Shown: piece by piece, positions 1 to 64,000 of the stretch | Position numbering within the stretch: the stretch's first letter is position 1 | Layout: every line of letters starts with the position of its first letter | Source: Sphingobacterium sp. PCS056 | GTDB taxonomy: Bacteria; Bacteroidota; Bacteroidia; Sphingobacteriales; Sphingobacteriaceae | DNA length: 64,000 nucleotides | Assembly: GCF_023273895.1 (NCBI RefSeq) | Contig: NZ_CP096883.1 | Coordinates: forward strand, 992,001 to 1,056,000 | Reading direction: 5' to 3' | Position numbers and translations under genes: made by a program | The notes under the pieces: generated by a model | Told to the model about the DNA's origin: nothing | The model's input: only the letters and a program-made list of their open reading frames with translations | The model's database searches: none

Positions 1-423
1 GAAAAAATCAATAATGATATCCGTCTTGAGGAAATGATCTTTCCACGTTTATTGGCTGTTGCCGATCGTGGATGGGCTCCTGAACAAAGCTGGGAGAATG
101 GCGAAAATTTTGACAGTCAGACTTATCAAAAAGGTTATGCTGCCTTTATGCAGAAGTTAGGAAACGATGAATTGAAGAAATTGGACAAATTAAATAAGGG
201 CTATCATTACCGAATTCCTGCTGTTGGAGTTAAACTGGAAAATGGAAAATTGGTAGCAAATACCGATTACCCCGGTTTCAAAATTTATTATACAGAAGAT
301 AATACTGAGCCGACTTTAAAATCAAAAGAATACAAAGGCGCGATTCCTCTTAACAATAAATCAACCTACAAGTTCAGAACAATCACACAAAACGGTGGTC
401 TGGGTATTGTATCCACCTATTAA
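1..423 (+). CDS. Beta-N-acetylhexosaminidase (GH20), C-terminal end only
   Basis: The reading frame is open from the first base, so this is the 3' end of a longer gene that starts outside the window. The visible part begins at the end of a GH20 catalytic barrel (RLLAVADRGWAPEQSWE, around the first ATG at 34). It continues into a small beta-rich C-terminal domain of the chitobiase/hexosaminidase type, with the segment PGFKIYYTEDNTEPT that is typical of that domain. The full enzyme would remove terminal beta-linked GlcNAc or GalNAc from glycans, probably in the periplasm or at the cell surface. A bidirectional terminator follows about 100 bases downstream. The family call is firm; substrate and signal sequence cannot be judged from this fragment. 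Confidence 0.85.
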   Translation, partial: EKINNDIRLEEMIFPRLLAVADRGWAPEQSWENGENFDSQTYQKGYAAFMQKLGNDELKKLDKLNKGYHYRIPAVGVKLENGKLVANTDYPGFKIYYTEDNTEPTLKSKEYKGAIPLNNKSTYKFRTITQNGGLGIVSTY

Positions 424-518
424 GAGTAGAGTTGATCTGATGCAAAAACAGGCATTAAGATGGTGGTCATTTACGTAGGATAATGCCAAACACAACTCTG
501 AATTGCTAAATGTAAAAC

Positions 519-554
519 AAAGAGACCAGAAAGTTAAAAAATTCTGGTCTCTTT
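519..554. terminator. Bidirectional rho-independent terminator
   Basis: A perfect 12-bp stem (519-530 pairing with 543-554, 12-nt loop) lies between two convergent genes: the GH20 fragment on + and the DoxX gene on -. The minus-strand side is followed by a T-rich stretch, and the plus side by TTT-A-TTTT. Confidence 0.7.
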
Positions 555-658
555 ATTTTGAAAGGAATAACTTCAAAATGCCTATCCAATTTTATTCCGT
601 TTTCATAATGCGGCATTTGTTATGTTCATCGCTATTAACAGCTTATAGAGCGATATTT

Positions 659-1066
659 TTATTTTTTATCGACAGAGTATTTACCTGGACCGATAAATAA
701 GAGTCCTAAAAACACACAGCATAATTCAATCGCATGGGATGCCCCTTTAATTCCATCTCCTTTACCAAGATGAAAAAGCGCGGCAACAATCATGGTAAAT
801 GCGAGAAAAAGTAAAGTCGGTCTCGTCCAAAGTCCTATCAATAGAAATAGTCCACCGACTCCTTCAGTGATGGCCGCCATAAATCCCCAGAAAACAGGTA
901 AAAAATGGATGCCTAAAACTCCCATAGAACCGCCCAACTTCGTCCATGTCTCCACTCCCCCCATCATCTTTGGAAATCCATGAACAATCATCATCACGCC
1001 CAGTCCAACACGCATGATCAATAAACCGAAATCTTTGTATTTTCCTAAAGTTTGAAATATGGCCAT
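659..1066 (-). CDS. DoxX family membrane protein
   Basis: This 135-residue protein has four hydrophobic segments (about residues 12-32, 55-78, 82-98 and 108-127). It carries the DoxX/DoxD-like signature: an early R-x-x-x-G segment in helix 1 (LIMRVGLGVMMIVHGFPKM) and a G-L-W-T-R-P loop. DoxX proteins are small inner-membrane proteins; some relatives are thiosulfate:quinone oxidoreductase subunits or part of redox-stress complexes, but most have no assigned reaction. It starts only 5 nt after the stop of the LD-carboxypeptidase gene, so the two are probably co-transcribed. No functional link between them is evident. Confidence 0.85.
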   Translation of the reverse strand: MAIFQTLGKYKDFGLLIMRVGLGVMMIVHGFPKMMGGVETWTKLGGSMGVLGIHFLPVFWGFMAAITEGVGGLFLLIGLWTRPTLLFLAFTMIVAALFHLGKGDGIKGASHAIELCCVFLGLLFIGPGKYSVDKK

Positions 1067-1071
1067 AGTAT

Positions 1072-1977
1072 TTAATCGATATATGTTAATGAAACCTTGT
1101 TTTTTGTTGTCTTTAATTTGACCTTCTTCCCAAAAACTAATGCATGATTGTCATCAATATGACCTGCAGGATAAGCAAATGCAATAGGAAAATCTGCTTC
1201 CCTTACTTTATCCATCACAATTTCAGATACAGATTGTCCAAATGAAGGATCAGCATCTTTCATCCCGGAAAAACCACCTACGATCAAACCCTTCAATTTT
1301 TTAAATTTACCAGCACGCTTCAGCGCCCATAACATCCGATCTACACTATAGAAAGTCTCACCTACATCTTCAATGAATAAGATCTTATCATCGTAATTGA
1401 CATCTGACTCAGATGCTAACACAGATAGAAGAATAGCTAAATTTCCTCCAATAAGGATACCTTCAGCCTCTCCTGCTCGATTAGGGAATTCTTCTTGCTG
1501 ATATGAATAGTCGACCGCATCTCCAAAAAGTGCAGCTTTCAGTGTTTCCAAAGAAGCGGCAGTACCAGCTTCAAAGGATTTGGGCATCTGTCCATGAATG
1601 GTCGGAATAGAAAATTGACCTTGGATATGACTGTGAAGTACCGTGATATCACTAAACCCAACAATCCATTTGGGCTGTTTTTTAAACCTCGAAAAGTCAA
1701 GCCGATCGATAATGCGCACACTGCCATATCCACCGCGTGCTGCAAAAACAGCTTTGATCGATTGATCATCTAAAGCCCATTGCAGATCTTCAGCCCTTTG
1801 ACGGTCATCTCCAGCAAATTGATGGTACGCCGCGGTGACAGTCTTGCCCACAAGCACCTCCAGACCCCAAGATTCTAATATTTTAACAGCTACATCTATA
1901 TTTCCTCGAATAAAACTTGCAGGACAGACAATTGCGACTTTATCGCCTGCTTTAAGAAATTCAGGTATTTTCGTCAT
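1072..1977 (-). CDS. LD-carboxypeptidase (peptidase family S66), LdcA-like
   Basis: Members of S66 remove the terminal D-alanine from the tetrapeptide of recycled murein (L,D-carboxypeptidase); a subset (MccF type) cleaves microcin-like conjugates. The 301 residues match the usual length. The Ser-Glu-His triad can be placed at Ser109 (in VGFSD), Glu203 (in LFIED) and His273 (in PAGH). The N-terminal segment GDKVAIVCPAS and the ARGGYG motif (80-85) are typical. No signal peptide is seen, which fits a cytoplasmic recycling enzyme. It heads a two-gene minus-strand unit with the DoxX gene and is divergent from metG. Murein recycling is the likeliest role. Confidence 0.88.
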   Translation of the reverse strand: MTKIPEFLKAGDKVAIVCPASFIRGNIDVAVKILESWGLEVLVGKTVTAAYHQFAGDDRQRAEDLQWALDDQSIKAVFAARGGYGSVRIIDRLDFSRFKKQPKWIVGFSDITVLHSHIQGQFSIPTIHGQMPKSFEAGTAASLETLKAALFGDAVDYSYQQEEFPNRAGEAEGILIGGNLAILLSVLASESDVNYDDKILFIEDVGETFYSVDRMLWALKRAGKFKKLKGLIVGGFSGMKDADPSFGQSVSEIVMDKVREADFPIAFAYPAGHIDDNHALVFGKKVKLKTTKNKVSLTYID

Positions 1978-2006
1978 AATCTTTATTTTAATACCGCAAA
2001 TTGAAT

Positions 2007-2014
2007 TATCTTTG
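2007..2014 (+). promoter_or_regulatory. Putative -7 box upstream of metG
   Basis: TATCTTTG fits the Bacteroidota -7 consensus TAnnTTTG and lies about 60 nt before the metG start. No convincing -33 TTTG at 19-20 nt is seen, so this is tentative. Confidence 0.35.
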
Positions 2015-2076
2015 TCAAAGAAACAAACATTTGCTTTGTTTTTTTATTTCGCTAACAATTAATTTACTGTATAGCA

Positions 2077-4146
2077 TTGAGTAATATATCCAAAAAACGT
2101 TACACCATTACATCTGCATTGCCTTATGCTAATGGTCCTTTGCATATTGGCCATTTGGCCGGCGCATATATCCCTGGCGACATTTTCGTGCGTTATTTGC
2201 GCCTAAACGATAAAGACGTCGTCTATGTCTGTGGTTCTGATGAACATGGAGCTGCCATTACCATACGTGCAAAAAAAGAAGGTATCACACCACAAGAAAT
2301 CATTGATAAATACAATACTCAGATCAAAGAAAGCTTTGAAGAATTTGGTATTTCGTTCGATATCTATCACCGCACTTCCGAGCCTATCCACCATGCGTTG
2401 TCTCAAGAGTTCTTTTTGAATTTATATGAAAAAGGGGAATTCATCGAGAAGTTCTCAGAGCAATATTATGATGAAGATTTTAATCAATTTTTAGCAGATC
2501 GCTATATCGTAGGGACATGTCCAAACTGTAAGTCCGAAGGAGCATATGGGGATCAGTGCGAGAAGTGTGGTACTTCATTAAGTCCGACAGATTTGATAAA
2601 CCCAATATCGACTTTGAGTGGAAAAACTCCAGTATTAAGAAAAACGAAGCACTGGTACTTACCATTGGATAAATACCAACCTTGGTTAGAGAAATGGTTG
2701 ATCGAAGGTAAAAAAGATGTTTTAAAATCAAATGTTTTTGGACAGTGTCAATCTTGGTTGAAATCAGGATTACAACCCCGTTCTATGACACGTGACTTGG
2801 ACTGGGGAGTAGATGTTCCACTGAAAGAAGCGGCGGGCAAAAAACTATATGTATGGTTAGATGCTCCTATTGGCTACATCTCAGCGACAAAACAATGGGC
2901 TATAGACAACGGTAAAAACTGGGAAAACTATTGGAAAAAACAAGAAAATCCAGAAGATGACTCTTGCTTGATCCATTTTATTGGAAAAGACAATATCGTA
3001 TTCCACTGTATTATCTTTCCTGCGATCTTACATGCTCATGGGGAGTATATTCTCCCAGACAATGTACCAGCAAACGAATTCTTAAATCTGGAAGGTGATA
3101 AATTATCGACTTCTCGTAATCACGCGGTATGGCTGCACGAGTATTTAGAAGAATTTCCTGGAAAACAAGATGAATTACGCTATGTATTGACTTCTATTCT
3201 TCCAGAGACATCTGATAGTGAATTTACATGGAAAGATTTCCAAGCGCGGGTGAACAATGAACTGGTTGCCATCTTTGGTAACTTTGTCAACCGTGTCATG
3301 GTGCTATCGCATAAATATTTTGACGGAAAAGTATTAAGTGGATCTCCTTTAAATGAAGTAGATCAAAATGTTTTTGCTGAATTGGCAAAGTTCCCAGATG
3401 CGATCACAGGTTCAATCCAACAATATCGTTTCCGTGAAGCATTAGCACAATTTATGAATGTGGCTCGACTAGGAAATAAATATCTGGCAGATGAGGAACC
3501 GTGGAAAGTCATCAAAACTGATGAAGAGCGTGTAAAAACAGTTTTAAATGTAGCGACTCAGATCGTTGCCAATTTAGCTGTTTTAGCGCAACCGTTTCTT
3601 CCTAAAACAGCGACTAAGCTGTTCGAGATGCTTGATTTTTCTCAGGTGAATTGGGCTGATGCAGGTAGGGCTGATTTGATTGCAGATGGGCATCAACTGA
3701 GTGAAGTACAATTATTGTTTGAAAAAATAACTGACGAGCAAGTCGAGTTTCAATTAAACAAATTGGCTGAAGCGAAAATCGCAAATGCAGCTGCAAATGT
3801 CAAAACAGAACCCGCTAAAGCAAATATTGCTTTTGAGGACTTTACAAAACTTGATATCCGTGTGGGTACGATCTTGGAAGCAGAGAAAGTAGCCAAAACG
3901 AAAAAGTTATTGAAAATAAAAATAGATACAGGTATAGATCAACGTACAGTAGTCTCTGGAATTGCAGAATTCTTCGCTCCAGAAGATATCATCGGTAAAC
4001 AGGTATCGATACTGGTTAATCTTGAACCTCGAGACATCAAAGGAATCACTTCACAAGGGATGATCTTAATGGCAGAGGATGCGGATGGACGTTTGGATTT
4101 TGTCAATCCAACAACAGCCATTAAACCAGGCAGTACCATTAGATAA
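2077..4146 (+). CDS. metG: Methionyl-tRNA synthetase
   Basis: Class I synthetase that charges tRNA-Met. The catalytic domain shows HIGH at 23-26, a KMSKS-equivalent K-L-S-T-S at 342-346, and a zinc knuckle C148-x2-C151-x9-C161-x2-C164. A C-terminal tRNA-binding domain of the Trbp111/EMAP-II type spans roughly 585-689. Length (689) is normal for the form with this appended domain. The start codon is TTG: an in-frame TAA lies at 2053, no ATG or GTG occurs between it and the conserved [15 protein letters not shown] segment, and the protein aligns with family N-termini from this TTG. A strong bidirectional terminator follows. Confidence 0.97.
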
Positions 4147-4154
4147 TACTTTTT

Positions 4155-4193
4155 AAACAAGAAAAGGGAACTTAGCGTTCCCTTTTCTTGTTT
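4155..4193. terminator. Bidirectional terminator between metG and the GLPGLI gene
   Basis: A perfect 17-bp stem (4155-4171 with 4177-4193) closes on a 5-nt loop. It lies between convergent genes and overlaps the stop region of the minus-strand GLPGLI gene. Both strands present T-rich 3' arms. Confidence 0.8.
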
Positions 4194-4983
4194 AAAATAA
4201 AATGGCATTCAGCTTTTTATTAAACTCTTTTTCACCAAGCCAATCGTAAACGGAAGTTTTTAATTTGGCAATCACTGCTGCTTTCGGCTCTGCTACCACT
4301 TTCTTTTTCTTGGTCAGCACCTTGGATACTGGAGTATTGTTGAGCTCTACCTTGGTGGCAAACATATTGATATTCATACTAGGTATAGAAACTCCTAATA
4401 TCATACCTGGTAGACCATGGATAAGTTCTGGTCCTGTAGGAACAGGGATCTGATTAGCGAAGAATGCAACGACATAGATGGAATCTTGAATAATTCCGTT
4501 TGCCCGGCGACAATCATATCCTGCAATATTACGATACTCATCCGTATATTTCCACTTCACTGTGGGCAATGAATCTTTCATTAATAACTCTTCATCACCG
4601 AAAGGCAACAACTTGAGGAAACTGTTTTCCTTAACGTTGATGTAGGTTTTCGAGTCACTAATAAATGGACTATACCAAGACACATTGCGATAATTGGCAG
4701 GATACTCTTCTTGTATCGTTTCAAAAAGAGTTTCTTCATCGAAGAACTTCAAGCTATGGTGCGTAATCATCTCTACAGGTCCCGATTTGACCGCCTGCTC
4801 TATACTGATCTTATCCCAGGTACCCAAATCTGGCTTATTTAAAAAATTGCGCTTCAGGTAGTTTTGTAAGTGAAATTTCCGCTCATATGTAATCGTTCCA
4901 CTGCTCGGGAAAAAGGCATACTGTGCAGAGGCACTTGCCATAAAACAGACTAATAACAGCAATACTACAATATATTTTCTCAT
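4192..4983 (-). CDS. GLPGLI family secreted protein
   Basis: The 263-residue protein has a signal peptide (about 1-20, ending ASASA-Q) and the motif that names the family, read here as G-L-P-G at 190-193 within GPELIHGLPGMILGV. Its biochemical role is unknown; family members are exported and restricted to Bacteroidota. It begins 1 nt after the stop of the upstream outer-membrane protein gene (4985-7768), so the two are almost certainly one operon. GLPGLI genes are commonly found beside such barrel proteins, which suggests a periplasmic or surface partner of the barrel. The basic stretch K-K-K-K near residue 225 is unusual but has no known meaning. Confidence 0.85.
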   Translation of the reverse strand: MRKYIVVLLLLVCFMASASAQYAFFPSSGTITYERKFHLQNYLKRNFLNKPDLGTWDKISIEQAVKSGPVEMITHHSLKFFDEETLFETIQEEYPANYRNVSWYSPFISDSKTYINVKENSFLKLLPFGDEELLMKDSLPTVKWKYTDEYRNIAGYDCRRANGIIQDSIYVVAFFANQIPVPTGPELIHGLPGMILGVSIPSMNINMFATKVELNNTPVSKVLTKKKKVVAEPKAAVIAKLKTSVYDWLGEKEFNKKLNAILF

Positions 4984-4984
4984 C

Positions 4985-7768
4985 TTATTTTCCTCCTTTC
5001 ATAGTTGTAAAATTATAAATCACTTTCAACATGCCATAGCGATGCAACACTTCATTGCTGGACTGAATAAAGGATGTCCCACTTTGATACCGATTGATAC
5101 CACTATTCTTATTTAAGATATCGTTGACAAAAAGTTGTGCTTCTAATGATTTATCTTTAAAGAACTTTTTAGATATATAACCATTCATATTGACAATATT
5201 GATCGATTCCAAGGTTTGGGTTGCGCTCTTATAATTTTGACGCCCCTCCAATGATATTTTAAAATCCTTTGGTAGATAATATGTTGCTCTACCAAACGTA
5301 TTCATTTTGAAAGATGTTCTACTTAATTCCGGCTGTAAAGAAGAGCTTAGATTTTCAACCCCTGGACTAATTGATATATAAAAATCCATTTTATTAGCTT
5401 TAGAACGATTAAGCCCTATGCTAGGAGAGAGATTCAAACTTTCATTTTGATTTAGCTGAGGCTCTGTTCTACCGATTGATAAATAGCTGTACTGACTATA
5501 ATAATCAATGTTAGCCCCAAGATTCAAATTTAATCCCCATTTTTTATGCAGGACAAATCGATATCCTGTACCCCCGTATATATTCCAGCTCGCCTTATCA
5601 ACATTAACATATTTGATATCCTGCCTACCATCTGCATAATAGGTCACCCGACTCGATATATTGTCGATCCCTTGTGAACCATTTAAATACACATAGATAC
5701 TTTGATCTTTAAGCTGCTTATAAGAATTAAATTCTAAAGAGTAATTATTATTAAAGCCGGCTTTTAAATCAAAATTATCTAAATACTGTACCAATTGCTG
5801 TGAGTTTTGTTTTAATGGCTCAATCTGCGTAAGTGAGGGTTGTACCGTTCTACCCGAATACCTAAAATAAATGCTTTTGCTTTTGGTTATTTTATAATTT
5901 CCAGAAAAACTTGGTCGAATAGACGTTTGATTACGTTGAAGTGTGGTCCCCAAATTATTATATGCTCGCTTCACATCCTCATAATCCAATTGATTACTCA
6001 AATTAACGGTCAGCTTACTATCCTTATAATTAAGAGAAGTATTCAATCCATTTTTTATACTCGTAAAATCAAAATCATTAAGGATGCGATCATCTAATAC
6101 CGTATATTCACCAGTGACGGGGTCTTGATCAAAAGATTGATTTAAGGTTTCTGATGTATTGTTAAGGAATGAATATCCGAGAGAAGCAGTTAACCTTTTA
6201 GACAAAGGTTCGGTAAACGTCATCGATGCCCCAAAGTTGGTATTTTTATTTTTATCACGCTTAAATTGATCAATTGTAGCCGTACTATCTTTCACCTTAA
6301 AATAGGTTCCTGAAAAATAATTTGTTTTACCATCGCTTTGATTAGTATTTGTATTTAGAGCTACAGTCAACGATCTTCTTTCTTTTTTAAAACGACGGGT
6401 GAGCAAAAGATCTATATTGAATCTCTCTTGATCGCTTTTTACTCTATTTCGAGCGTTCGTTTGAGTGATTGTATCCCCCTCTATCGTCTGCTGTCCACCA
6501 AATGTCTCAGAAAAATTATCGCGTTGTGATTTATTAAACCCCATCTTCACAGTCATGTCGGTCAAGGAATCTAATTTATAATCATAGCGCAGATTAGCAG
6601 CATTTACCCGGCTCTCATTATCAGAATTTGTTTTGGAATTGTCAATACGTGCTTGATCAGGAAGATTATTCTGTGCAAGGTAAGTACTCGTATTCGTGAC
6701 ATTAAGTTGATTGCGTTTGTAGTTAACATTGATCTTATGCTTATCATTGGCTGTTTTATCGGAATAACTAGCTCCAAAATTAAGTGCTTTTGGTACTCCA
6801 CCTCCGTAATAATTACCATCAAATCCACCATCTGAACCATCGCCTCCCGATATCATAATACCTCCGCCATCCATCATCTCGACATTACCAGATCCACCTA
6901 CACCATATTTCTGACCATCTTCAAAGCCCAACCCCACCATACCGTCATTGGCTGAAATACCAAATACAGCAATCTTTTGATTACCACTAAATCTATTGGC
7001 CATCACTTTTCCACCATAATAATTATCGGTACCACCCCCTGCGGTAGCCTGTCCAAACATTCCCTTTTTGCTATCAGCCTTTAGTTTGATATCAATAGTC
7101 TGTGTCCGTTCACCATCATCGACACCTGTACGGTCTGCTAAATCTGATTTCTTTTCGTATACCTGCACTTTACTGACCATATCCGACCGGATATTTTTGG
7201 TGATGAGTGTTGGATCATCACCAAAAAACTCTTCGCCATCCAATAAAACTTTTTTCACTTCTTTTCCATTGGCCGTGATTTTTCCATTCGCGTCAATGGT
7301 CATACCTGGCAGAACCTTTAAAAGATCTTCCACTTTTGCATCCTTCTCTACTTTGAAGCTACCGGCATCATATTCTACTGTATCTCCTTTAATAACAACA
7401 GGAATTCGACCAGTTACTTGTGCTTCTTCTAACAGTAAAGCTGCTTTTGACAATTTAATAGGTCCAAAATCAATAGTCTCTTGACCTACCTTAATGTCCT
7501 TTACAAAATCAACATATTGAGGAAAAGATACAATAAATCGATACGATCCAGTATCTATTTTTGGAAAGCTAAAATCTCCGTTTTCTTTTGTTCTCACAAA
7601 CTTTACTAGTACAGAGTCCTTAGCATTTAATAACACAACAGCAGCTTTTCCGAGTTTTCCCCCATCCTTCGAATCAACAATCTCTCCCGATATTTTTGTT
7701 TGTGCTTGCGCTGAATTGGTCATCATAAATGAGCACAGCAGTACTATGCTCCAATAGAGTTTGGCCAT
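4985..7768 (-). CDS. TonB-dependent-receptor-like outer-membrane beta-barrel protein
   Basis: 927 residues with a signal peptide (about 1-22, NSAQAQ). A carboxypeptidase-regulatory-like Ig fold follows (about 25-110), then a plug-like region (about 125-230, with DANGKITANGKEVKKVLLDG). The rest is a long region of alternating beta-strands with Asn/Tyr-rich turns, as in the outer-membrane beta-barrel family PF14905. A glycine-rich insert (GGG/GGDG repeats, about 275-320) interrupts the early barrel. Such proteins are assumed to move substrates across the outer membrane, but the substrate is unknown. It is the first gene of a two-gene unit with the GLPGLI protein. An 8-bp inverted repeat lies about 44 nt upstream. 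Confidence 0.85.
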   Translation of the reverse strand: MAKLYWSIVLLCSFMMTNSAQAQTKISGEIVDSKDGGKLGKAAVVLLNAKDSVLVKFVRTKENGDFSFPKIDTGSYRFIVSFPQYVDFVKDIKVGQETIDFGPIKLSKAALLLEEAQVTGRIPVVIKGDTVEYDAGSFKVEKDAKVEDLLKVLPGMTIDANGKITANGKEVKKVLLDGEEFFGDDPTLITKNIRSDMVSKVQVYEKKSDLADRTGVDDGERTQTIDIKLKADSKKGMFGQATAGGGTDNYYGGKVMANRFSGNQKIAVFGISANDGMVGLGFEDGQKYGVGGSGNVEMMDGGGIMISGGDGSDGGFDGNYYGGGVPKALNFGASYSDKTANDKHKINVNYKRNQLNVTNTSTYLAQNNLPDQARIDNSKTNSDNESRVNAANLRYDYKLDSLTDMTVKMGFNKSQRDNFSETFGGQQTIEGDTITQTNARNRVKSDQERFNIDLLLTRRFKKERRSLTVALNTNTNQSDGKTNYFSGTYFKVKDSTATIDQFKRDKNKNTNFGASMTFTEPLSKRLTASLGYSFLNNTSETLNQSFDQDPVTGEYTVLDDRILNDFDFTSIKNGLNTSLNYKDSKLTVNLSNQLDYEDVKRAYNNLGTTLQRNQTSIRPSFSGNYKITKSKSIYFRYSGRTVQPSLTQIEPLKQNSQQLVQYLDNFDLKAGFNNNYSLEFNSYKQLKDQSIYVYLNGSQGIDNISSRVTYYADGRQDIKYVNVDKASWNIYGGTGYRFVLHKKWGLNLNLGANIDYYSQYSYLSIGRTEPQLNQNESLNLSPSIGLNRSKANKMDFYISISPGVENLSSSLQPELSRTSFKMNTFGRATYYLPKDFKISLEGRQNYKSATQTLESINIVNMNGYISKKFFKDKSLEAQLFVNDILNKNSGINRYQSGTSFIQSSNEVLHRYGMLKVIYNFTTMKGGK

Positions 7769-7811
7769 TAGGTTTGGTTTATAATTATTAAAAACTAAAG
7801 ATATAGTTTAA

Positions 7812-7828
7812 ATACGATTTAATCGTAT
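7812..7828 (-). promoter_or_regulatory. 8-bp inverted repeat upstream of the outer-membrane protein gene
   Basis: ATACGATT and AATCGTAT are separated by one base, 44 nt before the start codon at 7768. Size and position fit an operator for a dimeric regulator, but no binding protein can be named. Confidence 0.35.
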
Positions 7829-7855
7829 GATTTTTGTTAAATTTTCGTTAAAAAT

Positions 7856-7893
7856 AAAAAAGGTCGAATTAGTTGACTAATTCGACCTTTTTT
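7856..7893 (-). terminator. Terminator of the Rrf2 regulator gene
   Basis: A 12-bp perfect core stem (7861-7872 with 7877-7888, loop TTGA) is flanked by A-tract and T-tract arms. It lies 20 nt beyond the stop of the minus-strand Rrf2 gene. Confidence 0.75.
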
Positions 7894-7911
7894 ATCATAT
7901 GTTTAATTTAA

Positions 7912-8361
7912 CTAGTGCTCTTCTGTTATGTCTAAGTTTAATTGTTTTTCTTTATTAATTAAACTCGCAACACTCGTATCGTTTAGTATTTGTAGCATCG
8001 CATTACGGACTTCGACAAAAGTATCCCGTATACCACAAGCATGTTCTGTAGTACATTCATCACACGAACGGTAAAAATTAAGACTCACACAAGGTAATAA
8101 AGCAATAGGGCCATCAATCAACCGCATCACCTGTGATAGATAAACATCTTCAGGTGCTTTATTCAGACTGTATCCACCGCCTGCGCCTTTCTTGCTATAT
8201 AAAATTCCTGCATTACGCATTTCTAACAATATCTGTTCTAAAAATTTCTTCGGAATATTTTCTTCCTCCGCAATTTTTACGATCTGCATCGGATCTTTTC
8301 CGTAGTTCCTACCTAAAACCATTAAGGCTTTAATTGCATATTTTGTCTTTTTAGAAAGCAT
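7912..8361 (-). CDS. Rrf2 family transcriptional regulator
   Basis: 149 residues with the Rrf2 winged helix at the N-terminus (KTKYAIKALMVLG; recognition region KKFLEQILLEMRNAGIL; wing with KGAGGGYSL). Four cysteines sit in the sensor region: C91, C100, C103 and C109 (C-x8-C-x2-C-x5-C). In IscR, NsrR and RsrR, cysteines there hold an iron-sulfur cluster, so this protein may sense iron-sulfur status or a redox/nitrosative signal. The spacing differs from the IscR pattern (C-x5-C-x5-C), so it should not be named iscR. It stands alone and its promoter lies within large inverted repeats, so autoregulation is likely. Confidence 0.87.
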   Translation of the reverse strand: MLSKKTKYAIKALMVLGRNYGKDPMQIVKIAEEENIPKKFLEQILLEMRNAGILYSKKGAGGGYSLNKAPEDVYLSQVMRLIDGPIALLPCVSLNFYRSCDECTTEHACGIRDTFVEVRNAMLQILNDTSVASLINKEKQLNLDITEEH

Positions 8362-8383
8362 ACTCTTAAATCAAATTTATCTA

Positions 8384-8413
8384 CAAACTTAGATAAATTT
8401 GTTCTATTTGCAA
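8384..8413 (-). promoter_or_regulatory. Promoter of the Rrf2 gene, overlapping a shared 18-bp motif
   Basis: On the minus strand a TTG (8411-8413) and a -7 box TAAGTTTG (8384-8391) are separated by 19 nt, matching the Bacteroidota TTTG-N19/20-TAnnTTTG pattern. The -7 box is part of the 18-mer CAAATTTATCTAAGTTTG (8384-8401), found again upstream of xseA and the amidase gene. A further half copy abuts it at 8372-8383. Confidence 0.6.
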
Positions 8414-8440
8414 TTTTAATTGCAAATAGAACAAATTTAT
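8393..8440. repeat. Perfect 48-bp inverted repeat at the Rrf2 promoter
   Basis: The arms 8393-8415 and 8418-8440 are exact reverse complements (23 bp each) around a 2-nt centre (TT). The repeat covers the -33 region of the Rrf2 promoter. It could be an operator, or a cruciform or terminator of upstream transcription, although neither side has a long T-tract. Confidence 0.8.
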
Positions 8441-8461
8441 TCGTTTGAGTGTTTTTTATCG

Positions 8462-8494
8462 GTGTCTGATGATTGTTTTTCAATTATCAGACAC
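8462..8494. terminator. Hairpin downstream of the phosphatase gene
   Basis: GTGTCTGAT at 8462-8470 pairs with ATCAGACAC at 8486-8494, with a further 4-bp inner stem after one mismatch and a 5-nt loop. It lies between the end of the minus-strand phosphatase gene and the Rrf2 promoter. A weak T-tract makes the terminator call tentative. Confidence 0.45.
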
Positions 8495-8567
8495 GGTTTG
8501 CTATTAATAAATATCGTGTAGCAGAACTTTAATAAATGCTATTTACCATATAGCACTAGAAGCAGTA

Positions 8568-10208
8568 CTACTGCCCTAGCACTTCTACAATAGGTGTACC
8601 AATACTACCATTAGGCTCCATGACATGCAATAATGCCGCGAGTGTAGGTGCAATATCAGTTACGTTAACTGCTTTATTAGACACCCCATGCTTGATCCCC
8701 CATCCCATAAATACCAGTGGTATATGAGAATCAAAACTCGACCAAGTACCATGTGTTGTACCTGTAGAACGAGGTGTACCGTCATACCATTGCGGTTCTA
8801 CCACAATCTGAATAACACCACTACGTTTTATATTGTATCCATTTATAGCTTTTTCACGAATAGCCATTGGTGCCTGCAACGCATCTCCTTTTGACATATC
8901 AAATACAAATGCAACACCATCTTGTTTTTTCAAATACTTGATGATATCCGTTTTGATCGCTTCTTCATCAAGTTTTAAAGTTTCAATTTTTTCATTGTCC
9001 AAATGAACTTGGTAATTCATTAAACTTTTAACCAATTTTTCTTGACCAAATTTAGCTTTCAGATTTTCATTCAATGCCGTAATAATCTGTCTGCTTGGGA
9101 AATATCCACCATTTCCCTTCATATCCATAAAATAACGCGAATTATAAGATGCAGCATGATCCGCCGTTAGAAAGAATGTATAATTGCCGGCACCCACTGT
9201 CTTATCCAAATAATTGAAAAGATCAGCCAACTCATCATCCAGTTTTAAATAAATATCCTCAATCTCGACAGAAGAAAGCGAATAGCGGTGTCCCACGTAA
9301 TCAGTTGCAGATAAACTGACACACAAAAAATCTGTGTTCTTGGTAGGATTATTACCCAGTTTTTCATGTTCAATCGCTGCTTTGGCTAAATCTAAAGTCA
9401 ATGTATTGCCCATAGGTGTTGTTTTGATCAATTCATAACCTTCAGTCTCCATCAACTTGGATGTCGCCCGTGGTAATGTTGGACTCGCTTCACCAGCAAA
9501 TTTTCCTTCATAAATATTATCATCGGAAATACTTGACGTATAGGTTGATAACGGATAAGAAGGTTTCCAATCCTGTTTTAAATATTTTTCAGCCAATTTT
9601 TTCTTATTAAAATCTGCTACCCAATTTGGCAATTTGTCCATGTAAAAATTACTGGTAATCCAATTACCAGATTTGGACTCAAACCAATAAGCAGCGTCAG
9701 CAAAATGACCTGCGGGCAAGATACCTCCACGATCTTTGATCGCAATACCAATCACTTTAGATTGAAAATTGGTTGCTAATTTCAGTTGATCTGTGATGGT
9801 AGAAGCAAGAAGATTACGAGGCGATTGTTTTCCTTCGGATTCCGTAGTCCCCACACCGATGACATTGTCATCTTGCGTACAATACATTGGTTTGCCCGTC
9901 TGCTCCATAATCCAATCATTACCAGCAATACCGTGAATCGCGGGTACCGATCCCGTGTAGACCGAGCTATGCCCAATTGCGGTATAAGTAGGGATATAGT
10001 TAATCAATGTGTTCTCACAAGAAAATCCTTCATTCAACAGTCTTTTGAAACCACCTTCACCATAACGTTCAGCAAATCGGTACAAATAATCCCAACGCAT
10101 TTGGTCAACCATAAGACCAACGACTAATTTTGGACGTTCTGGCGACTGTGCAAAGGTTGTCAAACTACTCAACCCTACGCACATCATTATTAACATTTTT
10201 TTAATCAT
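8568..10208 (-). CDS. pafA: PafA-type alkaline phosphatase (phosphate-irrepressible)
   Basis: A secreted phosphomonoesterase that would release phosphate from organic esters in the periplasm. The 546 residues begin with a signal peptide (about 1-20, TTFAQS). All active-site residues of the Elizabethkingia PafA family can be placed. One zinc site has Asp35, Asp350 and His351, the other Asp303, His307 and His486 (in TTHGTW). The nucleophile is Thr76 (PTYTAIGH), with Asn97 and a K158/R160 pair nearby. In PafA the Lys/Arg pair marks monoesterase rather than diesterase preference. The gene starts 33 nt after the uvrA stop and may be read from the same transcript, though the functions are unrelated. 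Confidence 0.85.
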   Translation of the reverse strand: MIKKMLIMMCVGLSSLTTFAQSPERPKLVVGLMVDQMRWDYLYRFAERYGEGGFKRLLNEGFSCENTLINYIPTYTAIGHSSVYTGSVPAIHGIAGNDWIMEQTGKPMYCTQDDNVIGVGTTESEGKQSPRNLLASTITDQLKLATNFQSKVIGIAIKDRGGILPAGHFADAAYWFESKSGNWITSNFYMDKLPNWVADFNKKKLAEKYLKQDWKPSYPLSTYTSSISDDNIYEGKFAGEASPTLPRATSKLMETEGYELIKTTPMGNTLTLDLAKAAIEHEKLGNNPTKNTDFLCVSLSATDYVGHRYSLSSVEIEDIYLKLDDELADLFNYLDKTVGAGNYTFFLTADHAASYNSRYFMDMKGNGGYFPSRQIITALNENLKAKFGQEKLVKSLMNYQVHLDNEKIETLKLDEEAIKTDIIKYLKKQDGVAFVFDMSKGDALQAPMAIREKAINGYNIKRSGVIQIVVEPQWYDGTPRSTGTTHGTWSSFDSHIPLVFMGWGIKHGVSNKAVNVTDIAPTLAALLHVMEPNGSIGTPIVEVLGQ

Positions 10209-10241
10209 GTCTTTTATTTTGTTTAGGCTATAAATGTAAAA

Positions 10242-13043
10242 TTAATTCGTTAAATGCGTTTGCAAATATTGCCCTGTATAAGAATCTTTACATTTGACCA
10301 AGTCTTCTGGTAGTCCTGCAAAAACTAATTTTCCTCCTTTATCACCACCTTCTGGACCGATATCAATAACCCAATCTGCGGATTTAATCATATCCATATT
10401 ATGTTCGATAACCAAAATACTATTCCCCAAATTAATCAATGCCTCAAACGATTTCAATAGTTTTTTGATATCATGAAAATGAAGACCTGTTGTCGGTTCA
10501 TCAAATATGAAGAGTGTTTTCTTGCTGTTGTTTCCTTTAATCAAAAACGACGCTAATTTGATCCGCTGTGCCTCACCTCCAGATAACGTACTGGAAGATT
10601 GTCCCAATTTTACATAGCCAAGACCAACATCTTGTAGAGGTTGTAGTTTGGATAAGATCTTAGGTTGATCGGAGAAGAATACAATAGCCTCATCGACACT
10701 TAATGCTAAAATGTCCGAGACAGATTTACTTTTATATTGAACATCAAGTACATGCTGTTTAAAACGTTTTCCATCACAAGCCTCACATGGCAATACAATG
10801 TCTGCCATAAACTGCATCTCGATCTTCACCTCGCCTTCACCTTGACATACATCACAACGACCACCTTCTACGTTAAATGAAAATGCAGCAGGTTTCAGAC
10901 CTTCGGCTTTGGCAGCTGGTAAATTTGAATATAGGGCTCTGACCTCATCCCATGCCTTCACGTACGTAACCGGGTTGGATCTAGAGGAACGACCGATCGG
11001 ATTTTGATCGACCATTTCTATTTGTTCTACCTGCTCGATATCACCTTCAATACCATCATAGACACCTGTTTGCTCACCAGAATAGTTTCCGATCGCTTTC
11101 TGTAAAGCCGGATATAAGATTCTTTTTACTAAAGATGTTTTTCCAGAACCTGAAACACCAGTAACAACAGTAAAATTGTTCAAAGGAAAAGTAACATCGA
11201 TGCCTTGTAGATTATTTTCATGTGCACCTTTAACGGTAATGGAATTATTCCAAGACCGTCTTTTGGTAGGAATAGTGATGTTTTCCTGACCACTGAGATA
11301 CTTTCCGGTTAAACTTCTTTTATCTTTAAGGATCTCATTATAGTGCCCCGCAAAAACCAATTCTCCACCATTCACTCCCGCTTCCGGACCGATATCAATC
11401 AAATAATCGGCTGCTTCCATCATTTCTTGCTCATGCTCCACTACAATAACGGTATTTCCAATATCACGTAGTGATTTCAATACCCCGATAAGCCTTTGTG
11501 TGTCGCGTGGATGTAAACCAATACTTGGCTCATCCAATACGTAGATCGAGCCGACTAATGAACTCCCTAATGAAGTGGCTAAGTTGATCCGTTGAGATTC
11601 ACCTCCGGAAAGCGAATTAGAAAGACGGTTGAGCGTCAGATAACTTAAACCAACATCACATAAAAACTGCAACCTACTTTCAATTTCTGACAACAAGCGT
11701 TTCGCAATCAAAAGGTCATTTCCTTTAAGTTCTAATTTTTGAAAGAATTCCAAAGCTTTATCCAAAGGCATCAAAACGATATCCGTGATGGACTGATCGC
11801 CAACTTTAACATAAGTAGCATCATGACGGAGACGTGAACCATGGCACTCGGGACAATCTGTTTTACCACGATACCGTGATAACATGACGCGATATTGAAT
11901 CTTATAAGTCTGCTCTTCGAGTTCCTTGAAAAATTGATTTAAACCCGCAAAATATTTATTTCCTGTCCAAAGAATTTTCTTTTGTGCTGCTGTTAGATCG
12001 GAATAGGAACGATGTATTGGGAAGTCAAATTTTAAAGAAACTTTGATCAATGCTTGCAGCCATTCTCCCATCTTCTCACCTCTCCAAGGTGCGATTGCAC
12101 CATCGTATACGGATCGGCTTTTATCAGGGATAACGAGATCTGGATCAATACCAATAACCTTACCGTAACCTTCACAACGACGACAGGCCCCATATGGGTT
12201 ATTGAAACTAAAGAAATTGGCGGTTGGTTCTTCAAATAAAATACCATCCAATTCAAAGCGATCGGAGAAATGATGCAATTCACCTTCGACATCAATTGAA
12301 CAATTTCCTTTTCCTTCAAATAAAGCCGTCTGAATGGAATCTGAAAGGCGGTTTAACGTATCATCATCCGATTCGATGCGAACACGGTCTGTAACAATCT
12401 CGATCTCTCCTTCTTTAATACTTTTATTTTCGACCTTCTTATTGTCGATAATACTCTCTATTTTCTGCAATTCACCTTGATACTTGATCCTCACAAAACC
12501 CTTTTGCAATAATAAAGAGAGCTCTTCTTTCAATTTCCGATCATTGGTCGGTATTAAAGGTGCATAAATCGTAATGGAAGTTCCTTCTTCTAAAGAAGTA
12601 GCAAAATCAACAATACTCGAAACCGTATCTTTTGTCACGAGTTGTCCGGATACGGGAGAATAGGTCTTCCCGATACGTGCATATAATAGTTTCAGATAAT
12701 CGTAGATTTCTGTCGAGGTACCGACGGTAGAACGTGGATTGCTGGTAATCACCCGTTGTTCGATTGCAATCGCTGGAGCAATACCTTTGATGTAGTCTAC
12801 TTCAGGTTTGTTCATCCTTCCCATAAACTGGCGGGCATAAGACGATAGACTCTCGACATAACGACGCTGTCCCTCTGCATACAAAGTATCAAAAGCTAAA
12901 GAAGATTTTCCCGAGCCTGACATACCTGTTATAACAACCAGCTTATTTTTGGGGATATCGACATCAATATTCTTTAAATTATTGACTTTTGCCCCTTTTA
13001 TTTGAATATAATTTTTCGGACTATTATCCTGTGTCTTCGCCAT
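10242..13043 (-). CDS. uvrA: Excinuclease ABC subunit A
   Basis: DNA damage-recognition ATPase of nucleotide excision repair; it loads UvrB onto lesions. The protein has 933 residues with two ABC-type ATPase modules. Walker A motifs lie at 40-48 (GMSGSGKSS) and near 628-636 (GVSGSGKTS), and two ABC signatures (SGGESQRI and SGGEAQRI) are visible. Zinc-finger cysteines are seen in CPECHGSR and CDVCQGEGE. Length and order match full UvrA. uvrB is not in the window. The start at 13043 fits the usual N-terminus before [13 protein letters not shown]. Confidence 0.97.
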
Positions 13044-13083
13044 TTATAAATTCCAATCTAATTTGTTTCAATCTGACATACAG

Positions 13084-13118
13084 ATAAAAACAAAAATAAG
13101 GATTTAAAAATCCTTATT
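13084..13118 (-). terminator. Terminator of the GMC oxidoreductase gene
   Basis: An 11-bp stem (13095-13105 with 13108-13118) is followed on the minus strand by a T-rich run. It lies between the end of the GMC gene and the start of uvrA, both on the minus strand. Confidence 0.65.
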
Positions 13119-13170
13119 AATAATATGGACTAAGAAAAGCCCAATATTTTACAAATTCTTAATAAAAAAG

Positions 13171-14868
13171 TTATTTGATAATTCCTTTTTTCATTTGTTC
13201 AACCGCATAATTGACTGCTCTTGCAGTTAATGCCATGTAAGTCAATGATGGATTTTGGGTACCTGTCGACACCATAGAGGCTCCGTCGGTCACAAAAACA
13301 TTAGGACATTGATGCATTTGGTTCCATTTATTTAAAATGGAGGTTTTAGGATTCAAACCCATCCTCGCTCCTCCCATTTCATGGATATCCAGCCCAGGGT
13401 TCTGGCCACTGTCATGAGTCAAGATATCTTTTGCTCCGCAAGCCTCTAACATTTCTGCTCCCTGTTGAAAGAAATCATCCCGGGATTTAAAATCATTTTC
13501 AGCATATGCTATTGCCGTAATAACCTGTGGGATGCCATATTTATCTTTTTTATCAAGACTTAATCGGATATGGTTTTTTTCTTGTGGAATAGTCTCGCCC
13601 TGCATCATCATACCAATTTTCCATCCTCCCAAAGTGCATAACTCATCTTTAAAAGCTCCTCCCACTTGATCTTCTAATTCAACGGCAGAGGATCGACCTC
13701 GATGCGCACCGAAAAATGAAGCATATCCTCGTAAAAAATCCATCTCCTGTCTTGCAACATTTCTAAAATTAGGTATGATCGGTTGTGTTGGTCTTCTTCC
13801 ATAATAATAGCTGTCCTCAAAACCTTCAAAAGTAGCACTAAGTGATCCTAAATAGTTGTGGAAAGCAATATATTTACCCAAAATACCACTATCATTACCA
13901 ATTCCCTGAGGAAATCTTTTCGAAGTAGAGTTCAACAAAATTTGGTTTGTTGCTATCGTAGAAGCATTTACAAAGATTACTTTAGCATAAAATTCTAGAC
14001 TTTTATTGGTTTCGGAATCGATGACGCGAACTCCCACTGCTTTCCCTAACTGATCATCATAAATTACAGAATCAACAACAGAATGGGGTCTTAGAGTAAG
14101 ATTACCTGTTTTCTGAGCCCAAGGTAAGGTTGATGCATTAGAACTAAAATATCCACCAAAAGGACAACCTCGCTGACAGAGATTTCGAGCTTGACATGAT
14201 GTTCGACCTTGATCGATATGTATCTGTTTTGGTTTGGTGAGATGGGCACATCTTCCGGCAATGACGTAACGGTCAGAATATTTATTTTGGATGTTTCGCT
14301 GAATCTCTAATTCCACTTGATTCATCTCCCATGCTGGCAAAAAATCACCGTCTGGCATCGCATCAATTCCATCTAAATTACCTGAAATTCCGACAAATTT
14401 CTCCACATAACTATACCAAGGTGCTATATCGGCATAGCGAATAGGCCAATCGACAGCAAAACCATCCCTCGCTGGACCTTCAAAATCATATGCCGACCAT
14501 CTTTGTGTTTGCTTGGCCCAAGTTAACGATTTACCACCTACTTGATAACCTCTTATCCAATCAAAAGGCTTCTCCTGAATGTAAGGCTGTTCATCATCAG
14601 AAGTGAAAAAATGCTTCGCATCTTCTTTGTAAGCATAACATTTTGAAGCGATTGGATTTTTTTCTCTTTCTTTTAACGGCAATTGATTGGTATGCTCTAA
14701 TTGCCAAGGATCCATATAAGCGGTAGGGTAATCTTTAATATGTTTGACGTCTCTCCCCCGTTCCAACACTAATGTTTTTAACCCTTTTTCACAGAATTCC
14801 TTTGCAGCCCATCCTCCAGAAATTCCAGAGCCAATTACAATAGCATCAAAATAATTATTTTTTTTCAT
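13171..14868 (-). CDS. GMC family FAD-dependent oxidoreductase
   Basis: 565 residues with the Rossmann FAD motif G13-S-G-I-S-G-G19 at the start. The GMC C-terminal signature is clear: DIHEMGGARMG, then VTDGASMVSTGTQNPSLTYMALTARA. A cysteine cluster (CQARNLCQRGCPFGG, about 227-241) is typical of the bacterial gluconate-dehydrogenase / glucoside-3-dehydrogenase branch. Enzymes of this branch oxidise sugar or polyol hydroxyls and pass electrons to the respiratory chain. They are often encoded next to a 'subunit 3' gene carrying a Tat signal; none is present here, and this protein has no signal peptide. The substrate cannot be predicted. Confidence 0.87.
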   Translation of the reverse strand: MKKNNYFDAIVIGSGISGGWAAKEFCEKGLKTLVLERGRDVKHIKDYPTAYMDPWQLEHTNQLPLKEREKNPIASKCYAYKEDAKHFFTSDDEQPYIQEKPFDWIRGYQVGGKSLTWAKQTQRWSAYDFEGPARDGFAVDWPIRYADIAPWYSYVEKFVGISGNLDGIDAMPDGDFLPAWEMNQVELEIQRNIQNKYSDRYVIAGRCAHLTKPKQIHIDQGRTSCQARNLCQRGCPFGGYFSSNASTLPWAQKTGNLTLRPHSVVDSVIYDDQLGKAVGVRVIDSETNKSLEFYAKVIFVNASTIATNQILLNSTSKRFPQGIGNDSGILGKYIAFHNYLGSLSATFEGFEDSYYYGRRPTQPIIPNFRNVARQEMDFLRGYASFFGAHRGRSSAVELEDQVGGAFKDELCTLGGWKIGMMMQGETIPQEKNHIRLSLDKKDKYGIPQVITAIAYAENDFKSRDDFFQQGAEMLEACGAKDILTHDSGQNPGLDIHEMGGARMGLNPKTSILNKWNQMHQCPNVFVTDGASMVSTGTQNPSLTYMALTARAVNYAVEQMKKGIIK

Positions 14869-15134
14869 TTATAAATTTAGGTTGTGGTTGATTTTAAAGG
14901 TATATAATCTCTACACTATATCCTAAACAAATCCAAATCTAATGAATAAATATAAATCTGTAAATCAGTATAATCTATAAAAAATTCTGTCGCAATAAAA
15001 ACTTGTAAGTAATGCGCCGTTTATATTTCAAGAGAAGATCGTATGATCATGCTCTGTAATGTAATATTATAAAAACTTTAAATCAGAGGTTTTAATTTTT
15101 TTTTATTTAATATGGTCCAAATATTTCGCATTAC

Positions 15135-16739
15135 CTAATACCCAACTCCAGTTCTCCTTGGTTGCCTAATAGGCGGCCATACACCCGGTTTGCCGTCACG
15201 TCCTACAGGAAGCACACGTTGTTCACGATTGACTAATTGAGGCTCTTCTGAAGCTTTATAAGTCATCACAGCAGTCAGAATAACATTATACTTCAGATCA
15301 TCAAATACTAATTTATCATAGGTATCCAAATTGGTATGCCAAGTATTACTGAAATAACCCCAAGATAAAGAGCTCAACATAAATGCAGGAACTCCTGCAG
15401 CGACAAATGAAGAGTGATCAGATCCGCCTCCGCCTGGAGATCCAGGAAATTCAGTTTTAATATCTTTGGTAACCGCGTTTGGTACAGCTGCCATCCAACG
15501 CGACATAAAGTCATAGGCGTGCACAAAACCAGAGCCGTTGATTCGCTCTACACGACCGGTACCATTATCCAGATTGAAAACTGCCTGCGTATTTTCTACG
15601 ATTTCAGGATTGTCCAATACAAATGAACGAGAACCATTCAATCCTTGTTCTTCACTTCCCCATAAACCAATTAAAATAGTTCGCTTGGGATTAGGTAAGA
15701 TTTTTTTTAAAATACGCGCCACTTCCATCATAGCAATAGTTCCAGTTCCATTATCTGTAGCACCAGAGCCACCCTCCCAAGAATCAAGATGCGCAGAAAG
15801 GATTACATATTCATTTGGAAACTCAGTTCCTTTAATTTCAGCAATGGTATTAAAGGAGGGCACATTGCCCAAATCTTTTGAAGCTGTTTCAACACTGATC
15901 TTGGGTTTAATTCCCTTTTCAGCAAGACGGTATAACATGCCATAATCTTCTAATGAGATATCCAAAGAAGGAACTTTATAGGATCTGGCACCAAATATTT
16001 TGTTAGCACCAAATTCTTTTGACCAATTGCTGGTCAGTATTCCTGCTGCCCCTGCCTCTTCTAATAGGGAAGGAATAGTATTAGATGATACACCAGAAGC
16101 TTGAATACGATTGTTCCACACTACAGTTAAAGAATCTCGAGATCTGTTCATCTTTTCAATAGATTCCTTTGTGCCAAACTCAGCCCAATTATGATCTGGA
16201 CGACCAGTAGGTTGGGGCATTGAAATCATCACAAACTTTCCCTTAACAGCAGGCAACCAATTTCGAAATGAGATAGAATCCTTGACATCTGGTATAGCAA
16301 TTACTTCCCCTTGTACCGTTTTACCCTTTGTACTAGGGCTCCACGCTAACTGTGTCCCTGCTAGTGACTTCACTCTTGGAGTTACCATATCAATGTGCGA
16401 AATACCTCGTTCCCATCCCCTCCATTCTCCAAACTTTTGATTCTTAGCGGAGATACCCCAGCTTTCAAATTTTGCCAATGCCCATTCATTAGCACGGGTC
16501 ATACCAGGTGTACCCACTAATCGCGGCCCCACCACATCCAACAGTTCAAAAGCAAGTGATTCTAATTGCGAATGATCATTGGCTTCGGTAACAATTTTTT
16601 GTACAATAGGCTCTAACACCTGCTTATCTTGTTGAAAACGGCCTTGGGAAAATCCATTTTCCACCAGTACAAAGCTTAAAACTAAGGCACAACCTAAGAC
16701 TCTTTTTGATAAAATATATGTGAAATTACTTCTTTTCAT
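15135..16739 (-). CDS. Secreted M28 family zinc metallopeptidase
   Basis: 534 residues with a signal peptide (about 1-31, ENGFSQ). A protease-associated (PA) type insert lies between the N-terminal part and the catalytic domain (about 130-290). The di-zinc ligands of family M28 are visible: His317 (SAHLDS), Asp329 (ATDNG), the catalytic Glu363 and ligand Glu364 (GSEEQG), Asp391 (NLDNG) and His442 (GGSDHSS). M28 enzymes are aminopeptidases or carboxypeptidases that complete extracellular peptide breakdown. It stands alone between two intergenic stretches of about 270 and 380 bases. Confidence 0.9.
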   Translation of the reverse strand: MKRSNFTYILSKRVLGCALVLSFVLVENGFSQGRFQQDKQVLEPIVQKIVTEANDHSQLESLAFELLDVVGPRLVGTPGMTRANEWALAKFESWGISAKNQKFGEWRGWERGISHIDMVTPRVKSLAGTQLAWSPSTKGKTVQGEVIAIPDVKDSISFRNWLPAVKGKFVMISMPQPTGRPDHNWAEFGTKESIEKMNRSRDSLTVVWNNRIQASGVSSNTIPSLLEEAGAAGILTSNWSKEFGANKIFGARSYKVPSLDISLEDYGMLYRLAEKGIKPKISVETASKDLGNVPSFNTIAEIKGTEFPNEYVILSAHLDSWEGGSGATDNGTGTIAMMEVARILKKILPNPKRTILIGLWGSEEQGLNGSRSFVLDNPEIVENTQAVFNLDNGTGRVERINGSGFVHAYDFMSRWMAAVPNAVTKDIKTEFPGSPGGGGSDHSSFVAAGVPAFMLSSLSWGYFSNTWHTNLDTYDKLVFDDLKYNVILTAVMTYKASEEPQLVNREQRVLPVGRDGKPGVWPPIRQPRRTGVGY

Positions 16740-16916
16740 AAAAATTTATTGTGTAGGTTTTATTTAATACGGTTTAATAAAAATCGAAATTTATATTGAC
16801 AATAGCTAGTTTGCATTCATATTATTACAAAAGCATTAACCATACCCAATACATCAATTTTCCAAGATGTTGAAACAACGATGAAACGGATTTAGCATGA
16901 TCTCCATATTTTATGG

Positions 16917-16948
16917 ATAAAAAAAGATGATCATAAAAGATCATCTTT
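16917..16948 (-). terminator. Second terminator-like hairpin downstream of typA
   Basis: A 10-bp stem (16923-16932 with 16939-16948, loop ATAAAA) is followed on the minus strand by seven T residues. It may back up the typA terminator or attenuate transcription into the M28 gene. Confidence 0.5.
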
Positions 16949-17061
16949 GCACTATAATTGGTGAAAATAGGCTAATTAATTTATTGCTAAAAAACTACCA
17001 TTATACTTGCCCCCATCATGATAAATGCATAAGCAGACTGAGGAATTGCAAAAAAAATGCA

Positions 17062-17092
17062 CAAAAAAAGCCTCCGATAAATCGGAGGCTTC
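17062..17092 (-). terminator. Terminator of typA
   Basis: A GC-rich stem (AGCCTCCGA at 17069-17077 with its complement at 17082-17090, 4-nt loop) is followed on the minus strand by a T7 tract, 26 nt after the typA stop codon. Confidence 0.85.
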
Positions 17093-17117
17093 CTAATATT
17101 TAGATTCTAATATGTTA

Positions 17118-18917
17118 TTAGAATTTTTTGTTCACTTTACGTTCACCTTCAGTTAAGTAAATCTTACGTAAACGGATAGATTGAGGAGTAACCTCGATAT
17201 ACTCGTCACCTTGGATATACTCCATTGATTCTTCTAAAGAGAATTTGATCGCTGGTGCAATACGAGTGTTATCATCTGTACCAGATGCACGCATGTTAGT
17301 CAATTGTTTCGCTTTAACGATATTGATTGTTAAATCGTTATCACGGATATGCTCTCCTAAGATTTGTCCTTCATAGATATCCACTCCTGGATCAACGAAG
17401 AATTTACCACGATCTTGCAATTTATCGATCGAGTAAGCAGTTGTAGTACCTTTATCTAAAGAGATCAATACACCATGTTGACGTCCAGGGATTGTGCCTT
17501 TCCAAGGCTCGTAACCTTTCAAACGGTGCGCCATAACAGCTTCACCAGCAGTAGCAGTCAATACGTTGTTACGTAAACCGATGATACCACGAGAAGGGAT
17601 CTCGAACTCTAAGTGTTGCATTTCACCTTTAGTCTCCATAATCAATAACTCACCTTTACGTTGTGTTACCAATTCAATTACTTTACCAGAAACTTCAGCA
17701 GGAACATCAACGACCAATACTTCAATTGGCTCACATTTCTTACCGTCAATTTCTTTCAAGATAACTTGAGGTTGACCTACTTGCAATTCATAACCTTCGC
17801 GACGCATTGTTTCGATCAATACAGATAAATGGAGAATACCACGTCCATATACTAACCAAGCATCAGGAGAATCAGTAGGAACTACGCGTAACGCTAAGTT
17901 TTTCTCTAATTCTTTTTGTAAACGATCATGGATGTGACGAGAAGTAACTAATTTACCTTCTTTACCAAAGAAAGGAGAGTTATTAATCGTGAACAACATG
18001 TTCATCGTAGGCTCATCGATATGGATAACCTCTAATTGCTCTGGGTTTTCAAAATCAGCAATTGTATCACCGATATCAAAACCTTCGATACCAACTACAG
18101 CACAGATATCACCACAAGCAACTTCAGTAACACGACGACGACCTAATCCTTCAAATGTATGTAACTCTTTCACACGAGATTTTACGATTTTACCATCGCG
18201 TTTCATCAGTGAAATAGGTTGATTTTCTTTGATTGTTCCACGTGCAACACGACCAATAGCAATACGACCTACGAAAGTAGAGTAATCTAACGATGTGATT
18301 TGCATTTGTAACGTTCCTTCATAAAAAGGAGATGGTGGGAAGTGAGAGATGATTGCATCTAATAATTCAGATACATCTTCTTTTGGCTCTTTCCAATCTG
18401 TTGACATCCAACCATTTTTAGAAGAACCGTATAATACTGGAAATGCCAATTGCTCTTCAGTAGCATCTAAGCTAAAGAATAAATCAAATACATTCTCATA
18501 TACTTCTTCAGGACGACAGTTTTCTTTATCAACTTTATTGACAACAACTAAAGGCTTCAAACCCAATGCTAAAGCTTTTTGTGTAACGAAACGTGTTTGA
18601 GGCATAGGACCTTCAAAAGCATCTACTAATAACACAACACCATCAGCCATTTTCAAGACACGCTCAACCTCACCACCGAAATCGGCGTGACCAGGAGTGT
18701 CAATAACGTTGATTTTTACACCTTTGTATTGAACAGAAACGTTTTTAGCAACGATTGTAATACCGCGTTCACGCTCTAGATCATTGTTATCTAGAATTAA
18801 ATCACCTGTACCATCATTATCTCTAAAAAGATTTGTGAAGTGTAAGATTTTGTCTACCAACGTAGTTTTACCGTGATCGACGTGAGCGATAATCGCTATA
18901 TTTCTAATATTTTGCAT
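17118..18917 (-). CDS. typA: Ribosome-associated translational GTPase TypA/BipA
   Basis: 599 residues with the G1 motif in AHVDHGKTT (12-20), the DTPGH G3 motif and NKVD G4 motif. EF-G-like domains and the BipA-specific C-terminal region follow. TypA is a ribosome-binding GTPase that helps large-subunit assembly and growth at low temperature or under stress. Length and domain order are complete. A -7-like box lies about 33 nt upstream inside a short inverted repeat. Confidence 0.95.
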   Translation of the reverse strand: MQNIRNIAIIAHVDHGKTTLVDKILHFTNLFRDNDGTGDLILDNNDLERERGITIVAKNVSVQYKGVKINVIDTPGHADFGGEVERVLKMADGVVLLVDAFEGPMPQTRFVTQKALALGLKPLVVVNKVDKENCRPEEVYENVFDLFFSLDATEEQLAFPVLYGSSKNGWMSTDWKEPKEDVSELLDAIISHFPPSPFYEGTLQMQITSLDYSTFVGRIAIGRVARGTIKENQPISLMKRDGKIVKSRVKELHTFEGLGRRRVTEVACGDICAVVGIEGFDIGDTIADFENPEQLEVIHIDEPTMNMLFTINNSPFFGKEGKLVTSRHIHDRLQKELEKNLALRVVPTDSPDAWLVYGRGILHLSVLIETMRREGYELQVGQPQVILKEIDGKKCEPIEVLVVDVPAEVSGKVIELVTQRKGELLIMETKGEMQHLEFEIPSRGIIGLRNNVLTATAGEAVMAHRLKGYEPWKGTIPGRQHGVLISLDKGTTTAYSIDKLQDRGKFFVDPGVDIYEGQILGEHIRDNDLTINIVKAKQLTNMRASGTDDNTRIAPAIKFSLEESMEYIQGDEYIEVTPQSIRLRKIYLTEGERKVNKKF

Positions 18918-18945
18918 CCAGCAAGTAAATTTGTTTTAAATTCAG

Positions 18946-18970
18946 GGTGCAAAGATAAGTATTTTGCACC
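18946..18970 (-). promoter_or_regulatory. Putative typA promoter inside an inverted repeat
   Basis: TATCTTTG (minus strand, 18950-18957) matches the -7 consensus and overlaps an 8-bp inverted repeat, GGTGCAAA at 18946-18953 with TTTGCACC at 18963-18970. No good -33 element is seen. Confidence 0.4.
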
Positions 18971-18995
18971 ATAAATTCATATAACTATGTGTATT

Positions 18996-20186
18996 TTATT
19001 TGATTACACCTAAATCTTTTCCAACTTTCGTGAATGCAGCTATTGCTTTATCCAAATGACTAAGCTCATGACCTGCTGAAATTTGGACACGAATGCGCGC
19101 TTTTCCTTGTGGAACCACTGGATAATAGAAACCAATTACATAAATTCCTTCAGCCAGCATTCTTGTTGCAAATTCTTGAGCCAATTTCGCATCATACAAC
19201 ATTACAGGGACAATAGGATGGAATCCAGGCTTAATATCAAAACCTGCTGCTGTCATTTTTTCACGGAAATATACCGTATTTGATTCTAATTTATCACGTA
19301 AGTCTGTCGTCTCGCTCAACATATCCAATACCGCTACAGAAGCTCCCGCGATCGCTGGTGCTAATGTATTAGAAAATAAATAGGGACGAGAACGCTGACG
19401 CAACATATCAATGATTTCTTTACGACCAGAAGTAAAACCACCAGATGCTCCACCCAATGCTTTACCCAATGTTCCAGTAATGATATCAACGCGATCAATT
19501 ACATGGTATAATTCATGAGTTCCACGGCCTGTTTTGCCAACAAAACCAGTACAATGTGATTCATCGATCATCACCAATGCTTCGTACTTATCTGCGAGAT
19601 CACAGATTTGATCTAAGGGCGCTACTGATCCATCCATAGAAAAGGCACCATCAGTCACAATAATACGATGACGTGCTCCAGAAGCAGCTTGTAATTGCGC
19701 TTCCAAATCTGCCATATCTGCATTTTTATAACGGAAACGCTGTGCTTTACATAAACGAACACCATCAATGATTGAAGCATGATTCAATTCATCAGAAATA
19801 ATCGCATCTTCAGCTCCAAATAATGGCTCAAAAACACCGCCATTAGCATCAAATGCCGCTGCATATAAAATGGTATCTTCTGTTCCTAAAAATTGAGAAA
19901 TTTTTGCCTCCAACTCTTTGTGAATATCCTGTGTTCCACAAATGAAACGTACTGAAGACATACCATAGCCATGTGAATCAATTGCTCTTTTTGCAGCTTC
20001 TGTCACTTTGGGATGTGATGATAATCCTAAATAGTTATTTGCACAAAAATTGATGACATCTTCACCAGTGCTCACTTTAATATCAGCACCTTGGGGCGTA
20101 GTAATTACGCGTTCTTCTTTATACAAACCAGCTTCTTTGATAGCTGCTAATTCTTTCTGCAACGCAGGTTGAAGAGTTTTATACAT
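18996..20186 (-). CDS. kbl: Glycine C-acetyltransferase (2-amino-3-ketobutyrate CoA ligase)
   Basis: A PLP enzyme of the alpha-oxoamine synthase family; it cleaves 2-amino-3-ketobutyrate with CoA to glycine and acetyl-CoA, the second step of threonine degradation. The 396 residues match Kbl closely: [14 protein letters not shown] (46-59), the D208-E-S-H211 motif, and the PLP lysine K242 in TLGKALGG. The threonine dehydrogenase partner (tdh) is not adjacent. KBL, serine palmitoyltransferase, AONS and ALAS are related, but the N-terminal third fits KBL best. Confidence 0.9.
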
Positions 20187-20302
20187 AATAATTCAAAATT
20201 TTATACAATAATAAGATTTTAAAAGAGTATTTACTCCACGTATAAATGAAGTTTATGTTATTAATGCCTCAATAGCATGTGAAACCGTTTGCACAAATTT
20301 CA

Positions 20303-21550
20303 CTATTCATAACGCAAAGCTTCCACAGGATCTAATTTTGATGCTTTAGAAGCGGGATAATAACCTGAGAGCATTCCAACAAGGATACAGACAGTAAAAC
20401 CTAATATAATCCAGTTCCATGGAACAATAAAAGAAGCCCCTAATTGTAATGCCAAGACATTCCCTATGACGATACCCAACAGAATCCCTGCTGCTCCACC
20501 GATCAGGCAGATGACGACCGCTTCGATTAAAAATTGTTTTCGTATCACAGAGGGTGTAGCTCCAATTGCTTTACGGATACCGATCTCACGTGTGCGCTCA
20601 GTAACAGATACCAACATAATATTCATCAAACCAATGGAGGCACCTATTAATGTAATCAATGCAATAACTACCGCTCCCATCGTTACAATCACCATATTTT
20701 GCAATAAAATCTGGGCAACTGCGTCTGATTTCGTGATCTCAAAATCGGATGCCTGTTTGGCTGTCAATCCTCTAATATTTCGAAAAGCAATGGTCGCCTC
20801 TCCGACAGCAGCTTCCAACCGAATAGGATCATTGGCCGATACCGTAATGGTATAAGAAGGGTTCTGCCCACCCATTACTGTCCTTGCTTTTAGCAAAGGA
20901 ATAAGACAGGCTTTATCGGCACCCATGCCTGCACTAGACCCCTTACTTTTCAATACCCCGATCACCTGGTAGCGAACGCCACCGATCGTCATAAATTCTC
21001 CGATGGGGTTGATTGTTCCTTTAAATAATTTTTGATAGATCTCGTCACCAATCATGACGACGGAGCTACCATTATAAACCTCACGATTAGTGAAATTACG
21101 ACCTAATGCGACACTATATCCAGATGTTTTTAGGTAGGATTCATCTGAACCGATCACACCAATATTAGGATTTGTTTTTTCTGATTTATATTTTGCTGTT
21201 GCAGCCCAAGAAACATTGACACTAATCGAAGTAACCGCATCAAATTTAAATGCCTCTTTAAAACTGGCAGCTTCACGATAGGTAATGGAAGAGTATACCT
21301 TTGACTGCTCCCCACTATTACCGATCCGTACATTTAAACCACGGTTTCGGATATTGAAGGAGTTAGAGCCCATTGAAGAAAAAGAATCTGTCAACGAGGA
21401 CTTAATGGCGTCTATGGATGTAAGCACGCCAATCAGAGCAGTGATACCGATCGCAATAATGAGTGCTGTTAAAAATGTCCGCAGCTTATTGCTCACAATA
21501 GATTGCAAAGCAAGCTTTATATTCTCTGAATAGGACATCTTAACAGCCAT
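20303..21550 (-). CDS. ABC transporter permease, MacB/FtsX type
   Basis: 415 residues with the topology of MacB-like permeases: one N-terminal membrane helix (about 23-45), a large periplasmic domain (about 50-280), then three helices (about 288-312, 340-365, 375-398). The loop SVTERTREIGIRKAIGATP is the conserved coupling segment of the family. Such proteins use ATP hydrolysis by a separate subunit to transmit force across the membrane, exporting lipoproteins or small molecules. No ATPase gene is adjacent, so the partner must be elsewhere. The start could also be the second ATG, four codons in. Confidence 0.85.
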   Translation of the reverse strand: MAVKMSYSENIKLALQSIVSNKLRTFLTALIIAIGITALIGVLTSIDAIKSSLTDSFSSMGSNSFNIRNRGLNVRIGNSGEQSKVYSSITYREAASFKEAFKFDAVTSISVNVSWAATAKYKSEKTNPNIGVIGSDESYLKTSGYSVALGRNFTNREVYNGSSVVMIGDEIYQKLFKGTINPIGEFMTIGGVRYQVIGVLKSKGSSAGMGADKACLIPLLKARTVMGGQNPSYTITVSANDPIRLEAAVGEATIAFRNIRGLTAKQASDFEITKSDAVAQILLQNMVIVTMGAVVIALITLIGASIGLMNIMLVSVTERTREIGIRKAIGATPSVIRKQFLIEAVVICLIGGAAGILLGIVIGNVLALQLGASFIVPWNWIILGFTVCILVGMLSGYYPASKASKLDPVEALRYE

Positions 21551-21633
21551 AGCAATTGTATTGTTAGTATTTAGATTGCTGAAATTACTGCTATTAAATT
21601 AATTATACAATGTTTTTAAAAAATTAAGACCTC

Positions 21634-21675
21634 AAAAAAGAAAAGCGCCCTTAAAAAGTGACGCTTTTCTTTTTT
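21634..21675 (-). terminator. Terminator of the DUF2147 gene
   Basis: A 14-bp stem (21634-21647 with 21662-21675) with A-tract and T-tract arms lies just past the minus-strand DUF2147 gene and before the ABC permease gene. Confidence 0.75.
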
Positions 21676-21685
21676 ACCTAAAGTA

Positions 21686-22114
21686 TTAATTAATCTTTTT
21701 CCAAGTTTCTGTCCGCCCAAATAAGCTCACCCCAACATAACCACGTATATCGAGCTTATCTGCTCCTTGTAGTGTCATCTTACAGCTATATGTTTTTCCA
21801 GATTTTGGATCATAGATTTTACCATCCACAAAAGAATTTCCGTCTTTCGAAAAATTAGTTAAGATTTCCAATCCTTGAATCTGTCTACTTTGTAAGCTTT
21901 TTTCAGGATTTTTCACATCCTTTTTGAGATTTCCATGAGCATCATTAGGTTCCTTCAACCAATATAGTTTACCATAATACTTATCACCTTTTTTATAGAT
22001 TTCGATTCTTCCTTCCCCACTAGGGTTTTGCCATTTACCAATAATAGGATCAGATTGGGCAAAAATTGCTACTGATGTAAAGACCATCATGAGCATCATA
22101 ATTATTTTTTTCAT
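21686..22114 (-). CDS. DUF2147 family secreted protein
   Basis: 142 residues with a signal peptide (about 1-19, SVAIFAQS). The DUF2147 pattern follows: D-P-I-I-G-K-W at the mature N-terminus, KYYGKLYWLKEPND, G-x-x-I-L-x-N-F, and a closing RGYVGVSLFGRTETW. The fold is probably a small lipocalin-like beta-barrel exported to the periplasm. No reaction is known for the family. It appears to be a single-gene unit with its own terminator and is divergent from the small holin-like gene. Confidence 0.88.
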   Translation of the reverse strand: MKKIIMMLMMVFTSVAIFAQSDPIIGKWQNPSGEGRIEIYKKGDKYYGKLYWLKEPNDAHGNLKKDVKNPEKSLQSRQIQGLEILTNFSKDGNSFVDGKIYDPKSGKTYSCKMTLQGADKLDIRGYVGVSLFGRTETWKKIN

Positions 22115-22315
22115 ACTGTCTATATTATAATTGTTTATGTGAATTTACGAAAAATATATTATGCCTGCATAACATAATGAAATTAAATATGATCAGCCTA
22201 ATATTAGGAAAACATTTTTATAAACTACAATCAATAATCATGATATCCTATTATTTCTTATTTGGCACCGCATTTGTTATAAATTTGTCAGGAATTAACT
22301 AAAATTATAACTATC

Positions 22316-22666
22316 ATGAAATTCATTATTAGCCTACTTATTACAGGTGTAGTGATTGCAATAGCAGCCTACGTTTCACCGGGAGTACATGTTGCTAGCT
22401 TTCTTTGGGCTATCATTACAGGTCTTGTTATTGGATTTGTTAATGCAACAGTTGGTTCTATTTTAAGATTGTTCACCTTTCCATTAAATTGGTTGACTTT
22501 GGGTCTGGTTTCTTTTATCATTACTGTTCTTATGATTTTATTAACCGATTCCCTATTAGGTTCCAAATTTGATGTGTCAGGTTTTTGGACAGCAGCACTC
22601 TTTGCTATTGTTGTAGCTGTACTTGAAATGATCATTGGAAATATTTTCCCAAGTAAAGCTGATTAG
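22316..22666 (+). CDS. Phage-holin-family (YvlD-like) small membrane protein
   Basis: 116 residues with four hydrophobic helices (about 3-22, 28-50, 57-78, 86-108). It carries the family pattern N-A-x-V near the end of helix 2 and FTFPLNWLTLGLVSFIIT. The family is called 'phage holin' (PF04020) in databases, but its members are ordinary chromosomal genes and no phage genes occur here. Its function is unknown; relatives in Firmicutes belong to envelope-stress operons. It has its own terminator immediately downstream. Confidence 0.8.
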   Translation: MKFIISLLITGVVIAIAAYVSPGVHVASFLWAIITGLVIGFVNATVGSILRLFTFPLNWLTLGLVSFIITVLMILLTDSLLGSKFDVSGFWTAALFAIVVAVLEMIIGNIFPSKAD

Positions 22667-22684
22667 AAATTAAATGTTTTCAAC

Positions 22685-22722
22685 ATACAAAAAGCCAATC
22701 GTAATCGATTGGCTTTTTGTAT
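22685..22722. terminator. Bidirectional terminator after the holin-like gene
   Basis: A stem with core GCCAATCG/CGATTGGC (loop TAAT at 22702-22705) is extended by A-tract and T-tract arms, giving an uninterrupted 17-bp stem. It follows the + gene and also faces the minus-strand susD gene. Confidence 0.85.
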
Positions 22723-22835
22723 TCATATAGGAAGTATTTCATTTTTTATTTAATCTCCCCCATCTGGAAGGTAACATCACCCGATCACAATCTCTCCGGC
22801 TATTCATTAGGAAAGTATTTTTTAATCAGAAATAC

Positions 22836-24347
22836 TTAATTCGCGTCCCACCATACCCTATTGGTCAAAACTCCATTGTCTCCCTGGCTCACTACATTTT
22901 GGTTATTCGTATTGATCTCTGTTTCAGGATACATAAAACGCAATGGATACCCATTAGGTACTGGAGAAGACACGGAGTTAGGAAAGTTAGGATATCCCAG
23001 TCTTCTAAAATCATTCCATGATTGAATGTTATTAATATTATTTAAGGATAACCATTTCTGTGTGATAATACGCTCGATCTTGTTCGTCGCAGACGCATAA
23101 TTCACATTAGTCTGATTGATATAAGATTGTATATTATAATGAGTAACATTGAATAAATAATTAAACGATGCTTGTATACCACTTTGATACAACTGACTTG
23201 CTATACCTGTTATCCAATCTCTTTCAACCGCTTCTGCACGTAAGAAATTAGATTCTGCCAAAGAGATTAAAACAATAGACTGATTGAAAGATTTAATGAT
23301 TCCAGCGGGTTGATTTCCATTTTCATTTAGTCCTTTTAAAGCTGAAGTATTAACTGCTGCATATTCATCTTTTATCATATTTTCACCGAAAATAACCCCT
23401 TTAAAATCTCCATTTATGCTCACATAATTTTGCCCCAATCGCGGATCATTGAACTCTTTATATTTTCCAATAAGATATTGACTAGGACGTATATTCGCAT
23501 AATTAGCTACAGCCACTCCAGAATTATTACGATAGTAGGTTTCGTAAAATGGATTTATCTTCGAAGCTGTATTCAAGAAACCTGGATTTACACTAGCATC
23601 TTCTTCTAAAAAACCAGAACCTTCCTGTACAATTTTAGCGATTTCCTCAGTAATATAGGATGCTTGACTAGCAACTTCAGACTGTCTTAACAACGCTCTT
23701 AATTTCAGCGTATTTCCAAATTTTGCCCATTTCGTTTTATTCCCTTTGAATAATACATCATCATTTGCCGGAAGCAAAGACGCAACTTTAATGGATTCTA
23801 TACCTTGAGTAATCAGATCTATAGATTTTTTGTACACATCTTTTCCAGATTCATAGCTTGGGTGCAAAATCGCAGATCCTTTTAAGGCATCCTCATAAGG
23901 CACATTATTATAGAAATCAACAAGGATAAAGAAGTGATAGCCCATCATAATCTTGGCTATTCCTGAATAAAATTGAGCATCTTCTATTTCCGCCTGTTCT
24001 AATATTTCTTTATAATAAAACAGATTATTATATGTCGATTCCCAAACGGCTAATCCATCACGAGTATCTCTAATGGCTGGACCATTATACATTTTAAGAG
24101 ATCCGAAAGAACTAATTCCTTCATTTGAAGTACCCCAATATCCTCCCCAAAGACCACCGATCAGGTTTAATTGAGTAGCTTCATAGGCAGCTGATGTCAC
24201 CAATGCCGCAGGAAGTTTGGCATTCAAACTTAAGTTTTCCTTAATTGGTGAATTCGGATTAACATTTACATCTAAAAAATCTTTGCAAGAGGTCGATGCG
24301 AATAATAAAAAACTCATCAACCCTATCTTTATCATGTTGTATTTCAT
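22836..24347 (-). CDS. SusD/RagB-like outer-membrane nutrient-binding lipoprotein
   Basis: 503 residues with a lipoprotein signal whose lipobox ends at Cys21 (FASTSC-KDFLDVN). The mature start is typical of SusD-like proteins, and the helical TPR-like body shows MMGYHFFILVDFYNNVPY and WAKFGNTLKLRALL. It resembles the SusD-like_2 branch (PF12771). SusD homologues sit on the cell surface and hand ligand to the SusC barrel. The gene starts 10 nt after the susC stop. No glycoside hydrolase is linked, so the substrate may not be a polysaccharide. Confidence 0.9.
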   Translation of the reverse strand: MKYNMIKIGLMSFLLFASTSCKDFLDVNVNPNSPIKENLSLNAKLPAALVTSAAYEATQLNLIGGLWGGYWGTSNEGISSFGSLKMYNGPAIRDTRDGLAVWESTYNNLFYYKEILEQAEIEDAQFYSGIAKIMMGYHFFILVDFYNNVPYEDALKGSAILHPSYESGKDVYKKSIDLITQGIESIKVASLLPANDDVLFKGNKTKWAKFGNTLKLRALLRQSEVASQASYITEEIAKIVQEGSGFLEEDASVNPGFLNTASKINPFYETYYRNNSGVAVANYANIRPSQYLIGKYKEFNDPRLGQNYVSINGDFKGVIFGENMIKDEYAAVNTSALKGLNENGNQPAGIIKSFNQSIVLISLAESNFLRAEAVERDWITGIASQLYQSGIQASFNYLFNVTHYNIQSYINQTNVNYASATNKIERIITQKWLSLNNINNIQSWNDFRRLGYPNFPNSVSSPVPNGYPLRFMYPETEINTNNQNVVSQGDNGVLTNRVWWDAN

Positions 24348-24357
24348 TATCGTATTT

Positions 24358-27300
24358 TTAAAAAGTCATATTAATATTGAATCCCATTGATCGCGAAGTT
24401 GGGATTTGTCTAAAACTAGAATAACCGTCCGTTTGATTATACAGTGCTTCGGGATCACCAATTTTATTGGAAGAATGTCTAATGATGAACAAGTTGTTAC
24501 CAACAAAACCTATACTTGCTTTTTTAAACAATTTTTGTCCTGCTAAAAACTTTGCTGGCAAATCATATCCAACATAAAGCTCTCTTAATTTCAAATAGTC
24601 AGCTTTCGCAGCAGTAGTTGTCTGGATATTGCCATAAGCAGTCCACCAAGCTTTGTCACCTTTTGAATATACATCGGTATTGTCCACAACACTTCCATCA
24701 GCAAGGCGAATCATCGAATTAGGCATGATAAACGGTTGTCTATCATATTTCACCGTCTCTATATGTGTTCCAGCCGCATACATTCTTGGAAATACTTCTG
24801 AGTACATCCAACTTCCTAATCTTGAATCTATTTGAAAACCTAGAGTAAATGACTGATAAGACAGTTTTGTGGAAAAACCAAAAAGATATGGAGGAACCAT
24901 CGTACCCAATACAACCTCTTCATCTGAAGGAATAACGTTTCCATCCTTATCTAGCACTATTTTACCATCTTCTTTCAAAAAGTCGGTCATGCGAAGTGTT
25001 GGATACTGATGATCCTTTAGAGCATATGCTTGTCTAAAGATGTTAAATTCATCCCCTGCAAATAGATTTTTGGCTTTAGTATCTGTGTAACTAAAATTAA
25101 AGCCTAAATCTAACTTCAATTTATCATTTTTAATTACAGTTCCATTGATCATAACTTCGAGAGTTTTATTGATCATTTGTCCTGCATTGACTATGGTAGA
25201 ATTAAAACCTGTTGCACTTGATATGCCCGCATTAAAAATCTGTCCATCAGAATCGGAATGTGCATAAGCAATATCAGTACTTAATCTATTATTAAAGAAT
25301 CCAAGTTGAAGTCCGACTTCATAAGACTTTACAAACTCGGGTTTAATTAACAAATTAGGTTCTGAAAGAGAAGGCGTAAATCCAACCAAACTTCCATAGG
25401 GAAATCCTGCAGTCTGACTATAGGTTAGATTTAATCTATAAGGATCCAATGTAACGTTGCCTGTCTTATTGTAAGATGAATAAACTCGTCCATAATTTAA
25501 TACCCTGTTATTCTTCAGACTTTCGATTGCATCTGTAAACACAAAAGAAGAACTTATCCCTGGTGAGAAGTAACTATTATTATTGGGATCGAGAACAGAA
25601 ACTTTATCATTTCTTCCTGTCAAAGTCAAAAACAAATAATTTTTATAACCCGCGGTAAACTCTCCATATGTTGCCAATGAACGGTATTTTGTTATTGTAG
25701 AACCTCCAGTTAACTCTCCAGTTCTAGACCCCTGATTATAGATATCTTCAAACAATAAGTTGGATGCACTTACATTTATCTGTTTTCTGTCGTCCATTCT
25801 GACATTTTGACCAACCAATAATTTAGTAGAGAAGTCACCAAAATCCTTATGGAAATTCAATATCAAATCATTATTGAATCTTGTAAATCCAGAATGGGTA
25901 TCATTCACAGATCCATTGATATTCCTTGTTGCTACGCTTGATGTTAATTTCCGATTTGTCACACGTCCTGGCTCAGACTGGAAATAGAGACCTGTTCTGT
26001 AAGTTGCATCAAACCAATCTGCAAATTCATAATTAAATTCTAATTTTGAGTTTAAAGTATGTTGATCCGATGTATTTCTATTATTATCAGCCATGAAAAT
26101 TGGGTTTCTCGTACTTGCAACTGGGTTGTACCAATTTAAGGGGTGATTTGGAGAACTTGGATCTTCCCAATTTCTAGCGTCTTTATAATCGATGTTTGCA
26201 GGCTGAGTATAAGCAGAAAGCCAAGGACCGTCACTTGTTGTATTGTTCTTGAAAAATACATAATTTACATTAAACGATGTATTCAGTCTATTAAAACGAC
26301 GAGAACCATTAAATCGAGCTCCGGTACGACTGGATTTATCCCCAGGAATAATTCCCTTTATACGAACATCCTGTAAGGACATAAAATATGAACTTTCAGT
26401 ATCACCACCGGAAAACGATAGATCATTTTGGATTGTAATACCGGTATCAAAAAATCCTAAACGATTATCTTTACTAGGCACTTCATATCGCTTAGTCGGT
26501 TGTACACCATTAATCGGAAGACCAAAATCCCGCACTTCACCATTAAATTTATCACCCCAAGATTCATTAGCAACAGGACTATAAATTCCATTCTGTCCTT
26601 GACCAAATGTCACTTGAGCTGGTGGCAATAAGAACACGTTGGAGAAAGTTGTGCTATTGCTAAAATTAATTTGACCTCTATCAGATTTTCCCGATTTTGT
26701 TGTGATCATAATAGCGCCATTAACACCTTCAGATCCATAAAGTGCAGCAGCATTTGCTCCTTTAAGGACAGTGATATCCTGTATATCATTAGGATTTATG
26801 CGAGTTATATCCGGTAGTGGAACACCATCAACCACATATAAAGGGTCATTTTTTGACCGGTTTAAAGAACGTGTACCTCTTAGTCTGATCTGAATTCCCG
26901 GATCAGTTTTGCCCGTTGTAAGATCTGTAGCGTTTATACGCAATCCAGCAACCTTACTTGACAATGCTAACAATGGATTCACAACCTTTCCTAAATTAAG
27001 ATCTTCATTATTGACAGTCTGTGCAGATGTACCCAACTCTCTTGATTGCCTTTTAATCCCAAGTGCTCCTGTAACAACCACTTCCGAGAGCAATGTATTA
27101 TCCTTCATCAGGTAAATAACTCGATTTGACCAATCTTTATCAATAAAAATTTCTGTTGGCAAATATCCTACATGCGATACAATCAATTTTTGTCCTTGAT
27201 GTGCAAGAATCCGAAAAGTACCTTGAGAACCAGTAATCACAGCTCCTGATCGATCATTTCCTTTAACCGAAACAGATACACCTCTTATCGGCTCGTCAGT

Positions 27301-27405
27301 TTGCTGCTCCAAAACACGTCCGACCAATGTAACATGAGTCTGCGCACACAATTCCGACGAATAAGTTATTAGGAGCAGTAAAATTGAAAAGTAATATTTT
27401 ATCAT
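24358..27405 (-). CDS. SusC/RagA family TonB-linked outer-membrane protein
   Basis: 1015 residues: signal peptide (about 1-21), a carboxypeptidase-regulatory-like domain (about 25-110) and the SusC-specific plug (about 115-230). The plug contains VVTGALGIKRQSRELGTSAQ, the T-G-x-x-D-P-G-I-Q-I-R-L-R-G-T-R-S segment, and ALYGSEGVNGAIMITTKSGK. A 22-strand-type barrel with an aromatic C-terminus (NINMTF) completes it. It forms a TonB-powered outer-membrane importer with the SusD downstream. It is divergent from an AraC regulator, the likely controller of the pair. The ligand is unknown. Confidence 0.93.
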   Translation of the reverse strand: MIKYYFSILLLLITYSSELCAQTHVTLVGRVLEQQTDEPIRGVSVSVKGNDRSGAVITGSQGTFRILAHQGQKLIVSHVGYLPTEIFIDKDWSNRVIYLMKDNTLLSEVVVTGALGIKRQSRELGTSAQTVNNEDLNLGKVVNPLLALSSKVAGLRINATDLTTGKTDPGIQIRLRGTRSLNRSKNDPLYVVDGVPLPDITRINPNDIQDITVLKGANAAALYGSEGVNGAIMITTKSGKSDRGQINFSNSTTFSNVFLLPPAQVTFGQGQNGIYSPVANESWGDKFNGEVRDFGLPINGVQPTKRYEVPSKDNRLGFFDTGITIQNDLSFSGGDTESSYFMSLQDVRIKGIIPGDKSSRTGARFNGSRRFNRLNTSFNVNYVFFKNNTTSDGPWLSAYTQPANIDYKDARNWEDPSSPNHPLNWYNPVASTRNPIFMADNNRNTSDQHTLNSKLEFNYEFADWFDATYRTGLYFQSEPGRVTNRKLTSSVATRNINGSVNDTHSGFTRFNNDLILNFHKDFGDFSTKLLVGQNVRMDDRKQINVSASNLLFEDIYNQGSRTGELTGGSTITKYRSLATYGEFTAGYKNYLFLTLTGRNDKVSVLDPNNNSYFSPGISSSFVFTDAIESLKNNRVLNYGRVYSSYNKTGNVTLDPYRLNLTYSQTAGFPYGSLVGFTPSLSEPNLLIKPEFVKSYEVGLQLGFFNNRLSTDIAYAHSDSDGQIFNAGISSATGFNSTIVNAGQMINKTLEVMINGTVIKNDKLKLDLGFNFSYTDTKAKNLFAGDEFNIFRQAYALKDHQYPTLRMTDFLKEDGKIVLDKDGNVIPSDEEVVLGTMVPPYLFGFSTKLSYQSFTLGFQIDSRLGSWMYSEVFPRMYAAGTHIETVKYDRQPFIMPNSMIRLADGSVVDNTDVYSKGDKAWWTAYGNIQTTTAAKADYLKLRELYVGYDLPAKFLAGQKLFKKASIGFVGNNLFIIRHSSNKIGDPEALYNQTDGYSSFRQIPTSRSMGFNINMTF

Positions 27406-27440
27406 CCTTGACTTTTTTAGTTAATACATGTAAAAATTTA

Positions 27441-27467
27441 TATCTTTGACTTTAGAACGAGTCTAAA
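27441..27467 (+). promoter_or_regulatory. Putative -7 box and inverted repeat between susC and the AraC gene
   Basis: TATCTTTG (27441-27448) fits the -7 consensus for the AraC gene. It is followed by a 6-bp inverted repeat, TTTAGA-N5-TCTAAA (27451-27467), in the 95-base divergent spacer. Both are short and tentative. Confidence 0.35.
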
Positions 27468-27500
27468 TAAACGATTGTAAAATTAGATTAATTATAAATA

Positions 27501-28469
27501 GTGGAGTTACGATATCCGAAAAAGAAGCTTAACAATCCGAAATTAACTGATCATAATTTTAATAAACGCACCATAAATCAAGTGAACGGAATAATCTTCT
27601 TATACAGTCATATAAATTATGAAGTGAATTTTTTAGCTTTAAGCGATAATTTTTCACGAATCAAAACGGAGAAGAACAGTTCTATTCTTATCATTTCAAT
27701 TGCTAAAAATAGTACTGTTATCCTGGATCAACAGGAGGTCGAACTTAAAGAACAACATTCTTGTTTTTATTATTCGCAGGGTGCAGATCTCTATCTGATC
27801 GCGCAAGAAAAAGACGCTAAGGTTTTTATATTGACTTTTAAAACTGGATTTCTGCAGCACAGTGAGATTGAGCTCGATCATCAACAAAAGATAGAACAAA
27901 GCTTTCGATCTTCATCTATATTAAGAACGTTTAATGCCCCATCGCTATATAGCACCGCGATGGACCTGATCAACTCGCAATTTCCAGATGCTCTTATACC
28001 GACATTTTACAAAGCCAAATCCCTGAACATATTCTGTAAACTAGTTGCATATTTAGAGTTATTATCTGAACCCGGAAATATTCGATTGAGAGTGATCGAT
28101 ATGGAAAAAATAAAAGTCGCCAAAGAATTGATTGAGTCCAATTTGAATCAGAACTTCACGATTCCTCAATTGGCCAGAACTGTCGGCACCAATGAACAAT
28201 ATCTCAAAAAGCATTTTAAGCAATTTTATGGTAAGACTGTATTCAATTTTATTGTCGAATGCAAAATGCATAAGGCTAAACAAATGATTAAAGAAAGAGA
28301 TCTTAAGATTAGTGCGATCAGTCAGCAGCTGGGTTACAAGCATGCCACCCATTTTACAACAGCTTTTAAAAAATTCTTTGGCTACACACCCAATGCATTA
28401 AGATATTTATTTTTAGTTTTCATAGAAAATTATGCGGCAACTAAAGATATTGCCAGCATCTTAATTTAG
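27501..28469 (+). CDS. AraC family transcriptional regulator
   Basis: 322 residues. The C-terminal part (about 203-312) holds the double helix-turn-helix of AraC/XylS regulators, with FTIPQLARTVGTNEQYLKKHF, a first-helix signature, and the end motif QLGYKHATHFTTAFKKFFGYTPNALR. The N-terminal half is an unassigned sensor domain, AT-rich and poorly conserved. The gene is divergent from susC-susD and probably controls them. The start codon used here is GTG: no ATG occurs in the first 140 codons, so a GTG or TTG start is required. PchR-like regulators of TonB receptors are a plausible comparison. Confidence 0.85.
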   Translation: MELRYPKKKLNNPKLTDHNFNKRTINQVNGIIFLYSHINYEVNFLALSDNFSRIKTEKNSSILIISIAKNSTVILDQQEVELKEQHSCFYYSQGADLYLIAQEKDAKVFILTFKTGFLQHSEIELDHQQKIEQSFRSSSILRTFNAPSLYSTAMDLINSQFPDALIPTFYKAKSLNIFCKLVAYLELLSEPGNIRLRVIDMEKIKVAKELIESNLNQNFTIPQLARTVGTNEQYLKKHFKQFYGKTVFNFIVECKMHKAKQMIKERDLKISAISQQLGYKHATHFTTAFKKFFGYTPNALRYLFLVFIENYAATKDIASILI

Positions 28470-28526
28470 CACAAAATCGTCCTATTAATAAATTAAGATA
28501 TTTTAATTCTATTGCTTAATAGCACC

Positions 28527-28572
28527 AAAAAAAACAGTCGATCCTTAAAATTGAGTTTTTAAGGATCGACTG
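28527..28572 (-). terminator. Terminator of nagB
   Basis: A 16-bp perfect stem (28535-28550 with 28557-28572, loop TTGAGT) is followed on the minus strand by a T8 tract, 20 nt after the nagB stop. It may also stop the convergent AraC transcript. Confidence 0.85.
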
Positions 28573-28591
28573 CTTATAGATATAAATCTAA

Positions 28592-30511
28592 TTAGAATTC
28601 CCATCTTACGAAAGCCTCGATTGCTTCGTAGTTTGCAAGTCCCAATTGATCATATAATTCTGCCGTTTCACTTGTACGGTCTTCTGCACGTACCCAAAAT
28701 TCGCGAGGATCATCTCCAGGGAAAACTGGAAGATCTTTTTGAGACTGATGTTTAAAAATCGCTAAACGTTTACGGTACACCTCTTGTGGAGATAAAGGTA
28801 CAGCCATTTCGATTTCATGGATAGGATATTCATGCCAAGCTCCGCGGTATAACCATAACCAACAATCTTTTGTCCACTCATCAGTAGCTTTTAAGCGTCT
28901 CAATGCTTCATAAAGAATGTTAAAACAAACTTTATGTGTACCATGTGGGTCTGCAAAGTCACCAGCAGCAAATACTTGATGTGGTTTTACTTGACGTAGC
29001 AACTCCATGGTTTGTTGGATATCATCTTCAAAAGAAACATCCTTAGAAAACTTCTGTCTATCGTAGAATGGCAAATCTTGGAAATGAATATTGGCATCTG
29101 GTAGACCTACAAAACGAGCTCCAGCAATAGCCTCACCTTTACGAATTAAAGCTTTTATTTTGCGAACAATCTCTGTATCAATTTGATTAGGCTTCTTAGT
29201 AGCAAAAATATCGCGGCTTTCTTTATACAAAGCAGCAATTTTAGATGCATCAATACCCATCTCTTTTGCAAAATCTTCTGCAAACTCCAAATAACGAATC
29301 ACATCATCATCCCAAACAGCAGTATTACCACATGTTTGATACGCAACGTGTACATCATGACCTTGATCCGCTAGACGGATAAAGGTACCACCCATAGAGA
29401 TCACATCGTCATCTGGATGGGGTGAAAAAACAATTGATGTTTTCTTTGCAGGATTAGCACGTTCAGGTCTTTGCGAATCATCAACATTAGGTTTTCCTCC
29501 TGGCCAGCCCGTGATGGTATGCTGTAATTCATTGAAAATGCGAATATTGATATTATAAGCAGGACCTGTTTGAGTCACTAACTTAGCCATACCATGATTG
29601 TTATAATCCTCTTCTGTTAATTTCAGGATCGGTTTTTTCACTTCTAAAGATAACCAAACGACTGCTTTTTTTACTAAAACAGGAGTCCACTCAATATCTT
29701 CTGCTAACCAAGGCAAATCAAATCTTGTTAACAAAGAAGCCGAATCTGTATCTAAAATGAATTCAACATGATCGGATAATTGCAAGTAAGTTGCCGGAAT
29801 TTCTGATGAAATTTCACCTTCCACAGCTTTCTTGATGATTTCAGCCTTGTTGCCACTCCAAGCCATCAAAATAATTTCTCTAGCTTTGAAAATAGTACCA
29901 ACACCCATCGTAATTGCCTTACGTGGTACATTCTCTTTACCTCCAAAATCACGTGAAGCATCACGACGTGTTAAATCATCTAAAGTAACAACACGTGTAC
30001 CCGAGTTAGGAGCAGATCCCGGTTCATTGAAACCAATGTGACCTGTTCGTCCAATTCCTAAAATTTGAATATCTAAACCACCTAAATCAGTAATCTTTTG
30101 CTCATATGCCTCGCATGCTGCATTAATGAGGTCGGTTGCTAATGTTCCATCAGGAATATTGATATTTGATCGTTCAATGTCAACGTGATCAAATAAATTT
30201 TTATTCATGAAGGTGACATAGCTTTGTGCTGCATCCGGTTGCATAGGGTAGTACTCATCTAAGTTAAATGTGATCACATTTTTAAAACTTAGACCTTCCT
30301 CTTGATGTAAACGGATTAATTCAGCATAAACTTTAACGGGTGTTGCACCAGTAGCAAGACCTAAAATTGCATTTTCGCCATTTTTTTGCTTATTACGGAT
30401 AATATCCGCAATTCGCTTTGCAACAACTTTGGAAGCTGTGCTTGGGTCAGGATACACACTTACAGGAACTTTTTCAAAGCGTGTTGCTTCCAATAAATTT
30501 AATCTAGCCAT
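28592..30511 (-). CDS. nagB: Glucosamine-6-phosphate deaminase fused to a PIG-L/LmbE-type domain
   Basis: 639 residues in two parts. Residues 1-270 form a NagB domain, which normally converts glucosamine-6-phosphate to fructose-6-phosphate and ammonia (NLDEYY at 83-88, GHIGFNEPGS at 157-166). Residues about 355-565 form a PIG-L/LmbE deacetylase-like domain with the zinc motif H365-P-D-D-D. The fusion is the usual Bacteroidota form. Compared with E. coli NagB, Asp72, His143 and Glu148 are kept (Asp85, His158, Glu163), but the position of Asp141 is Thr156. The second domain might act as an N-deacetylase for acetylated amino sugars; this is unproven. It would fit downstream of the sialic-acid and hexosaminidase genes. 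Confidence 0.88.
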   Translation of the reverse strand: MARLNLLEATRFEKVPVSVYPDPSTASKVVAKRIADIIRNKQKNGENAILGLATGATPVKVYAELIRLHQEEGLSFKNVITFNLDEYYPMQPDAAQSYVTFMNKNLFDHVDIERSNINIPDGTLATDLINAACEAYEQKITDLGGLDIQILGIGRTGHIGFNEPGSAPNSGTRVVTLDDLTRRDASRDFGGKENVPRKAITMGVGTIFKAREIILMAWSGNKAEIIKKAVEGEISSEIPATYLQLSDHVEFILDTDSASLLTRFDLPWLAEDIEWTPVLVKKAVVWLSLEVKKPILKLTEEDYNNHGMAKLVTQTGPAYNINIRIFNELQHTITGWPGGKPNVDDSQRPERANPAKKTSIVFSPHPDDDVISMGGTFIRLADQGHDVHVAYQTCGNTAVWDDDVIRYLEFAEDFAKEMGIDASKIAALYKESRDIFATKKPNQIDTEIVRKIKALIRKGEAIAGARFVGLPDANIHFQDLPFYDRQKFSKDVSFEDDIQQTMELLRQVKPHQVFAAGDFADPHGTHKVCFNILYEALRRLKATDEWTKDCWLWLYRGAWHEYPIHEIEMAVPLSPQEVYRKRLAIFKHQSQKDLPVFPGDDPREFWVRAEDRTSETAELYDQLGLANYEAIEAFVRWEF

Positions 30512-30589
30512 TATTAGAATATAGTATTGATAGGGTGAATTACAAATTTATAAAATATTGTAGCTTATCCACCATTTTTTGTAAGATTT

Positions 30590-30641
30590 TAAAACGTTTA
30601 TAGCAAAAATGCAAATGCACACGATTGCTAAAACGTTTATA
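30590..30641. promoter_or_regulatory. Repeated operator-like sites upstream of nagB
   Basis: The 13-mer TAAAACGTTTATA occurs twice in direct orientation (30590-30602 and 30629-30641), each with a palindromic AAACGTTT core. Between them TAGCAA (30601-30606) and TTGCTA (30625-30630) form an inverted pair. They lie between the start of nagB and the end of the aminotransferase gene. LacI-type regulators often bind AAACGTTT-like cores; no regulator is identified. Confidence 0.4.
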
Positions 30642-30652
30642 TCTTCATTCCT

Positions 30653-31801
30653 CTAGATATTATTAAGTAAGTCAATTGCTTGTGTGAGTGTTTCTGTTCT
30701 TTTAGCAAAACAAATTCTCAAAATATATTGATCCAAATTCGATGTATAAAAAGCAGAAATAGGGATCAGTGCAACTTTGTTTTCAACCACCAATCTTTCG
30801 GCATAACTTAAGTCATGCTCAGATGAAATAGCACCATAGTCAACATTTATAAAATAGGTTCCTTCACTCGGTAAAACAGTAAATTTTGAATTTGCTATAC
30901 CCTTTACCAAGTAATTCCTCTTCTCTTCAAAAAAATGACCCAAATTTAAATAGCGATTCGTTTCTTCCAGATACTTAGCAAGTGCCATTTGCACTGCCCC
31001 ATTGACACTGAATACATTATATTGATGAATTTTTCTGAATTCTCGTGTTAACTCGACAGGCGCAATGCAGTAACCTACTTTCCAGCCCGTAACATGAAAT
31101 AATTTCCCAAATGACGCGATCACAAAACTTCTTTCCCGCAATACTGGATAAGCCACTAAAGAAATTGGCGCTCTACCGTCAAATACAAGATGTTCATATA
31201 CCTCATCACTTAAAATAAATGCATTAGATGAAGTAACAATAGCTGTCAAAGCATCAATATCAGCTCGTTTTAGCTGCCTACCAGTCGGATTATTCGGATT
31301 ATTAATAATGATCAATTTCGTTTTGCCATTGACTAAAATCTTCACATAATCCCAGTCGATCGCAAAATCTGGCGCCAACAGGGTTATGGGAATTACCTTC
31401 CCTCCAAATAATTTAACCGTTGGAGCATAGCAGTCGTAGGCAGGTTCAAAAATCAGTACTTCATCACCTATGTTCACAACCGTAGCAATAGCCGTAAAAA
31501 TAGCTTGTGTCCCCCCTGATGTAACTGTTATCTCATCATTAACATCGACATGCACCTGATGTGTATTCCAAACTTTTTCTGCTATTTTTTCACGTAACGG
31601 TAAAACGCCAGGCATTAGCGCATATTGATTAAATCCTGTATGCATATACGTGTGTACCAAATCAATCAAATCAGGGTCAGTATCGTAATCAGGAAATCCT
31701 TGTGCCAAATTTAATGCCCCATATTGTTGTGCTAATGCAGACATTTTACTAAATATGGTCGTACCCACCTCAGGAAGCTTAGATTGAAATTTTGAATTCA
31801 T
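30653..31801 (-). CDS. Methionine/aromatic aminotransferase-like PLP enzyme (class I, YbdL-like)
   Basis: 382 residues of the fold-type I aminotransferase family. The start (GTTIFSKMSALAQQYGALNLAQGFPDYD) is typical of the YbdL/kynurenine-oxoglutarate transaminase branch. Visible functional residues are N-N-P-N-N-P-T-G (167-174), the D-E-V-Y segment at 199-202, and the PLP lysine K233 in SFGKLFHVTGW. Enzymes of this branch use methionine, phenylalanine, histidine or kynurenine; the exact amino donor cannot be read from the sequence. It is probably monocistronic. Confidence 0.87.
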   Translation of the reverse strand: MNSKFQSKLPEVGTTIFSKMSALAQQYGALNLAQGFPDYDTDPDLIDLVHTYMHTGFNQYALMPGVLPLREKIAEKVWNTHQVHVDVNDEITVTSGGTQAIFTAIATVVNIGDEVLIFEPAYDCYAPTVKLFGGKVIPITLLAPDFAIDWDYVKILVNGKTKLIIINNPNNPTGRQLKRADIDALTAIVTSSNAFILSDEVYEHLVFDGRAPISLVAYPVLRERSFVIASFGKLFHVTGWKVGYCIAPVELTREFRKIHQYNVFSVNGAVQMALAKYLEETNRYLNLGHFFEEKRNYLVKGIANSKFTVLPSEGTYFINVDYGAISSEHDLSYAERLVVENKVALIPISAFYTSNLDQYILRICFAKRTETLTQAIDLLNNI

Positions 31802-31874
31802 AGCTAGTTAGAATAAAATGCTAAAATAATATTTTGCAACAGTTAATAGACAATTGTAAAATAAATGTATAAAA

Positions 31875-31916
31875 ATATAATATAATCTACCTAATTAATA
31901 GATTATATTATATTTG
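31875..31916 (+). promoter_or_regulatory. 15-bp inverted repeat overlapping the -7 box of the TlpA-like gene
   Basis: Arms 31875-31889 and 31899-31913 are exact reverse complements around a 9-nt centre. The right arm runs into TATATTTG (31909-31916), a -7-like box about 20 nt before the ATG at 31939. The arrangement suggests an operator that covers the promoter. Confidence 0.45.
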
Positions 31917-31938
31917 TAATCTAAATTCGTAAATAACA

Positions 31939-32619
31939 ATGAAAAAAATATTTTTATATTTCCTTTTCTGCTTACCATTATTGGCTGTAGCTCAAAAAAA
32001 GGAACTCACGAAAGCGGATTACATTGCCCGCGTCAAAGCAAATCCTGATTCCGTTTCCTCATTAATTGATTTGAGAAGAGTTGGTGGTTATACTCCCGAG
32101 TATGCAGAATTACAGAATCTGTATAATACACTAGGTAAAAAGGTAAAAAACTCCAAGGATGGCAAAGAGTTTAAAGCATATCTAAAAGCGCTGTCTACGG
32201 TAGAAATAGGCAAACAAGCACCAGCATTCACGCAAAATGATACCACAGGCAATCCCGTGAGCTTATCTGACTTTAAAGGTCAATATGTGCTGTTGGACTT
32301 TTGGGCATCTTGGTGTCCAGATTGTCGAGTAGAAAGTCCTGATCTAGTTAAAACGTATGCGGCCTTTAAAGACAAAAATTTTGAGATTTTAGGAATATCC
32401 TTTGATAGAGATCGAAACTCGTGGATCAAAGCTATCCATACCGATCAATTACATTGGAAGCATGTCTCCGACTTACAACGTTGGCAAAATAATGTAGGGA
32501 CATTGTATGGGGTCAAATCTATTCCACAAAATGTTTTAATAGACCCTACAGGAAAAATTATTGCACGAAATCTCCATGGAGAAGACTTAAACAACAAATT
32601 GAAAGAAGTACTAAAGTAA
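31939..32619 (+). CDS. TlpA-family periplasmic thioredoxin-like protein
   Basis: 226 residues with a signal peptide (about 1-18, LLAVAQ). A non-conserved helical stretch (about 20-88) precedes an AhpC/TSA-thioredoxin fold from about 90, with the redox motif C126-P-D-C129 in FWASWCPDCRVESP and a cis-proline region VKSIPQNVLID. Such proteins reduce or exchange disulfides of secreted proteins, often for cytochrome maturation or stress. CPDC rather than CPPC or CGPC may tune its redox potential. It is probably monocistronic and convergent with radA. Confidence 0.87.
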   Translation: MKKIFLYFLFCLPLLAVAQKKELTKADYIARVKANPDSVSSLIDLRRVGGYTPEYAELQNLYNTLGKKVKNSKDGKEFKAYLKALSTVEIGKQAPAFTQNDTTGNPVSLSDFKGQYVLLDFWASWCPDCRVESPDLVKTYAAFKDKNFEILGISFDRDRNSWIKAIHTDQLHWKHVSDLQRWQNNVGTLYGVKSIPQNVLIDPTGKIIARNLHGEDLNNKLKEVLK

Positions 32620-32627
32620 TTTTGATC

Positions 32628-32674
32628 TATAACATACAAAGGAGCGCTTATGAAGCGCTCCTTTGTATGTTATA
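32628..32674. terminator. Very long perfect hairpin between tlpA-like gene and radA
   Basis: Arms 32628-32649 and 32653-32674 are exact reverse complements: 22 bp with a 3-nt loop (ATG). It sits between two convergent stop codons, as expected of a bidirectional terminator, but it lacks a T-tract on either side. Confidence 0.65.
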
Positions 32675-32690
32675 ACCATATCTCCTGTTC

Positions 32691-34076
32691 TTATCCAAAC
32701 AAGGCTCTAAATACATCTTCTAATGTTGCCACAGGTCGAATCGCGATATTATACTTTTTAGGATCCAATCCTTTGGTATTAAACTTCGATATAAAAACAC
32801 CTTCAAATCCCAGTTTCTCAGCCTCAGCAATGCGTTGCTCGATGCGATTTACGGCACGAATTTCTCCTGAAAGCCCCACTTCTCCCGCAAATGTGATATT
32901 CGTTTTTACAGCAATATCCTGTTGTGATGAAATAATAGCAACGATCACAGCCAAATCTATGGCAGGGTCTTCCACACGCAATCCGCCAGCAATATTTAAG
33001 AAAACGTCTTGCGCGCTCAACCTAAAGCCAAAGCGCTTTTCCAGTACAGCAAGCAACATACTTAATCTTTTGGTATCAAATCCAGTAGAGGTACGCTGTG
33101 GGTTTCCAAATGCAGAATTACTGACCAATGCTTGTACTTCGATCATCATAGGACGTGCCCCCTCTAACATGGCCGCAATAGAAACCCCACTAACCGGAGC
33201 ATCTCGTTGCGAAATCATGATTTCAGAAGGATTAGAAACCTCTCGCAGTCCCGATCCTTGCATTTCATATATCCCTAGTTCGGAGGCAGAACCAAAACGA
33301 TTTTTCACGGCTCGCAAAATCCGGTATACATGATGTCGATCACCTTCAAATTGCAATACCGTATCGACCATATGTTCCAATACTTTGGGACCTGCGATAG
33401 AACCATCTTTAGTAATATGACCAACAATCAAAACAGGCGTACTTGTTTCTTTTGCAAAACGCAGCAACTCAGCAGTACATTCTCGCACTTGAGATACCGA
33501 CCCGGGGGCAGATTCAATTTGAGAAGAATGTAGCGTCTGAATGGAGTCGATCACAATCACATCGGGCTGTACTACCTCGATCTGTTTAAAGATATTCTGA
33601 GTAGAAGTTTCCGTTAAGATATAGCAATTTGCATTTGATGATTGTGACAACCGTTCCGCCCGCATTTTGATCTGTTGCTCACTTTCCTCTCCAGAAATAT
33701 ATAAGGTCTTCACCTGTGGAATAGATAACGCGAGTTGCAACATTAAAGTCGATTTACCGATACCGGGCTCCCCTCCGATCAAGACCAAAGACCCCGGAAC
33801 AATCCCTCCTCCAAGCACACGGTTAAATTCCTGATCAGGTGTTAAGATACGGGATTCATCTTGATACACGATCTCGTGGATAACGGCAGCTTTATTTGCG
33901 CGTTTAGGTGAGGATGTCACCGAAGTACTCCGCCATTCTGGAACTTTTGAACCTGATTTCTCGACAACTTCCTCCACTAAAGAATTCCATTGTTTACATG
34001 AAGGACATTGTCCCAGCCATTTTGCAGATTCAAATCCACAACTTTGACAGAAATATGCTGATTTTGTTTTAGCCAT
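32691..34076 (-). CDS. radA: DNA repair protein RadA (Sms)
   Basis: 461 residues in the usual order: zinc finger C10-x2-C13-x10-C24-x2-C27, RecA-like ATPase with Walker A GGEPGIGKST (101-110), the RadA-specific K-N-R-F-G motif (258-262), and a C-terminal Lon-protease-like domain. RadA is a helicase-like branch-migration factor in recombination and repair of stalled forks. All motifs look intact. The minus-strand TAAATTCG 4 nt before the ATG resembles a weak -7 box. Confidence 0.96.
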   Translation of the reverse strand: MAKTKSAYFCQSCGFESAKWLGQCPSCKQWNSLVEEVVEKSGSKVPEWRSTSVTSSPKRANKAAVIHEIVYQDESRILTPDQEFNRVLGGGIVPGSLVLIGGEPGIGKSTLMLQLALSIPQVKTLYISGEESEQQIKMRAERLSQSSNANCYILTETSTQNIFKQIEVVQPDVIVIDSIQTLHSSQIESAPGSVSQVRECTAELLRFAKETSTPVLIVGHITKDGSIAGPKVLEHMVDTVLQFEGDRHHVYRILRAVKNRFGSASELGIYEMQGSGLREVSNPSEIMISQRDAPVSGVSIAAMLEGARPMMIEVQALVSNSAFGNPQRTSTGFDTKRLSMLLAVLEKRFGFRLSAQDVFLNIAGGLRVEDPAIDLAVIVAIISSQQDIAVKTNITFAGEVGLSGEIRAVNRIEQRIAEAEKLGFEGVFISKFNTKGLDPKKYNIAIRPVATLEDVFRALFG

Positions 34077-34173
34077 TGTACGAATTTACCATTTTTTAAA
34101 CTTCTACATTTAGGTTATTAAAAATTCTTACCATATTTTGTAACAAGCACCGCGAATTATCGACTCATTAAGT

Positions 34174-34674
34174 ATGAATTTGGAACAAGAGTTTGTTATC
34201 CTTTTAGAAAAAAATCAAAATATTATACATAAAATCTGTAAAATATACACAGATCAAGAAGATGTACATAAAGATCTTTTCCAAGAAATAACGATACAGC
34301 TATGGCACTCTTATCCCAAATTCAGAGGAGAAGCCAAATTTAGCACATGGGCCTATAGAATTGGATTGAATACAGCCATCTCCCTATTTAGAAACAAGAA
34401 AAAAGCGATCAGTATCATACCTTGGGATCAAGCATTAGAAAAGATATCCTATGAAGAATACGACCCCCAAAAAGACGATCAGCTTCGCTATTTATATGAA
34501 GCCATACATCATTTAAATGATATTGAAAAAGCACTCGTATACCTCTATCTAGAAGATAAAGATTATACTGAAATTGCTGAGACCTTAGGAATTAGTGAAG
34601 TAAATGCACGTGTAAAAATGAATAGGACAAAAACAAAGTTAAAAGAGATTTTAAAAAAGAAAGGAGCTTTATAA
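34174..34674 (+). CDS. ECF-type RNA polymerase sigma factor
   Basis: 166 residues. The sigma-70 region 2 occupies about 20-85 (EDVHKDLFQEITIQLWHSYPKF, with FSTWAYRIGLNTAI). Region 4 occupies about 110-162 (ALVYLYLEDKDYTEIAETLGISEVNARVKMNRTKTKL). Region 3 is absent, as in ECF factors. Its stop overlaps the start of the next gene by one base (TAATG), so the two are translationally coupled. The partner is therefore a candidate regulator of the sigma factor. The target promoters are unknown. Confidence 0.9.
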   Translation: MNLEQEFVILLEKNQNIIHKICKIYTDQEDVHKDLFQEITIQLWHSYPKFRGEAKFSTWAYRIGLNTAISLFRNKKKAISIIPWDQALEKISYEEYDPQKDDQLRYLYEAIHHLNDIEKALVYLYLEDKDYTEIAETLGISEVNARVKMNRTKTKLKEILKKKGAL

Positions 34675-35288
34675 TGGATGAGTTGGATCAATTTAAAAAA
34701 CAATGGCAAGAGGATGAAAACTTCATTAAAGTAGATCAGACTGATATTAAAACCATGCTTCACAAAAGCTCTACATCGATCGTCAAATGGATCTTTATGA
34801 TCAGTCTCATAGAACTGAGCTTAGGCATTATTTTATCTTTGCTATTACCCAGTTCAAATAGAGATGAGTTACCGTTTTTTCATTTTGTAGATTATGCTTC
34901 GGAAGTAGTTTTTTATTGCGCAATAGCATATTTTATCTATAACTTCTTTAAATCATATACCAGTATCTCGAGCACCAGTAGCACAAAAAATCTATTAAGT
35001 AGGATATTAGAAACACGAAAACATGTTGAAAATTACATTAAATTCAACATCTATTTCATTATGTATTCCTTTTTCATATCATTTGTAGAATTGGCCATAC
35101 GCAAGATCAATCTAGCTAATCAATGGGGAGCAAATTTTTTAAAGGTTATTGCTATTGCTGTATTGATCACCTTAGTAGCATGTTTGTTTATTTCTATTTT
35201 TAAATTTTATTACAAAATCGTTTATCGAAGATTACTTAAAAAACTGAATAATAATTATGAAGAACTGACACGTTTAGAACAGGAGTAA
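34674..35288 (+). CDS. Membrane protein coupled to the ECF sigma factor, possible anti-sigma factor
   Basis: 204 residues not assignable to a named family. The N-terminus (about 1-38) is hydrophilic and acidic, with DELDQFKKQWQEDENF. It is followed by two closely spaced helices (about 39-58 and 72-90), a linker, and two more (about 122-142 and 155-180). It overlaps the sigma gene by one base. A cytoplasmic tail plus membrane anchor, encoded directly after an ECF sigma, is what an anti-sigma factor would look like, but no zinc anti-sigma motif (H-x3-C-x2-C) is present. The role is an inference from position. Confidence 0.6.
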   Translation: MDELDQFKKQWQEDENFIKVDQTDIKTMLHKSSTSIVKWIFMISLIELSLGIILSLLLPSSNRDELPFFHFVDYASEVVFYCAIAYFIYNFFKSYTSISSTSSTKNLLSRILETRKHVENYIKFNIYFIMYSFFISFVELAIRKINLANQWGANFLKVIAIAVLITLVACLFISIFKFYYKIVYRRLLKKLNNNYEELTRLEQE

Positions 35289-35323
35289 AATATAAGATTT
35301 TATATTTCCTACCTTTACAGACC

Positions 35324-35602
35324 ATGGAAAAGATTGCAGTCTATTATTTTTTATTTATTAATTTCATCAGCTTTTTAAGCTTTTATATAGACAAGCAAAA
35401 AGCTAAAAATAAAAGCAACAGAATCTCAGAAAAAACATTTCTCACCTATTGCATCATTGGCGGAAGCTTAGGTGGATTTGCAGCCATGCAATTATTCAGG
35501 CATAAAACAAAAAAGAGAAGCTTTTTGCTTCCCTTTTATTTTATCGCTGTGCTACATATTGGATTAATCTACGGTTATGCCCGCTACCATGGCTCAGTTT
35601 AA
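35324..35602 (+). CDS. DUF1294 family small membrane protein
   Basis: 92 residues with three hydrophobic stretches. The DUF1294 pattern is visible: FYIDKQKAK near residues 20-28, RISEKTFL, then GGSLGGFAAMQLFRHKTKK (about 45-65). Function is unknown. Its 3' end overlaps the 3' end of the convergent dipeptidase gene by 4 bases, so no terminator fits between them. Confidence 0.82.
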   Translation: MEKIAVYYFLFINFISFLSFYIDKQKAKNKSNRISEKTFLTYCIIGGSLGGFAAMQLFRHKTKKRSFLLPFYFIAVLHIGLIYGYARYHGSV

Positions 35603-36756
35603 TTTTCATTCTCTTTTAATATTCTTAAAAAGTTTAATCCCATGATCTTTGCAATATCAGATGAGTCATACCCCCTCTTCAAAAGAGCGTGAGTTAAATT
35701 CGGAAATTTGCTGACATCTTCCAAACCCTGCGGAGTCGATTCAATACCATCGTAATCGGAACCAATAGCTACGTGATCAATGCCTATCTTTTTTACTAGA
35801 TAGTCAATATGGTCCAATAATAAGGACATGGATACATTAGCTACATGCTTATGCTCACTTGTTAATTGCTCATACTGACTTGAAGCAGAAAGACTATAAT
35901 TACCTTGCTTTCCAAATTGTTTTTTATATAATTTCTTCACTCGCTTTTCGTAATTTTTATCCAGAAAACCAGAATAGAAATTAACGCCAACGACTCCCCT
36001 ATTTTTCTTCAAAGCCTCTAATTGGGCATCCTTCAAATTTCGAAAATGCGGGGTCAATGAATAAGAATTACTATGCGAGACTAAGACCGGTTTTGTGGAG
36101 ATTTCCAATACATCATAAAACGTTTGCTCTCCAGCGTGGGATAAATCCACCATCATCCCCAGTTTATTCATTCTCCTGATAATCTCTTTGCCCAATGCAG
36201 ACAATCCTTTTCCTTCCCTTGACTTTGTTTTAGATTCTTGAGCAGCAGCAGTTGCCCAAGACAAATCGTAGTTCCAAGTCAATGTCATATATCGTGCGCC
36301 TCGTTTATACAAAGCTTCTAGATTTTGCAGATCAGCCTCGATCATATTACCTCCTTCAATACCAATGAGCGCAGCAATCTTTCCAGATTTTATAATGCGT
36401 TCGATTTCATCGCTATTTTTAGCCATTTCGATCTGATCTGGGTTTTGATCTAATACCTTCTCCAGAGCATCAATTTGATCATTGGCATGCTTAAAAGCTC
36501 CCGATTTCCATTTTTTATCATCAGACCAAACCGCAAAAACTTGAACATCCACTCCGCCCACAATCAACCTGGGAATATCTGTATGATTTACCATCAATTG
36601 CTGACTGATATCATGCCCTTTTAAAATCGAGGTAATGATCACATCATTATGGCCATCAACCACAATCATCTGCTGATGAATCGATCCGTAATCTTGCGCT
36701 TTCGCAGTTCCAATTACTGATAATATCAAAGCCAATCGTAAAACGTAATTTTTCAT
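35599..36756 (-). CDS. Secreted M19 family (renal dipeptidase-like) dipeptidase
   Basis: 385 residues with a signal peptide (about 1-20, GTAKAQ). The binuclear zinc ligands of family M19 are present: H36 and D38 (VDGHND), E134 (GIEGG), H207 (DLSHAG) and H228 (VSHSNS), with D344-Y-D in the last barrel strand region. M19 enzymes hydrolyse dipeptides, often with a D-residue at the C-terminal side, and are found in breakdown of murein-derived peptides. It lies 5 nt after the stop of the serine hydrolase gene, so both are probably one operon acting on cell-wall or D-amino-acid peptides. Confidence 0.9.
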   Translation of the reverse strand: MKNYVLRLALILSVIGTAKAQDYGSIHQQMIVVDGHNDVIITSILKGHDISQQLMVNHTDIPRLIVGGVDVQVFAVWSDDKKWKSGAFKHANDQIDALEKVLDQNPDQIEMAKNSDEIERIIKSGKIAALIGIEGGNMIEADLQNLEALYKRGARYMTLTWNYDLSWATAAAQESKTKSREGKGLSALGKEIIRRMNKLGMMVDLSHAGEQTFYDVLEISTKPVLVSHSNSYSLTPHFRNLKDAQLEALKKNRGVVGVNFYSGFLDKNYEKRVKKLYKKQFGKQGNYSLSASSQYEQLTSEHKHVANVSMSLLLDHIDYLVKKIGIDHVAIGSDYDGIESTPQGLEDVSKFPNLTHALLKRGYDSSDIAKIMGLNFLRILKENEN

Positions 36757-36761
36757 AAATA

Positions 36762-38531
36762 TTATTTCTTCCCTTCTAGAATCGCTTCATAAATCGCATC
36801 TTGAATGCGACTTCTAATATTGAGATTCAATAATTTTGTAGAAACTTGTGGATGAACGCGATTGGACAGAAATATATAGATCAGCTGATTTGCTGGATCA
36901 ATCCAAATGCAAGTACCCGTGTATCCCGTATGTCCATAGACACTTGAATTTGATAATTTTGAAGGGTATTCATTTTTGATATTGGGATCCCAACGATCAA
37001 AACCCAATCCTCGGCGGCTAGATTCAGACTGCTTTGACGTAAACAATTCGACTGTCTCTGATTTAAAATATCGCTCTCCACCATATTCCCCTTCATTTAG
37101 TAAAAGTTGTCCATAAATTGCCAAGTCATTAGCTGTTGCAAATAATCCAGCATGACCAGCTACACCCCCTGCCATAGCAGCTCCCTGATCATGAACATAA
37201 CCTTGTAATAGTACCTTTCTAAAAGATGTATCCTGTTCAGTAGGTATAATTTGAGACTTTGAAAAACGCTCTCTAGGATTATATCCAGCAGTCTGCATCC
37301 CTAATGGTCGATAGAAATTATCCTGTACATAATCTTGCATCGGTATAGCAGTTTGATGTTCTGCCACTTCTTTCATGACATACATACTGATATCGCTATA
37401 GACATAACTGCCTACTGGCTTCACTTCAGAGTTGAGCATTTCAGGCCACATCACATCTCGATAATAATTGTTGAGCAAGTAACAACTATCAGCAACCTTG
37501 ACGTTATGTGTAAATGAATAATTGCGTTGTACGTCGCCAGGCTTTAAATTTCTATAAAAGGGAATAAAAGGTGTAAATCCAGCCTCATGGAGCATCACAC
37601 TTTTTAAAAGAATATCTTTTTTATTCGTTGATTTAGCCTGCCAAAGATAATCTCCTATAGGTTTGTTTAAATCAATAATTCCTTGCTCCGTCAAGCGCAT
37701 AATGACCGGTGTAGTCCCTGCAATTTTACTCACAGATGCCAAATCGAAGATGTTATGTATCGTTGTTGGTACTTCTTTACTATAAGTATGGTAGCCATAA
37801 CCTTTTTCAAAAATAACCTGTCCATTCTTGACCACCATAACAACAGCCCCAGGAGTAGCTTTTTGAGCAATTGCCTCTTCAGCGATAGCATCTATTTTCT
37901 TACTTAACCTCTCGATATTAAGCACATCATTCTTGGCCAAACTGTACTGGATACGCGTCTGACTTGTCGCTTCCCCCATACCCTTTAAAAAAATAGCAGA
38001 ATATGTTTTCTGAAGTTTATTAGTAGCTGACAAGCCTCCAAAAATGGTCATAGCTGCATTTCTTTGCGTTTCATCAGAAAAATGTGCATTCCACAAAATT
38101 GGACTTTTAAAATCATCAAGCATAGCTAATACGTCACCCTTTCCAAAAACAGCGAGAATGATTTTTTTATTATTTCGTTCCGCCTGCATGAGCTGATCGA
38201 CAAAAGAAGTCGTTAACTCTTCCGATTTAATTGCGACGATCACCACATTGCTATATTTCACATGCTCATCAAAATTTTTATAACCGACATAATTAACTCC
38301 TGCATAACGAGATAATTGCTCCTGAAACTGATTAAACAAGCTCGAATCAGGTGCACAAATAGTCATGTTATATTGATCCAATTTACCTAAAGGAAGTACC
38401 GCATCCATATTATTAAAAAGGACGGTTTCATTTTTAATAGAAGATCTGTATTGGGCTTTTAAGTGATTAGTATGGAGACAGCCAATAGCAAAAAGTCCAG
38501 TAATTAGGAGTTTTATTCTATTTATCATCAT
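36762..38531 (-). CDS. Serine hydrolase (class C beta-lactamase fold) with N-terminal GH3-C-like domain
   Basis: 589 residues. After a signal peptide (about 1-26) residues 30-200 resemble the C-terminal alpha/beta domain of GH3 enzymes (VLFNNMDAVLPLG and VVIVAIKS). From about 205 a beta-lactamase/penicillin-binding fold begins, with S266-x-x-K269 (LASVSK), Y378-S-D380 in place of the usual Y-x-N, and H534-T-G536 as the third motif. Full-length Bacteroidota homologues carry a complete GH3 domain in front; here the GH3 catalytic barrel is missing. It shares an operon with the M19 dipeptidase. A D,D-peptidase or esterase in peptidoglycan turnover is likely. Confidence 0.82.
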   Translation of the reverse strand: MMINRIKLLITGLFAIGCLHTNHLKAQYRSSIKNETVLFNNMDAVLPLGKLDQYNMTICAPDSSLFNQFQEQLSRYAGVNYVGYKNFDEHVKYSNVVIVAIKSEELTTSFVDQLMQAERNNKKIILAVFGKGDVLAMLDDFKSPILWNAHFSDETQRNAAMTIFGGLSATNKLQKTYSAIFLKGMGEATSQTRIQYSLAKNDVLNIERLSKKIDAIAEEAIAQKATPGAVVMVVKNGQVIFEKGYGYHTYSKEVPTTIHNIFDLASVSKIAGTTPVIMRLTEQGIIDLNKPIGDYLWQAKSTNKKDILLKSVMLHEAGFTPFIPFYRNLKPGDVQRNYSFTHNVKVADSCYLLNNYYRDVMWPEMLNSEVKPVGSYVYSDISMYVMKEVAEHQTAIPMQDYVQDNFYRPLGMQTAGYNPRERFSKSQIIPTEQDTSFRKVLLQGYVHDQGAAMAGGVAGHAGLFATANDLAIYGQLLLNEGEYGGERYFKSETVELFTSKQSESSRRGLGFDRWDPNIKNEYPSKLSNSSVYGHTGYTGTCIWIDPANQLIYIFLSNRVHPQVSTKLLNLNIRSRIQDAIYEAILEGKK

Positions 38532-38741
38532 GTGTTTAATAAGGGTTTATATGTAAATGTACAAATAAAAGCTATACAATCATGCACAAAAACGCACAAG
38601 TAACCATAATATTCAATTATGACCGATTTTGATCCACTGCAATCATTAAAGATAGAAAAGAGCTTTACAAGCAGCATAGTATATTTTAAAGCTATTAAAA
38701 TGGTCGGAAAATGAAATCTATGATATTTCACACGATTATAA

Positions 38742-38772
38742 TTGGATACAAATGCAAATTTATCTAAGTTTG
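38742..38772 (+). promoter_or_regulatory. Promoter of xseA containing the shared 18-bp motif
   Basis: TTG (38742-38744), 20 nt, then TAAGTTTG (38765-38772), which lies only 4 nt before the xseA ATG at 38777. The 18-mer CAAATTTATCTAAGTTTG (38755-38772) is identical to the copies at the Rrf2 and amidase promoters. Confidence 0.55.
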
Positions 38773-38776
38773 ATTT

Positions 38777-40045
38777 ATGCCAGAGGTCGTAGAAAACAGA
38801 ACCATTTTTTCCTTATTGGAAGTAACTCGAAGCATTCAAAAAACTATTGCTGAACGCTATAAGAGTTTGTATTGGATCAAAGCGGAGATGAACAAATTGA
38901 ATCATTACTCCCATTCTGGGCACTGTTATCCCGAATTAGTCGAAAAAACCGAAGGAAAGATCGTAGCTGAGATTCGTTCCATCCTATGGAAAGCAGATTA
39001 TCAAAGAATCAACAACCATTTCCTTAAGATAGCTCAAGAACCTTTGCGTGAAGGAATTACCATGTTATTCCAAGCGAGTATCTCCTACGATCCTATGTAC
39101 GGTTTGAGTCTTAGGATTGTAGATATTGATCCGACCTTTACTTTAGGAGAGCTGGAAAAAGAAAAATTAAACAGTATCAATAAACTGAAGCAAGAAGGTA
39201 TTTTTGATGCAAATAAAAACCTTCCTTTTCCTACACTACCCAAGCGATTAGCTATTATTTCGGTAGAAACCAGCAAAGGATTATCCGATTTTTACAAAAT
39301 TATTAATCAAAATCCTTGGGGATATAAAATTGAGCAAACACTTTATCCGGCATTATTGCAAGGAGATAAATCAGTTCCTTCAATCATCCGGCAGCTGTCC
39401 ATCATTGCAGAACGCTCAGAAGCTTACGATGCAGTAGCAATTATCCGCGGTGGTGGCGGAGAAGTAGGCTTATCAAGTTACAACAACTACCTATTGGCAA
39501 AAGCTATTGCCATTTTCCCACTACCTATATTAACTGGTATTGGACACTCCACCAACCTTACAGTAAGTGAAATGGTCGCCTATAAAAATGCGATCACACC
39601 AAGTGAACTCGCAGATTTCCTAATCCAAAAATTTCATAATTTCGCCATTCCCTTAGATCAATTGACAGCACGAATATTGCAAAATACAACTGCGATATTT
39701 AAAGATGAAAATGAAAAATTAAAAGCCTTTGCCTCAACCATTAAATGGTCTGTCCAGCAATCTATAAGACAATCAAAAATTGATTTGACTGCCTTTGAAA
39801 AAGATATTAAAACAAATTTAACCTACATCTTCCGTCAGAAATATACGACGCTCGATCATCTTGAAAAAATTATCCAGCTCGCAGATCCTATTCGACTGCT
39901 CCAAAAAGGATTTTCAATCACCAAAGTCAATGGAGAACTGTTGGTATCTGTAGATCAAATCAATGAGAATGATGTACTCACAACTCAAGTCTGGGATGGT
40001 GAGGTGAGCAGCATCACACAAAAAATCAATAAAAATGGAAAATAA
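38777..40045 (+). CDS. xseA: Exodeoxyribonuclease VII large subunit
   Basis: 422 residues with an N-terminal OB-fold (about 5-105) and the XseA catalytic region that includes P-x-x-L-P-K-R-L-A-I-I-S (about 155-166), AIIRGGGGEVGLSSYNN and TGIGHSTNLTVSEMVAYKNAITPSELA. With XseB it degrades single-stranded DNA. The start is fixed by homology, because the next ATG would remove part of the OB-fold; a -7 box ends only 4 nt upstream, suggesting a leaderless transcript. xseB overlaps its 3' end by 11 nt. Confidence 0.93.
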   Translation: MPEVVENRTIFSLLEVTRSIQKTIAERYKSLYWIKAEMNKLNHYSHSGHCYPELVEKTEGKIVAEIRSILWKADYQRINNHFLKIAQEPLREGITMLFQASISYDPMYGLSLRIVDIDPTFTLGELEKEKLNSINKLKQEGIFDANKNLPFPTLPKRLAIISVETSKGLSDFYKIINQNPWGYKIEQTLYPALLQGDKSVPSIIRQLSIIAERSEAYDAVAIIRGGGGEVGLSSYNNYLLAKAIAIFPLPILTGIGHSTNLTVSEMVAYKNAITPSELADFLIQKFHNFAIPLDQLTARILQNTTAIFKDENEKLKAFASTIKWSVQQSIRQSKIDLTAFEKDIKTNLTYIFRQKYTTLDHLEKIIQLADPIRLLQKGFSITKVNGELLVSVDQINENDVLTTQVWDGEVSSITQKINKNGK

Positions 40046-40250
40046 TTATACCTATACCGACGCATTTTCGGAGTTAGAACAAATCGTACAGGAAATTGAA
40101 ACTGGGAATACCAATATTGATGTCCTATCTGAAAAAATAAAAAGAGCATCTCTATTAATTCAAGTTTGCAGAGCACAGCTCACCTCCACAGAGGAGGAGG
40201 TCAATCTTTTATTAAAAAACTTGACCCCCAATGAAGATGAAGATGAATAG
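40035..40250 (+). CDS. xseB: Exodeoxyribonuclease VII small subunit
   Basis: 71 residues, the usual XseB size, with the pattern F-S-E-L-E-Q-I-V-Q-E-I-E-T-G and L-S-E-K-I-K-R-A-S-L-L-I-Q-x-C and an acidic tail. It overlaps xseA by 11 nt, implying coupled translation of the two subunits. Its stop codon directly abuts the stop of the convergent GntR gene with no intervening base. Confidence 0.9.
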   Translation: MENNYTYTDAFSELEQIVQEIETGNTNIDVLSEKIKRASLLIQVCRAQLTSTEEEVNLLLKNLTPNEDEDE

Positions 40251-40946
40251 TTAATGCTTCAATAAACGGTAATAATGATTATCCAAATGTTTACGCATGC
40301 CTTCTTTAAAGGAAGTTACATCACCATTTTTTAATAATTTTATCAGATCTTTATGAGAAATAAACTCTTTTGAAGCATTATCGCTATTTAATAAACCGCT
40401 GTCATGGACATATTGGAAAATAGGTAACAAGAGTTCTTGAAAATCCATTAACATTTTATTACCGGAGATCTTATACAATTTACCATGAAAAGCAACCTCT
40501 TCTTCAATCTTAAAAGATCGCGTATCGCTATTAATTGATTCAACTCGCACGATTGCTTCCAATTCAGCTATATCTTCTTCCGATGTGCGATCGAAAATCA
40601 ATTCTGCCATCCCCACTTCAAGAGCAAGTCGCATTTCAAATATATCTTTGAGCGTATCATCATCTAACATCGCTGGGTGGAAAATCTTCTTTAAAGGCGA
40701 TAGCAGCTTTGGATTTGTTAAAACAGCTCCCCTGTGCTTGCGAGATTCTATTAAACCAACCATACGCAACCGTAATAAAGCCTCTCTAATAACAGTTCTG
40801 GAAACCCCAAAACTTTCAGAAAGCTCCAGTTCCTTTGGAAGAGATTCTCCAATTTGGATATTACGAGCCCTAATCAAATCAATAATATGATTTTCTACTT
40901 TGTCTACTAAACTTGATGTATCAACATTTTCAAATTTCTCTAACAT
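40251..40946 (-). CDS. GntR regulator of the FadR/FCD subfamily, likely NanR-like
   Basis: 231 residues: an N-terminal winged helix (about 10-80, with ESLPKELELSESFGVSRTVIREALLRLRMVGLIE) and a C-terminal helical FCD ligand domain (about 95-225). The FCD metal-site candidates are D104-type Asp and histidines in the later helices (FHGKLYK, FISHKDLI, RKHLDNHY). It is divergent from the sialic-acid operon with a 339-base spacer and is therefore the best candidate for its regulator, as NanR is in E. coli. The inducer (sialic acid or ManNAc) is an inference. Confidence 0.8.
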   Translation of the reverse strand: MLEKFENVDTSSLVDKVENHIIDLIRARNIQIGESLPKELELSESFGVSRTVIREALLRLRMVGLIESRKHRGAVLTNPKLLSPLKKIFHPAMLDDDTLKDIFEMRLALEVGMAELIFDRTSEEDIAELEAIVRVESINSDTRSFKIEEEVAFHGKLYKISGNKMLMDFQELLLPIFQYVHDSGLLNSDNASKEFISHKDLIKLLKNGDVTSFKEGMRKHLDNHYYRLLKH

Positions 40947-41285
40947 GGGATTTTTTATTATGATTTTTCACTTGAATCAAAGTCATTACAAATGTTACAC
41001 TTTTTTTTCTCATTTACTTGCTATAATAGAGATAAAAGAATAATTTTAATGTTTTAAATGTATGACATAATGCTTTTGACGAATAATAATAAAAAGTATG
41101 CATGTAAACAATTTTGTAGAGACATTGCTTGTATTCAAAACAGAGGCAAGAATATGTATGATATATCGTCGGTATATGACAATGTAATCATTTACCATGT
41201 AAGCACACTGCTCTGCTATAAAAAAATAAGGATACTATTTTTATACTGCTAACTAAAAAAATCTAAAGATATAATATTTACATCC
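40947..41285. promoter_or_regulatory. Divergent control region between gntR and nanA, with operator candidates
   Basis: This 339-base spacer has no credible gene. It holds a palindrome ATGTATGACAT (41058-41068, GT-N3-AC core as in FadR-type operators) and a near copy ATGTATGATAT (41154-41164), 96 bases apart. No clear TAnnTTTG box for nanA was found; TATTTTTA at 41236-41243 is the nearest. The sites are candidates for the GntR regulator. Confidence 0.4.
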
Positions 41286-42209
41286 ATGAATAATCTCAAA
41301 TTACAAGGCTTAATTGCAGCACCTTTTACTCCATTATTGTCCAATGGCGATATTAACATTGGCGCTATTCCAGCTTATTATGAATTATTGAAACAGAATC
41401 ATGTTGCGGGCGCCTTTATATGTGGATCTACAGGCGAAGGGGTGTCATTAACTTTTGATGAGCGGGTCGCTATTATGCAAACTTGGGCAGAGACAACATT
41501 GCAGGATAAAGATTTTAAGGTGATCACGCTTGTTGGGGGTACAAATATTAAAGAATGCTGTTTGCTTGCTGCTAAAGCCGAAGAATTTGGACTATATGGT
41601 ATATCCTTCACTTCGCCATTTTATTTCAAACCGGCAAATATAGATCAGTTAGCAAAGTGTTGCGCAGAAATCGCTTCAGCGGCACCGCATACAGCCTTTT
41701 ATTATTATCATATACCCGTATTGACTGGAGGAAATTTTGCGATGATCGATTTATTAAAAGCAATTGACGGCAAAATCCCCAATTTTGCAGGTATAAAATA
41801 TACCCATGAAGACTTTATGGATTACTTATCATGTCTTAATTTTGCTGACCGCAAATATGATATGCTTTGGGGCCGAGATGAAAACATGCTATCTGCCCTT
41901 GTCCTTGGAGCTAAAGGAGCAGTTGGAAGTACTTACAATTATGCCGCACCACTATATTTAGCATTAATTGCTGCTTATGATCAAGGTGATTTTGAGAAAG
42001 CAAACACATTACAACAAAAATCAATCGATATGATCACATTATTAGGAAAGTATGGTGGTATATCAGTCGGTAAATCTTACATGAAACTAATTGGTTTGGA
42101 TTGCGGCGAATTTAGACTTCCTGTACGCAATATGACGACAACTGATTTTGAAAAATTTAAAGCTGATGTGGCAGCATTAGATTTTCAAAGTTTCCAATCA
42201 ACGTTATAA
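41286..42209 (+). CDS. nanA: N-acetylneuraminate lyase
   Basis: 307 residues of the DHDPS/NAL aldolase family. It cleaves N-acetylneuraminate to ManNAc and pyruvate through a Schiff base. Visible residues are GSTGE (47-51), the tyrosine Y141 in Y-H-I-P (141-144), and the Schiff-base lysine K171 in AGIKYTHED. The Y-H-I-P and K-Y-T-H-E-D contexts favour NAL over dihydrodipicolinate synthase, as do the neighbours: mutarotase, permease, O-acetylesterase, epimerase, hexosaminidase and sialidase. It is the first gene of that operon; the next gene starts 1 nt after its stop. Confidence 0.92.
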   Translation: MNNLKLQGLIAAPFTPLLSNGDINIGAIPAYYELLKQNHVAGAFICGSTGEGVSLTFDERVAIMQTWAETTLQDKDFKVITLVGGTNIKECCLLAAKAEEFGLYGISFTSPFYFKPANIDQLAKCCAEIASAAPHTAFYYYHIPVLTGGNFAMIDLLKAIDGKIPNFAGIKYTHEDFMDYLSCLNFADRKYDMLWGRDENMLSALVLGAKGAVGSTYNYAAPLYLALIAAYDQGDFEKANTLQQKSIDMITLLGKYGGISVGKSYMKLIGLDCGEFRLPVRNMTTTDFEKFKADVAALDFQSFQSTL

Positions 42210-42210
42210 C

Positions 42211-43326
42211 ATGATGAAAATTATTCCTCTTATCCTAAGCACTTTCTTATTTATGCAATGCAATACAACAAACAAAGTTGCCGAGATCAATTGGTCTATG
42301 GCAGACTCTTTACCCAAAACTATTAACGATCAAGTTCAAATAGGTGTGGCTGGCCCCATTGTTGGAATTCACCAAAATCATTTATTGATTGCGGGTGGTG
42401 CTAATTTTCCAGAAAAAATGCCTTGGGAAGGAGGAGTAAAAAAATACCAGCATTCTGCATACATCTTTTCTCTTCACGATCACAAGCTACAATTGATAGA
42501 CACCGTTTCATTTCATACATCAACGGCTTATGCCGCAAACAGTAGTCAAGAGGAGGGAATTTATACAGCAGGAGGCGAAAATGAAGAGGGAGCCTCTTCC
42601 CAATTTCATCGCTACACCTGGAGTAAGATAAAAAATAATTTTGTCGCTCAACCATTAGCCGATCTACCCCTTCCCTTGAGCAATGCAAGCCTCGTTTCAG
42701 ATGAGCACAATTGCTATCTGATAGGAGGAGAAAATGCAAACCTGGTATCAGATAAAATATATCGCTATGACCAGCAATGGGAAGAATACATGAATCTGCC
42801 TTATCCGCTAACGCATACAGTAGCACTTACAAAAGATCACTTTCTTTACCTGTTTGGGGGACGAACGAAACAGGTAAATGCTGTCAGTACACTATACAAG
42901 ACATGCTACAAAATAAATTTAAGAACAAAAGAATGTATTCAAATTGCTGATTTACCAGAAGCTCTTTCAGCAGGCACAGGATTCAAAGATGATAAAGGTC
43001 GCCTATTTTTAATTGGCGGAGATAATGGGATTACTTTTCACAAAGTCGAAAACCTCCTATTGGAGATTGCAAAAGAAACAGATCCGGTAAAAAAAGAAAA
43101 ATTAATACACGATAAAGCAATAGTACAGTCCAATCATCCAGGATTCAGCAAAAAGATATTGCAGTATGATGAACAATCAAACACATGGCAAGAAGTTGGC
43201 AATTTGCCAGTAGGTTCGCCGGTCACCACTACAGCTGTCTTTCACCAAAAACAAGTTTATATTCCATCGGGGGAAATTAAAGCAGGTATTAGATCTGCAG
43301 GAATACTAACAGGTACATTACAATAA
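42211..43326 (+). CDS. nanM: Kelch-type N-acetylneuraminate mutarotase (NanM-like lipoprotein)
   Basis: 371 residues with kelch repeats (HLLIAGGANFPEK, YTAGGENEEG, CYLIGGENAN, LYLFGGRTKQ, LFLIGGDNG). It is of the permuted mutarotase type that speeds conversion between alpha and beta sialic acid. The sialidase releases the alpha form and the lyase or transporter can need the other. An N-terminal lipobox ends at Cys17 (LFMQC), so the protein is probably a periplasmic or outer-membrane lipoprotein; E. coli NanM is soluble periplasmic. It follows nanA by 1 nt and precedes the permease gene by 19 nt. Confidence 0.85.
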   Translation: MMKIIPLILSTFLFMQCNTTNKVAEINWSMADSLPKTINDQVQIGVAGPIVGIHQNHLLIAGGANFPEKMPWEGGVKKYQHSAYIFSLHDHKLQLIDTVSFHTSTAYAANSSQEEGIYTAGGENEEGASSQFHRYTWSKIKNNFVAQPLADLPLPLSNASLVSDEHNCYLIGGENANLVSDKIYRYDQQWEEYMNLPYPLTHTVALTKDHFLYLFGGRTKQVNAVSTLYKTCYKINLRTKECIQIADLPEALSAGTGFKDDKGRLFLIGGDNGITFHKVENLLLEIAKETDPVKKEKLIHDKAIVQSNHPGFSKKILQYDEQSNTWQEVGNLPVGSPVTTTAVFHQKQVYIPSGEIKAGIRSAGILTGTLQ

Positions 43327-43345
43327 CTATTATATAAACCAAATC

Positions 43346-44575
43346 ATGATAAAAAATAAAAAATATTACCCGTGGGTCGTCGTAGGCCTGCTATGGGTAG
43401 TCGCTCTATTAAACTATATGGATCGGCAAATCCTGTCAACCATGCGTCCGACTATGCAGGTTGATATCGTCGAATTACAATCTGCAACCGTATTCGGGCA
43501 ATTAATGGCAATATTCCTTTGGATATACGGCCTCATGAGTCCTGTTTCAGGAATATTAGCGGACAGACTTAATCGAAAATGGCTTATTGTTGGTTCTCTA
43601 TTCGTTTGGTCACTGGTCACTTCGTTGATGGGCTTTGCCACTACGTATCCCGAATTGATGATCTTACGCGGCATCATGGGTATTTCAGAAGCCATCTACA
43701 TTCCAGCAGGCCTGTCTCTCATTTCGGATTTTCACAGTGATAAGTCCCGTTCATTAGCGATCGGTATCCATATGACCGGTTTATATACAGGTCAGGCATT
43801 GGGAGGATTTGGAGCCACCTTAGCAAGCTCATACTCTTGGCATAGTACGTTCAAACTCTTTGGTTTGATAGGCATATTATATGCTCTAGTACTCATGTTC
43901 TTTCTCTCCGAAGCTCCTGTTAGAACAAAAAGTTCAAATGAAAAAGAAAAACCGGTCAATAGTTTCAAAGCCATCGGTATGCTATTAAGCAATATCTCCT
44001 TTTGGGTTATATTATTCTATTTTGCCATACCAAGTTTACCCGGTTGGGCAACAAAAAACTGGTTACCAACATTATTCTCCGATAACCTCCATATACCGAT
44101 GTCCCAAGCAGGACCGCTATCTACTGTTACTATCGCTATTTCATCCTTCTTGGGAGTTATTTTTGGCGGTCTATTATCCGATCGCTGGATTCAAAAAAAT
44201 GTAAAAGGCCGTATTTATACCTCTGCAATAGGTCTATTACTGACCATACCAGCTATGTTCTTAATCGGTTATGGACAAAATATAGTTCATGTCGTTGGAG
44301 CTGGATTGATGTTCGGTTTTGGCTTTGGGATGTTTGATGCCAATAATATGCCGATTCTCTGTCAATTTGTACCTAGTAAATTCCGAGCAACCGCATACGG
44401 CATCATGAATATGTTAGGTGTTATGGCCGGTGCATTCATCACAAAAGTGCTAGGAAGCTCTGCCGACGAAGGGAAATTAGGAAAAGACTTTGCCCTCCTA
44501 GCCATAATTGTTTTCATAGTCGTCATCGTTCAACTGGTAGTATTAAAACCCAAATCAAATGCATCTTTGGATTAG
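43346..44575 (+). CDS. nanT: MFS permease, probable sialic-acid transporter
   Basis: 409 residues with twelve predicted membrane helices. The MFS signature appears in the first loop (N-Y-M-D-R-Q, 24-29; ADRLNRKW after helix 2) and is repeated in the second half (GLLSDRWIQ). The subfamily looks like the anion:cation symporter group. Its place between the mutarotase and O-acetylesterase genes points to uptake of N-acetylneuraminate across the inner membrane. No outer-membrane NanO/NanU pair is found in this cluster. The 3' end overlaps the esterase start by 17 nt. Confidence 0.82.
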   Translation: MIKNKKYYPWVVVGLLWVVALLNYMDRQILSTMRPTMQVDIVELQSATVFGQLMAIFLWIYGLMSPVSGILADRLNRKWLIVGSLFVWSLVTSLMGFATTYPELMILRGIMGISEAIYIPAGLSLISDFHSDKSRSLAIGIHMTGLYTGQALGGFGATLASSYSWHSTFKLFGLIGILYALVLMFFLSEAPVRTKSSNEKEKPVNSFKAIGMLLSNISFWVILFYFAIPSLPGWATKNWLPTLFSDNLHIPMSQAGPLSTVTIAISSFLGVIFGGLLSDRWIQKNVKGRIYTSAIGLLLTIPAMFLIGYGQNIVHVVGAGLMFGFGFGMFDANNMPILCQFVPSKFRATAYGIMNMLGVMAGAFITKVLGSSADEGKLGKDFALLAIIVFIVVIVQLVVLKPKSNASLD

Positions 44576-46631
44576 AAAAATAATACTACTAACCACCATG
44601 GTCACATGGTGTACAGTCATGGTGTATCCGCAAAAAAAAGTTGCCTGCATCGGCGATTCTATTACCAAAGGATTAGGTATAAAAAATGGTGATAAAACCT
44701 ATCCTGAGCAACTTCAAGAATTATTAGGGTCAAACTATGATGTTCAAAATTTTGGTTTTAGCGGTGCCACTTTATTACGTAAAGGGCATAAACCTTATGT
44801 CGAAACACCGGAATACAAGCAAGCACTTGCATTTCAACCAGACATCGCAGTTATAGCACTCGGAATAAATGATACCGATCCGCGTAACTGGCCTAACTAT
44901 GGTGATGAATTTGAACACGATTACAGTTTACTAATCAGCGATTTGATAAAAACGAATCCACATATTTCGATATATATCTGTACACTCACTCCTATTTTTA
45001 GCGGGCACCCACGTTTCTTATCAGGAACAAGAGACTGGTATCAACAAATCAGTCTTCTGATTCCAAAAATTGCTAAAAATAATCAAGTAAAACTGATCGA
45101 TATCAATGGTCGGTTGAAAAGTAGAATAGATTTATTCGAAGATAATATACATCCAAATGCCGCAGGTGCCACCCTGATTGCTAAGCAAGTGAATCGTGCA
45201 TTGACAGGTGTCGTGCGGCCACTTTCAATCGATCTTAATTTTGGGGATCATATGGTTTTACAGCGAAACCGTGAAAATCAAATTGCTGGAAAAGCTTCTT
45301 CACATGAAAGCATAACTCTCCATTTCAACAACAAAGTATACCAAGGAGAAGCGAATGAAAATGGTCATTGGTCAATTTTTTTACCATCCATGCCTGCAGG
45401 AGGTCCCTATGAAATTGTAATAGAATCCCAAAAACAAGAAGTTAAAATCAAAGACGTTCTATTTGGCGATGTATACTTGGCTTCCGGACAATCAAACATG
45501 GCATTTGAATTGAAACATGCGCTGTCAGCAGACAGCCTCATGCTGATCAATGCTCCTCAGGTCAGGCTGTTTAAAAACACCAATTTAGTTCAGACAAACG
45601 CAACAAGTTGGGATGCAACTACTTTAGAAAAGATCAATAATTTAGATTTTTTCTCAGGCAGATGGAGCTTACCGACAAAAGAAAACAAAGCAGATTTTTC
45701 AGCCATAGCGTATGCTTTTGCCTTTGAAATCTCGAGTAAGACGAATATTCCAATTGGCATCGTCGAGTTAGATGTACCAGGATCCAATACAGAGTCTTGG
45801 ATAGACAGAAGAACACTCGAACAAGACAATCTATTGGCGACATACATACACAATTGGAGGAAATCAGATTTTATTCAAGACTTCTGCCGCACTCGATCCG
45901 ATCAAAATCTGGCTCTTGCAACCCAAAAATACCAAAGACACCCGTATGATCCGTCTTTCAACTTTGAAGCAGGAGTAGTCCATTGGTTAAAAACCCAATT
46001 CACCGCTATTCTATGGTATCAAGGAGAAAGCAATGCCCACAATATTGAGCTCCATGAACTATTATTTAAAACCTTGGTTAGCTCATGGCGTCATCAGCTC
46101 CAGCAGCACCTGCCTTTTTATTATGTCCAACTATCCAGTATCAATCGTCCTTCTTGGCCAAGATTCAGAGATAGTCAGCGCAAGTTGAACCAGCAGATTG
46201 AAGACACCTATATGGCTATTTCCTCTGATGTAGGAGATTCTTTGGATGTACATCCTAAAAACAAGGTGATCATCGGCAAGCGGTTAGCTAACTTGGCTCT
46301 AGCACATACCTATAAGTATCAGATTAATGCGGATTATCCATCGTTTAAGTACTACAAGAAAAAAGAAAAAACGATTGATGTGTATTTTAACAATAGTAAA
46401 ACACTCATCACGAGAAATAATCAACCTCTACAAGGATTTATTTTAATCGATAACCAAGGATTTACCCATCAACCTGAGCGTTTGTCGATTCAGAAAAATC
46501 GAGTTACGATCGATTTACCTGAGCATATTATCATCACCGAAATTCGTTACGCATATTCACCTTACACCACTGCAAACTTGGAAAATGAATCAGCAGTACC
46601 TGCTTCTACCTGCAGTTTCAAAATTGACTAA
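44559..46631 (+). CDS. Sialate O-acetylesterase with two SGNH hydrolase domains
   Basis: 690 residues with a signal peptide (about 1-25). The first SGNH/GDSL domain (about 26-215) shows G32-D-S34, GIND (102-105) and D195-x2-H198. The second domain (about 222-690) is the sialate-O-acetylesterase type, with G310-Q-S312-N-M and a block W-Y-Q-G-E-S-N. It removes O-acetyl groups that protect sialic acid from sialidase and lyase. Tannerella NanS-like esterases also combine SGNH domains. The two active sites may serve different acetyl positions. The start lies inside the permease gene (17-nt overlap), indicating coupling. Confidence 0.87.
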   Translation: MHLWIRKIILLTTMVTWCTVMVYPQKKVACIGDSITKGLGIKNGDKTYPEQLQELLGSNYDVQNFGFSGATLLRKGHKPYVETPEYKQALAFQPDIAVIALGINDTDPRNWPNYGDEFEHDYSLLISDLIKTNPHISIYICTLTPIFSGHPRFLSGTRDWYQQISLLIPKIAKNNQVKLIDINGRLKSRIDLFEDNIHPNAAGATLIAKQVNRALTGVVRPLSIDLNFGDHMVLQRNRENQIAGKASSHESITLHFNNKVYQGEANENGHWSIFLPSMPAGGPYEIVIESQKQEVKIKDVLFGDVYLASGQSNMAFELKHALSADSLMLINAPQVRLFKNTNLVQTNATSWDATTLEKINNLDFFSGRWSLPTKENKADFSAIAYAFAFEISSKTNIPIGIVELDVPGSNTESWIDRRTLEQDNLLATYIHNWRKSDFIQDFCRTRSDQNLALATQKYQRHPYDPSFNFEAGVVHWLKTQFTAILWYQGESNAHNIELHELLFKTLVSSWRHQLQQHLPFYYVQLSSINRPSWPRFRDSQRKLNQQIEDTYMAISSDVGDSLDVHPKNKVIIGKRLANLALAHTYKYQINADYPSFKYYKKKEKTIDVYFNNSKTLITRNNQPLQGFILIDNQGFTHQPERLSIQKNRVTIDLPEHIIITEIRYAYSPYTTANLENESAVPASTCSFKID

Positions 46632-46634
46632 TCT

Positions 46635-47828
46635 ATGTATACTATAACACAACTCGAGCAACTCGAAAAATTTTATAAAACACAGCTTCTAGAAGATACT
46701 GTACCCTTTTGGTTTCCCAAATCATTCGACTATGAAGAAGGAGGCTTTTTATTGATGCGTGATCAAGATGGAAGTTTAATAGATGACGACAAAGCGGTAT
46801 GGATACAAGGACGGGCAACTTGGTTATTAGCAACACTATACAATACCGTAGAACCTCGAGAAGAATGGTTAGAAGGAGCTAAATTAGGCTATGATTTTAT
46901 CCGAAAGCATTGCTTTGATCATGATGGACAAATGTTTTTTCATGTCACCAAAGATGGTCAGCCCATCCGAAAAAGAAGGTACTATTTTTCTGAAACATTT
47001 GCTGTTATTGCATTTGCAGCCTATGCAAAAGCTTCGAAATCGCAAGAAGCGGCAGATCTGGCACGTTCCATTTTTGGAAAATGCATCCAATATGCTTCCG
47101 GAGAAATCAAATTAACCCCAAAATTCACAGACACGAGACCCGCAAAAGGCATTGGTACACCTATGATCATGATCAATACAGCACAACAATTGCGCGAAAC
47201 AATTGGTGATCCACGTTGTGATCAAGCCATTGCAAATTGGATTGAAGAAATAGAATCAAATTTTGTAAAACACGATTTAAAAGTAGTCATGGAACAGGTG
47301 TCCCCTACTGGTGAAATCATTGATCATATTGATGGAAGAACATTAAATCCGGGACATGCCATAGAAGGCGCTTGGTTTATCTTACATGAAGCAAAATATC
47401 GTAACAACGATCCAACACTCATCCAATTGGGTTGTAAAATGCTCGACTATATGTGGGAAAGAGGATGGGACAAAGAGTTTGGTGGTATCCTTTATTTTAG
47501 AGATCTATACGATAAACCTGTTCAGGAATATTGGCAAGACATGAAGTTTTGGTGGCCACAAAATGAAACAATCATCGCTACACTCCTTGCTTATCTGATG
47601 ACAGGAAATCAAAAATATGCTGATATGCACAAAAAAATTCATCAATATGCTTATGATAAATTTCATGATCAGCAACATGGCGAATGGTTTGGATACCTCC
47701 ATAGAGATGGATCTATTGCGCAAACTGCAAAAGGAAATTTATTTAAGGGTCCATTTCACCTGCCACGTCAAGAATGGTATTGTTGGACTATTTTAAACAA
47801 TTTTATAAAGGACAATAATGGACTGTAA
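46635..47828 (+). CDS. AGE-family epimerase, probable N-acetylglucosamine 2-epimerase
   Basis: 397 residues forming an (alpha/alpha)6 barrel with the AGE-family motifs WIQGRATWLLATL (57-69), the histidine in NPGHAIEGAW (about 238-247) and a late W-F-G-Y-L-H-R-D. Such enzymes interconvert ManNAc and GlcNAc without phosphorylation. Bacteroides fragilis uses one in place of NanK/NanE for sialic-acid catabolism. It starts 3 nt after the esterase stop and overlaps the hexosaminidase gene by 11 nt. Cellobiose 2-epimerase is a close family, but the neighbours support the GlcNAc reading. Confidence 0.85.
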   Translation: MYTITQLEQLEKFYKTQLLEDTVPFWFPKSFDYEEGGFLLMRDQDGSLIDDDKAVWIQGRATWLLATLYNTVEPREEWLEGAKLGYDFIRKHCFDHDGQMFFHVTKDGQPIRKRRYYFSETFAVIAFAAYAKASKSQEAADLARSIFGKCIQYASGEIKLTPKFTDTRPAKGIGTPMIMINTAQQLRETIGDPRCDQAIANWIEEIESNFVKHDLKVVMEQVSPTGEIIDHIDGRTLNPGHAIEGAWFILHEAKYRNNDPTLIQLGCKMLDYMWERGWDKEFGGILYFRDLYDKPVQEYWQDMKFWWPQNETIIATLLAYLMTGNQKYADMHKKIHQYAYDKFHDQQHGEWFGYLHRDGSIAQTAKGNLFKGPFHLPRQEWYCWTILNNFIKDNNGL

Positions 47829-49779
47829 ACACCTCTTCATAAGTATCCTTATTACCATTACCGGTATGTGCTGGTATCCAAGATCATATGCGCAAGAGAA
47901 CCTAATCCCTCTGCCCATAAAAATGGAATTAGGCAAGGGCAAGCTCAAGCTCCATAAGGGTATTATTGTACAAAATGATAATCTGTCCCTACAATCAGAA
48001 TATCAACTTGCAGCAAATATTCTTGCGGACTGGAAAATAGAAGAAAAAGCATGGATCAAGAACCCATATCTTCCGGTATTAAAACTTGAACTTTTATCCA
48101 ATACCCCAACAACTGCACATGACGAATCTTATCATTTAAAAATAGATGATAAAGGTATTTTTATAACAGCACATTCCAAAGCTGGCATTTTTTATGGCCT
48201 TCAAACATTAAGACAGTTTTCTGTCCAAAAGAAAATGCTAACCTTTTGTGACATTCATGATGCACCTGCATTCTCCTGGAGATCCTTTTTGGTTGACGTC
48301 GGACGCAATTATCAACCACTTGAAATGCTCAAAGAGCAAATCGATATCATGGCTCGTTATAAATTGAATGTCTTACATTTTCATTTTACCGAAGATATTG
48401 CATGGCGTTTAGCTAGTAAAAAATATCCTGGCCTGACCGATCCATCAAATATGACAAGAGGAACAGGAGCACATTATTCAGAACAGGACTTCAGAGAATT
48501 AATCGCTTATTGTAAAGCAAGACATATCCTCCTGTTGCCGGAGATTGATATGCCCGGACATAGTGAAGCTTTTAAACGATATTTTGGAGTAGGCATGCAA
48601 TCTGATTCTGGTCTATATTATATCAAAGAGTTGTTAAAAGAGTTTTCACAAACTTATAAAGACCTCCCATATCTTCATATTGGTGGCGATGAGGTAAAGA
48701 TTAGCAACCAAAATTTCATGCCCGAAATTACCAGATACGTGGAGGGCTTAGGTTATAAAACGATCGGTTGGGATCCAGGCAGTAATTTGATGCCTCAAAC
48801 CATCAGACAATTATGGATGGGTGGACCTAAAGCCATACAAGAAGGAGGAGAGTTTGTCTATATTGACTCTAAACACCTCTACATTAACCACATGGATCCA
48901 TTGGAAACCGTCACAACTCTTTTTCACCGCAAACTGGGGGAGCAAGATAAATCAAACAAGAATCTGATTGGGGCGACCTTGTGTGCATGGCCAGATCGTG
49001 CAGTTGCCAAACCAGAGGATATGTTCTATCAAAATGCCGTTTACCCTTCCATATTAACATTTGCAGAGCGCATATGGCGTGGTGGAGGACAATCGGGATG
49101 GATATGTAACATCGTAGATGAAAACACAAACGCCTATCAGGAGTTCAAAAATTTTGAAAATAGATTACTCCATCATAAGCATCATTATTTTTCGAACAAG
49201 CCCTTTCCCTATGTGAAGCAAACTGGACTAAAATGGGATCTGATCGGACCTTTTCAAAACGGCGGAAATCTGACACAATCTTTTGATATTGAGCAACAGC
49301 CCTATGCAAAGGGGTTAGCAGTAGCAAAAAAAATAGAAGGCGGCACCATCATACTCAGACACTGGTGGTCAGACATTATATCAGGAGCTATCAACAACCC
49401 ACAACAAAATACCACCTGGTATGCACGTACTAAGATATGGAGCGATACAAACCAACCTAAATTATTTTGGATCGGGTTCAACAATCTTTCCAGATCTTAT
49501 GCCAGTAATACACCTAAACTCAACACTTGGGACAATCTAGATAGTAAAGTTTGGGTCAATCATCAAGTCATCGCACCTCCATTATGGAATCATGCCGGAG
49601 CAAAAGGTCATTTAGAAATACCACTTACAGATGAAGGATATACCTATAGAGAACCCATGAAAATTTCATTAAAAAAAGGATGGAATGAAGTATTGATCAA
49701 ACTACCCGTACGTGATTTCAAAGGAGAAGATTGGCAAAACCCGATAAAATGGATGTTTACTTTTATTCCTATCAACTAA
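47818..49779 (+). CDS. Beta-N-acetylhexosaminidase (GH20), secreted
   Basis: 653 residues: signal peptide (about 1-25, PRSYAQ), a GH20b-type N-terminal domain (about 28-150), the (beta/alpha)8 catalytic domain (about 150-470) with the acid/base pair D291-E292 in HIGGDEV, and a C-terminal beta-rich domain (about 480-653) that is probably carbohydrate-binding. It would remove terminal GlcNAc or GalNAc once sialic acid has been stripped. The ATG lies 11 nt inside the epimerase gene. The operon context links it to host-type glycan breakdown. Confidence 0.9.
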   Translation: MDCKHLFISILITITGMCWYPRSYAQENLIPLPIKMELGKGKLKLHKGIIVQNDNLSLQSEYQLAANILADWKIEEKAWIKNPYLPVLKLELLSNTPTTAHDESYHLKIDDKGIFITAHSKAGIFYGLQTLRQFSVQKKMLTFCDIHDAPAFSWRSFLVDVGRNYQPLEMLKEQIDIMARYKLNVLHFHFTEDIAWRLASKKYPGLTDPSNMTRGTGAHYSEQDFRELIAYCKARHILLLPEIDMPGHSEAFKRYFGVGMQSDSGLYYIKELLKEFSQTYKDLPYLHIGGDEVKISNQNFMPEITRYVEGLGYKTIGWDPGSNLMPQTIRQLWMGGPKAIQEGGEFVYIDSKHLYINHMDPLETVTTLFHRKLGEQDKSNKNLIGATLCAWPDRAVAKPEDMFYQNAVYPSILTFAERIWRGGGQSGWICNIVDENTNAYQEFKNFENRLLHHKHHYFSNKPFPYVKQTGLKWDLIGPFQNGGNLTQSFDIEQQPYAKGLAVAKKIEGGTIILRHWWSDIISGAINNPQQNTTWYARTKIWSDTNQPKLFWIGFNNLSRSYASNTPKLNTWDNLDSKVWVNHQVIAPPLWNHAGAKGHLEIPLTDEGYTYREPMKISLKKGWNEVLIKLPVRDFKGEDWQNPIKWMFTFIPIN

Positions 49780-49799
49780 AAAAATAAAACCAATATCAT

Positions 49800-50957
49800 A
49801 TGAAAACAACATTTTTAACCATTTGTGCAGGAGCACTTTTTTCGATGGCGCAAGCTCAAGAAGTGACCGTCTTTGAATCAGGAAAAGATGGCTATGCCAG
49901 CTATCGAATACCCGCAATCATTAAAAATAAAAACGGTGATTTATTAGCCTTTTCAGAAGGACGTGTAGATCATGCTGGAGATTATGGCAACGTAGACATA
50001 GTCTATAAAATCAGTAAGGACAATGGAAAAACCTGGGGAACTATTCAGGTTGCTGCAGATTACGACCAGTTGCAAGCAGGCAATGCTGCCCCTGTAGTAG
50101 ACTTATTGGATCCTCAATATCCCAATGGTCGTATCTTTCTGTTTTACAACACAGGGAATGGTCATGAGCATGAAGTAAGAAATGGAAAAGGATTACGAGA
50201 ATGTTGGTATGTCACATCCACTGATGGAGGAAAAACATGGGCAGCCCCTACAAATATCACAACAGCAGTACACCGCCCCAATCAACCATTATTAAATTCT
50301 AACTATACGTTTAAAGAAGATTGGAGAGCATATGCAAATACCCCCGGTCATGCTTTACAGTTTGATTCAGGAAAATACAAAGGCCGTATTTATATCCCAG
50401 CAAACCATTCTGAAGGAAATCCAAAACCTGCAGGAAAAGATTATTATGCACACAGTTACTATTCCGATGATAATGGTAAAACTTTCAAGATTGGCAATAC
50501 TATAACTTTTGAAGGAGGAAATGAGACTATGGCAGCTCAAATATCAAAAACAGGACTTTACATGAATACTAGAAACCAGCAAGGAAATGTAAGGAACCGC
50601 ATCATTTCCTATTCCAATGATGGCGGAGTAACATGGGATACAACTTTTTATGATAAAAATCTACCCGATCCAGTTAATCAAGGAGCAACTTTATCTTGGA
50701 AAAAAGGGAAAAATTATATACTAGCAGTCTGTAATGCTGCTTCAGAAAAAGATCGTGACAACCTGACATTGCGCATCAGCAAGGATCAAGGCAAAACCTG
50801 GTATTTCAATCAAGTTGTAGCAAAAGCACCAGCAGATTATAAAGGATCTTATTCCGCATATTCGGATATTGTACTGGTCGAGAAAAATAAAATTGGGGTA
50901 TTATACGAAAAGGACAATTATAAAACGATTGTTTTTACCGTCGTCCCTGTCAAATAG
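49800..50957 (+). CDS. nanH: Secreted exo-alpha-sialidase (GH33)
   Basis: 385 residues with a signal peptide (1-19, MAQAQ). Family features are present: the Y-R-I-P motif (35-38, Arg36 of the arginine triad) and five Asp-boxes of the S-x-D-x-G-x-T-W/F type at about 72-79, 140-147, 222-229, 272-279 and 327-334. Also seen are NET (E242 region) and a Y-S-A-Y-S segment (351-355) that carries the nucleophilic tyrosine. It hydrolyses terminal sialic acids from glycoconjugates. It is the last gene of the operon, 20 nt after the hexosaminidase, with a terminator directly downstream. No carbohydrate-binding extra domain is present. Confidence 0.93.
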   Translation: MKTTFLTICAGALFSMAQAQEVTVFESGKDGYASYRIPAIIKNKNGDLLAFSEGRVDHAGDYGNVDIVYKISKDNGKTWGTIQVAADYDQLQAGNAAPVVDLLDPQYPNGRIFLFYNTGNGHEHEVRNGKGLRECWYVTSTDGGKTWAAPTNITTAVHRPNQPLLNSNYTFKEDWRAYANTPGHALQFDSGKYKGRIYIPANHSEGNPKPAGKDYYAHSYYSDDNGKTFKIGNTITFEGGNETMAAQISKTGLYMNTRNQQGNVRNRIISYSNDGGVTWDTTFYDKNLPDPVNQGATLSWKKGKNYILAVCNAASEKDRDNLTLRISKDQGKTWYFNQVVAKAPADYKGSYSAYSDIVLVEKNKIGVLYEKDNYKTIVFTVVPVK

Positions 50958-50974
50958 AAAACAGATCATCAGAC

Positions 50975-51010
50975 AAAGGGGTTTGTATCGTGTTAGATGC
51001 AAACCCCTTT
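50975..51010 (+). terminator. Terminator at the end of the sialic-acid operon
   Basis: An 11-bp stem AAAGGGGTTTG (50975-50985) pairs with CAAACCCCTTT (51000-51010) across a 14-nt loop. It lies 17 nt after the sialidase stop and also faces the convergent pirin gene. Confidence 0.75.
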
Positions 51011-51033
51011 ATTGTCATATTAAATAAAATCAA

Positions 51034-51747
51034 TTAAAACATCGGAACCTCAATCAACAATACTTTAGCATCCGATGTTGCTTGTACATCAATATCCTCT
51101 ATTTCCCATATTCCGATCGCATCTCTACGATTTATAACCTCTCCTGCGATTTGAAGACTACCTTCTAGTACGAATATATAAACACCATTGCCTTGTCCAT
51201 GTAAAGCATAATTTGTACTTATACCAGCATCTAGATCTGCCAAATTAAAATAAGCATCTTGATGAATAAACACAGCATGACTATCTGCTTTATTGGGAGA
51301 TACAACAGTTGCAAATTTATTTTTACGATCTACATCTGCATAAGACTTCTGGTCATAACTAGGGGTCAACTGTCTTTCATTCGGGATGACCCAAATTTGA
51401 AGAAACTTAACCGGATTCTCTTTACTTCCATTAAATTCAGAATGCGTTACACCAGTACCTGCCGACATGATTTGCACATCTCCTGTTTGGATATCACGAC
51501 TTGTACCCATACTATCTTGATGTGATAAAACACCTTCCAAGGGAATACTAACAATTTCCATATTGTCATGCGGATGACGACCAAAACCATTTCCTGCTTC
51601 GACAAAATCATCATTTAAAACACGTAATGCCCCAAAATTAACCTTATCTTGATCAAAATAGTTTCCAAAACTAAATGAGTGGGCACTTTTCAACCATCCA
51701 AAGTCAACATGTCCACGATTTTCTGATTTATGTATTATCTTTTGCAT
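51034..51747 (-). CDS. Pirin family cupin protein (YhhW-like)
   Basis: 237 residues of the bicupin pirin family, with metal-binding G-R-H-P-H-D-N-M-E-I-V-S (about 56-67), later H-x-E in VTHSEFNGS, and a start HKSENRGHVDFGWLKSAHSFSFGNY typical of YhhW. Some pirins have quercetin 2,3-dioxygenase activity in vitro; the physiological role is mostly unknown, with redox or transcription-related roles proposed. It appears to be monocistronic. Confidence 0.92.
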   Translation of the reverse strand: MQKIIHKSENRGHVDFGWLKSAHSFSFGNYFDQDKVNFGALRVLNDDFVEAGNGFGRHPHDNMEIVSIPLEGVLSHQDSMGTSRDIQTGDVQIMSAGTGVTHSEFNGSKENPVKFLQIWVIPNERQLTPSYDQKSYADVDRKNKFATVVSPNKADSHAVFIHQDAYFNLADLDAGISTNYALHGQGNGVYIFVLEGSLQIAGEVINRRDAIGIWEIEDIDVQATSDAKVLLIEVPMF

Positions 51748-51904
51748 TTTCTTATATTTATATGTTCAAACACTCAAATAGCATACCAAGCTATAAATCA
51801 GCAAATAATGGACTTTTTAGCATGACATATTGACAAATCAACTGATCATTTCACACACCTATATCATCATCTTCACAAGGTTGTAAATCACACTGGCAAC
51901 ATTT

Positions 51905-52687
51905 CTATTGCAGAAGAATTCCCAGTAAGACATACACGTCATCAGGATATTTTAGCTTATCTGGTGAAAAAGCATAAATAAGTGCTCGCGCTAATATGCG
52001 ATTTGGATCAATCAGATTCATGCCATTATGATCATTTTCTGGAAGCGCCAATGGTAGTTCTGTACATCCCAAAACGATGATTTCCGCTCCTGCCTTTTTC
52101 AATTCATCCATAGCACTATGCAGTTCCAGACGGACCTTATTTGTAACAGGAGTAGATTGTGCTTTAATACCATACTCTTTATCATATATAGCATCATGTA
52201 CACGCCCTTGCCATTCATCACTAGGTTCCACGACTTCAAACCCTTCCTCCAATAACATATCCCGATAAAGACCCGAATTACGGGTGCCCGTAGTAGAAAG
52301 AATACCCACTTTTGCCTGTGGATAAAGAGCTTTCATAAAAGCAACGGTTTCCCTAATCAGGTGCAATACTTTAATCTTTTGATTCGTTCGGGCAAGCTCC
52401 TGCTCAAAGACAGAATAAATTGGAGCAGCATGCGCTGTATTACATGGAATACCTACCACGGTTACTCCCGCATGCTCTAATTGTCTTGTTATTTCGGCAA
52501 TTGCTATAGCTGGATTTATGGTTGAATTTCCATTTAAATAGGCCGTTCGATCACCAATCAAATTAGGAAATGAATAAAGCATGACCGGTAAATGTTCCTG
52601 ATCTGATACAGCAATAGTCTCTTCAATAATTTTTTTATAAATGTCCAATCCCCCTAAAGGACCAACACCTCCTATAATACCAATCAT
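51905..52687 (-). CDS. Aspartate/glutamate racemase family protein
   Basis: 260 residues. The two catalytic cysteines of the PLP-independent Asp/Glu racemase fold are both present: C82 (GIPCNTAHA) and C208 (VLGCTELPL). The N-terminal GIIGGVGPLGGLDIYKKI is typical of the aspartate racemase branch. It would supply D-aspartate or D-glutamate, or act on another amino acid; the substrate cannot be fixed from sequence. No neighbouring gene uses the product obviously. Confidence 0.87.
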   Translation of the reverse strand: MIGIIGGVGPLGGLDIYKKIIEETIAVSDQEHLPVMLYSFPNLIGDRTAYLNGNSTINPAIAIAEITRQLEHAGVTVVGIPCNTAHAAPIYSVFEQELARTNQKIKVLHLIRETVAFMKALYPQAKVGILSTTGTRNSGLYRDMLLEEGFEVVEPSDEWQGRVHDAIYDKEYGIKAQSTPVTNKVRLELHSAMDELKKAGAEIIVLGCTELPLALPENDHNGMNLIDPNRILARALIYAFSPDKLKYPDDVYVLLGILLQ

Positions 52688-53257
52688 ATTCTTCGTTTTC
52701 TAATTTAATGCACCTCTTCGTTATCCATAAGACCAAAAGGTCTCTCCTTTATCCAAAAATAATTCAATTAAAGATGTTTATAACCCCCATTCATATATCC
52801 GAATTATTAAACGTCACAGCAATTTTTCGATTATGAATATAAAAACTCTTAACCCATAATCAGTATGCCAATCCACTATACCGCTTTCATTTTTTCTTTA
52901 GAAATATGCAAACGAGGTGCCAAAGGCATATATCGAGCATTCGCTAAAAGATCTCGATCGATTATTAGCAGCTATGCTTGATTTATCATCAATAGATATA
53001 TAAATAGCCTACGCACTGACCCTATTTCTTAATAAATTCTGACATTGACCATATGAAAATAGGAAGATAAAAAAATGGACCAAATAATAAACCGATATAT
53101 AATATGGATTTTTTATTTGGTCACGTGATTTCATTGATTTGATATTGACGACAATAATTCATTTGAAATATTATTGTATCAAGAAAAAGCATCTTGGATA
53201 GTCATTCTGAAAATTTAGTCACAAAAAAAAACGACTTAATTTCTTAAGTCGTTTTAG
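52688..53257. other. Gene-free region between the racemase gene and tRNA-Glu
   Basis: About 570 bases, AT-rich, without a credible protein gene; the longest start-to-stop frame noticed is 38 codons (52865-52981) and is not recognisable. It holds a 10-bp inverted repeat with a 25-nt interior (53078-53087 with 53113-53122) and the tRNA terminator at 53228-53255. It may be a decayed gene or an undetected small RNA locus; no claim is made. Confidence 0.5.
53228..53255 (-). terminator. Terminator of tRNA-Glu
   Basis: A 12-bp perfect stem (53228-53239 with 53244-53255, loop TTTC) is followed on the minus strand by a T-tract, starting 2 nt beyond the tRNA 3' end. Confidence 0.8.
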
Positions 53258-53329
53258 TAGCCCGTAGGGGAATCGAACCCCTGTTTCTAGAATGAAAATC
53301 TAACGTCCTAACCCCTAGACGAACGGGCC
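53258..53329 (-). tRNA. tRNA-Glu, anticodon UUC
   Basis: 72 nt that fold as a full cloverleaf on the minus strand: acceptor stem GGCCCGT/ACGGGCT with a G-U first pair, D-arm GTCTAGGGGTTAGGAC, anticodon loop TTTTCAT giving anticodon TTC, and T-arm AGGGGTTCGATTCCCCT. CCA is not encoded. It stands alone, with a terminator directly after it. Confidence 0.95.
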
Positions 53330-53418
53330 ATTTGGCATCTCCATCGGGATATTTCCCTGTTTGGAGATGCAAATATAGATATTTTTATCAATCTTCCAAA
53401 AAAGATTTAAAAAATTTA

Positions 53419-54693
53419 TTAGATCAAATCAAAACCAATATCTCTACGGAAATATTTACCTTCAAAATAGATCCTTCCAGCATCAGCTGTGGCCTGTTGC
53501 AAAGCATCAAATAAGGTATCTTGTAAAGTCGTCACAGCAATAACGCGACCACCAGCACTGACGATATGGCCATCCTGTGTCGCTGTTCCAGCATGAAAGA
53601 CAATAGATTCTTTTACATTCTCTATATTTGAGATTACTTTGCGAGATTCATAGTTTCCAGGATATCCGCCCGCAACTAACATAACCGTTACAGCAGTTTT
53701 TGAAGAAACAGTATAAGAACGTGTATCTAAGTTGCCTTGCGCAACACCTTCTAACAAATCAATTAAATCAGATTCAATACGAGGTAAAACCGATTCTGTC
53801 TCAGGATCACCCATACGCACGTTGTATTCAATCACTAGCGGCTCCCCTTCTACATTCATCAAGCCTATAAAAATAAATCCCTTATACGGAATTTGATCTT
53901 TCTTCAATCCCTCAACAGTAGGTTTTATTATACGCTCTTCAACCTTACTTAAAAACACTTCATCAGCAAACGGAACTGGTGAGATCGATCCCATTCCTCC
54001 TGTGTTTAAGCCCGTATCCCCTTCACCGATACGTTTATAATCTTTTGCAGAAGGCAATACTTTATATGAATTGCCATCTGTCAGTACAAAAACAGATAAT
54101 TCAATTCCCTTTAAAAACTCTTCAACAACAACCACGTCACTTGCAGCACCAAACTTAGAATCAGCGATCATCGCTTTCAATTCCAACTTAGCATCTTCCA
54201 AAGTTTCACAGATCAATACGCCTTTTCCGGCAGCCAGTCCATCCGCTTTTAATACGATGGGCAATTTTTGAGTTTCTAGATAAGCAAGCCCTTCTTCCAA
54301 ATTACTCTTGTCAAAAGAGCGTGATGCAGCAGTCGGGATACCGTGACGATCCATAAATTGTTTTGAAAAGTCTTTAGAACCCTCCAATTGTGCTCCCTCC
54401 TGTTGTGGACCAATAACAGGAATATGTTTCAAATCTGCACGGTTCAAGAAATAATCATGAATACCTTTAACAAGCGGTTCTTCCGGACCAACCAAAACCA
54501 TATTGATATCATTCGCCAAGGCAAAACTTGCGATACCATCAAAATCGGTTACCTTTAAAGCAACGTTTTGACCATATACACCCGTACCTGCATTTCCAGG
54601 AGCAATAAATAAATTTTGAAGACGCTTACTTTGCGAAAGTTTATAGGCGAAGGCTGATTCACGACCGCCAGAACCAATGATTAGGATATTCAT
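53419..54693 (-). CDS. purD: Phosphoribosylamine-glycine ligase (GAR synthetase)
   Basis: 424 residues of the ATP-grasp family: N-terminal MNILIIGSGGRESAFAYKLS, the nucleotide-binding segment LPIVLKADGLAAGKGV (about 145-160), and EYNVRMGDPETE (about 290-301). PurD catalyses the second step of purine synthesis. Length and start are standard; the start codon is firmly fixed because the protein begins directly at the dinucleotide-like fold. A -7-like box TATCTTTG sits 4 nt before the ATG. Confidence 0.96.
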   Translation of the reverse strand: MNILIIGSGGRESAFAYKLSQSKRLQNLFIAPGNAGTGVYGQNVALKVTDFDGIASFALANDINMVLVGPEEPLVKGIHDYFLNRADLKHIPVIGPQQEGAQLEGSKDFSKQFMDRHGIPTAASRSFDKSNLEEGLAYLETQKLPIVLKADGLAAGKGVLICETLEDAKLELKAMIADSKFGAASDVVVVEEFLKGIELSVFVLTDGNSYKVLPSAKDYKRIGEGDTGLNTGGMGSISPVPFADEVFLSKVEERIIKPTVEGLKKDQIPYKGFIFIGLMNVEGEPLVIEYNVRMGDPETESVLPRIESDLIDLLEGVAQGNLDTRSYTVSSKTAVTVMLVAGGYPGNYESRKVISNIENVKESIVFHAGTATQDGHIVSAGGRVIAVTTLQDTLFDALQQATADAGRIYFEGKYFRRDIGFDLI

Positions 54694-54697
54694 ATTA

Positions 54698-54705
54698 CAA
54701 AGATA
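54698..54705 (-). promoter_or_regulatory. Putative -7 box directly in front of purD
   Basis: On the minus strand TATCTTTG is followed by TAAT and then the purD ATG, leaving no room for a leader or ribosome-binding site if it is used. No good -33 element is seen. Confidence 0.4.
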
Positions 54706-54819
54706 TTTTTTTTAGCTTAATTATAAGAGAAAATTTAAAATTGCGTTGATATCCATTTAAAAACAACAAATTATTTAATATTTTTTCGTAATTTATTCCA
54801 AATTATTGATCCTCAATTT

Positions 54820-57486
54820 ATGCGTCTTAAGGCAATTTTCTTCGGTTTTTTATGCATCATGTCATTGGTATCATTTGGGCAAACAGATATCCATCCACTC
54901 CTCGATAAATTACAGCGTCACGCCTCACAAAATCCAAAAGAAAAAATCCATATCCACATGGATAAGGAAAGCTATTCTGTTGGAGAAACCATTTGGATGA
55001 AGCTATATTGTACTTTTGCTCCAGAAAATCAATTATCCGGATTAAGCCGTATAGCCTACATTGATCTGCTTTCACCCGAAAATAAAACGATCAATACATT
55101 AAAAATACCATTGACAGCTGGTCTAGGAATTGCTGATTTTCCTCTCACAGACACCCTCATAGAAGGTTCTTACCGCATCCGAGCCTATACTCAGTGGATG
55201 AGAAATGATAGCTCAGCCTATTTCTTTGATAAGACAATACCGATATACAATGGCCGTTCGGATCACGTCATGACAGATGAGGAAATCATCGTCGATAGAG
55301 ATAAAAAATATTATGCTATAAATCTAAAAACACTTTCAGGAAATCCTTTACCAGAGATTAATATCAATTATAAAACACAATTAAAAAATGGCAAATTAAA
55401 AAGTGCACGGCAAAAAACAGATCAAAAAGGTCAAATTTTGATTGATATGAAAGATATATCAGCTGGTGAAACGATTAATTTATCTTTCAAATCTATAGAT
55501 GGAATCACTGTTCATAAACTCCTGACAGTCCCTTCCGATAAATCAAATTATAGCTTACAGATACTACCTGAAGCCGGTACCATTACACATAACATACTCA
55601 CAAAAATAGGCTTTAAAGCACTTAATAGTAGAGGACTTGGAGAAAAAGCTGAAATCAAAATCGTTGATAATAACAATGAAGTGATGTCCCTATTCGAAAC
55701 CAACCCGCTAGGTATGGCAAGCTATCAGGTAAATTTAGACGCACAAAAAAAATATACAGCTATTGCCACCTTTACAGATGGCACTCAAAAAGAAGTTCCT
55801 TTTCCTGCCGTACAACTTTCAGGATTAAATATGAATGTTGCCAACCTGATAGACGATAGAGTATTCGTCCAGGTAAGCGGTAGTCCAGATAAAATAGATC
55901 AACAACAGATTTACTTGATCGCACATTACCAAGGCACGATCTTCCATGTAGCCAAGCAAAAATTAAATACCAAAGAAATTCTTTTTTCCATTCCCAGACC
56001 AAGCTTGCCGCTGGGTGTCATTCAATTGTCCATCTTGGATGCCAATTTGAAACCGATATTAGAACGCATGATCTTCAACTATCGGTCTGATAAACGATTA
56101 GCGATCAACACCAATACAGACAAACCAACGTATGGGCTAAGAGAAAAAGTAAAAATCACAGTTATAACTGGAAATAGCCAAGATTCTACTCGAATCTCCA
56201 CATTATCCGCATCTGTGGTCAATACCAATAAGACAAAAATTGATTCTAATCACCGATCAAGTATCTATACATCCTTATTACTATGTTCAGAAATCAACGG
56301 CTTCATAGAAAATCCCAACTATTATTTTCCAGCTAATGAAGAGATCAAAAAAGTTGATTTAGACGACCTCATGCTCATACAAGGCTGGAGAAAATTGGAT
56401 TGGTCCGCATTAGACGATACCCTCAACAAACCACAATATCCGGTTGAAAAGAATTTATCCATCTCAGGCACAGTGAAGAAACTGAGTCGTAAGGTAGTTG
56501 TACCACAAGCCACTGTTACGTTAATCCCAACGTCCAATATGCTTGCCGCCATTGACACATTAACAAGCATAGACGGAAGATTTTCTTTTGATGAACTCTT
56601 ATTTCCAGACAGTACCAAATTTATTATTACTGCTACATCAAAAAAAGATAAAAATAGACTTGATATCGATTTAGACGAGATGGATATTCCAATAAATGAT
56701 TCCAATAAAAATTTTCCAGAGATTATGAATCATATCAACACCAAATATTTGGAAAATATCAACAGTACCCAAACCTACTTTTCCGAACTCGAAAAAGCAG
56801 GACTTATGTCCAGGTCCATTCAACTCGAAGAAGTAAAAATAACACGTACAAATAAGAAAAAAATTGTTCAAAATTCAAGTAATCTAAATGGATCAGGAAA
56901 TGCAGACCAAGTGCTGACAGAAGAAGATTTAGCAAACTGTTTTACGTTAGAACAATGCCTTGCAGGAAGACTAGCAGGGGTTAGATGGCAAAATGGCATA
57001 CCCTATAGCACCCGAAGTAATGGTCCCATGCAAATTGTGCTTGATGGAATGTATATTGAAAGCGATCAAATTTCAATGCTAAGCGCACCAGATATCGCTA
57101 GCATTGAGGTGTTACGCAATATTAATTACACCTCGATATATGGGTCTTATGGAGGTAATGGTTTGATCTTAATCACGACCAAAAGAGGTGATGGTGCTGC
57201 ACGTGCTTTTACCCCCACTGGCATCCGAACCTTTATACCTAAAGGGCTTTACCTCAATCGTACATTCTATAAACCAATCTACGACGCCACACAAGCTTCG
57301 ACAATAGGTTCAGACCTAAGAACAACGATACATTGGGAGCCCAATCTCATTACCAATCAATCAGGAGAAGCGAGTTTTGATTTCTATACATCGGACGAAA
57401 AAGGCCCTTATACCGTTATTTTGGAAGGAATAGACTTCACCGGCAGAATAGGAAGAAAAGCAATACAGATTAGTGTGAGAGATTAA
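54820..57486 (+). CDS. Secreted MG2-like protein with a TonB-type plug domain but no barrel
   Basis: 888 residues: signal peptide (1-20, VSFGQT), then a macroglobulin MG2-like beta-sandwich region (about 40-140, with KEKIHIHMDKESYSVGETIWMK). Several more Ig-like segments follow. Late in the protein a plug-like domain (about 705-790) shows LEQCLAGRLAGVRW, QIVLDGMYIE, IASIEVLRN and GLILITTKRG, as in TonB-dependent receptors. The last 100 residues form another small beta domain (WEPNLITNQSGEASFDFYTSDEKG). No transmembrane barrel follows the plug. The family is common in Bacteroidota but has no assigned role; surface export or assembly with a separate barrel is possible. Confidence 0.8.
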   Translation: MRLKAIFFGFLCIMSLVSFGQTDIHPLLDKLQRHASQNPKEKIHIHMDKESYSVGETIWMKLYCTFAPENQLSGLSRIAYIDLLSPENKTINTLKIPLTAGLGIADFPLTDTLIEGSYRIRAYTQWMRNDSSAYFFDKTIPIYNGRSDHVMTDEEIIVDRDKKYYAINLKTLSGNPLPEININYKTQLKNGKLKSARQKTDQKGQILIDMKDISAGETINLSFKSIDGITVHKLLTVPSDKSNYSLQILPEAGTITHNILTKIGFKALNSRGLGEKAEIKIVDNNNEVMSLFETNPLGMASYQVNLDAQKKYTAIATFTDGTQKEVPFPAVQLSGLNMNVANLIDDRVFVQVSGSPDKIDQQQIYLIAHYQGTIFHVAKQKLNTKEILFSIPRPSLPLGVIQLSILDANLKPILERMIFNYRSDKRLAINTNTDKPTYGLREKVKITVITGNSQDSTRISTLSASVVNTNKTKIDSNHRSSIYTSLLLCSEINGFIENPNYYFPANEEIKKVDLDDLMLIQGWRKLDWSALDDTLNKPQYPVEKNLSISGTVKKLSRKVVVPQATVTLIPTSNMLAAIDTLTSIDGRFSFDELLFPDSTKFIITATSKKDKNRLDIDLDEMDIPINDSNKNFPEIMNHINTKYLENINSTQTYFSELEKAGLMSRSIQLEEVKITRTNKKKIVQNSSNLNGSGNADQVLTEEDLANCFTLEQCLAGRLAGVRWQNGIPYSTRSNGPMQIVLDGMYIESDQISMLSAPDIASIEVLRNINYTSIYGSYGGNGLILITTKRGDGAARAFTPTGIRTFIPKGLYLNRTFYKPIYDATQASTIGSDLRTTIHWEPNLITNQSGEASFDFYTSDEKGPYTVILEGIDFTGRIGRKAIQISVRD

Positions 57487-57508
57487 ATCGACAACAACAA
57501 AAAATATT

Positions 57509-58276
57509 ATGAAACATATAGTAATCAAAACAGAAGATCGCATCGCAAATATATTTTTAGACCGTGGAAAATCCAATGCAATTGACATGGTTCTGTTGCA
57601 AGAATTAAACACAACTATTCAAGAGCTAAAACTAGACCCTGCTATTGAGGGAGTCATCATACATGGCAAAGAAGGTTTTTTTAGCGCTGGTTTAGATTTG
57701 ATTGCGCTATATGACTATGGTGAAGCCGAAATAAAAGCATTTTGGACCCTATTCTTGAAAAACACCAAAGATCTAGCATCCTTTCCCAAACCACTCGTTG
57801 CTGCGATTTCAGGACATAGTCCTGCTGGAGGCTGCGTGATAGCACTTTGTTGTGATTATCGCATTATGGCAGAAGGCAATTTTATCATTGGATTAAACGA
57901 AATACCTGTTGGACTCATCGTACCCGATAGCATCTTTCATCTCTACAGCTTTTGGCTTGGTAAAGCCAATGCCTATCGCTTCTTATTAGAAGGAAAATTG
58001 TTGACACCACAAGAAGCCCTTACGGTAGGCTTAGTGGACGAAGTCGTTTCACCAAATGCCATCCAAACAACCGCATTACGCAAAATTAAGTCCGTGACAC
58101 AGTTCGATAAAGAAACATGGCAATCTTGCAAATTGAATTTTAGATCAGAACTTTTTGAACAGTTAACTGTAAAGCAAGAGGAGACAATTGAAAAAATATT
58201 AGTACAGTGGTGGAAACCATCTACACGTAGCATATTAAAAACAATCATCGATAACTTGACAAACAAGAAAAAATAA
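57509..58276 (+). CDS. Enoyl-CoA hydratase/isomerase family protein
   Basis: 255 residues of the crotonase fold, with the oxyanion-hole segments FFSAGLDLIALY (about 53-64) and SGHSPAGGCVIALCCDYRIM (about 98-117). The second catalytic glutamate of enoyl-CoA hydratases (in L-G-L-x-E) is replaced by a region NEIPVGLIVPD, so hydration, isomerisation or thioester hydrolysis cannot be distinguished. It follows the plug-domain gene by 22 nt and may be co-transcribed with it, although no link in function is apparent. Confidence 0.85.
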   Translation: MKHIVIKTEDRIANIFLDRGKSNAIDMVLLQELNTTIQELKLDPAIEGVIIHGKEGFFSAGLDLIALYDYGEAEIKAFWTLFLKNTKDLASFPKPLVAAISGHSPAGGCVIALCCDYRIMAEGNFIIGLNEIPVGLIVPDSIFHLYSFWLGKANAYRFLLEGKLLTPQEALTVGLVDEVVSPNAIQTTALRKIKSVTQFDKETWQSCKLNFRSELFEQLTVKQEETIEKILVQWWKPSTRSILKTIIDNLTNKKK

Positions 58277-58307
58277 CAATAAATTAACCCGATTAATTTA
58301 TGACACA

Positions 58308-58338
58308 TTTGTTTAAGACCTCCGATGTTCTATTTTTG
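58308..58338 (+). promoter_or_regulatory. Promoter of the 58385 lipoprotein gene
   Basis: TTTG (58308-58311), exactly 19 nt, then TATTTTTG (58331-58338). This is a full match to the Bacteroidota sigma-ABfr pattern TTTG-N19-TAnnTTTG, with a leader of about 40 nt before the ATG. Confidence 0.65.
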
Positions 58339-58384
58339 TAAATAACTCAGGGAAATTCTAATCCATTTTTAGTAGATAATAACA

Positions 58385-59071
58385 ATGATGTTAAAAAATA
58401 TAATGGTTCTCTTGTTCATATCGATCATCGCGCTCGGTAGTTGCAACAGAACTGCTGATAAAAAAGAAAATCAACAAGATTCCATCGCTACAACCACAGC
58501 AGATTCATTACCAAAAGTGATGGATACACTCGCTGTCCCGAAGCAAGAAATCGCACCAGATGAATCTATTGATCGAGCAATATCAAATATAGTACGTGCG
58601 TATAGCATGCAAGATTCAAAAGCATTAAACAGCTATATTGACAAAACAATAGGTCTCTATACCATTTACAGACCTGGAGTTCAAGCCATATATGTATATG
58701 CCACATCCATTGATTTTAATCATCCGATTCCAGAATATTATCCCTATCCAAAACCCAATTTCTCAGGAAAAGTAACCTTTGGAATACTGCCCGTATACGA
58801 CTGTGGAAAAGAAACCTGGAATAAAAAAGGATTATTCTGTAACAATAAGCAACATCCAACAGAATTGTCCCAAACGGCAAAATTTATGAATGAAATTTTG
58901 GAAGCAAAAATATCAGATGCAGAAATACAAAAGTTAAAAGCACTCGAAGCCAAAAGCTACCGAGTCATCTTAACAGACAAAAATGCACCACTTATATTTC
59001 ATATCACGAAGCAAAGTAATCGATGGGTATTAACGGTTATAGATCGTGCCTATGGAAGCTGTGATGCTTAA
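58385..59071 (+). CDS. Uncharacterised lipoprotein
   Basis: 228 residues with a lipobox ending at Cys20 (IALGSC). A low-complexity linker rich in Lys, Gln and Thr (about 22-60) follows, then an alpha/beta globular part from about 65 with conserved-looking aromatic and charged runs (YRPGVQAIYVYATS, YDCGKETWNKKGLFCN). Three cysteines in the mature part (in YDCGK, LFCNN and GSCDA) could form disulfides. I do not recognise the family. A well-formed promoter lies upstream, and the gene precedes the phosphosugar mutase by 78 nt. Confidence 0.75.
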   Translation: MMLKNIMVLLFISIIALGSCNRTADKKENQQDSIATTTADSLPKVMDTLAVPKQEIAPDESIDRAISNIVRAYSMQDSKALNSYIDKTIGLYTIYRPGVQAIYVYATSIDFNHPIPEYYPYPKPNFSGKVTFGILPVYDCGKETWNKKGLFCNNKQHPTELSQTAKFMNEILEAKISDAEIQKLKALEAKSYRVILTDKNAPLIFHITKQSNRWVLTVIDRAYGSCDA

Positions 59072-59149
59072 CCTGAAATTATATTTCACGAGAAAAGCAT
59101 CATAATCCTAAAAAAATTTTTAATTTGACAGTTTTAATTCACAAAAAAA

Positions 59150-60883
59150 ATGATTAGTCTGGATCAAGAAATACAAGCAAAAGTCAATCAATGGCTGGGC
59201 TCAGAATACGACGAAGCAACGAAAACAGCTTTAAAAAAATTAATCGACAACAACGAAACAACTGAATTAACAGATTCTTTCTACAAAGATTTAGAATTTG
59301 GTACAGGAGGTCTACGTGGAATCATGGGTGTAGGTTCCAATAGAATGAATAAGTATACCATTGGTAAAGCTACTCAAGGTTTAGCTAATTATTTAAAAAA
59401 ACAATTCTCAAACCAACCGATCAAGGTTGCAGTTTCTTATGACAGTCGCAATAATTCACAAATATTTGGACAGCTAGTCGCTGATGTGTTTTCTGCTAAT
59501 GGCATACAGGTTTATTTATTTGATGAACTTAGACCTACACCGGTATTATCCTTTGCCATCCGTCATTTTGGTTGCCAAAGTGGTGTCATGCTTACAGCCT
59601 CTCACAACCCAAAAGAATATAATGGATATAAGGCCTACTGGAACGATGGATGCCAATTAACAGCTCCGCACGATGAGAATGTCATTACAGAAGTAAATAC
59701 TATTCAAAGTGTATCGGAAATACGATTTCAGTCTAATCCTGAAAATATCGTTTCCGTAGGACCAGAAATAGATGAAATTTATATTCAAGAAAATAAAAAA
59801 TTAAGCATACATCCCGAAGCAGTACAAGATCAGAAAGATCTTAAAATTGTATTTTCCCCAATCCACGGAACAGGAATAACCATTGTTCCCCAACTTTTAA
59901 AAGAATGGGGATTTGAAAATGTCATCATTGTGGATGAACAAGCGACCCCTGATGGCAATTTCCCAACTGTAATTTATCCTAATCCAGAGGAAGAAGACGC
60001 GATGGCCTTGGCAAAAAAGAAAGGTGAAGAGGTAGATGCAGACCTTGTACTAGCTACCGACCCTGATGCTGACCGCGTCGGTATTGCCATTAAAAACGAT
60101 AAAGGTAATTTCCAGTTATTGAATGGTAATCAGATCGGGAGCCTATTGGTTTATTACGTATTAAGTTCAAAAAAGGAACAAAATCAACTCCACAATAATC
60201 CATACGTCGTCAAAACCATTGTGACGACCAATCTACAAGCGGAGATTGCCAACCATTTTCAAGTTCCATATTACGAAACATTGACTGGTTTCAAATATAT
60301 TGGCGAGCTGATGACCAAATTAGGCGACTCAGCAACTTATCTTGTCGGCGGAGAGGAAAGCTATGGCTATTTAGTTGGAAGCCTAGTACGTGACAAGGAT
60401 GCGCCAAATGCCTGTGCCTTCTTGGCCGAGATGACCGCTTTTTATAAATCAAAAGGCAAATCCTTATATGAAGTTCTTTTGGATATCTATCAAGAATTTG
60501 GATGTTATCAAGAAAAATTGGTATCATTAACAAAAAAAGGTAAAGCTGGTGCAGAAGAAATCAAATCCATGATGAGCAATCTACGTGCAAACCTACCCAA
60601 ATCACTAGGTCATATTGCCGTCGTAGAAGTCCGCGATTACGAAAATTCGGTTGCGATTGATATGGCATCTGGAGATAAAAAAGCCATCGAATTACCAAAA
60701 TCAGATGTTTTACAATTTATCACCATAGACGGAGATGTTATCTCAGCAAGACCATCAGGTACAGAACCTAAAATAAAGTTTTATTGTTCTGTAAAAGCAG
60801 CATTAACAGATCAATCCAATTACGCTGAACTTCAAAAAGAATTATCAGCAAAAGTAGATCGAATGATGGCTGATATTATTTAA
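59150..60883 (+). CDS. Phospho-sugar mutase (phosphoglucomutase/phosphomannomutase family)
   Basis: 577 residues with the four-domain alpha-D-phosphohexomutase architecture: the phosphoserine loop T149-A-S151-H-N-P, the metal-binding D-P-D-A-D-R loop near residue 304, the sugar-binding GGEESYGY segment (about 402-409), and the C-terminal phosphate-binding R-P-S-G-T-E-P-K. The long form resembles PgcA-type enzymes that act on glucose and often mannose phosphates. It connects central metabolism with polysaccharide and envelope sugar synthesis. Start and end are intact. The NUDIX gene follows by 8 nt. Confidence 0.92.
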   Translation: MISLDQEIQAKVNQWLGSEYDEATKTALKKLIDNNETTELTDSFYKDLEFGTGGLRGIMGVGSNRMNKYTIGKATQGLANYLKKQFSNQPIKVAVSYDSRNNSQIFGQLVADVFSANGIQVYLFDELRPTPVLSFAIRHFGCQSGVMLTASHNPKEYNGYKAYWNDGCQLTAPHDENVITEVNTIQSVSEIRFQSNPENIVSVGPEIDEIYIQENKKLSIHPEAVQDQKDLKIVFSPIHGTGITIVPQLLKEWGFENVIIVDEQATPDGNFPTVIYPNPEEEDAMALAKKKGEEVDADLVLATDPDADRVGIAIKNDKGNFQLLNGNQIGSLLVYYVLSSKKEQNQLHNNPYVVKTIVTTNLQAEIANHFQVPYYETLTGFKYIGELMTKLGDSATYLVGGEESYGYLVGSLVRDKDAPNACAFLAEMTAFYKSKGKSLYEVLLDIYQEFGCYQEKLVSLTKKGKAGAEEIKSMMSNLRANLPKSLGHIAVVEVRDYENSVAIDMASGDKKAIELPKSDVLQFITIDGDVISARPSGTEPKIKFYCSVKAALTDQSNYAELQKELSAKVDRMMADII

Positions 60884-60891
60884 TCGTTGCT

Positions 60892-61434
60892 ATGCAAAAG
60901 TGGAAACTACTCTCATCAGAATATATCAGTCAAGCACCTTGGGCAACCTTGCGTCGAGATACATGCAAACTGCCTGATGGTACGATTAATGATCATTATT
61001 ACGTGCTCGAATATCCAAATTGGGTCAACATGGTAGGTATTACAGAAGAAAATAAACTTCTTGTCATCAAACAATACCGCCATGCCGCGGAAGAAATTAT
61101 TCTGGAGATTCCAGCTGGAACTATGGAAGAAGGTGAAGAACCCCAATTCGCAGCGGAACGAGAAATGCTAGAAGAAACAGGATATGCTTTTTCCAAGATC
61201 GAGAAAATTGCTGAACTATATGCTAATCCGGCAACAAGTAAAAATATTACGCATACTTACCTGATGCAAGGAGGTAAAAAAGTTCAAGAACAAGATTTAG
61301 ATGAAAGTGAAGATATTGAAGTCATGTTAGTATCGCTGGAAGAGGCTAAAGAATTACTTCTTCAGAATAAATTTGGACAGGCACTGCAAAGTTCTGCCCT
61401 ATTTTATGCCTTTCACAAATTGAAAATATTTTAG
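60892..61434 (+). CDS. NUDIX hydrolase, probable ADP-ribose pyrophosphatase
   Basis: 180 residues with a perfect NUDIX box at 76-98 (G-x5-E-x7-R-E-x2-E-E-x-G-Y). Substrate-side features of the ADP-ribose/ADP-sugar branch are also seen (VIKQYRHAAEEIILEIPAGTME and ELYANPATSKN). These enzymes split ADP-ribose or ADP-sugars to AMP and a sugar phosphate. It is 8 nt after the phosphosugar mutase gene and probably in one operon, which would fit a role with sugar nucleotides. Confidence 0.9.
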   Translation: MQKWKLLSSEYISQAPWATLRRDTCKLPDGTINDHYYVLEYPNWVNMVGITEENKLLVIKQYRHAAEEIILEIPAGTMEEGEEPQFAAEREMLEETGYAFSKIEKIAELYANPATSKNITHTYLMQGGKKVQEQDLDESEDIEVMLVSLEEAKELLLQNKFGQALQSSALFYAFHKLKIF

Positions 61435-61470
61435 GCAAAATAGATTCATATTTAACATAAACTTGACACA

Positions 61471-61504
61471 AATAGGGTTATTTTGATATCAAAATAACCC
61501 TATT
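61471..61504. terminator. Perfect 34-bp palindrome after the NUDIX gene
   Basis: The arms 61471-61487 and 61488-61504 are exact reverse complements with no spacer. The position, 36 nt past the NUDIX stop, suggests a terminator, but a T-tract is weak. Confidence 0.65.
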
Positions 61505-61566
61505 ATTATGAATTGATTAAATATCAGAGATTCAGCCATTCGTTTTCTCCACCCTATCATTTTTTG

Positions 61567-61574
61567 TACCTTTG
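61567..61574 (+). promoter_or_regulatory. -7-like box 1 nt before the start of the 61576 gene
   Basis: TACCTTTG fits the -7 consensus; the first of two tandem ATG codons begins at 61576. The expected transcription start would fall on or beside the second ATG (61579). Confidence 0.4.
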
Positions 61575-61575
61575 C

Positions 61576-62892
61576 ATGATGGTAAGAGAAATATTTGAAA
61601 CCAAAAGAAAAGCACTTAAAATAAATCTAAACTCAGAGATTTACGGCACTTTTGCTGAAATTGGAGCCGGTCAAGAAGTCGCTCGTAATTTTTTCAATGC
61701 AGGAGCTGCATCGGGAACAATAGCCAAGACAATGTCTGCATACGATATGGCCTTCAGCGATGCCATCTACGGAGAAGAAGAAGATGGTCGATATGTAAGC
61801 CGCACCCGTTTAACAAAAATGTTAAAACATGAATTTGATCTATTGACAAAACGCTTACATGGTGAAAAATACTGCAATAAAAAATTCTTCGCTTTTGCCG
61901 ATACCGTTACCACATTAAACTTCACAAAAACAAACGAACCACATGGTTGGATCGGTGTTAGATTTCAACATGAAGTAGATGGCCCTACCAATGATATCAT
62001 TATACACGTCAGACTTCTTGATAGTGACAATCAGCTACAACAAAAAGTACTAGGCATCATTGGCGTCAATTTACTTTTTGCAGCCTATTACTATACTGAT
62101 AACGTACAGACGATGATCGAGTCATTAGTTGACAATTTATCTGTTGGATCAGTAGAAATAGATCTTGTAAAAGTAAGTGGTCCTTTATTTGAAAATGTGA
62201 ATGAAAGGCTTATTAACCTATATCTCATTGCAAAAGGATTTGCTAAAGCAGCTATCTTCAAACCAGATGGCAAAGCAGCACAGATCAAAGACTACCTTTA
62301 CAAAAAGAATATCATTCTTTTAAGAACAAAATATAGACAAAAATCCCTGCCAAACTTTGACTTATTCAACCTTGCTGTTGATCAATTTAAAAAGAATACA
62401 GGAGCAACATCAGAAAATACAGTTGTACTGATTGAAGTATTGATGGGCAATGTGCTTGAAGAAGATCATATCATTACCGACAAAGATCTAGAAGAGTTCG
62501 CACATCGTGCCGAAGAACTGTGCTCAACAGGAAACAATATTATTGTCAGCAATTTTAGAAGGAATAATCACCTTGCAGAGTTTATCAATAATTTTAAACC
62601 AAAAAATATTGGTATTGCAACCAACGTTTCCAATTTAAAAAATATCTTTAATTCGGACAATTACAATAAGGAGCATTACACGAATGAGTTGCTTTCCTAT
62701 ATTTCAGGCATGTTTAACAAGAACATCAAATTGTATGCATATCCTTACTTATTGAAAAAGGAAAACAAGATTATTACGACACAAAATATGTCTGTTTCCG
62801 AAGAAGCAAAACCCCTATTCGATTTCCTAATTAAAAATGGCTACATCATAGACATCGAAAATTACGACATTAAATATGTGAAAACGGTGTAA
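61576..62892 (+). CDS. Conserved cytoplasmic protein of unknown function
   Basis: 438 residues from the first of two tandem ATGs. The frame is open upstream to 61513, but that extension is poorly coding and contains the -7-like box. The N-terminal block (EIFETKRKALKINL, TFAEIGAGQEVARNFF, SGTIAKTMSAYDMAFSDAIYG) is highly conserved across Bacteroidota, to my recollection, where the protein is often mislabelled as TonB-dependent receptor or nicotinate-nucleotide adenylyltransferase. There is no signal peptide or membrane segment, and no plug or barrel. The second half contains alpha/beta segments (NTVVLIEVLMGNV, NIIVSNFRRNNHLAEF). Function cannot be named. Confidence 0.8.
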   Translation: MMVREIFETKRKALKINLNSEIYGTFAEIGAGQEVARNFFNAGAASGTIAKTMSAYDMAFSDAIYGEEEDGRYVSRTRLTKMLKHEFDLLTKRLHGEKYCNKKFFAFADTVTTLNFTKTNEPHGWIGVRFQHEVDGPTNDIIIHVRLLDSDNQLQQKVLGIIGVNLLFAAYYYTDNVQTMIESLVDNLSVGSVEIDLVKVSGPLFENVNERLINLYLIAKGFAKAAIFKPDGKAAQIKDYLYKKNIILLRTKYRQKSLPNFDLFNLAVDQFKKNTGATSENTVVLIEVLMGNVLEEDHIITDKDLEEFAHRAEELCSTGNNIIVSNFRRNNHLAEFINNFKPKNIGIATNVSNLKNIFNSDNYNKEHYTNELLSYISGMFNKNIKLYAYPYLLKKENKIITTQNMSVSEEAKPLFDFLIKNGYIIDIENYDIKYVKTV

Positions 62893-62907
62893 ACAACATC
62901 AGATATT

Positions 62908-62943
62908 AAACAATATAGGCTCCGAATGGAGCCTATATTGTTT
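62908..62943. terminator. Bidirectional terminator between the 61576 gene and the amidase gene
   Basis: A 16-bp stem (62908-62923 with 62928-62943, loop GAAT) lies between convergent stop codons, 15 nt after the + gene and touching the stop of the minus-strand gene. A- and T-rich arms support both directions. Confidence 0.85.
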
Positions 62944-63778
62944 ATAAGAACTTTTTGTAGATCGAATATAAGATCTTCAGATCGTTATCCTTCAAGATGG
63001 CTACATTGGCATTACTCTGAATATAATGCTGTTTAAAAGCTTTTATCGCTGCATCTAAATTTTTAACATCATAACCAATAATTCTTAATGCCAATTTTGG
63101 ATTGAAATCTATCGGCGGAGTCTCCAGATATTCATCGTACCAATAACCAAAACCTTTATCTGCTAACGTTTTCCAAGGAAAGCGTGAAGGGTCATTTTTT
63201 CGGGTAGGCGCCAAATCCATATGGCCAATGAAATTTGCCTGTGGAATATTGTATTTCACCTTCAGATATGACAATAATTCCGTCAGTGCATTGATCTGGG
63301 CATCAGTCCAGGGATCGGTGGTTCCATTATTATCTAATTCAATACCAATAGAAGAAGAATTCAGATCCGTATCATTTCCCCACTTGCCTATACCCGCATG
63401 ATGCGCACGGTAATAATCATTGACCATCTGCACGACTTTACCAGTACGACCAACGACATAGTGCGCACTGACACCCGCTTTCTCAGAGTGAAAAGTACGT
63501 ATCGTCTGTCCCAATGAATCCTGAGCCGTATGATGGATGACCACATAGTTTGGTTTGCGCATCCCAAAGTTTATGGATGCGATCCATTCTTTTTCAACGG
63601 ATATCGGCAATTTACCAATAGCTTGGTTGGTGACTGGAGTAGTAGCATATTCTTTGGCAAGGATCTTTGCTTTTTTCTTATAGACTTTTTCAGTAGCCGC
63701 GTATTTACCTGTCGAACAGGAAGCAAATAGTGCTGTTATTACTAGAAAGGTTATTGTTGCTTTTATTTTCATTTTCAA
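62942..63778 (-). CDS. Lipoprotein N-acetylmuramoyl-L-alanine amidase (Amidase_2)
   Basis: 278 residues with a lipobox ending at Cys21 (LFASC). The Amidase_2 (PGRP-like) domain spans about 70-205, with zinc-site elements in V-V-I-H82-H83-T, the Glu in IGIELDN (about 145-151), and GHMDLAPTRKNDPSRF (185-200). It cuts the amide between MurNAc and the stem peptide, as AmpD/AmiD do; the lipid anchor argues for a periplasmic, AmiD-like role in murein turnover. The promoter region contains the shared 18-bp motif. Confidence 0.9.
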   Translation of the reverse strand: MKMKIKATITFLVITALFASCSTGKYAATEKVYKKKAKILAKEYATTPVTNQAIGKLPISVEKEWIASINFGMRKPNYVVIHHTAQDSLGQTIRTFHSEKAGVSAHYVVGRTGKVVQMVNDYYRAHHAGIGKWGNDTDLNSSSIGIELDNNGTTDPWTDAQINALTELLSYLKVKYNIPQANFIGHMDLAPTRKNDPSRFPWKTLADKGFGYWYDEYLETPPIDFNPKLALRIIGYDVKNLDAAIKAFKQHYIQSNANVAILKDNDLKILYSIYKKFL

Positions 63779-63874
63779 TGTGATTATTCGATGTGCACTT
63801 AACTCGTTTATCTCTAATTAATTCTCCGACAGCTTTTGCTACGCCTTATCAGCAAACGCCTACCTCAGTACAAA

Positions 63875-63892
63875 CAAACTTAGATAAATTTG
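63875..63892 (-). promoter_or_regulatory. Shared 18-bp motif with -7 box upstream of the amidase gene
   Basis: Read on the minus strand this is CAAATTTATCTAAGTTTG, identical to the motif at the Rrf2 and xseA promoters, with the -7 box TAAGTTTG at 63875-63882. The implied leader is about 90 nt. No TTG at the right -33 distance was found here. Confidence 0.45.
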
Positions 63893-64000
63893 TTTTAAAC
63901 AGTTATTAAATAACAGAAAATATCTTTTTAAATTTTACAGCGATATCCCCTTAGATACTCCACTGTTACCATATGCCTGCTGCATCAGTAAAATTTTATA

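Follow-up and report, generated by a model that had tools for sequence, protein, structure and literature searches.

A shared 18-bp promoter motif of Sphingobacterium is very probably the right end of a miniature mobile element that inserts within -7 boxes

Introduction

Small, non-coding DNA elements that carry promoters have been described in several bacteria. The CREE of Neisseria are present in many copies of two size classes, 104-108 and 153-157 bp, and, according to the reports describing them, their promoters drive adjacent genes and their presence or absence varies by strain (PMC2649163, PMC10969869). In the Bacteroidota, the BrickBuilt MITE of Porphyromonas is described as a non-autonomous element carrying promoter sequences (PMC4596501), and the bacterial MITEs MITEAba12 and QMITE1 as carrying sigma-70-like promoters (PMC10969869). 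Each CREE lies between inverted Correia repeats; the target, in most cases TA, is duplicated on insertion, and some copies interrupt coding sequences. For mobile promoters, the usual course is random landing followed by retention through selection. The promoters recognized by sigma-A in the Bacteroidota consist of a -33 TTG and a -7 box with the consensus TAnnTTTG (PMC7366714).

Here, we analyzed a stretch of 64,000 nucleotides from Sphingobacterium sp. PCS056 (hereafter the window), in which an earlier note had pointed out identical copies of an 18-bp near-palindrome, CAAATTTATCTAAGTTTG, at three promoters and had suggested either a shared operator, possibly bound by an Rrf2 protein, or a strong extended promoter class. 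Our comparisons suggest instead a mobile element, for which CREE is the nearest analogue: both are small, mobile and promoter-bearing and occur in two size classes. Unlike CREE, the element described here has the -7 promoter box as its target and a fixed orientation, and its insertion reconstitutes the box. Its right end, TTG-N19/20-TAAGTTT followed by a G of the target, has the same layout as a sigma-A promoter; ordinary sigma-A promoters, unlike this element, are immobile and have neither a left-end hairpin nor a covarying palindrome.

Results

The 18-mer was found in the window in exactly the three copies claimed, at 8384-8401 (minus strand), 38755-38772 (plus strand) and 63875-63892 (minus strand), and a scan allowing up to 3 mismatches added no fourth. 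Shuffled windows held 0.18 matches on average and reached three matches in 0 of 100 cases, in agreement with the earlier note's view that the recurrence at three promoters exceeds chance. The identities that it had given to the downstream genes were likewise recovered by Pfam, as an Rrf2 family regulator (PF02082, E = 1e-36), the large subunit of exonuclease VII (PF02601) and an Amidase_2 protein (PF01510). The whole-genome search that it had recommended (5.2 Mb in one contig; genome G000 below) gave 20 exact copies, or 43 when up to 2 mismatches were allowed, whereas the reversed 18-mer used as a control had no match in the whole genome. Nearly all of these copies lie from a few to about 30 nt upstream of start codons and are oriented with the gene, and the genes are unrelated; reading of their proteins suggests that they are presumably msrA, serS, a bifunctional nuclease gene, ribH, murF, dcd, pgi, rsmA, pheT, prmC, pyrC, hisC, lpxB, alaS and others.

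Pattern searches and model searches together provided the census of copies, which share one layout. From 5' to 3', with a slash marking each junction with host DNA, it reads TAnnTTT/CCTC, a first hairpin, and a long palindrome with TTG-N19/20-TAAGTTT/G; on a finer scale, the hairpin CCTC...GAGG is followed by GAGA(T/C)CGATAA, by the palindrome GATAAATTnnn...nnnAATTTATC with the TTG inside it, and then by TAAGTTT. The 32 non-redundant full-length copies are short, lack a transposase gene and fall into two size classes of 94-103 nt (26 copies) and 129-149 nt (6 copies), the longer form having about 45 nt extra between GATCGATAA and GAATAAATTTG. Among these 32, the left junction is TAnnTTT/C[CT][TG]C, with a correctly spaced TA in 25 compared with a background of 7.2% (P = 6e-23), and the right junction is TAAGTTT/G in 29 and TAAGTTT/A in 3. 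Of the 76 non-redundant copies of all states, 59 have a TTG 19 or 20 nt upstream of the box, which is the Bacteroidota sigma-A layout; TTT is followed by G in 65 copies and by A in the other 11, and no strong preference is seen further on. Judged from these alignments, the junction falls inside a predicted Bacteroidota -7 promoter box, TAnnTTT/G.

TTT alone is common to both borders, as would be seen with either a duplication or a recombination core. The tips of the element, CCTCTATAAA and CTTAGATAAA, are alike at 8 of 10 positions (by eye), and long tip repeats are absent. Joining the ends gives CTAAG-TTT-CCTC, in which an imperfect inverted repeat surrounds TTT. Such an arrangement is compatible with a recombinase core as well as with short terminal repeats and a duplication of 3 bp.

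Because the long and short forms, both rich in AT, were poorly aligned by MAFFT, the whole-element model was built from sequence only, with training copies mainly from related genomes, and a cleaner alignment was used to test the palindrome. In the window, this model found the three 18-mer sites (E = 7e-10, 1.3e-4 and 4.9e-4) and no other convincing site except an opposite-strand reading of the rrf2 palindrome. At E <= 0.1, it gave about 37 matches in G000, 38 in G024, 28 in G005 and 11 in G067, a few of which are one palindrome read on both strands. Roughly nine of the matches in G000 reach the left end and the others comprise the right half only; we infer that the left end decays after insertion, whereas the right end is kept because it now serves as the promoter of the gene. 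In a family-wide sample of 121 genomes, the element was present in 23 genomes and 5 of 25 genera, with very clean copies in other genera of the family and several sampled genomes negative; in a class-wide sample of 295 genomes searched with stricter filters, G000 alone was matched. Viral contigs, scanned with a 16-mer, were set aside as a source: among the matches listed, there were only weak ones, which shared the searched letters.

In the window copies, the left end is mostly lost and the right-end promoter is retained, and their left borders are approximate because the copies have decayed. The copy upstream of the Rrf2 family regulator gene (7912-8361, minus strand) covers 8385-8497 on the minus strand (model match at 8385-8450, E = 7e-10), with an approximate left end and a left hairpin that has diverged from the CCTC/GAGG form. 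The 18-mer at 8384-8401 is its right end; the -7 box, TAAGTTTG, occupies 8391-8384, the last G (8384) being that of the target. Here, the 18-mer forms one end of a 48-bp palindrome at 8393-8440, which has two perfect 23-nt arms (8393-8415 and 8418-8440) and a 2-nt loop. The -33 TTG is at 8411-8413 (minus strand), 19 nt from the -7 box, and a hairpin, GTGTCTGAT...ATCAGACAC, at 8462-8494 stands where the left-end hairpin of the element belongs, as judged by its position relative to CGATAA...ACTCAAACGAATAAATTTG. At rrf2 only, an extra inverted arm, TAGATAAATTTG, follows the -7 box at 8372-8383 (minus strand).

At xseA (38777-40045, plus strand), the start codon lies 4 nt past the 18-mer at 38755-38772, which is the right end of a decayed copy spanning 38631-38771 on the plus strand (model match at 38649-38771) and contains the -7 box at 38765-38772, with the TTG at 38742-38744. 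Its left junction is placed near TTTTGATCC at 38627, give or take a few bases, with the help of orthologues that are empty in G004, G005 and G067 and filled in G000, G024 and G052. The third copy precedes the N-acetylmuramoyl-L-alanine amidase gene (62942-63778, minus strand) and covers 63876-64000 on the minus strand, its decayed left end lying at or slightly past the window end (match at 63876-63950 in the window and at genome positions 1055876-1055995). The 18-mer at 63875-63892 is again the right end, with the -7 box at 63882-63875, and there is no TTG at the usual distance from this box.

Orthologous promoters of 17 genes were compared in 6 genomes, with xseA traced genus-wide and the other 16 genes traced in five relatives by one chimeric protein query; 69 sites were filled and 22 empty, and 13 genes were polymorphic. 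At the rhodanese gene, the filled site of G004 (L192) and the empty site of G005 (L198) differ by a clean 101-bp insertion, with 0 mismatches over the 230 bp compared and a junction that is ambiguous within TTT only; these two genomes are closely related. The filled and empty sites, this insertion included, show the element to be mobile, as expected of a MITE. A similar element occupies the same place in G000 and G024, and thus, by parsimony, G005 most simply lost its copy precisely, a loss that could be explained by replication slippage from one TTT repeat to the other, across the palindrome, instead of by enzymatic excision. At rrf2, a comparison of L093 with L079 revealed a 95-bp insertion inside the -7 box, again ambiguous within TTT (cgtattttt/CCTC...TAGGTTT/gagg in L093 versus cgtatttttgagg in L079).

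Between the last -7 base and ATG, filled and empty sites are similar in sequence and usually differ little or not at all in length, whereas all upstream sequence differs. The lpxB promoter is identical at 28 of 28 positions downstream and has A in place of G after TTT in both filled and empty sites. In the empty site of G052 at the bifunctional nuclease gene, TTT lies 21 nt from ATG (by eye), matching the filled copies; the automatic classifier had chosen a wrong TTT upstream.

The palindrome within the 18-mer that the earlier note had described is real (14 of 18 positions self-complementary, by eye), but it is not the conserved symmetry, which is that of the long palindrome further upstream. 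Among 23 diverse copies of the latter, picked as clean (a choice that leans towards pairing), 87.9% of the cells pair, a share that is flattered because the structure, unlike the alignment of the arms, which was by sequence, was taken from one member, and two-sided changes, which are flattered less, occur in 11 of 21 pairs. None of 500 shuffles reached any of the five measures used, and all of the measures fell when the partner was slid by 1-3 columns. In an independent permutation test on 76 unselected copies, in which the right arm of each copy was set against the upstream DNA of all other copies, 0 of 5000 permutations were as high as the observed mean (12.3 versus 11.3 of 18). The compensatory changes thus indicate that the fold is kept and the letters are not. 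Such changes in the arms would be hard for a sequence-specific binding protein to accommodate, whereas they would be tolerated by a folded strand, a cruciform or template-switch quasi-palindrome correction.

In one pair of orthologous promoters, L293 (G024, C4) and L299 (G005), the arms have changed jointly (ATAATTTTG/CAAAATTA versus ATAAATTTG/CAAATTTA), which suggests either in-place correction or selection of pairing after insertion. Known structured RNA families were dropped from consideration, since in Rfam no family exceeded its gathering score at the elements; a single tRNA elsewhere in one locus did.

Discussion

We consider it very probable that a miniature mobile element without coding sequence inserts inside -7 boxes and thereby swaps promoters, and that the 18-mer is its right (3') end. 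At the level of DNA sequence, the comparisons establish insertion, with its target, boundaries and fixed orientation, the preserved distance to the start codon, a promoter-like layout, covariation in the palindrome, presence/absence polymorphism, and no duplication beyond TTT. In the pathway that we propose, the element would enter between TTT and G of a host TAnnTTT/G and split the native -7 box; the new -33 element and all but the last base of the new -7 box, seven bases, would come from the element, and that last base, G or sometimes A, from the target. The promoter would thus be swapped and the sequence from the target base to the start codon retained. Transcription from the element's own -33/-7 promoter would presumably then take over the gene, after which the left end would decay and the right end would stay as the promoter of the gene. 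The element may be mobilized in trans, its folded or palindromic ends being recognized by a transposase or recombinase.

Two explanations of the shared motif do without movement. That the 18-mer is the operator of a regulon, possibly bound by Rrf2, is very unlikely. Its evidence comes from the rrf2 promoter itself, where the third arm past the -7 box makes a 30-bp dyad, CAAATTTATCTAAGTTTGTAGATAAATTTG, and where all three arms have changed together in Sphingobacterium faecium, with CAATTTTATC replacing CAAATTTATC and the matching arm now GATAAAATTG; S. faecium DSM 11690 and Sphingobacterium sp. B16, in which the Rrf2 protein is 99% identical, are the closest named genomes. Against this, the copies precede housekeeping genes that are unrelated and have no common function, the empty orthologous sites are without the motif, and the arm letters vary provided that they pair, unlike a site for a sequence-specific protein. 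Moreover, a related motif precedes rrf2 in at most 4 of 80 relatives (L051, L052, L093 and L109), a fifth, weak match in L080 lying elsewhere in its locus; the lack of a common function and the absence from most rrf2 promoters led us to drop the Rrf2 regulon, and this half of the earlier note's alternative was left without support. Its other half, a strong extended promoter class, came close, in that the TTG is correctly spaced in most copies, the amidase copy being one without it. Taken as independent convergence of many genes on an extended strong consensus, without movement, it would account for the TTG-N19/20-TAAGTTTG layout of 59 of the 76 copies and for their proper orientation upstream of genes. 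Such convergence is contradicted by clean insertions of about 100 bp with empty orthologues; the conserved left end and hairpin about 100 nt upstream, the two discrete lengths, and a covarying palindrome that reaches past the promoter boxes also speak against it, and we regard it as, if anything, even more improbable than the operator.

If the element is mobile, as we propose, two kinds of enzyme can be considered. It is possible, although we say so with reserve, that the element is the cassette of a site-specific recombinase (tyrosine, IntDOT-like, or serine), a TAnnTTT circle with the junction CTAAGTTTCCTC recombining with a TAnnTTTG target. TAnnTTT is common to the left and right junctions with crossover confined to TTT, the joined ends form an imperfect inverted repeat around TTT with tips matching at 8 of 10 positions by eye, and loss in G005 was precise; in addition, the target core of CTnDOT, GTANNTTTGC, includes TANNTTTG, as does the target of this element. 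CTnDOT is, however, a large conjugative element, and no such integrase could be linked to these elements of about 100 bp: Xer-like recombinases are the only ones clearly common to the four genomes checked; the longer integrases vary among them, and element ends flank none of these longer ones. A conventional MITE is a comparably tentative proposal: a DDE transposase would move the element in trans, TTT would be a 3-bp duplication, the tips would be short, imperfect terminal repeats, and target preference and selection would produce the position and orientation at promoters. TTT at both borders, the similar tips, and a length, copy number and lack of coding sequence typical of MITEs would suit it; yet we found no parent insertion sequence, neither the TAnn of the target nor the structural covariation is typical, and none of the copies examined was reversed or away from promoters. 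A bolder reading, which may be right but which we offer as conjecture, is that a structure-recognizing recombinase places a folded element of about 100 nt into -7 boxes genome-wide, leaving the leader untouched and being reversible by precise excision; this would constitute a new class of mobile DNA that targets the core promoter.

The search for the enzyme removed two families. Like REP and other palindromes derived from IS200/IS605, the element is short and hairpin-forming and has no long target duplication; unlike them, it carries its first hairpin directly at the tip, which is not the case for IS200/IS605 ends, and PF01797 (Y1/HUH transposase) had no match in G000, G004, G005, G024 or G052. 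With Y1 transposases absent from the element-rich genomes checked, an IS200/IS605- or REP-type element was ruled out. PF01548 (IS110 DEDD transposase) had no match in G000 and one or two in four relatives, and the lack of a DEDD transposase in G000 excluded an IS110-type element. No element end adjoined any of the integrase, IS110 and Y1 loci examined, and there was no autonomous partner or solo left end among 18 within the loci examined. In the same genus, G011 and G032 have 19 and 12 matches to Y1 (IS200-like) transposases and lack the 18-mer, these transposases being unrelated to the element as far as seen.

In kind, this is a promoter-bearing MITE-like element; the enzyme and the dependence on structure are the part that could be categorically new. 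Insertion into a promoter box is not mentioned in the accessible descriptions of BrickBuilt, MITEAba12 and QMITE1, with which we compared the element by description only, and our search, confined to the open-access literature, brought up no account of mobile DNA for which the -7 box is the target and is rebuilt on insertion. Since insertion would land in the -7 box and rebuild it, even essential genes (serS, pheT, murF and lpxB) could be taken over and yet keep a promoter. The copies thereby provide, at dozens of genes in close species, natural promoter exchanges that can serve as a test bed for promoter replacement in evolution, and they point to an enzyme by which hairpin DNA may be integrated at a promoter sequence. 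They also advise caution, in that promoter motifs common to genes in these genera need not be operators.

Two individual promoters show further symmetry around the -7 box. At 8367-8406, a second dyad, CAAATTTATCTA-AGTTTG-TAGATAAATTTG, is centered on the rrf2 -7 box; of its arms, the downstream one falls beyond the element and, in S. faecium (L051 and L052), varies in step with the others, and this third arm (8372-8383) may be an independent autoregulatory dyad or a product of the same palindrome-correcting process. Upstream of a TetR-type regulator gene in G000 (L036), the palindrome (CAACTTAGATAAATTG...CAATTTATCTAAGTTTG) reaches, on either side, through the greater part of the -7 box, and this copy, judging by its symmetry, possibly fires in both directions.
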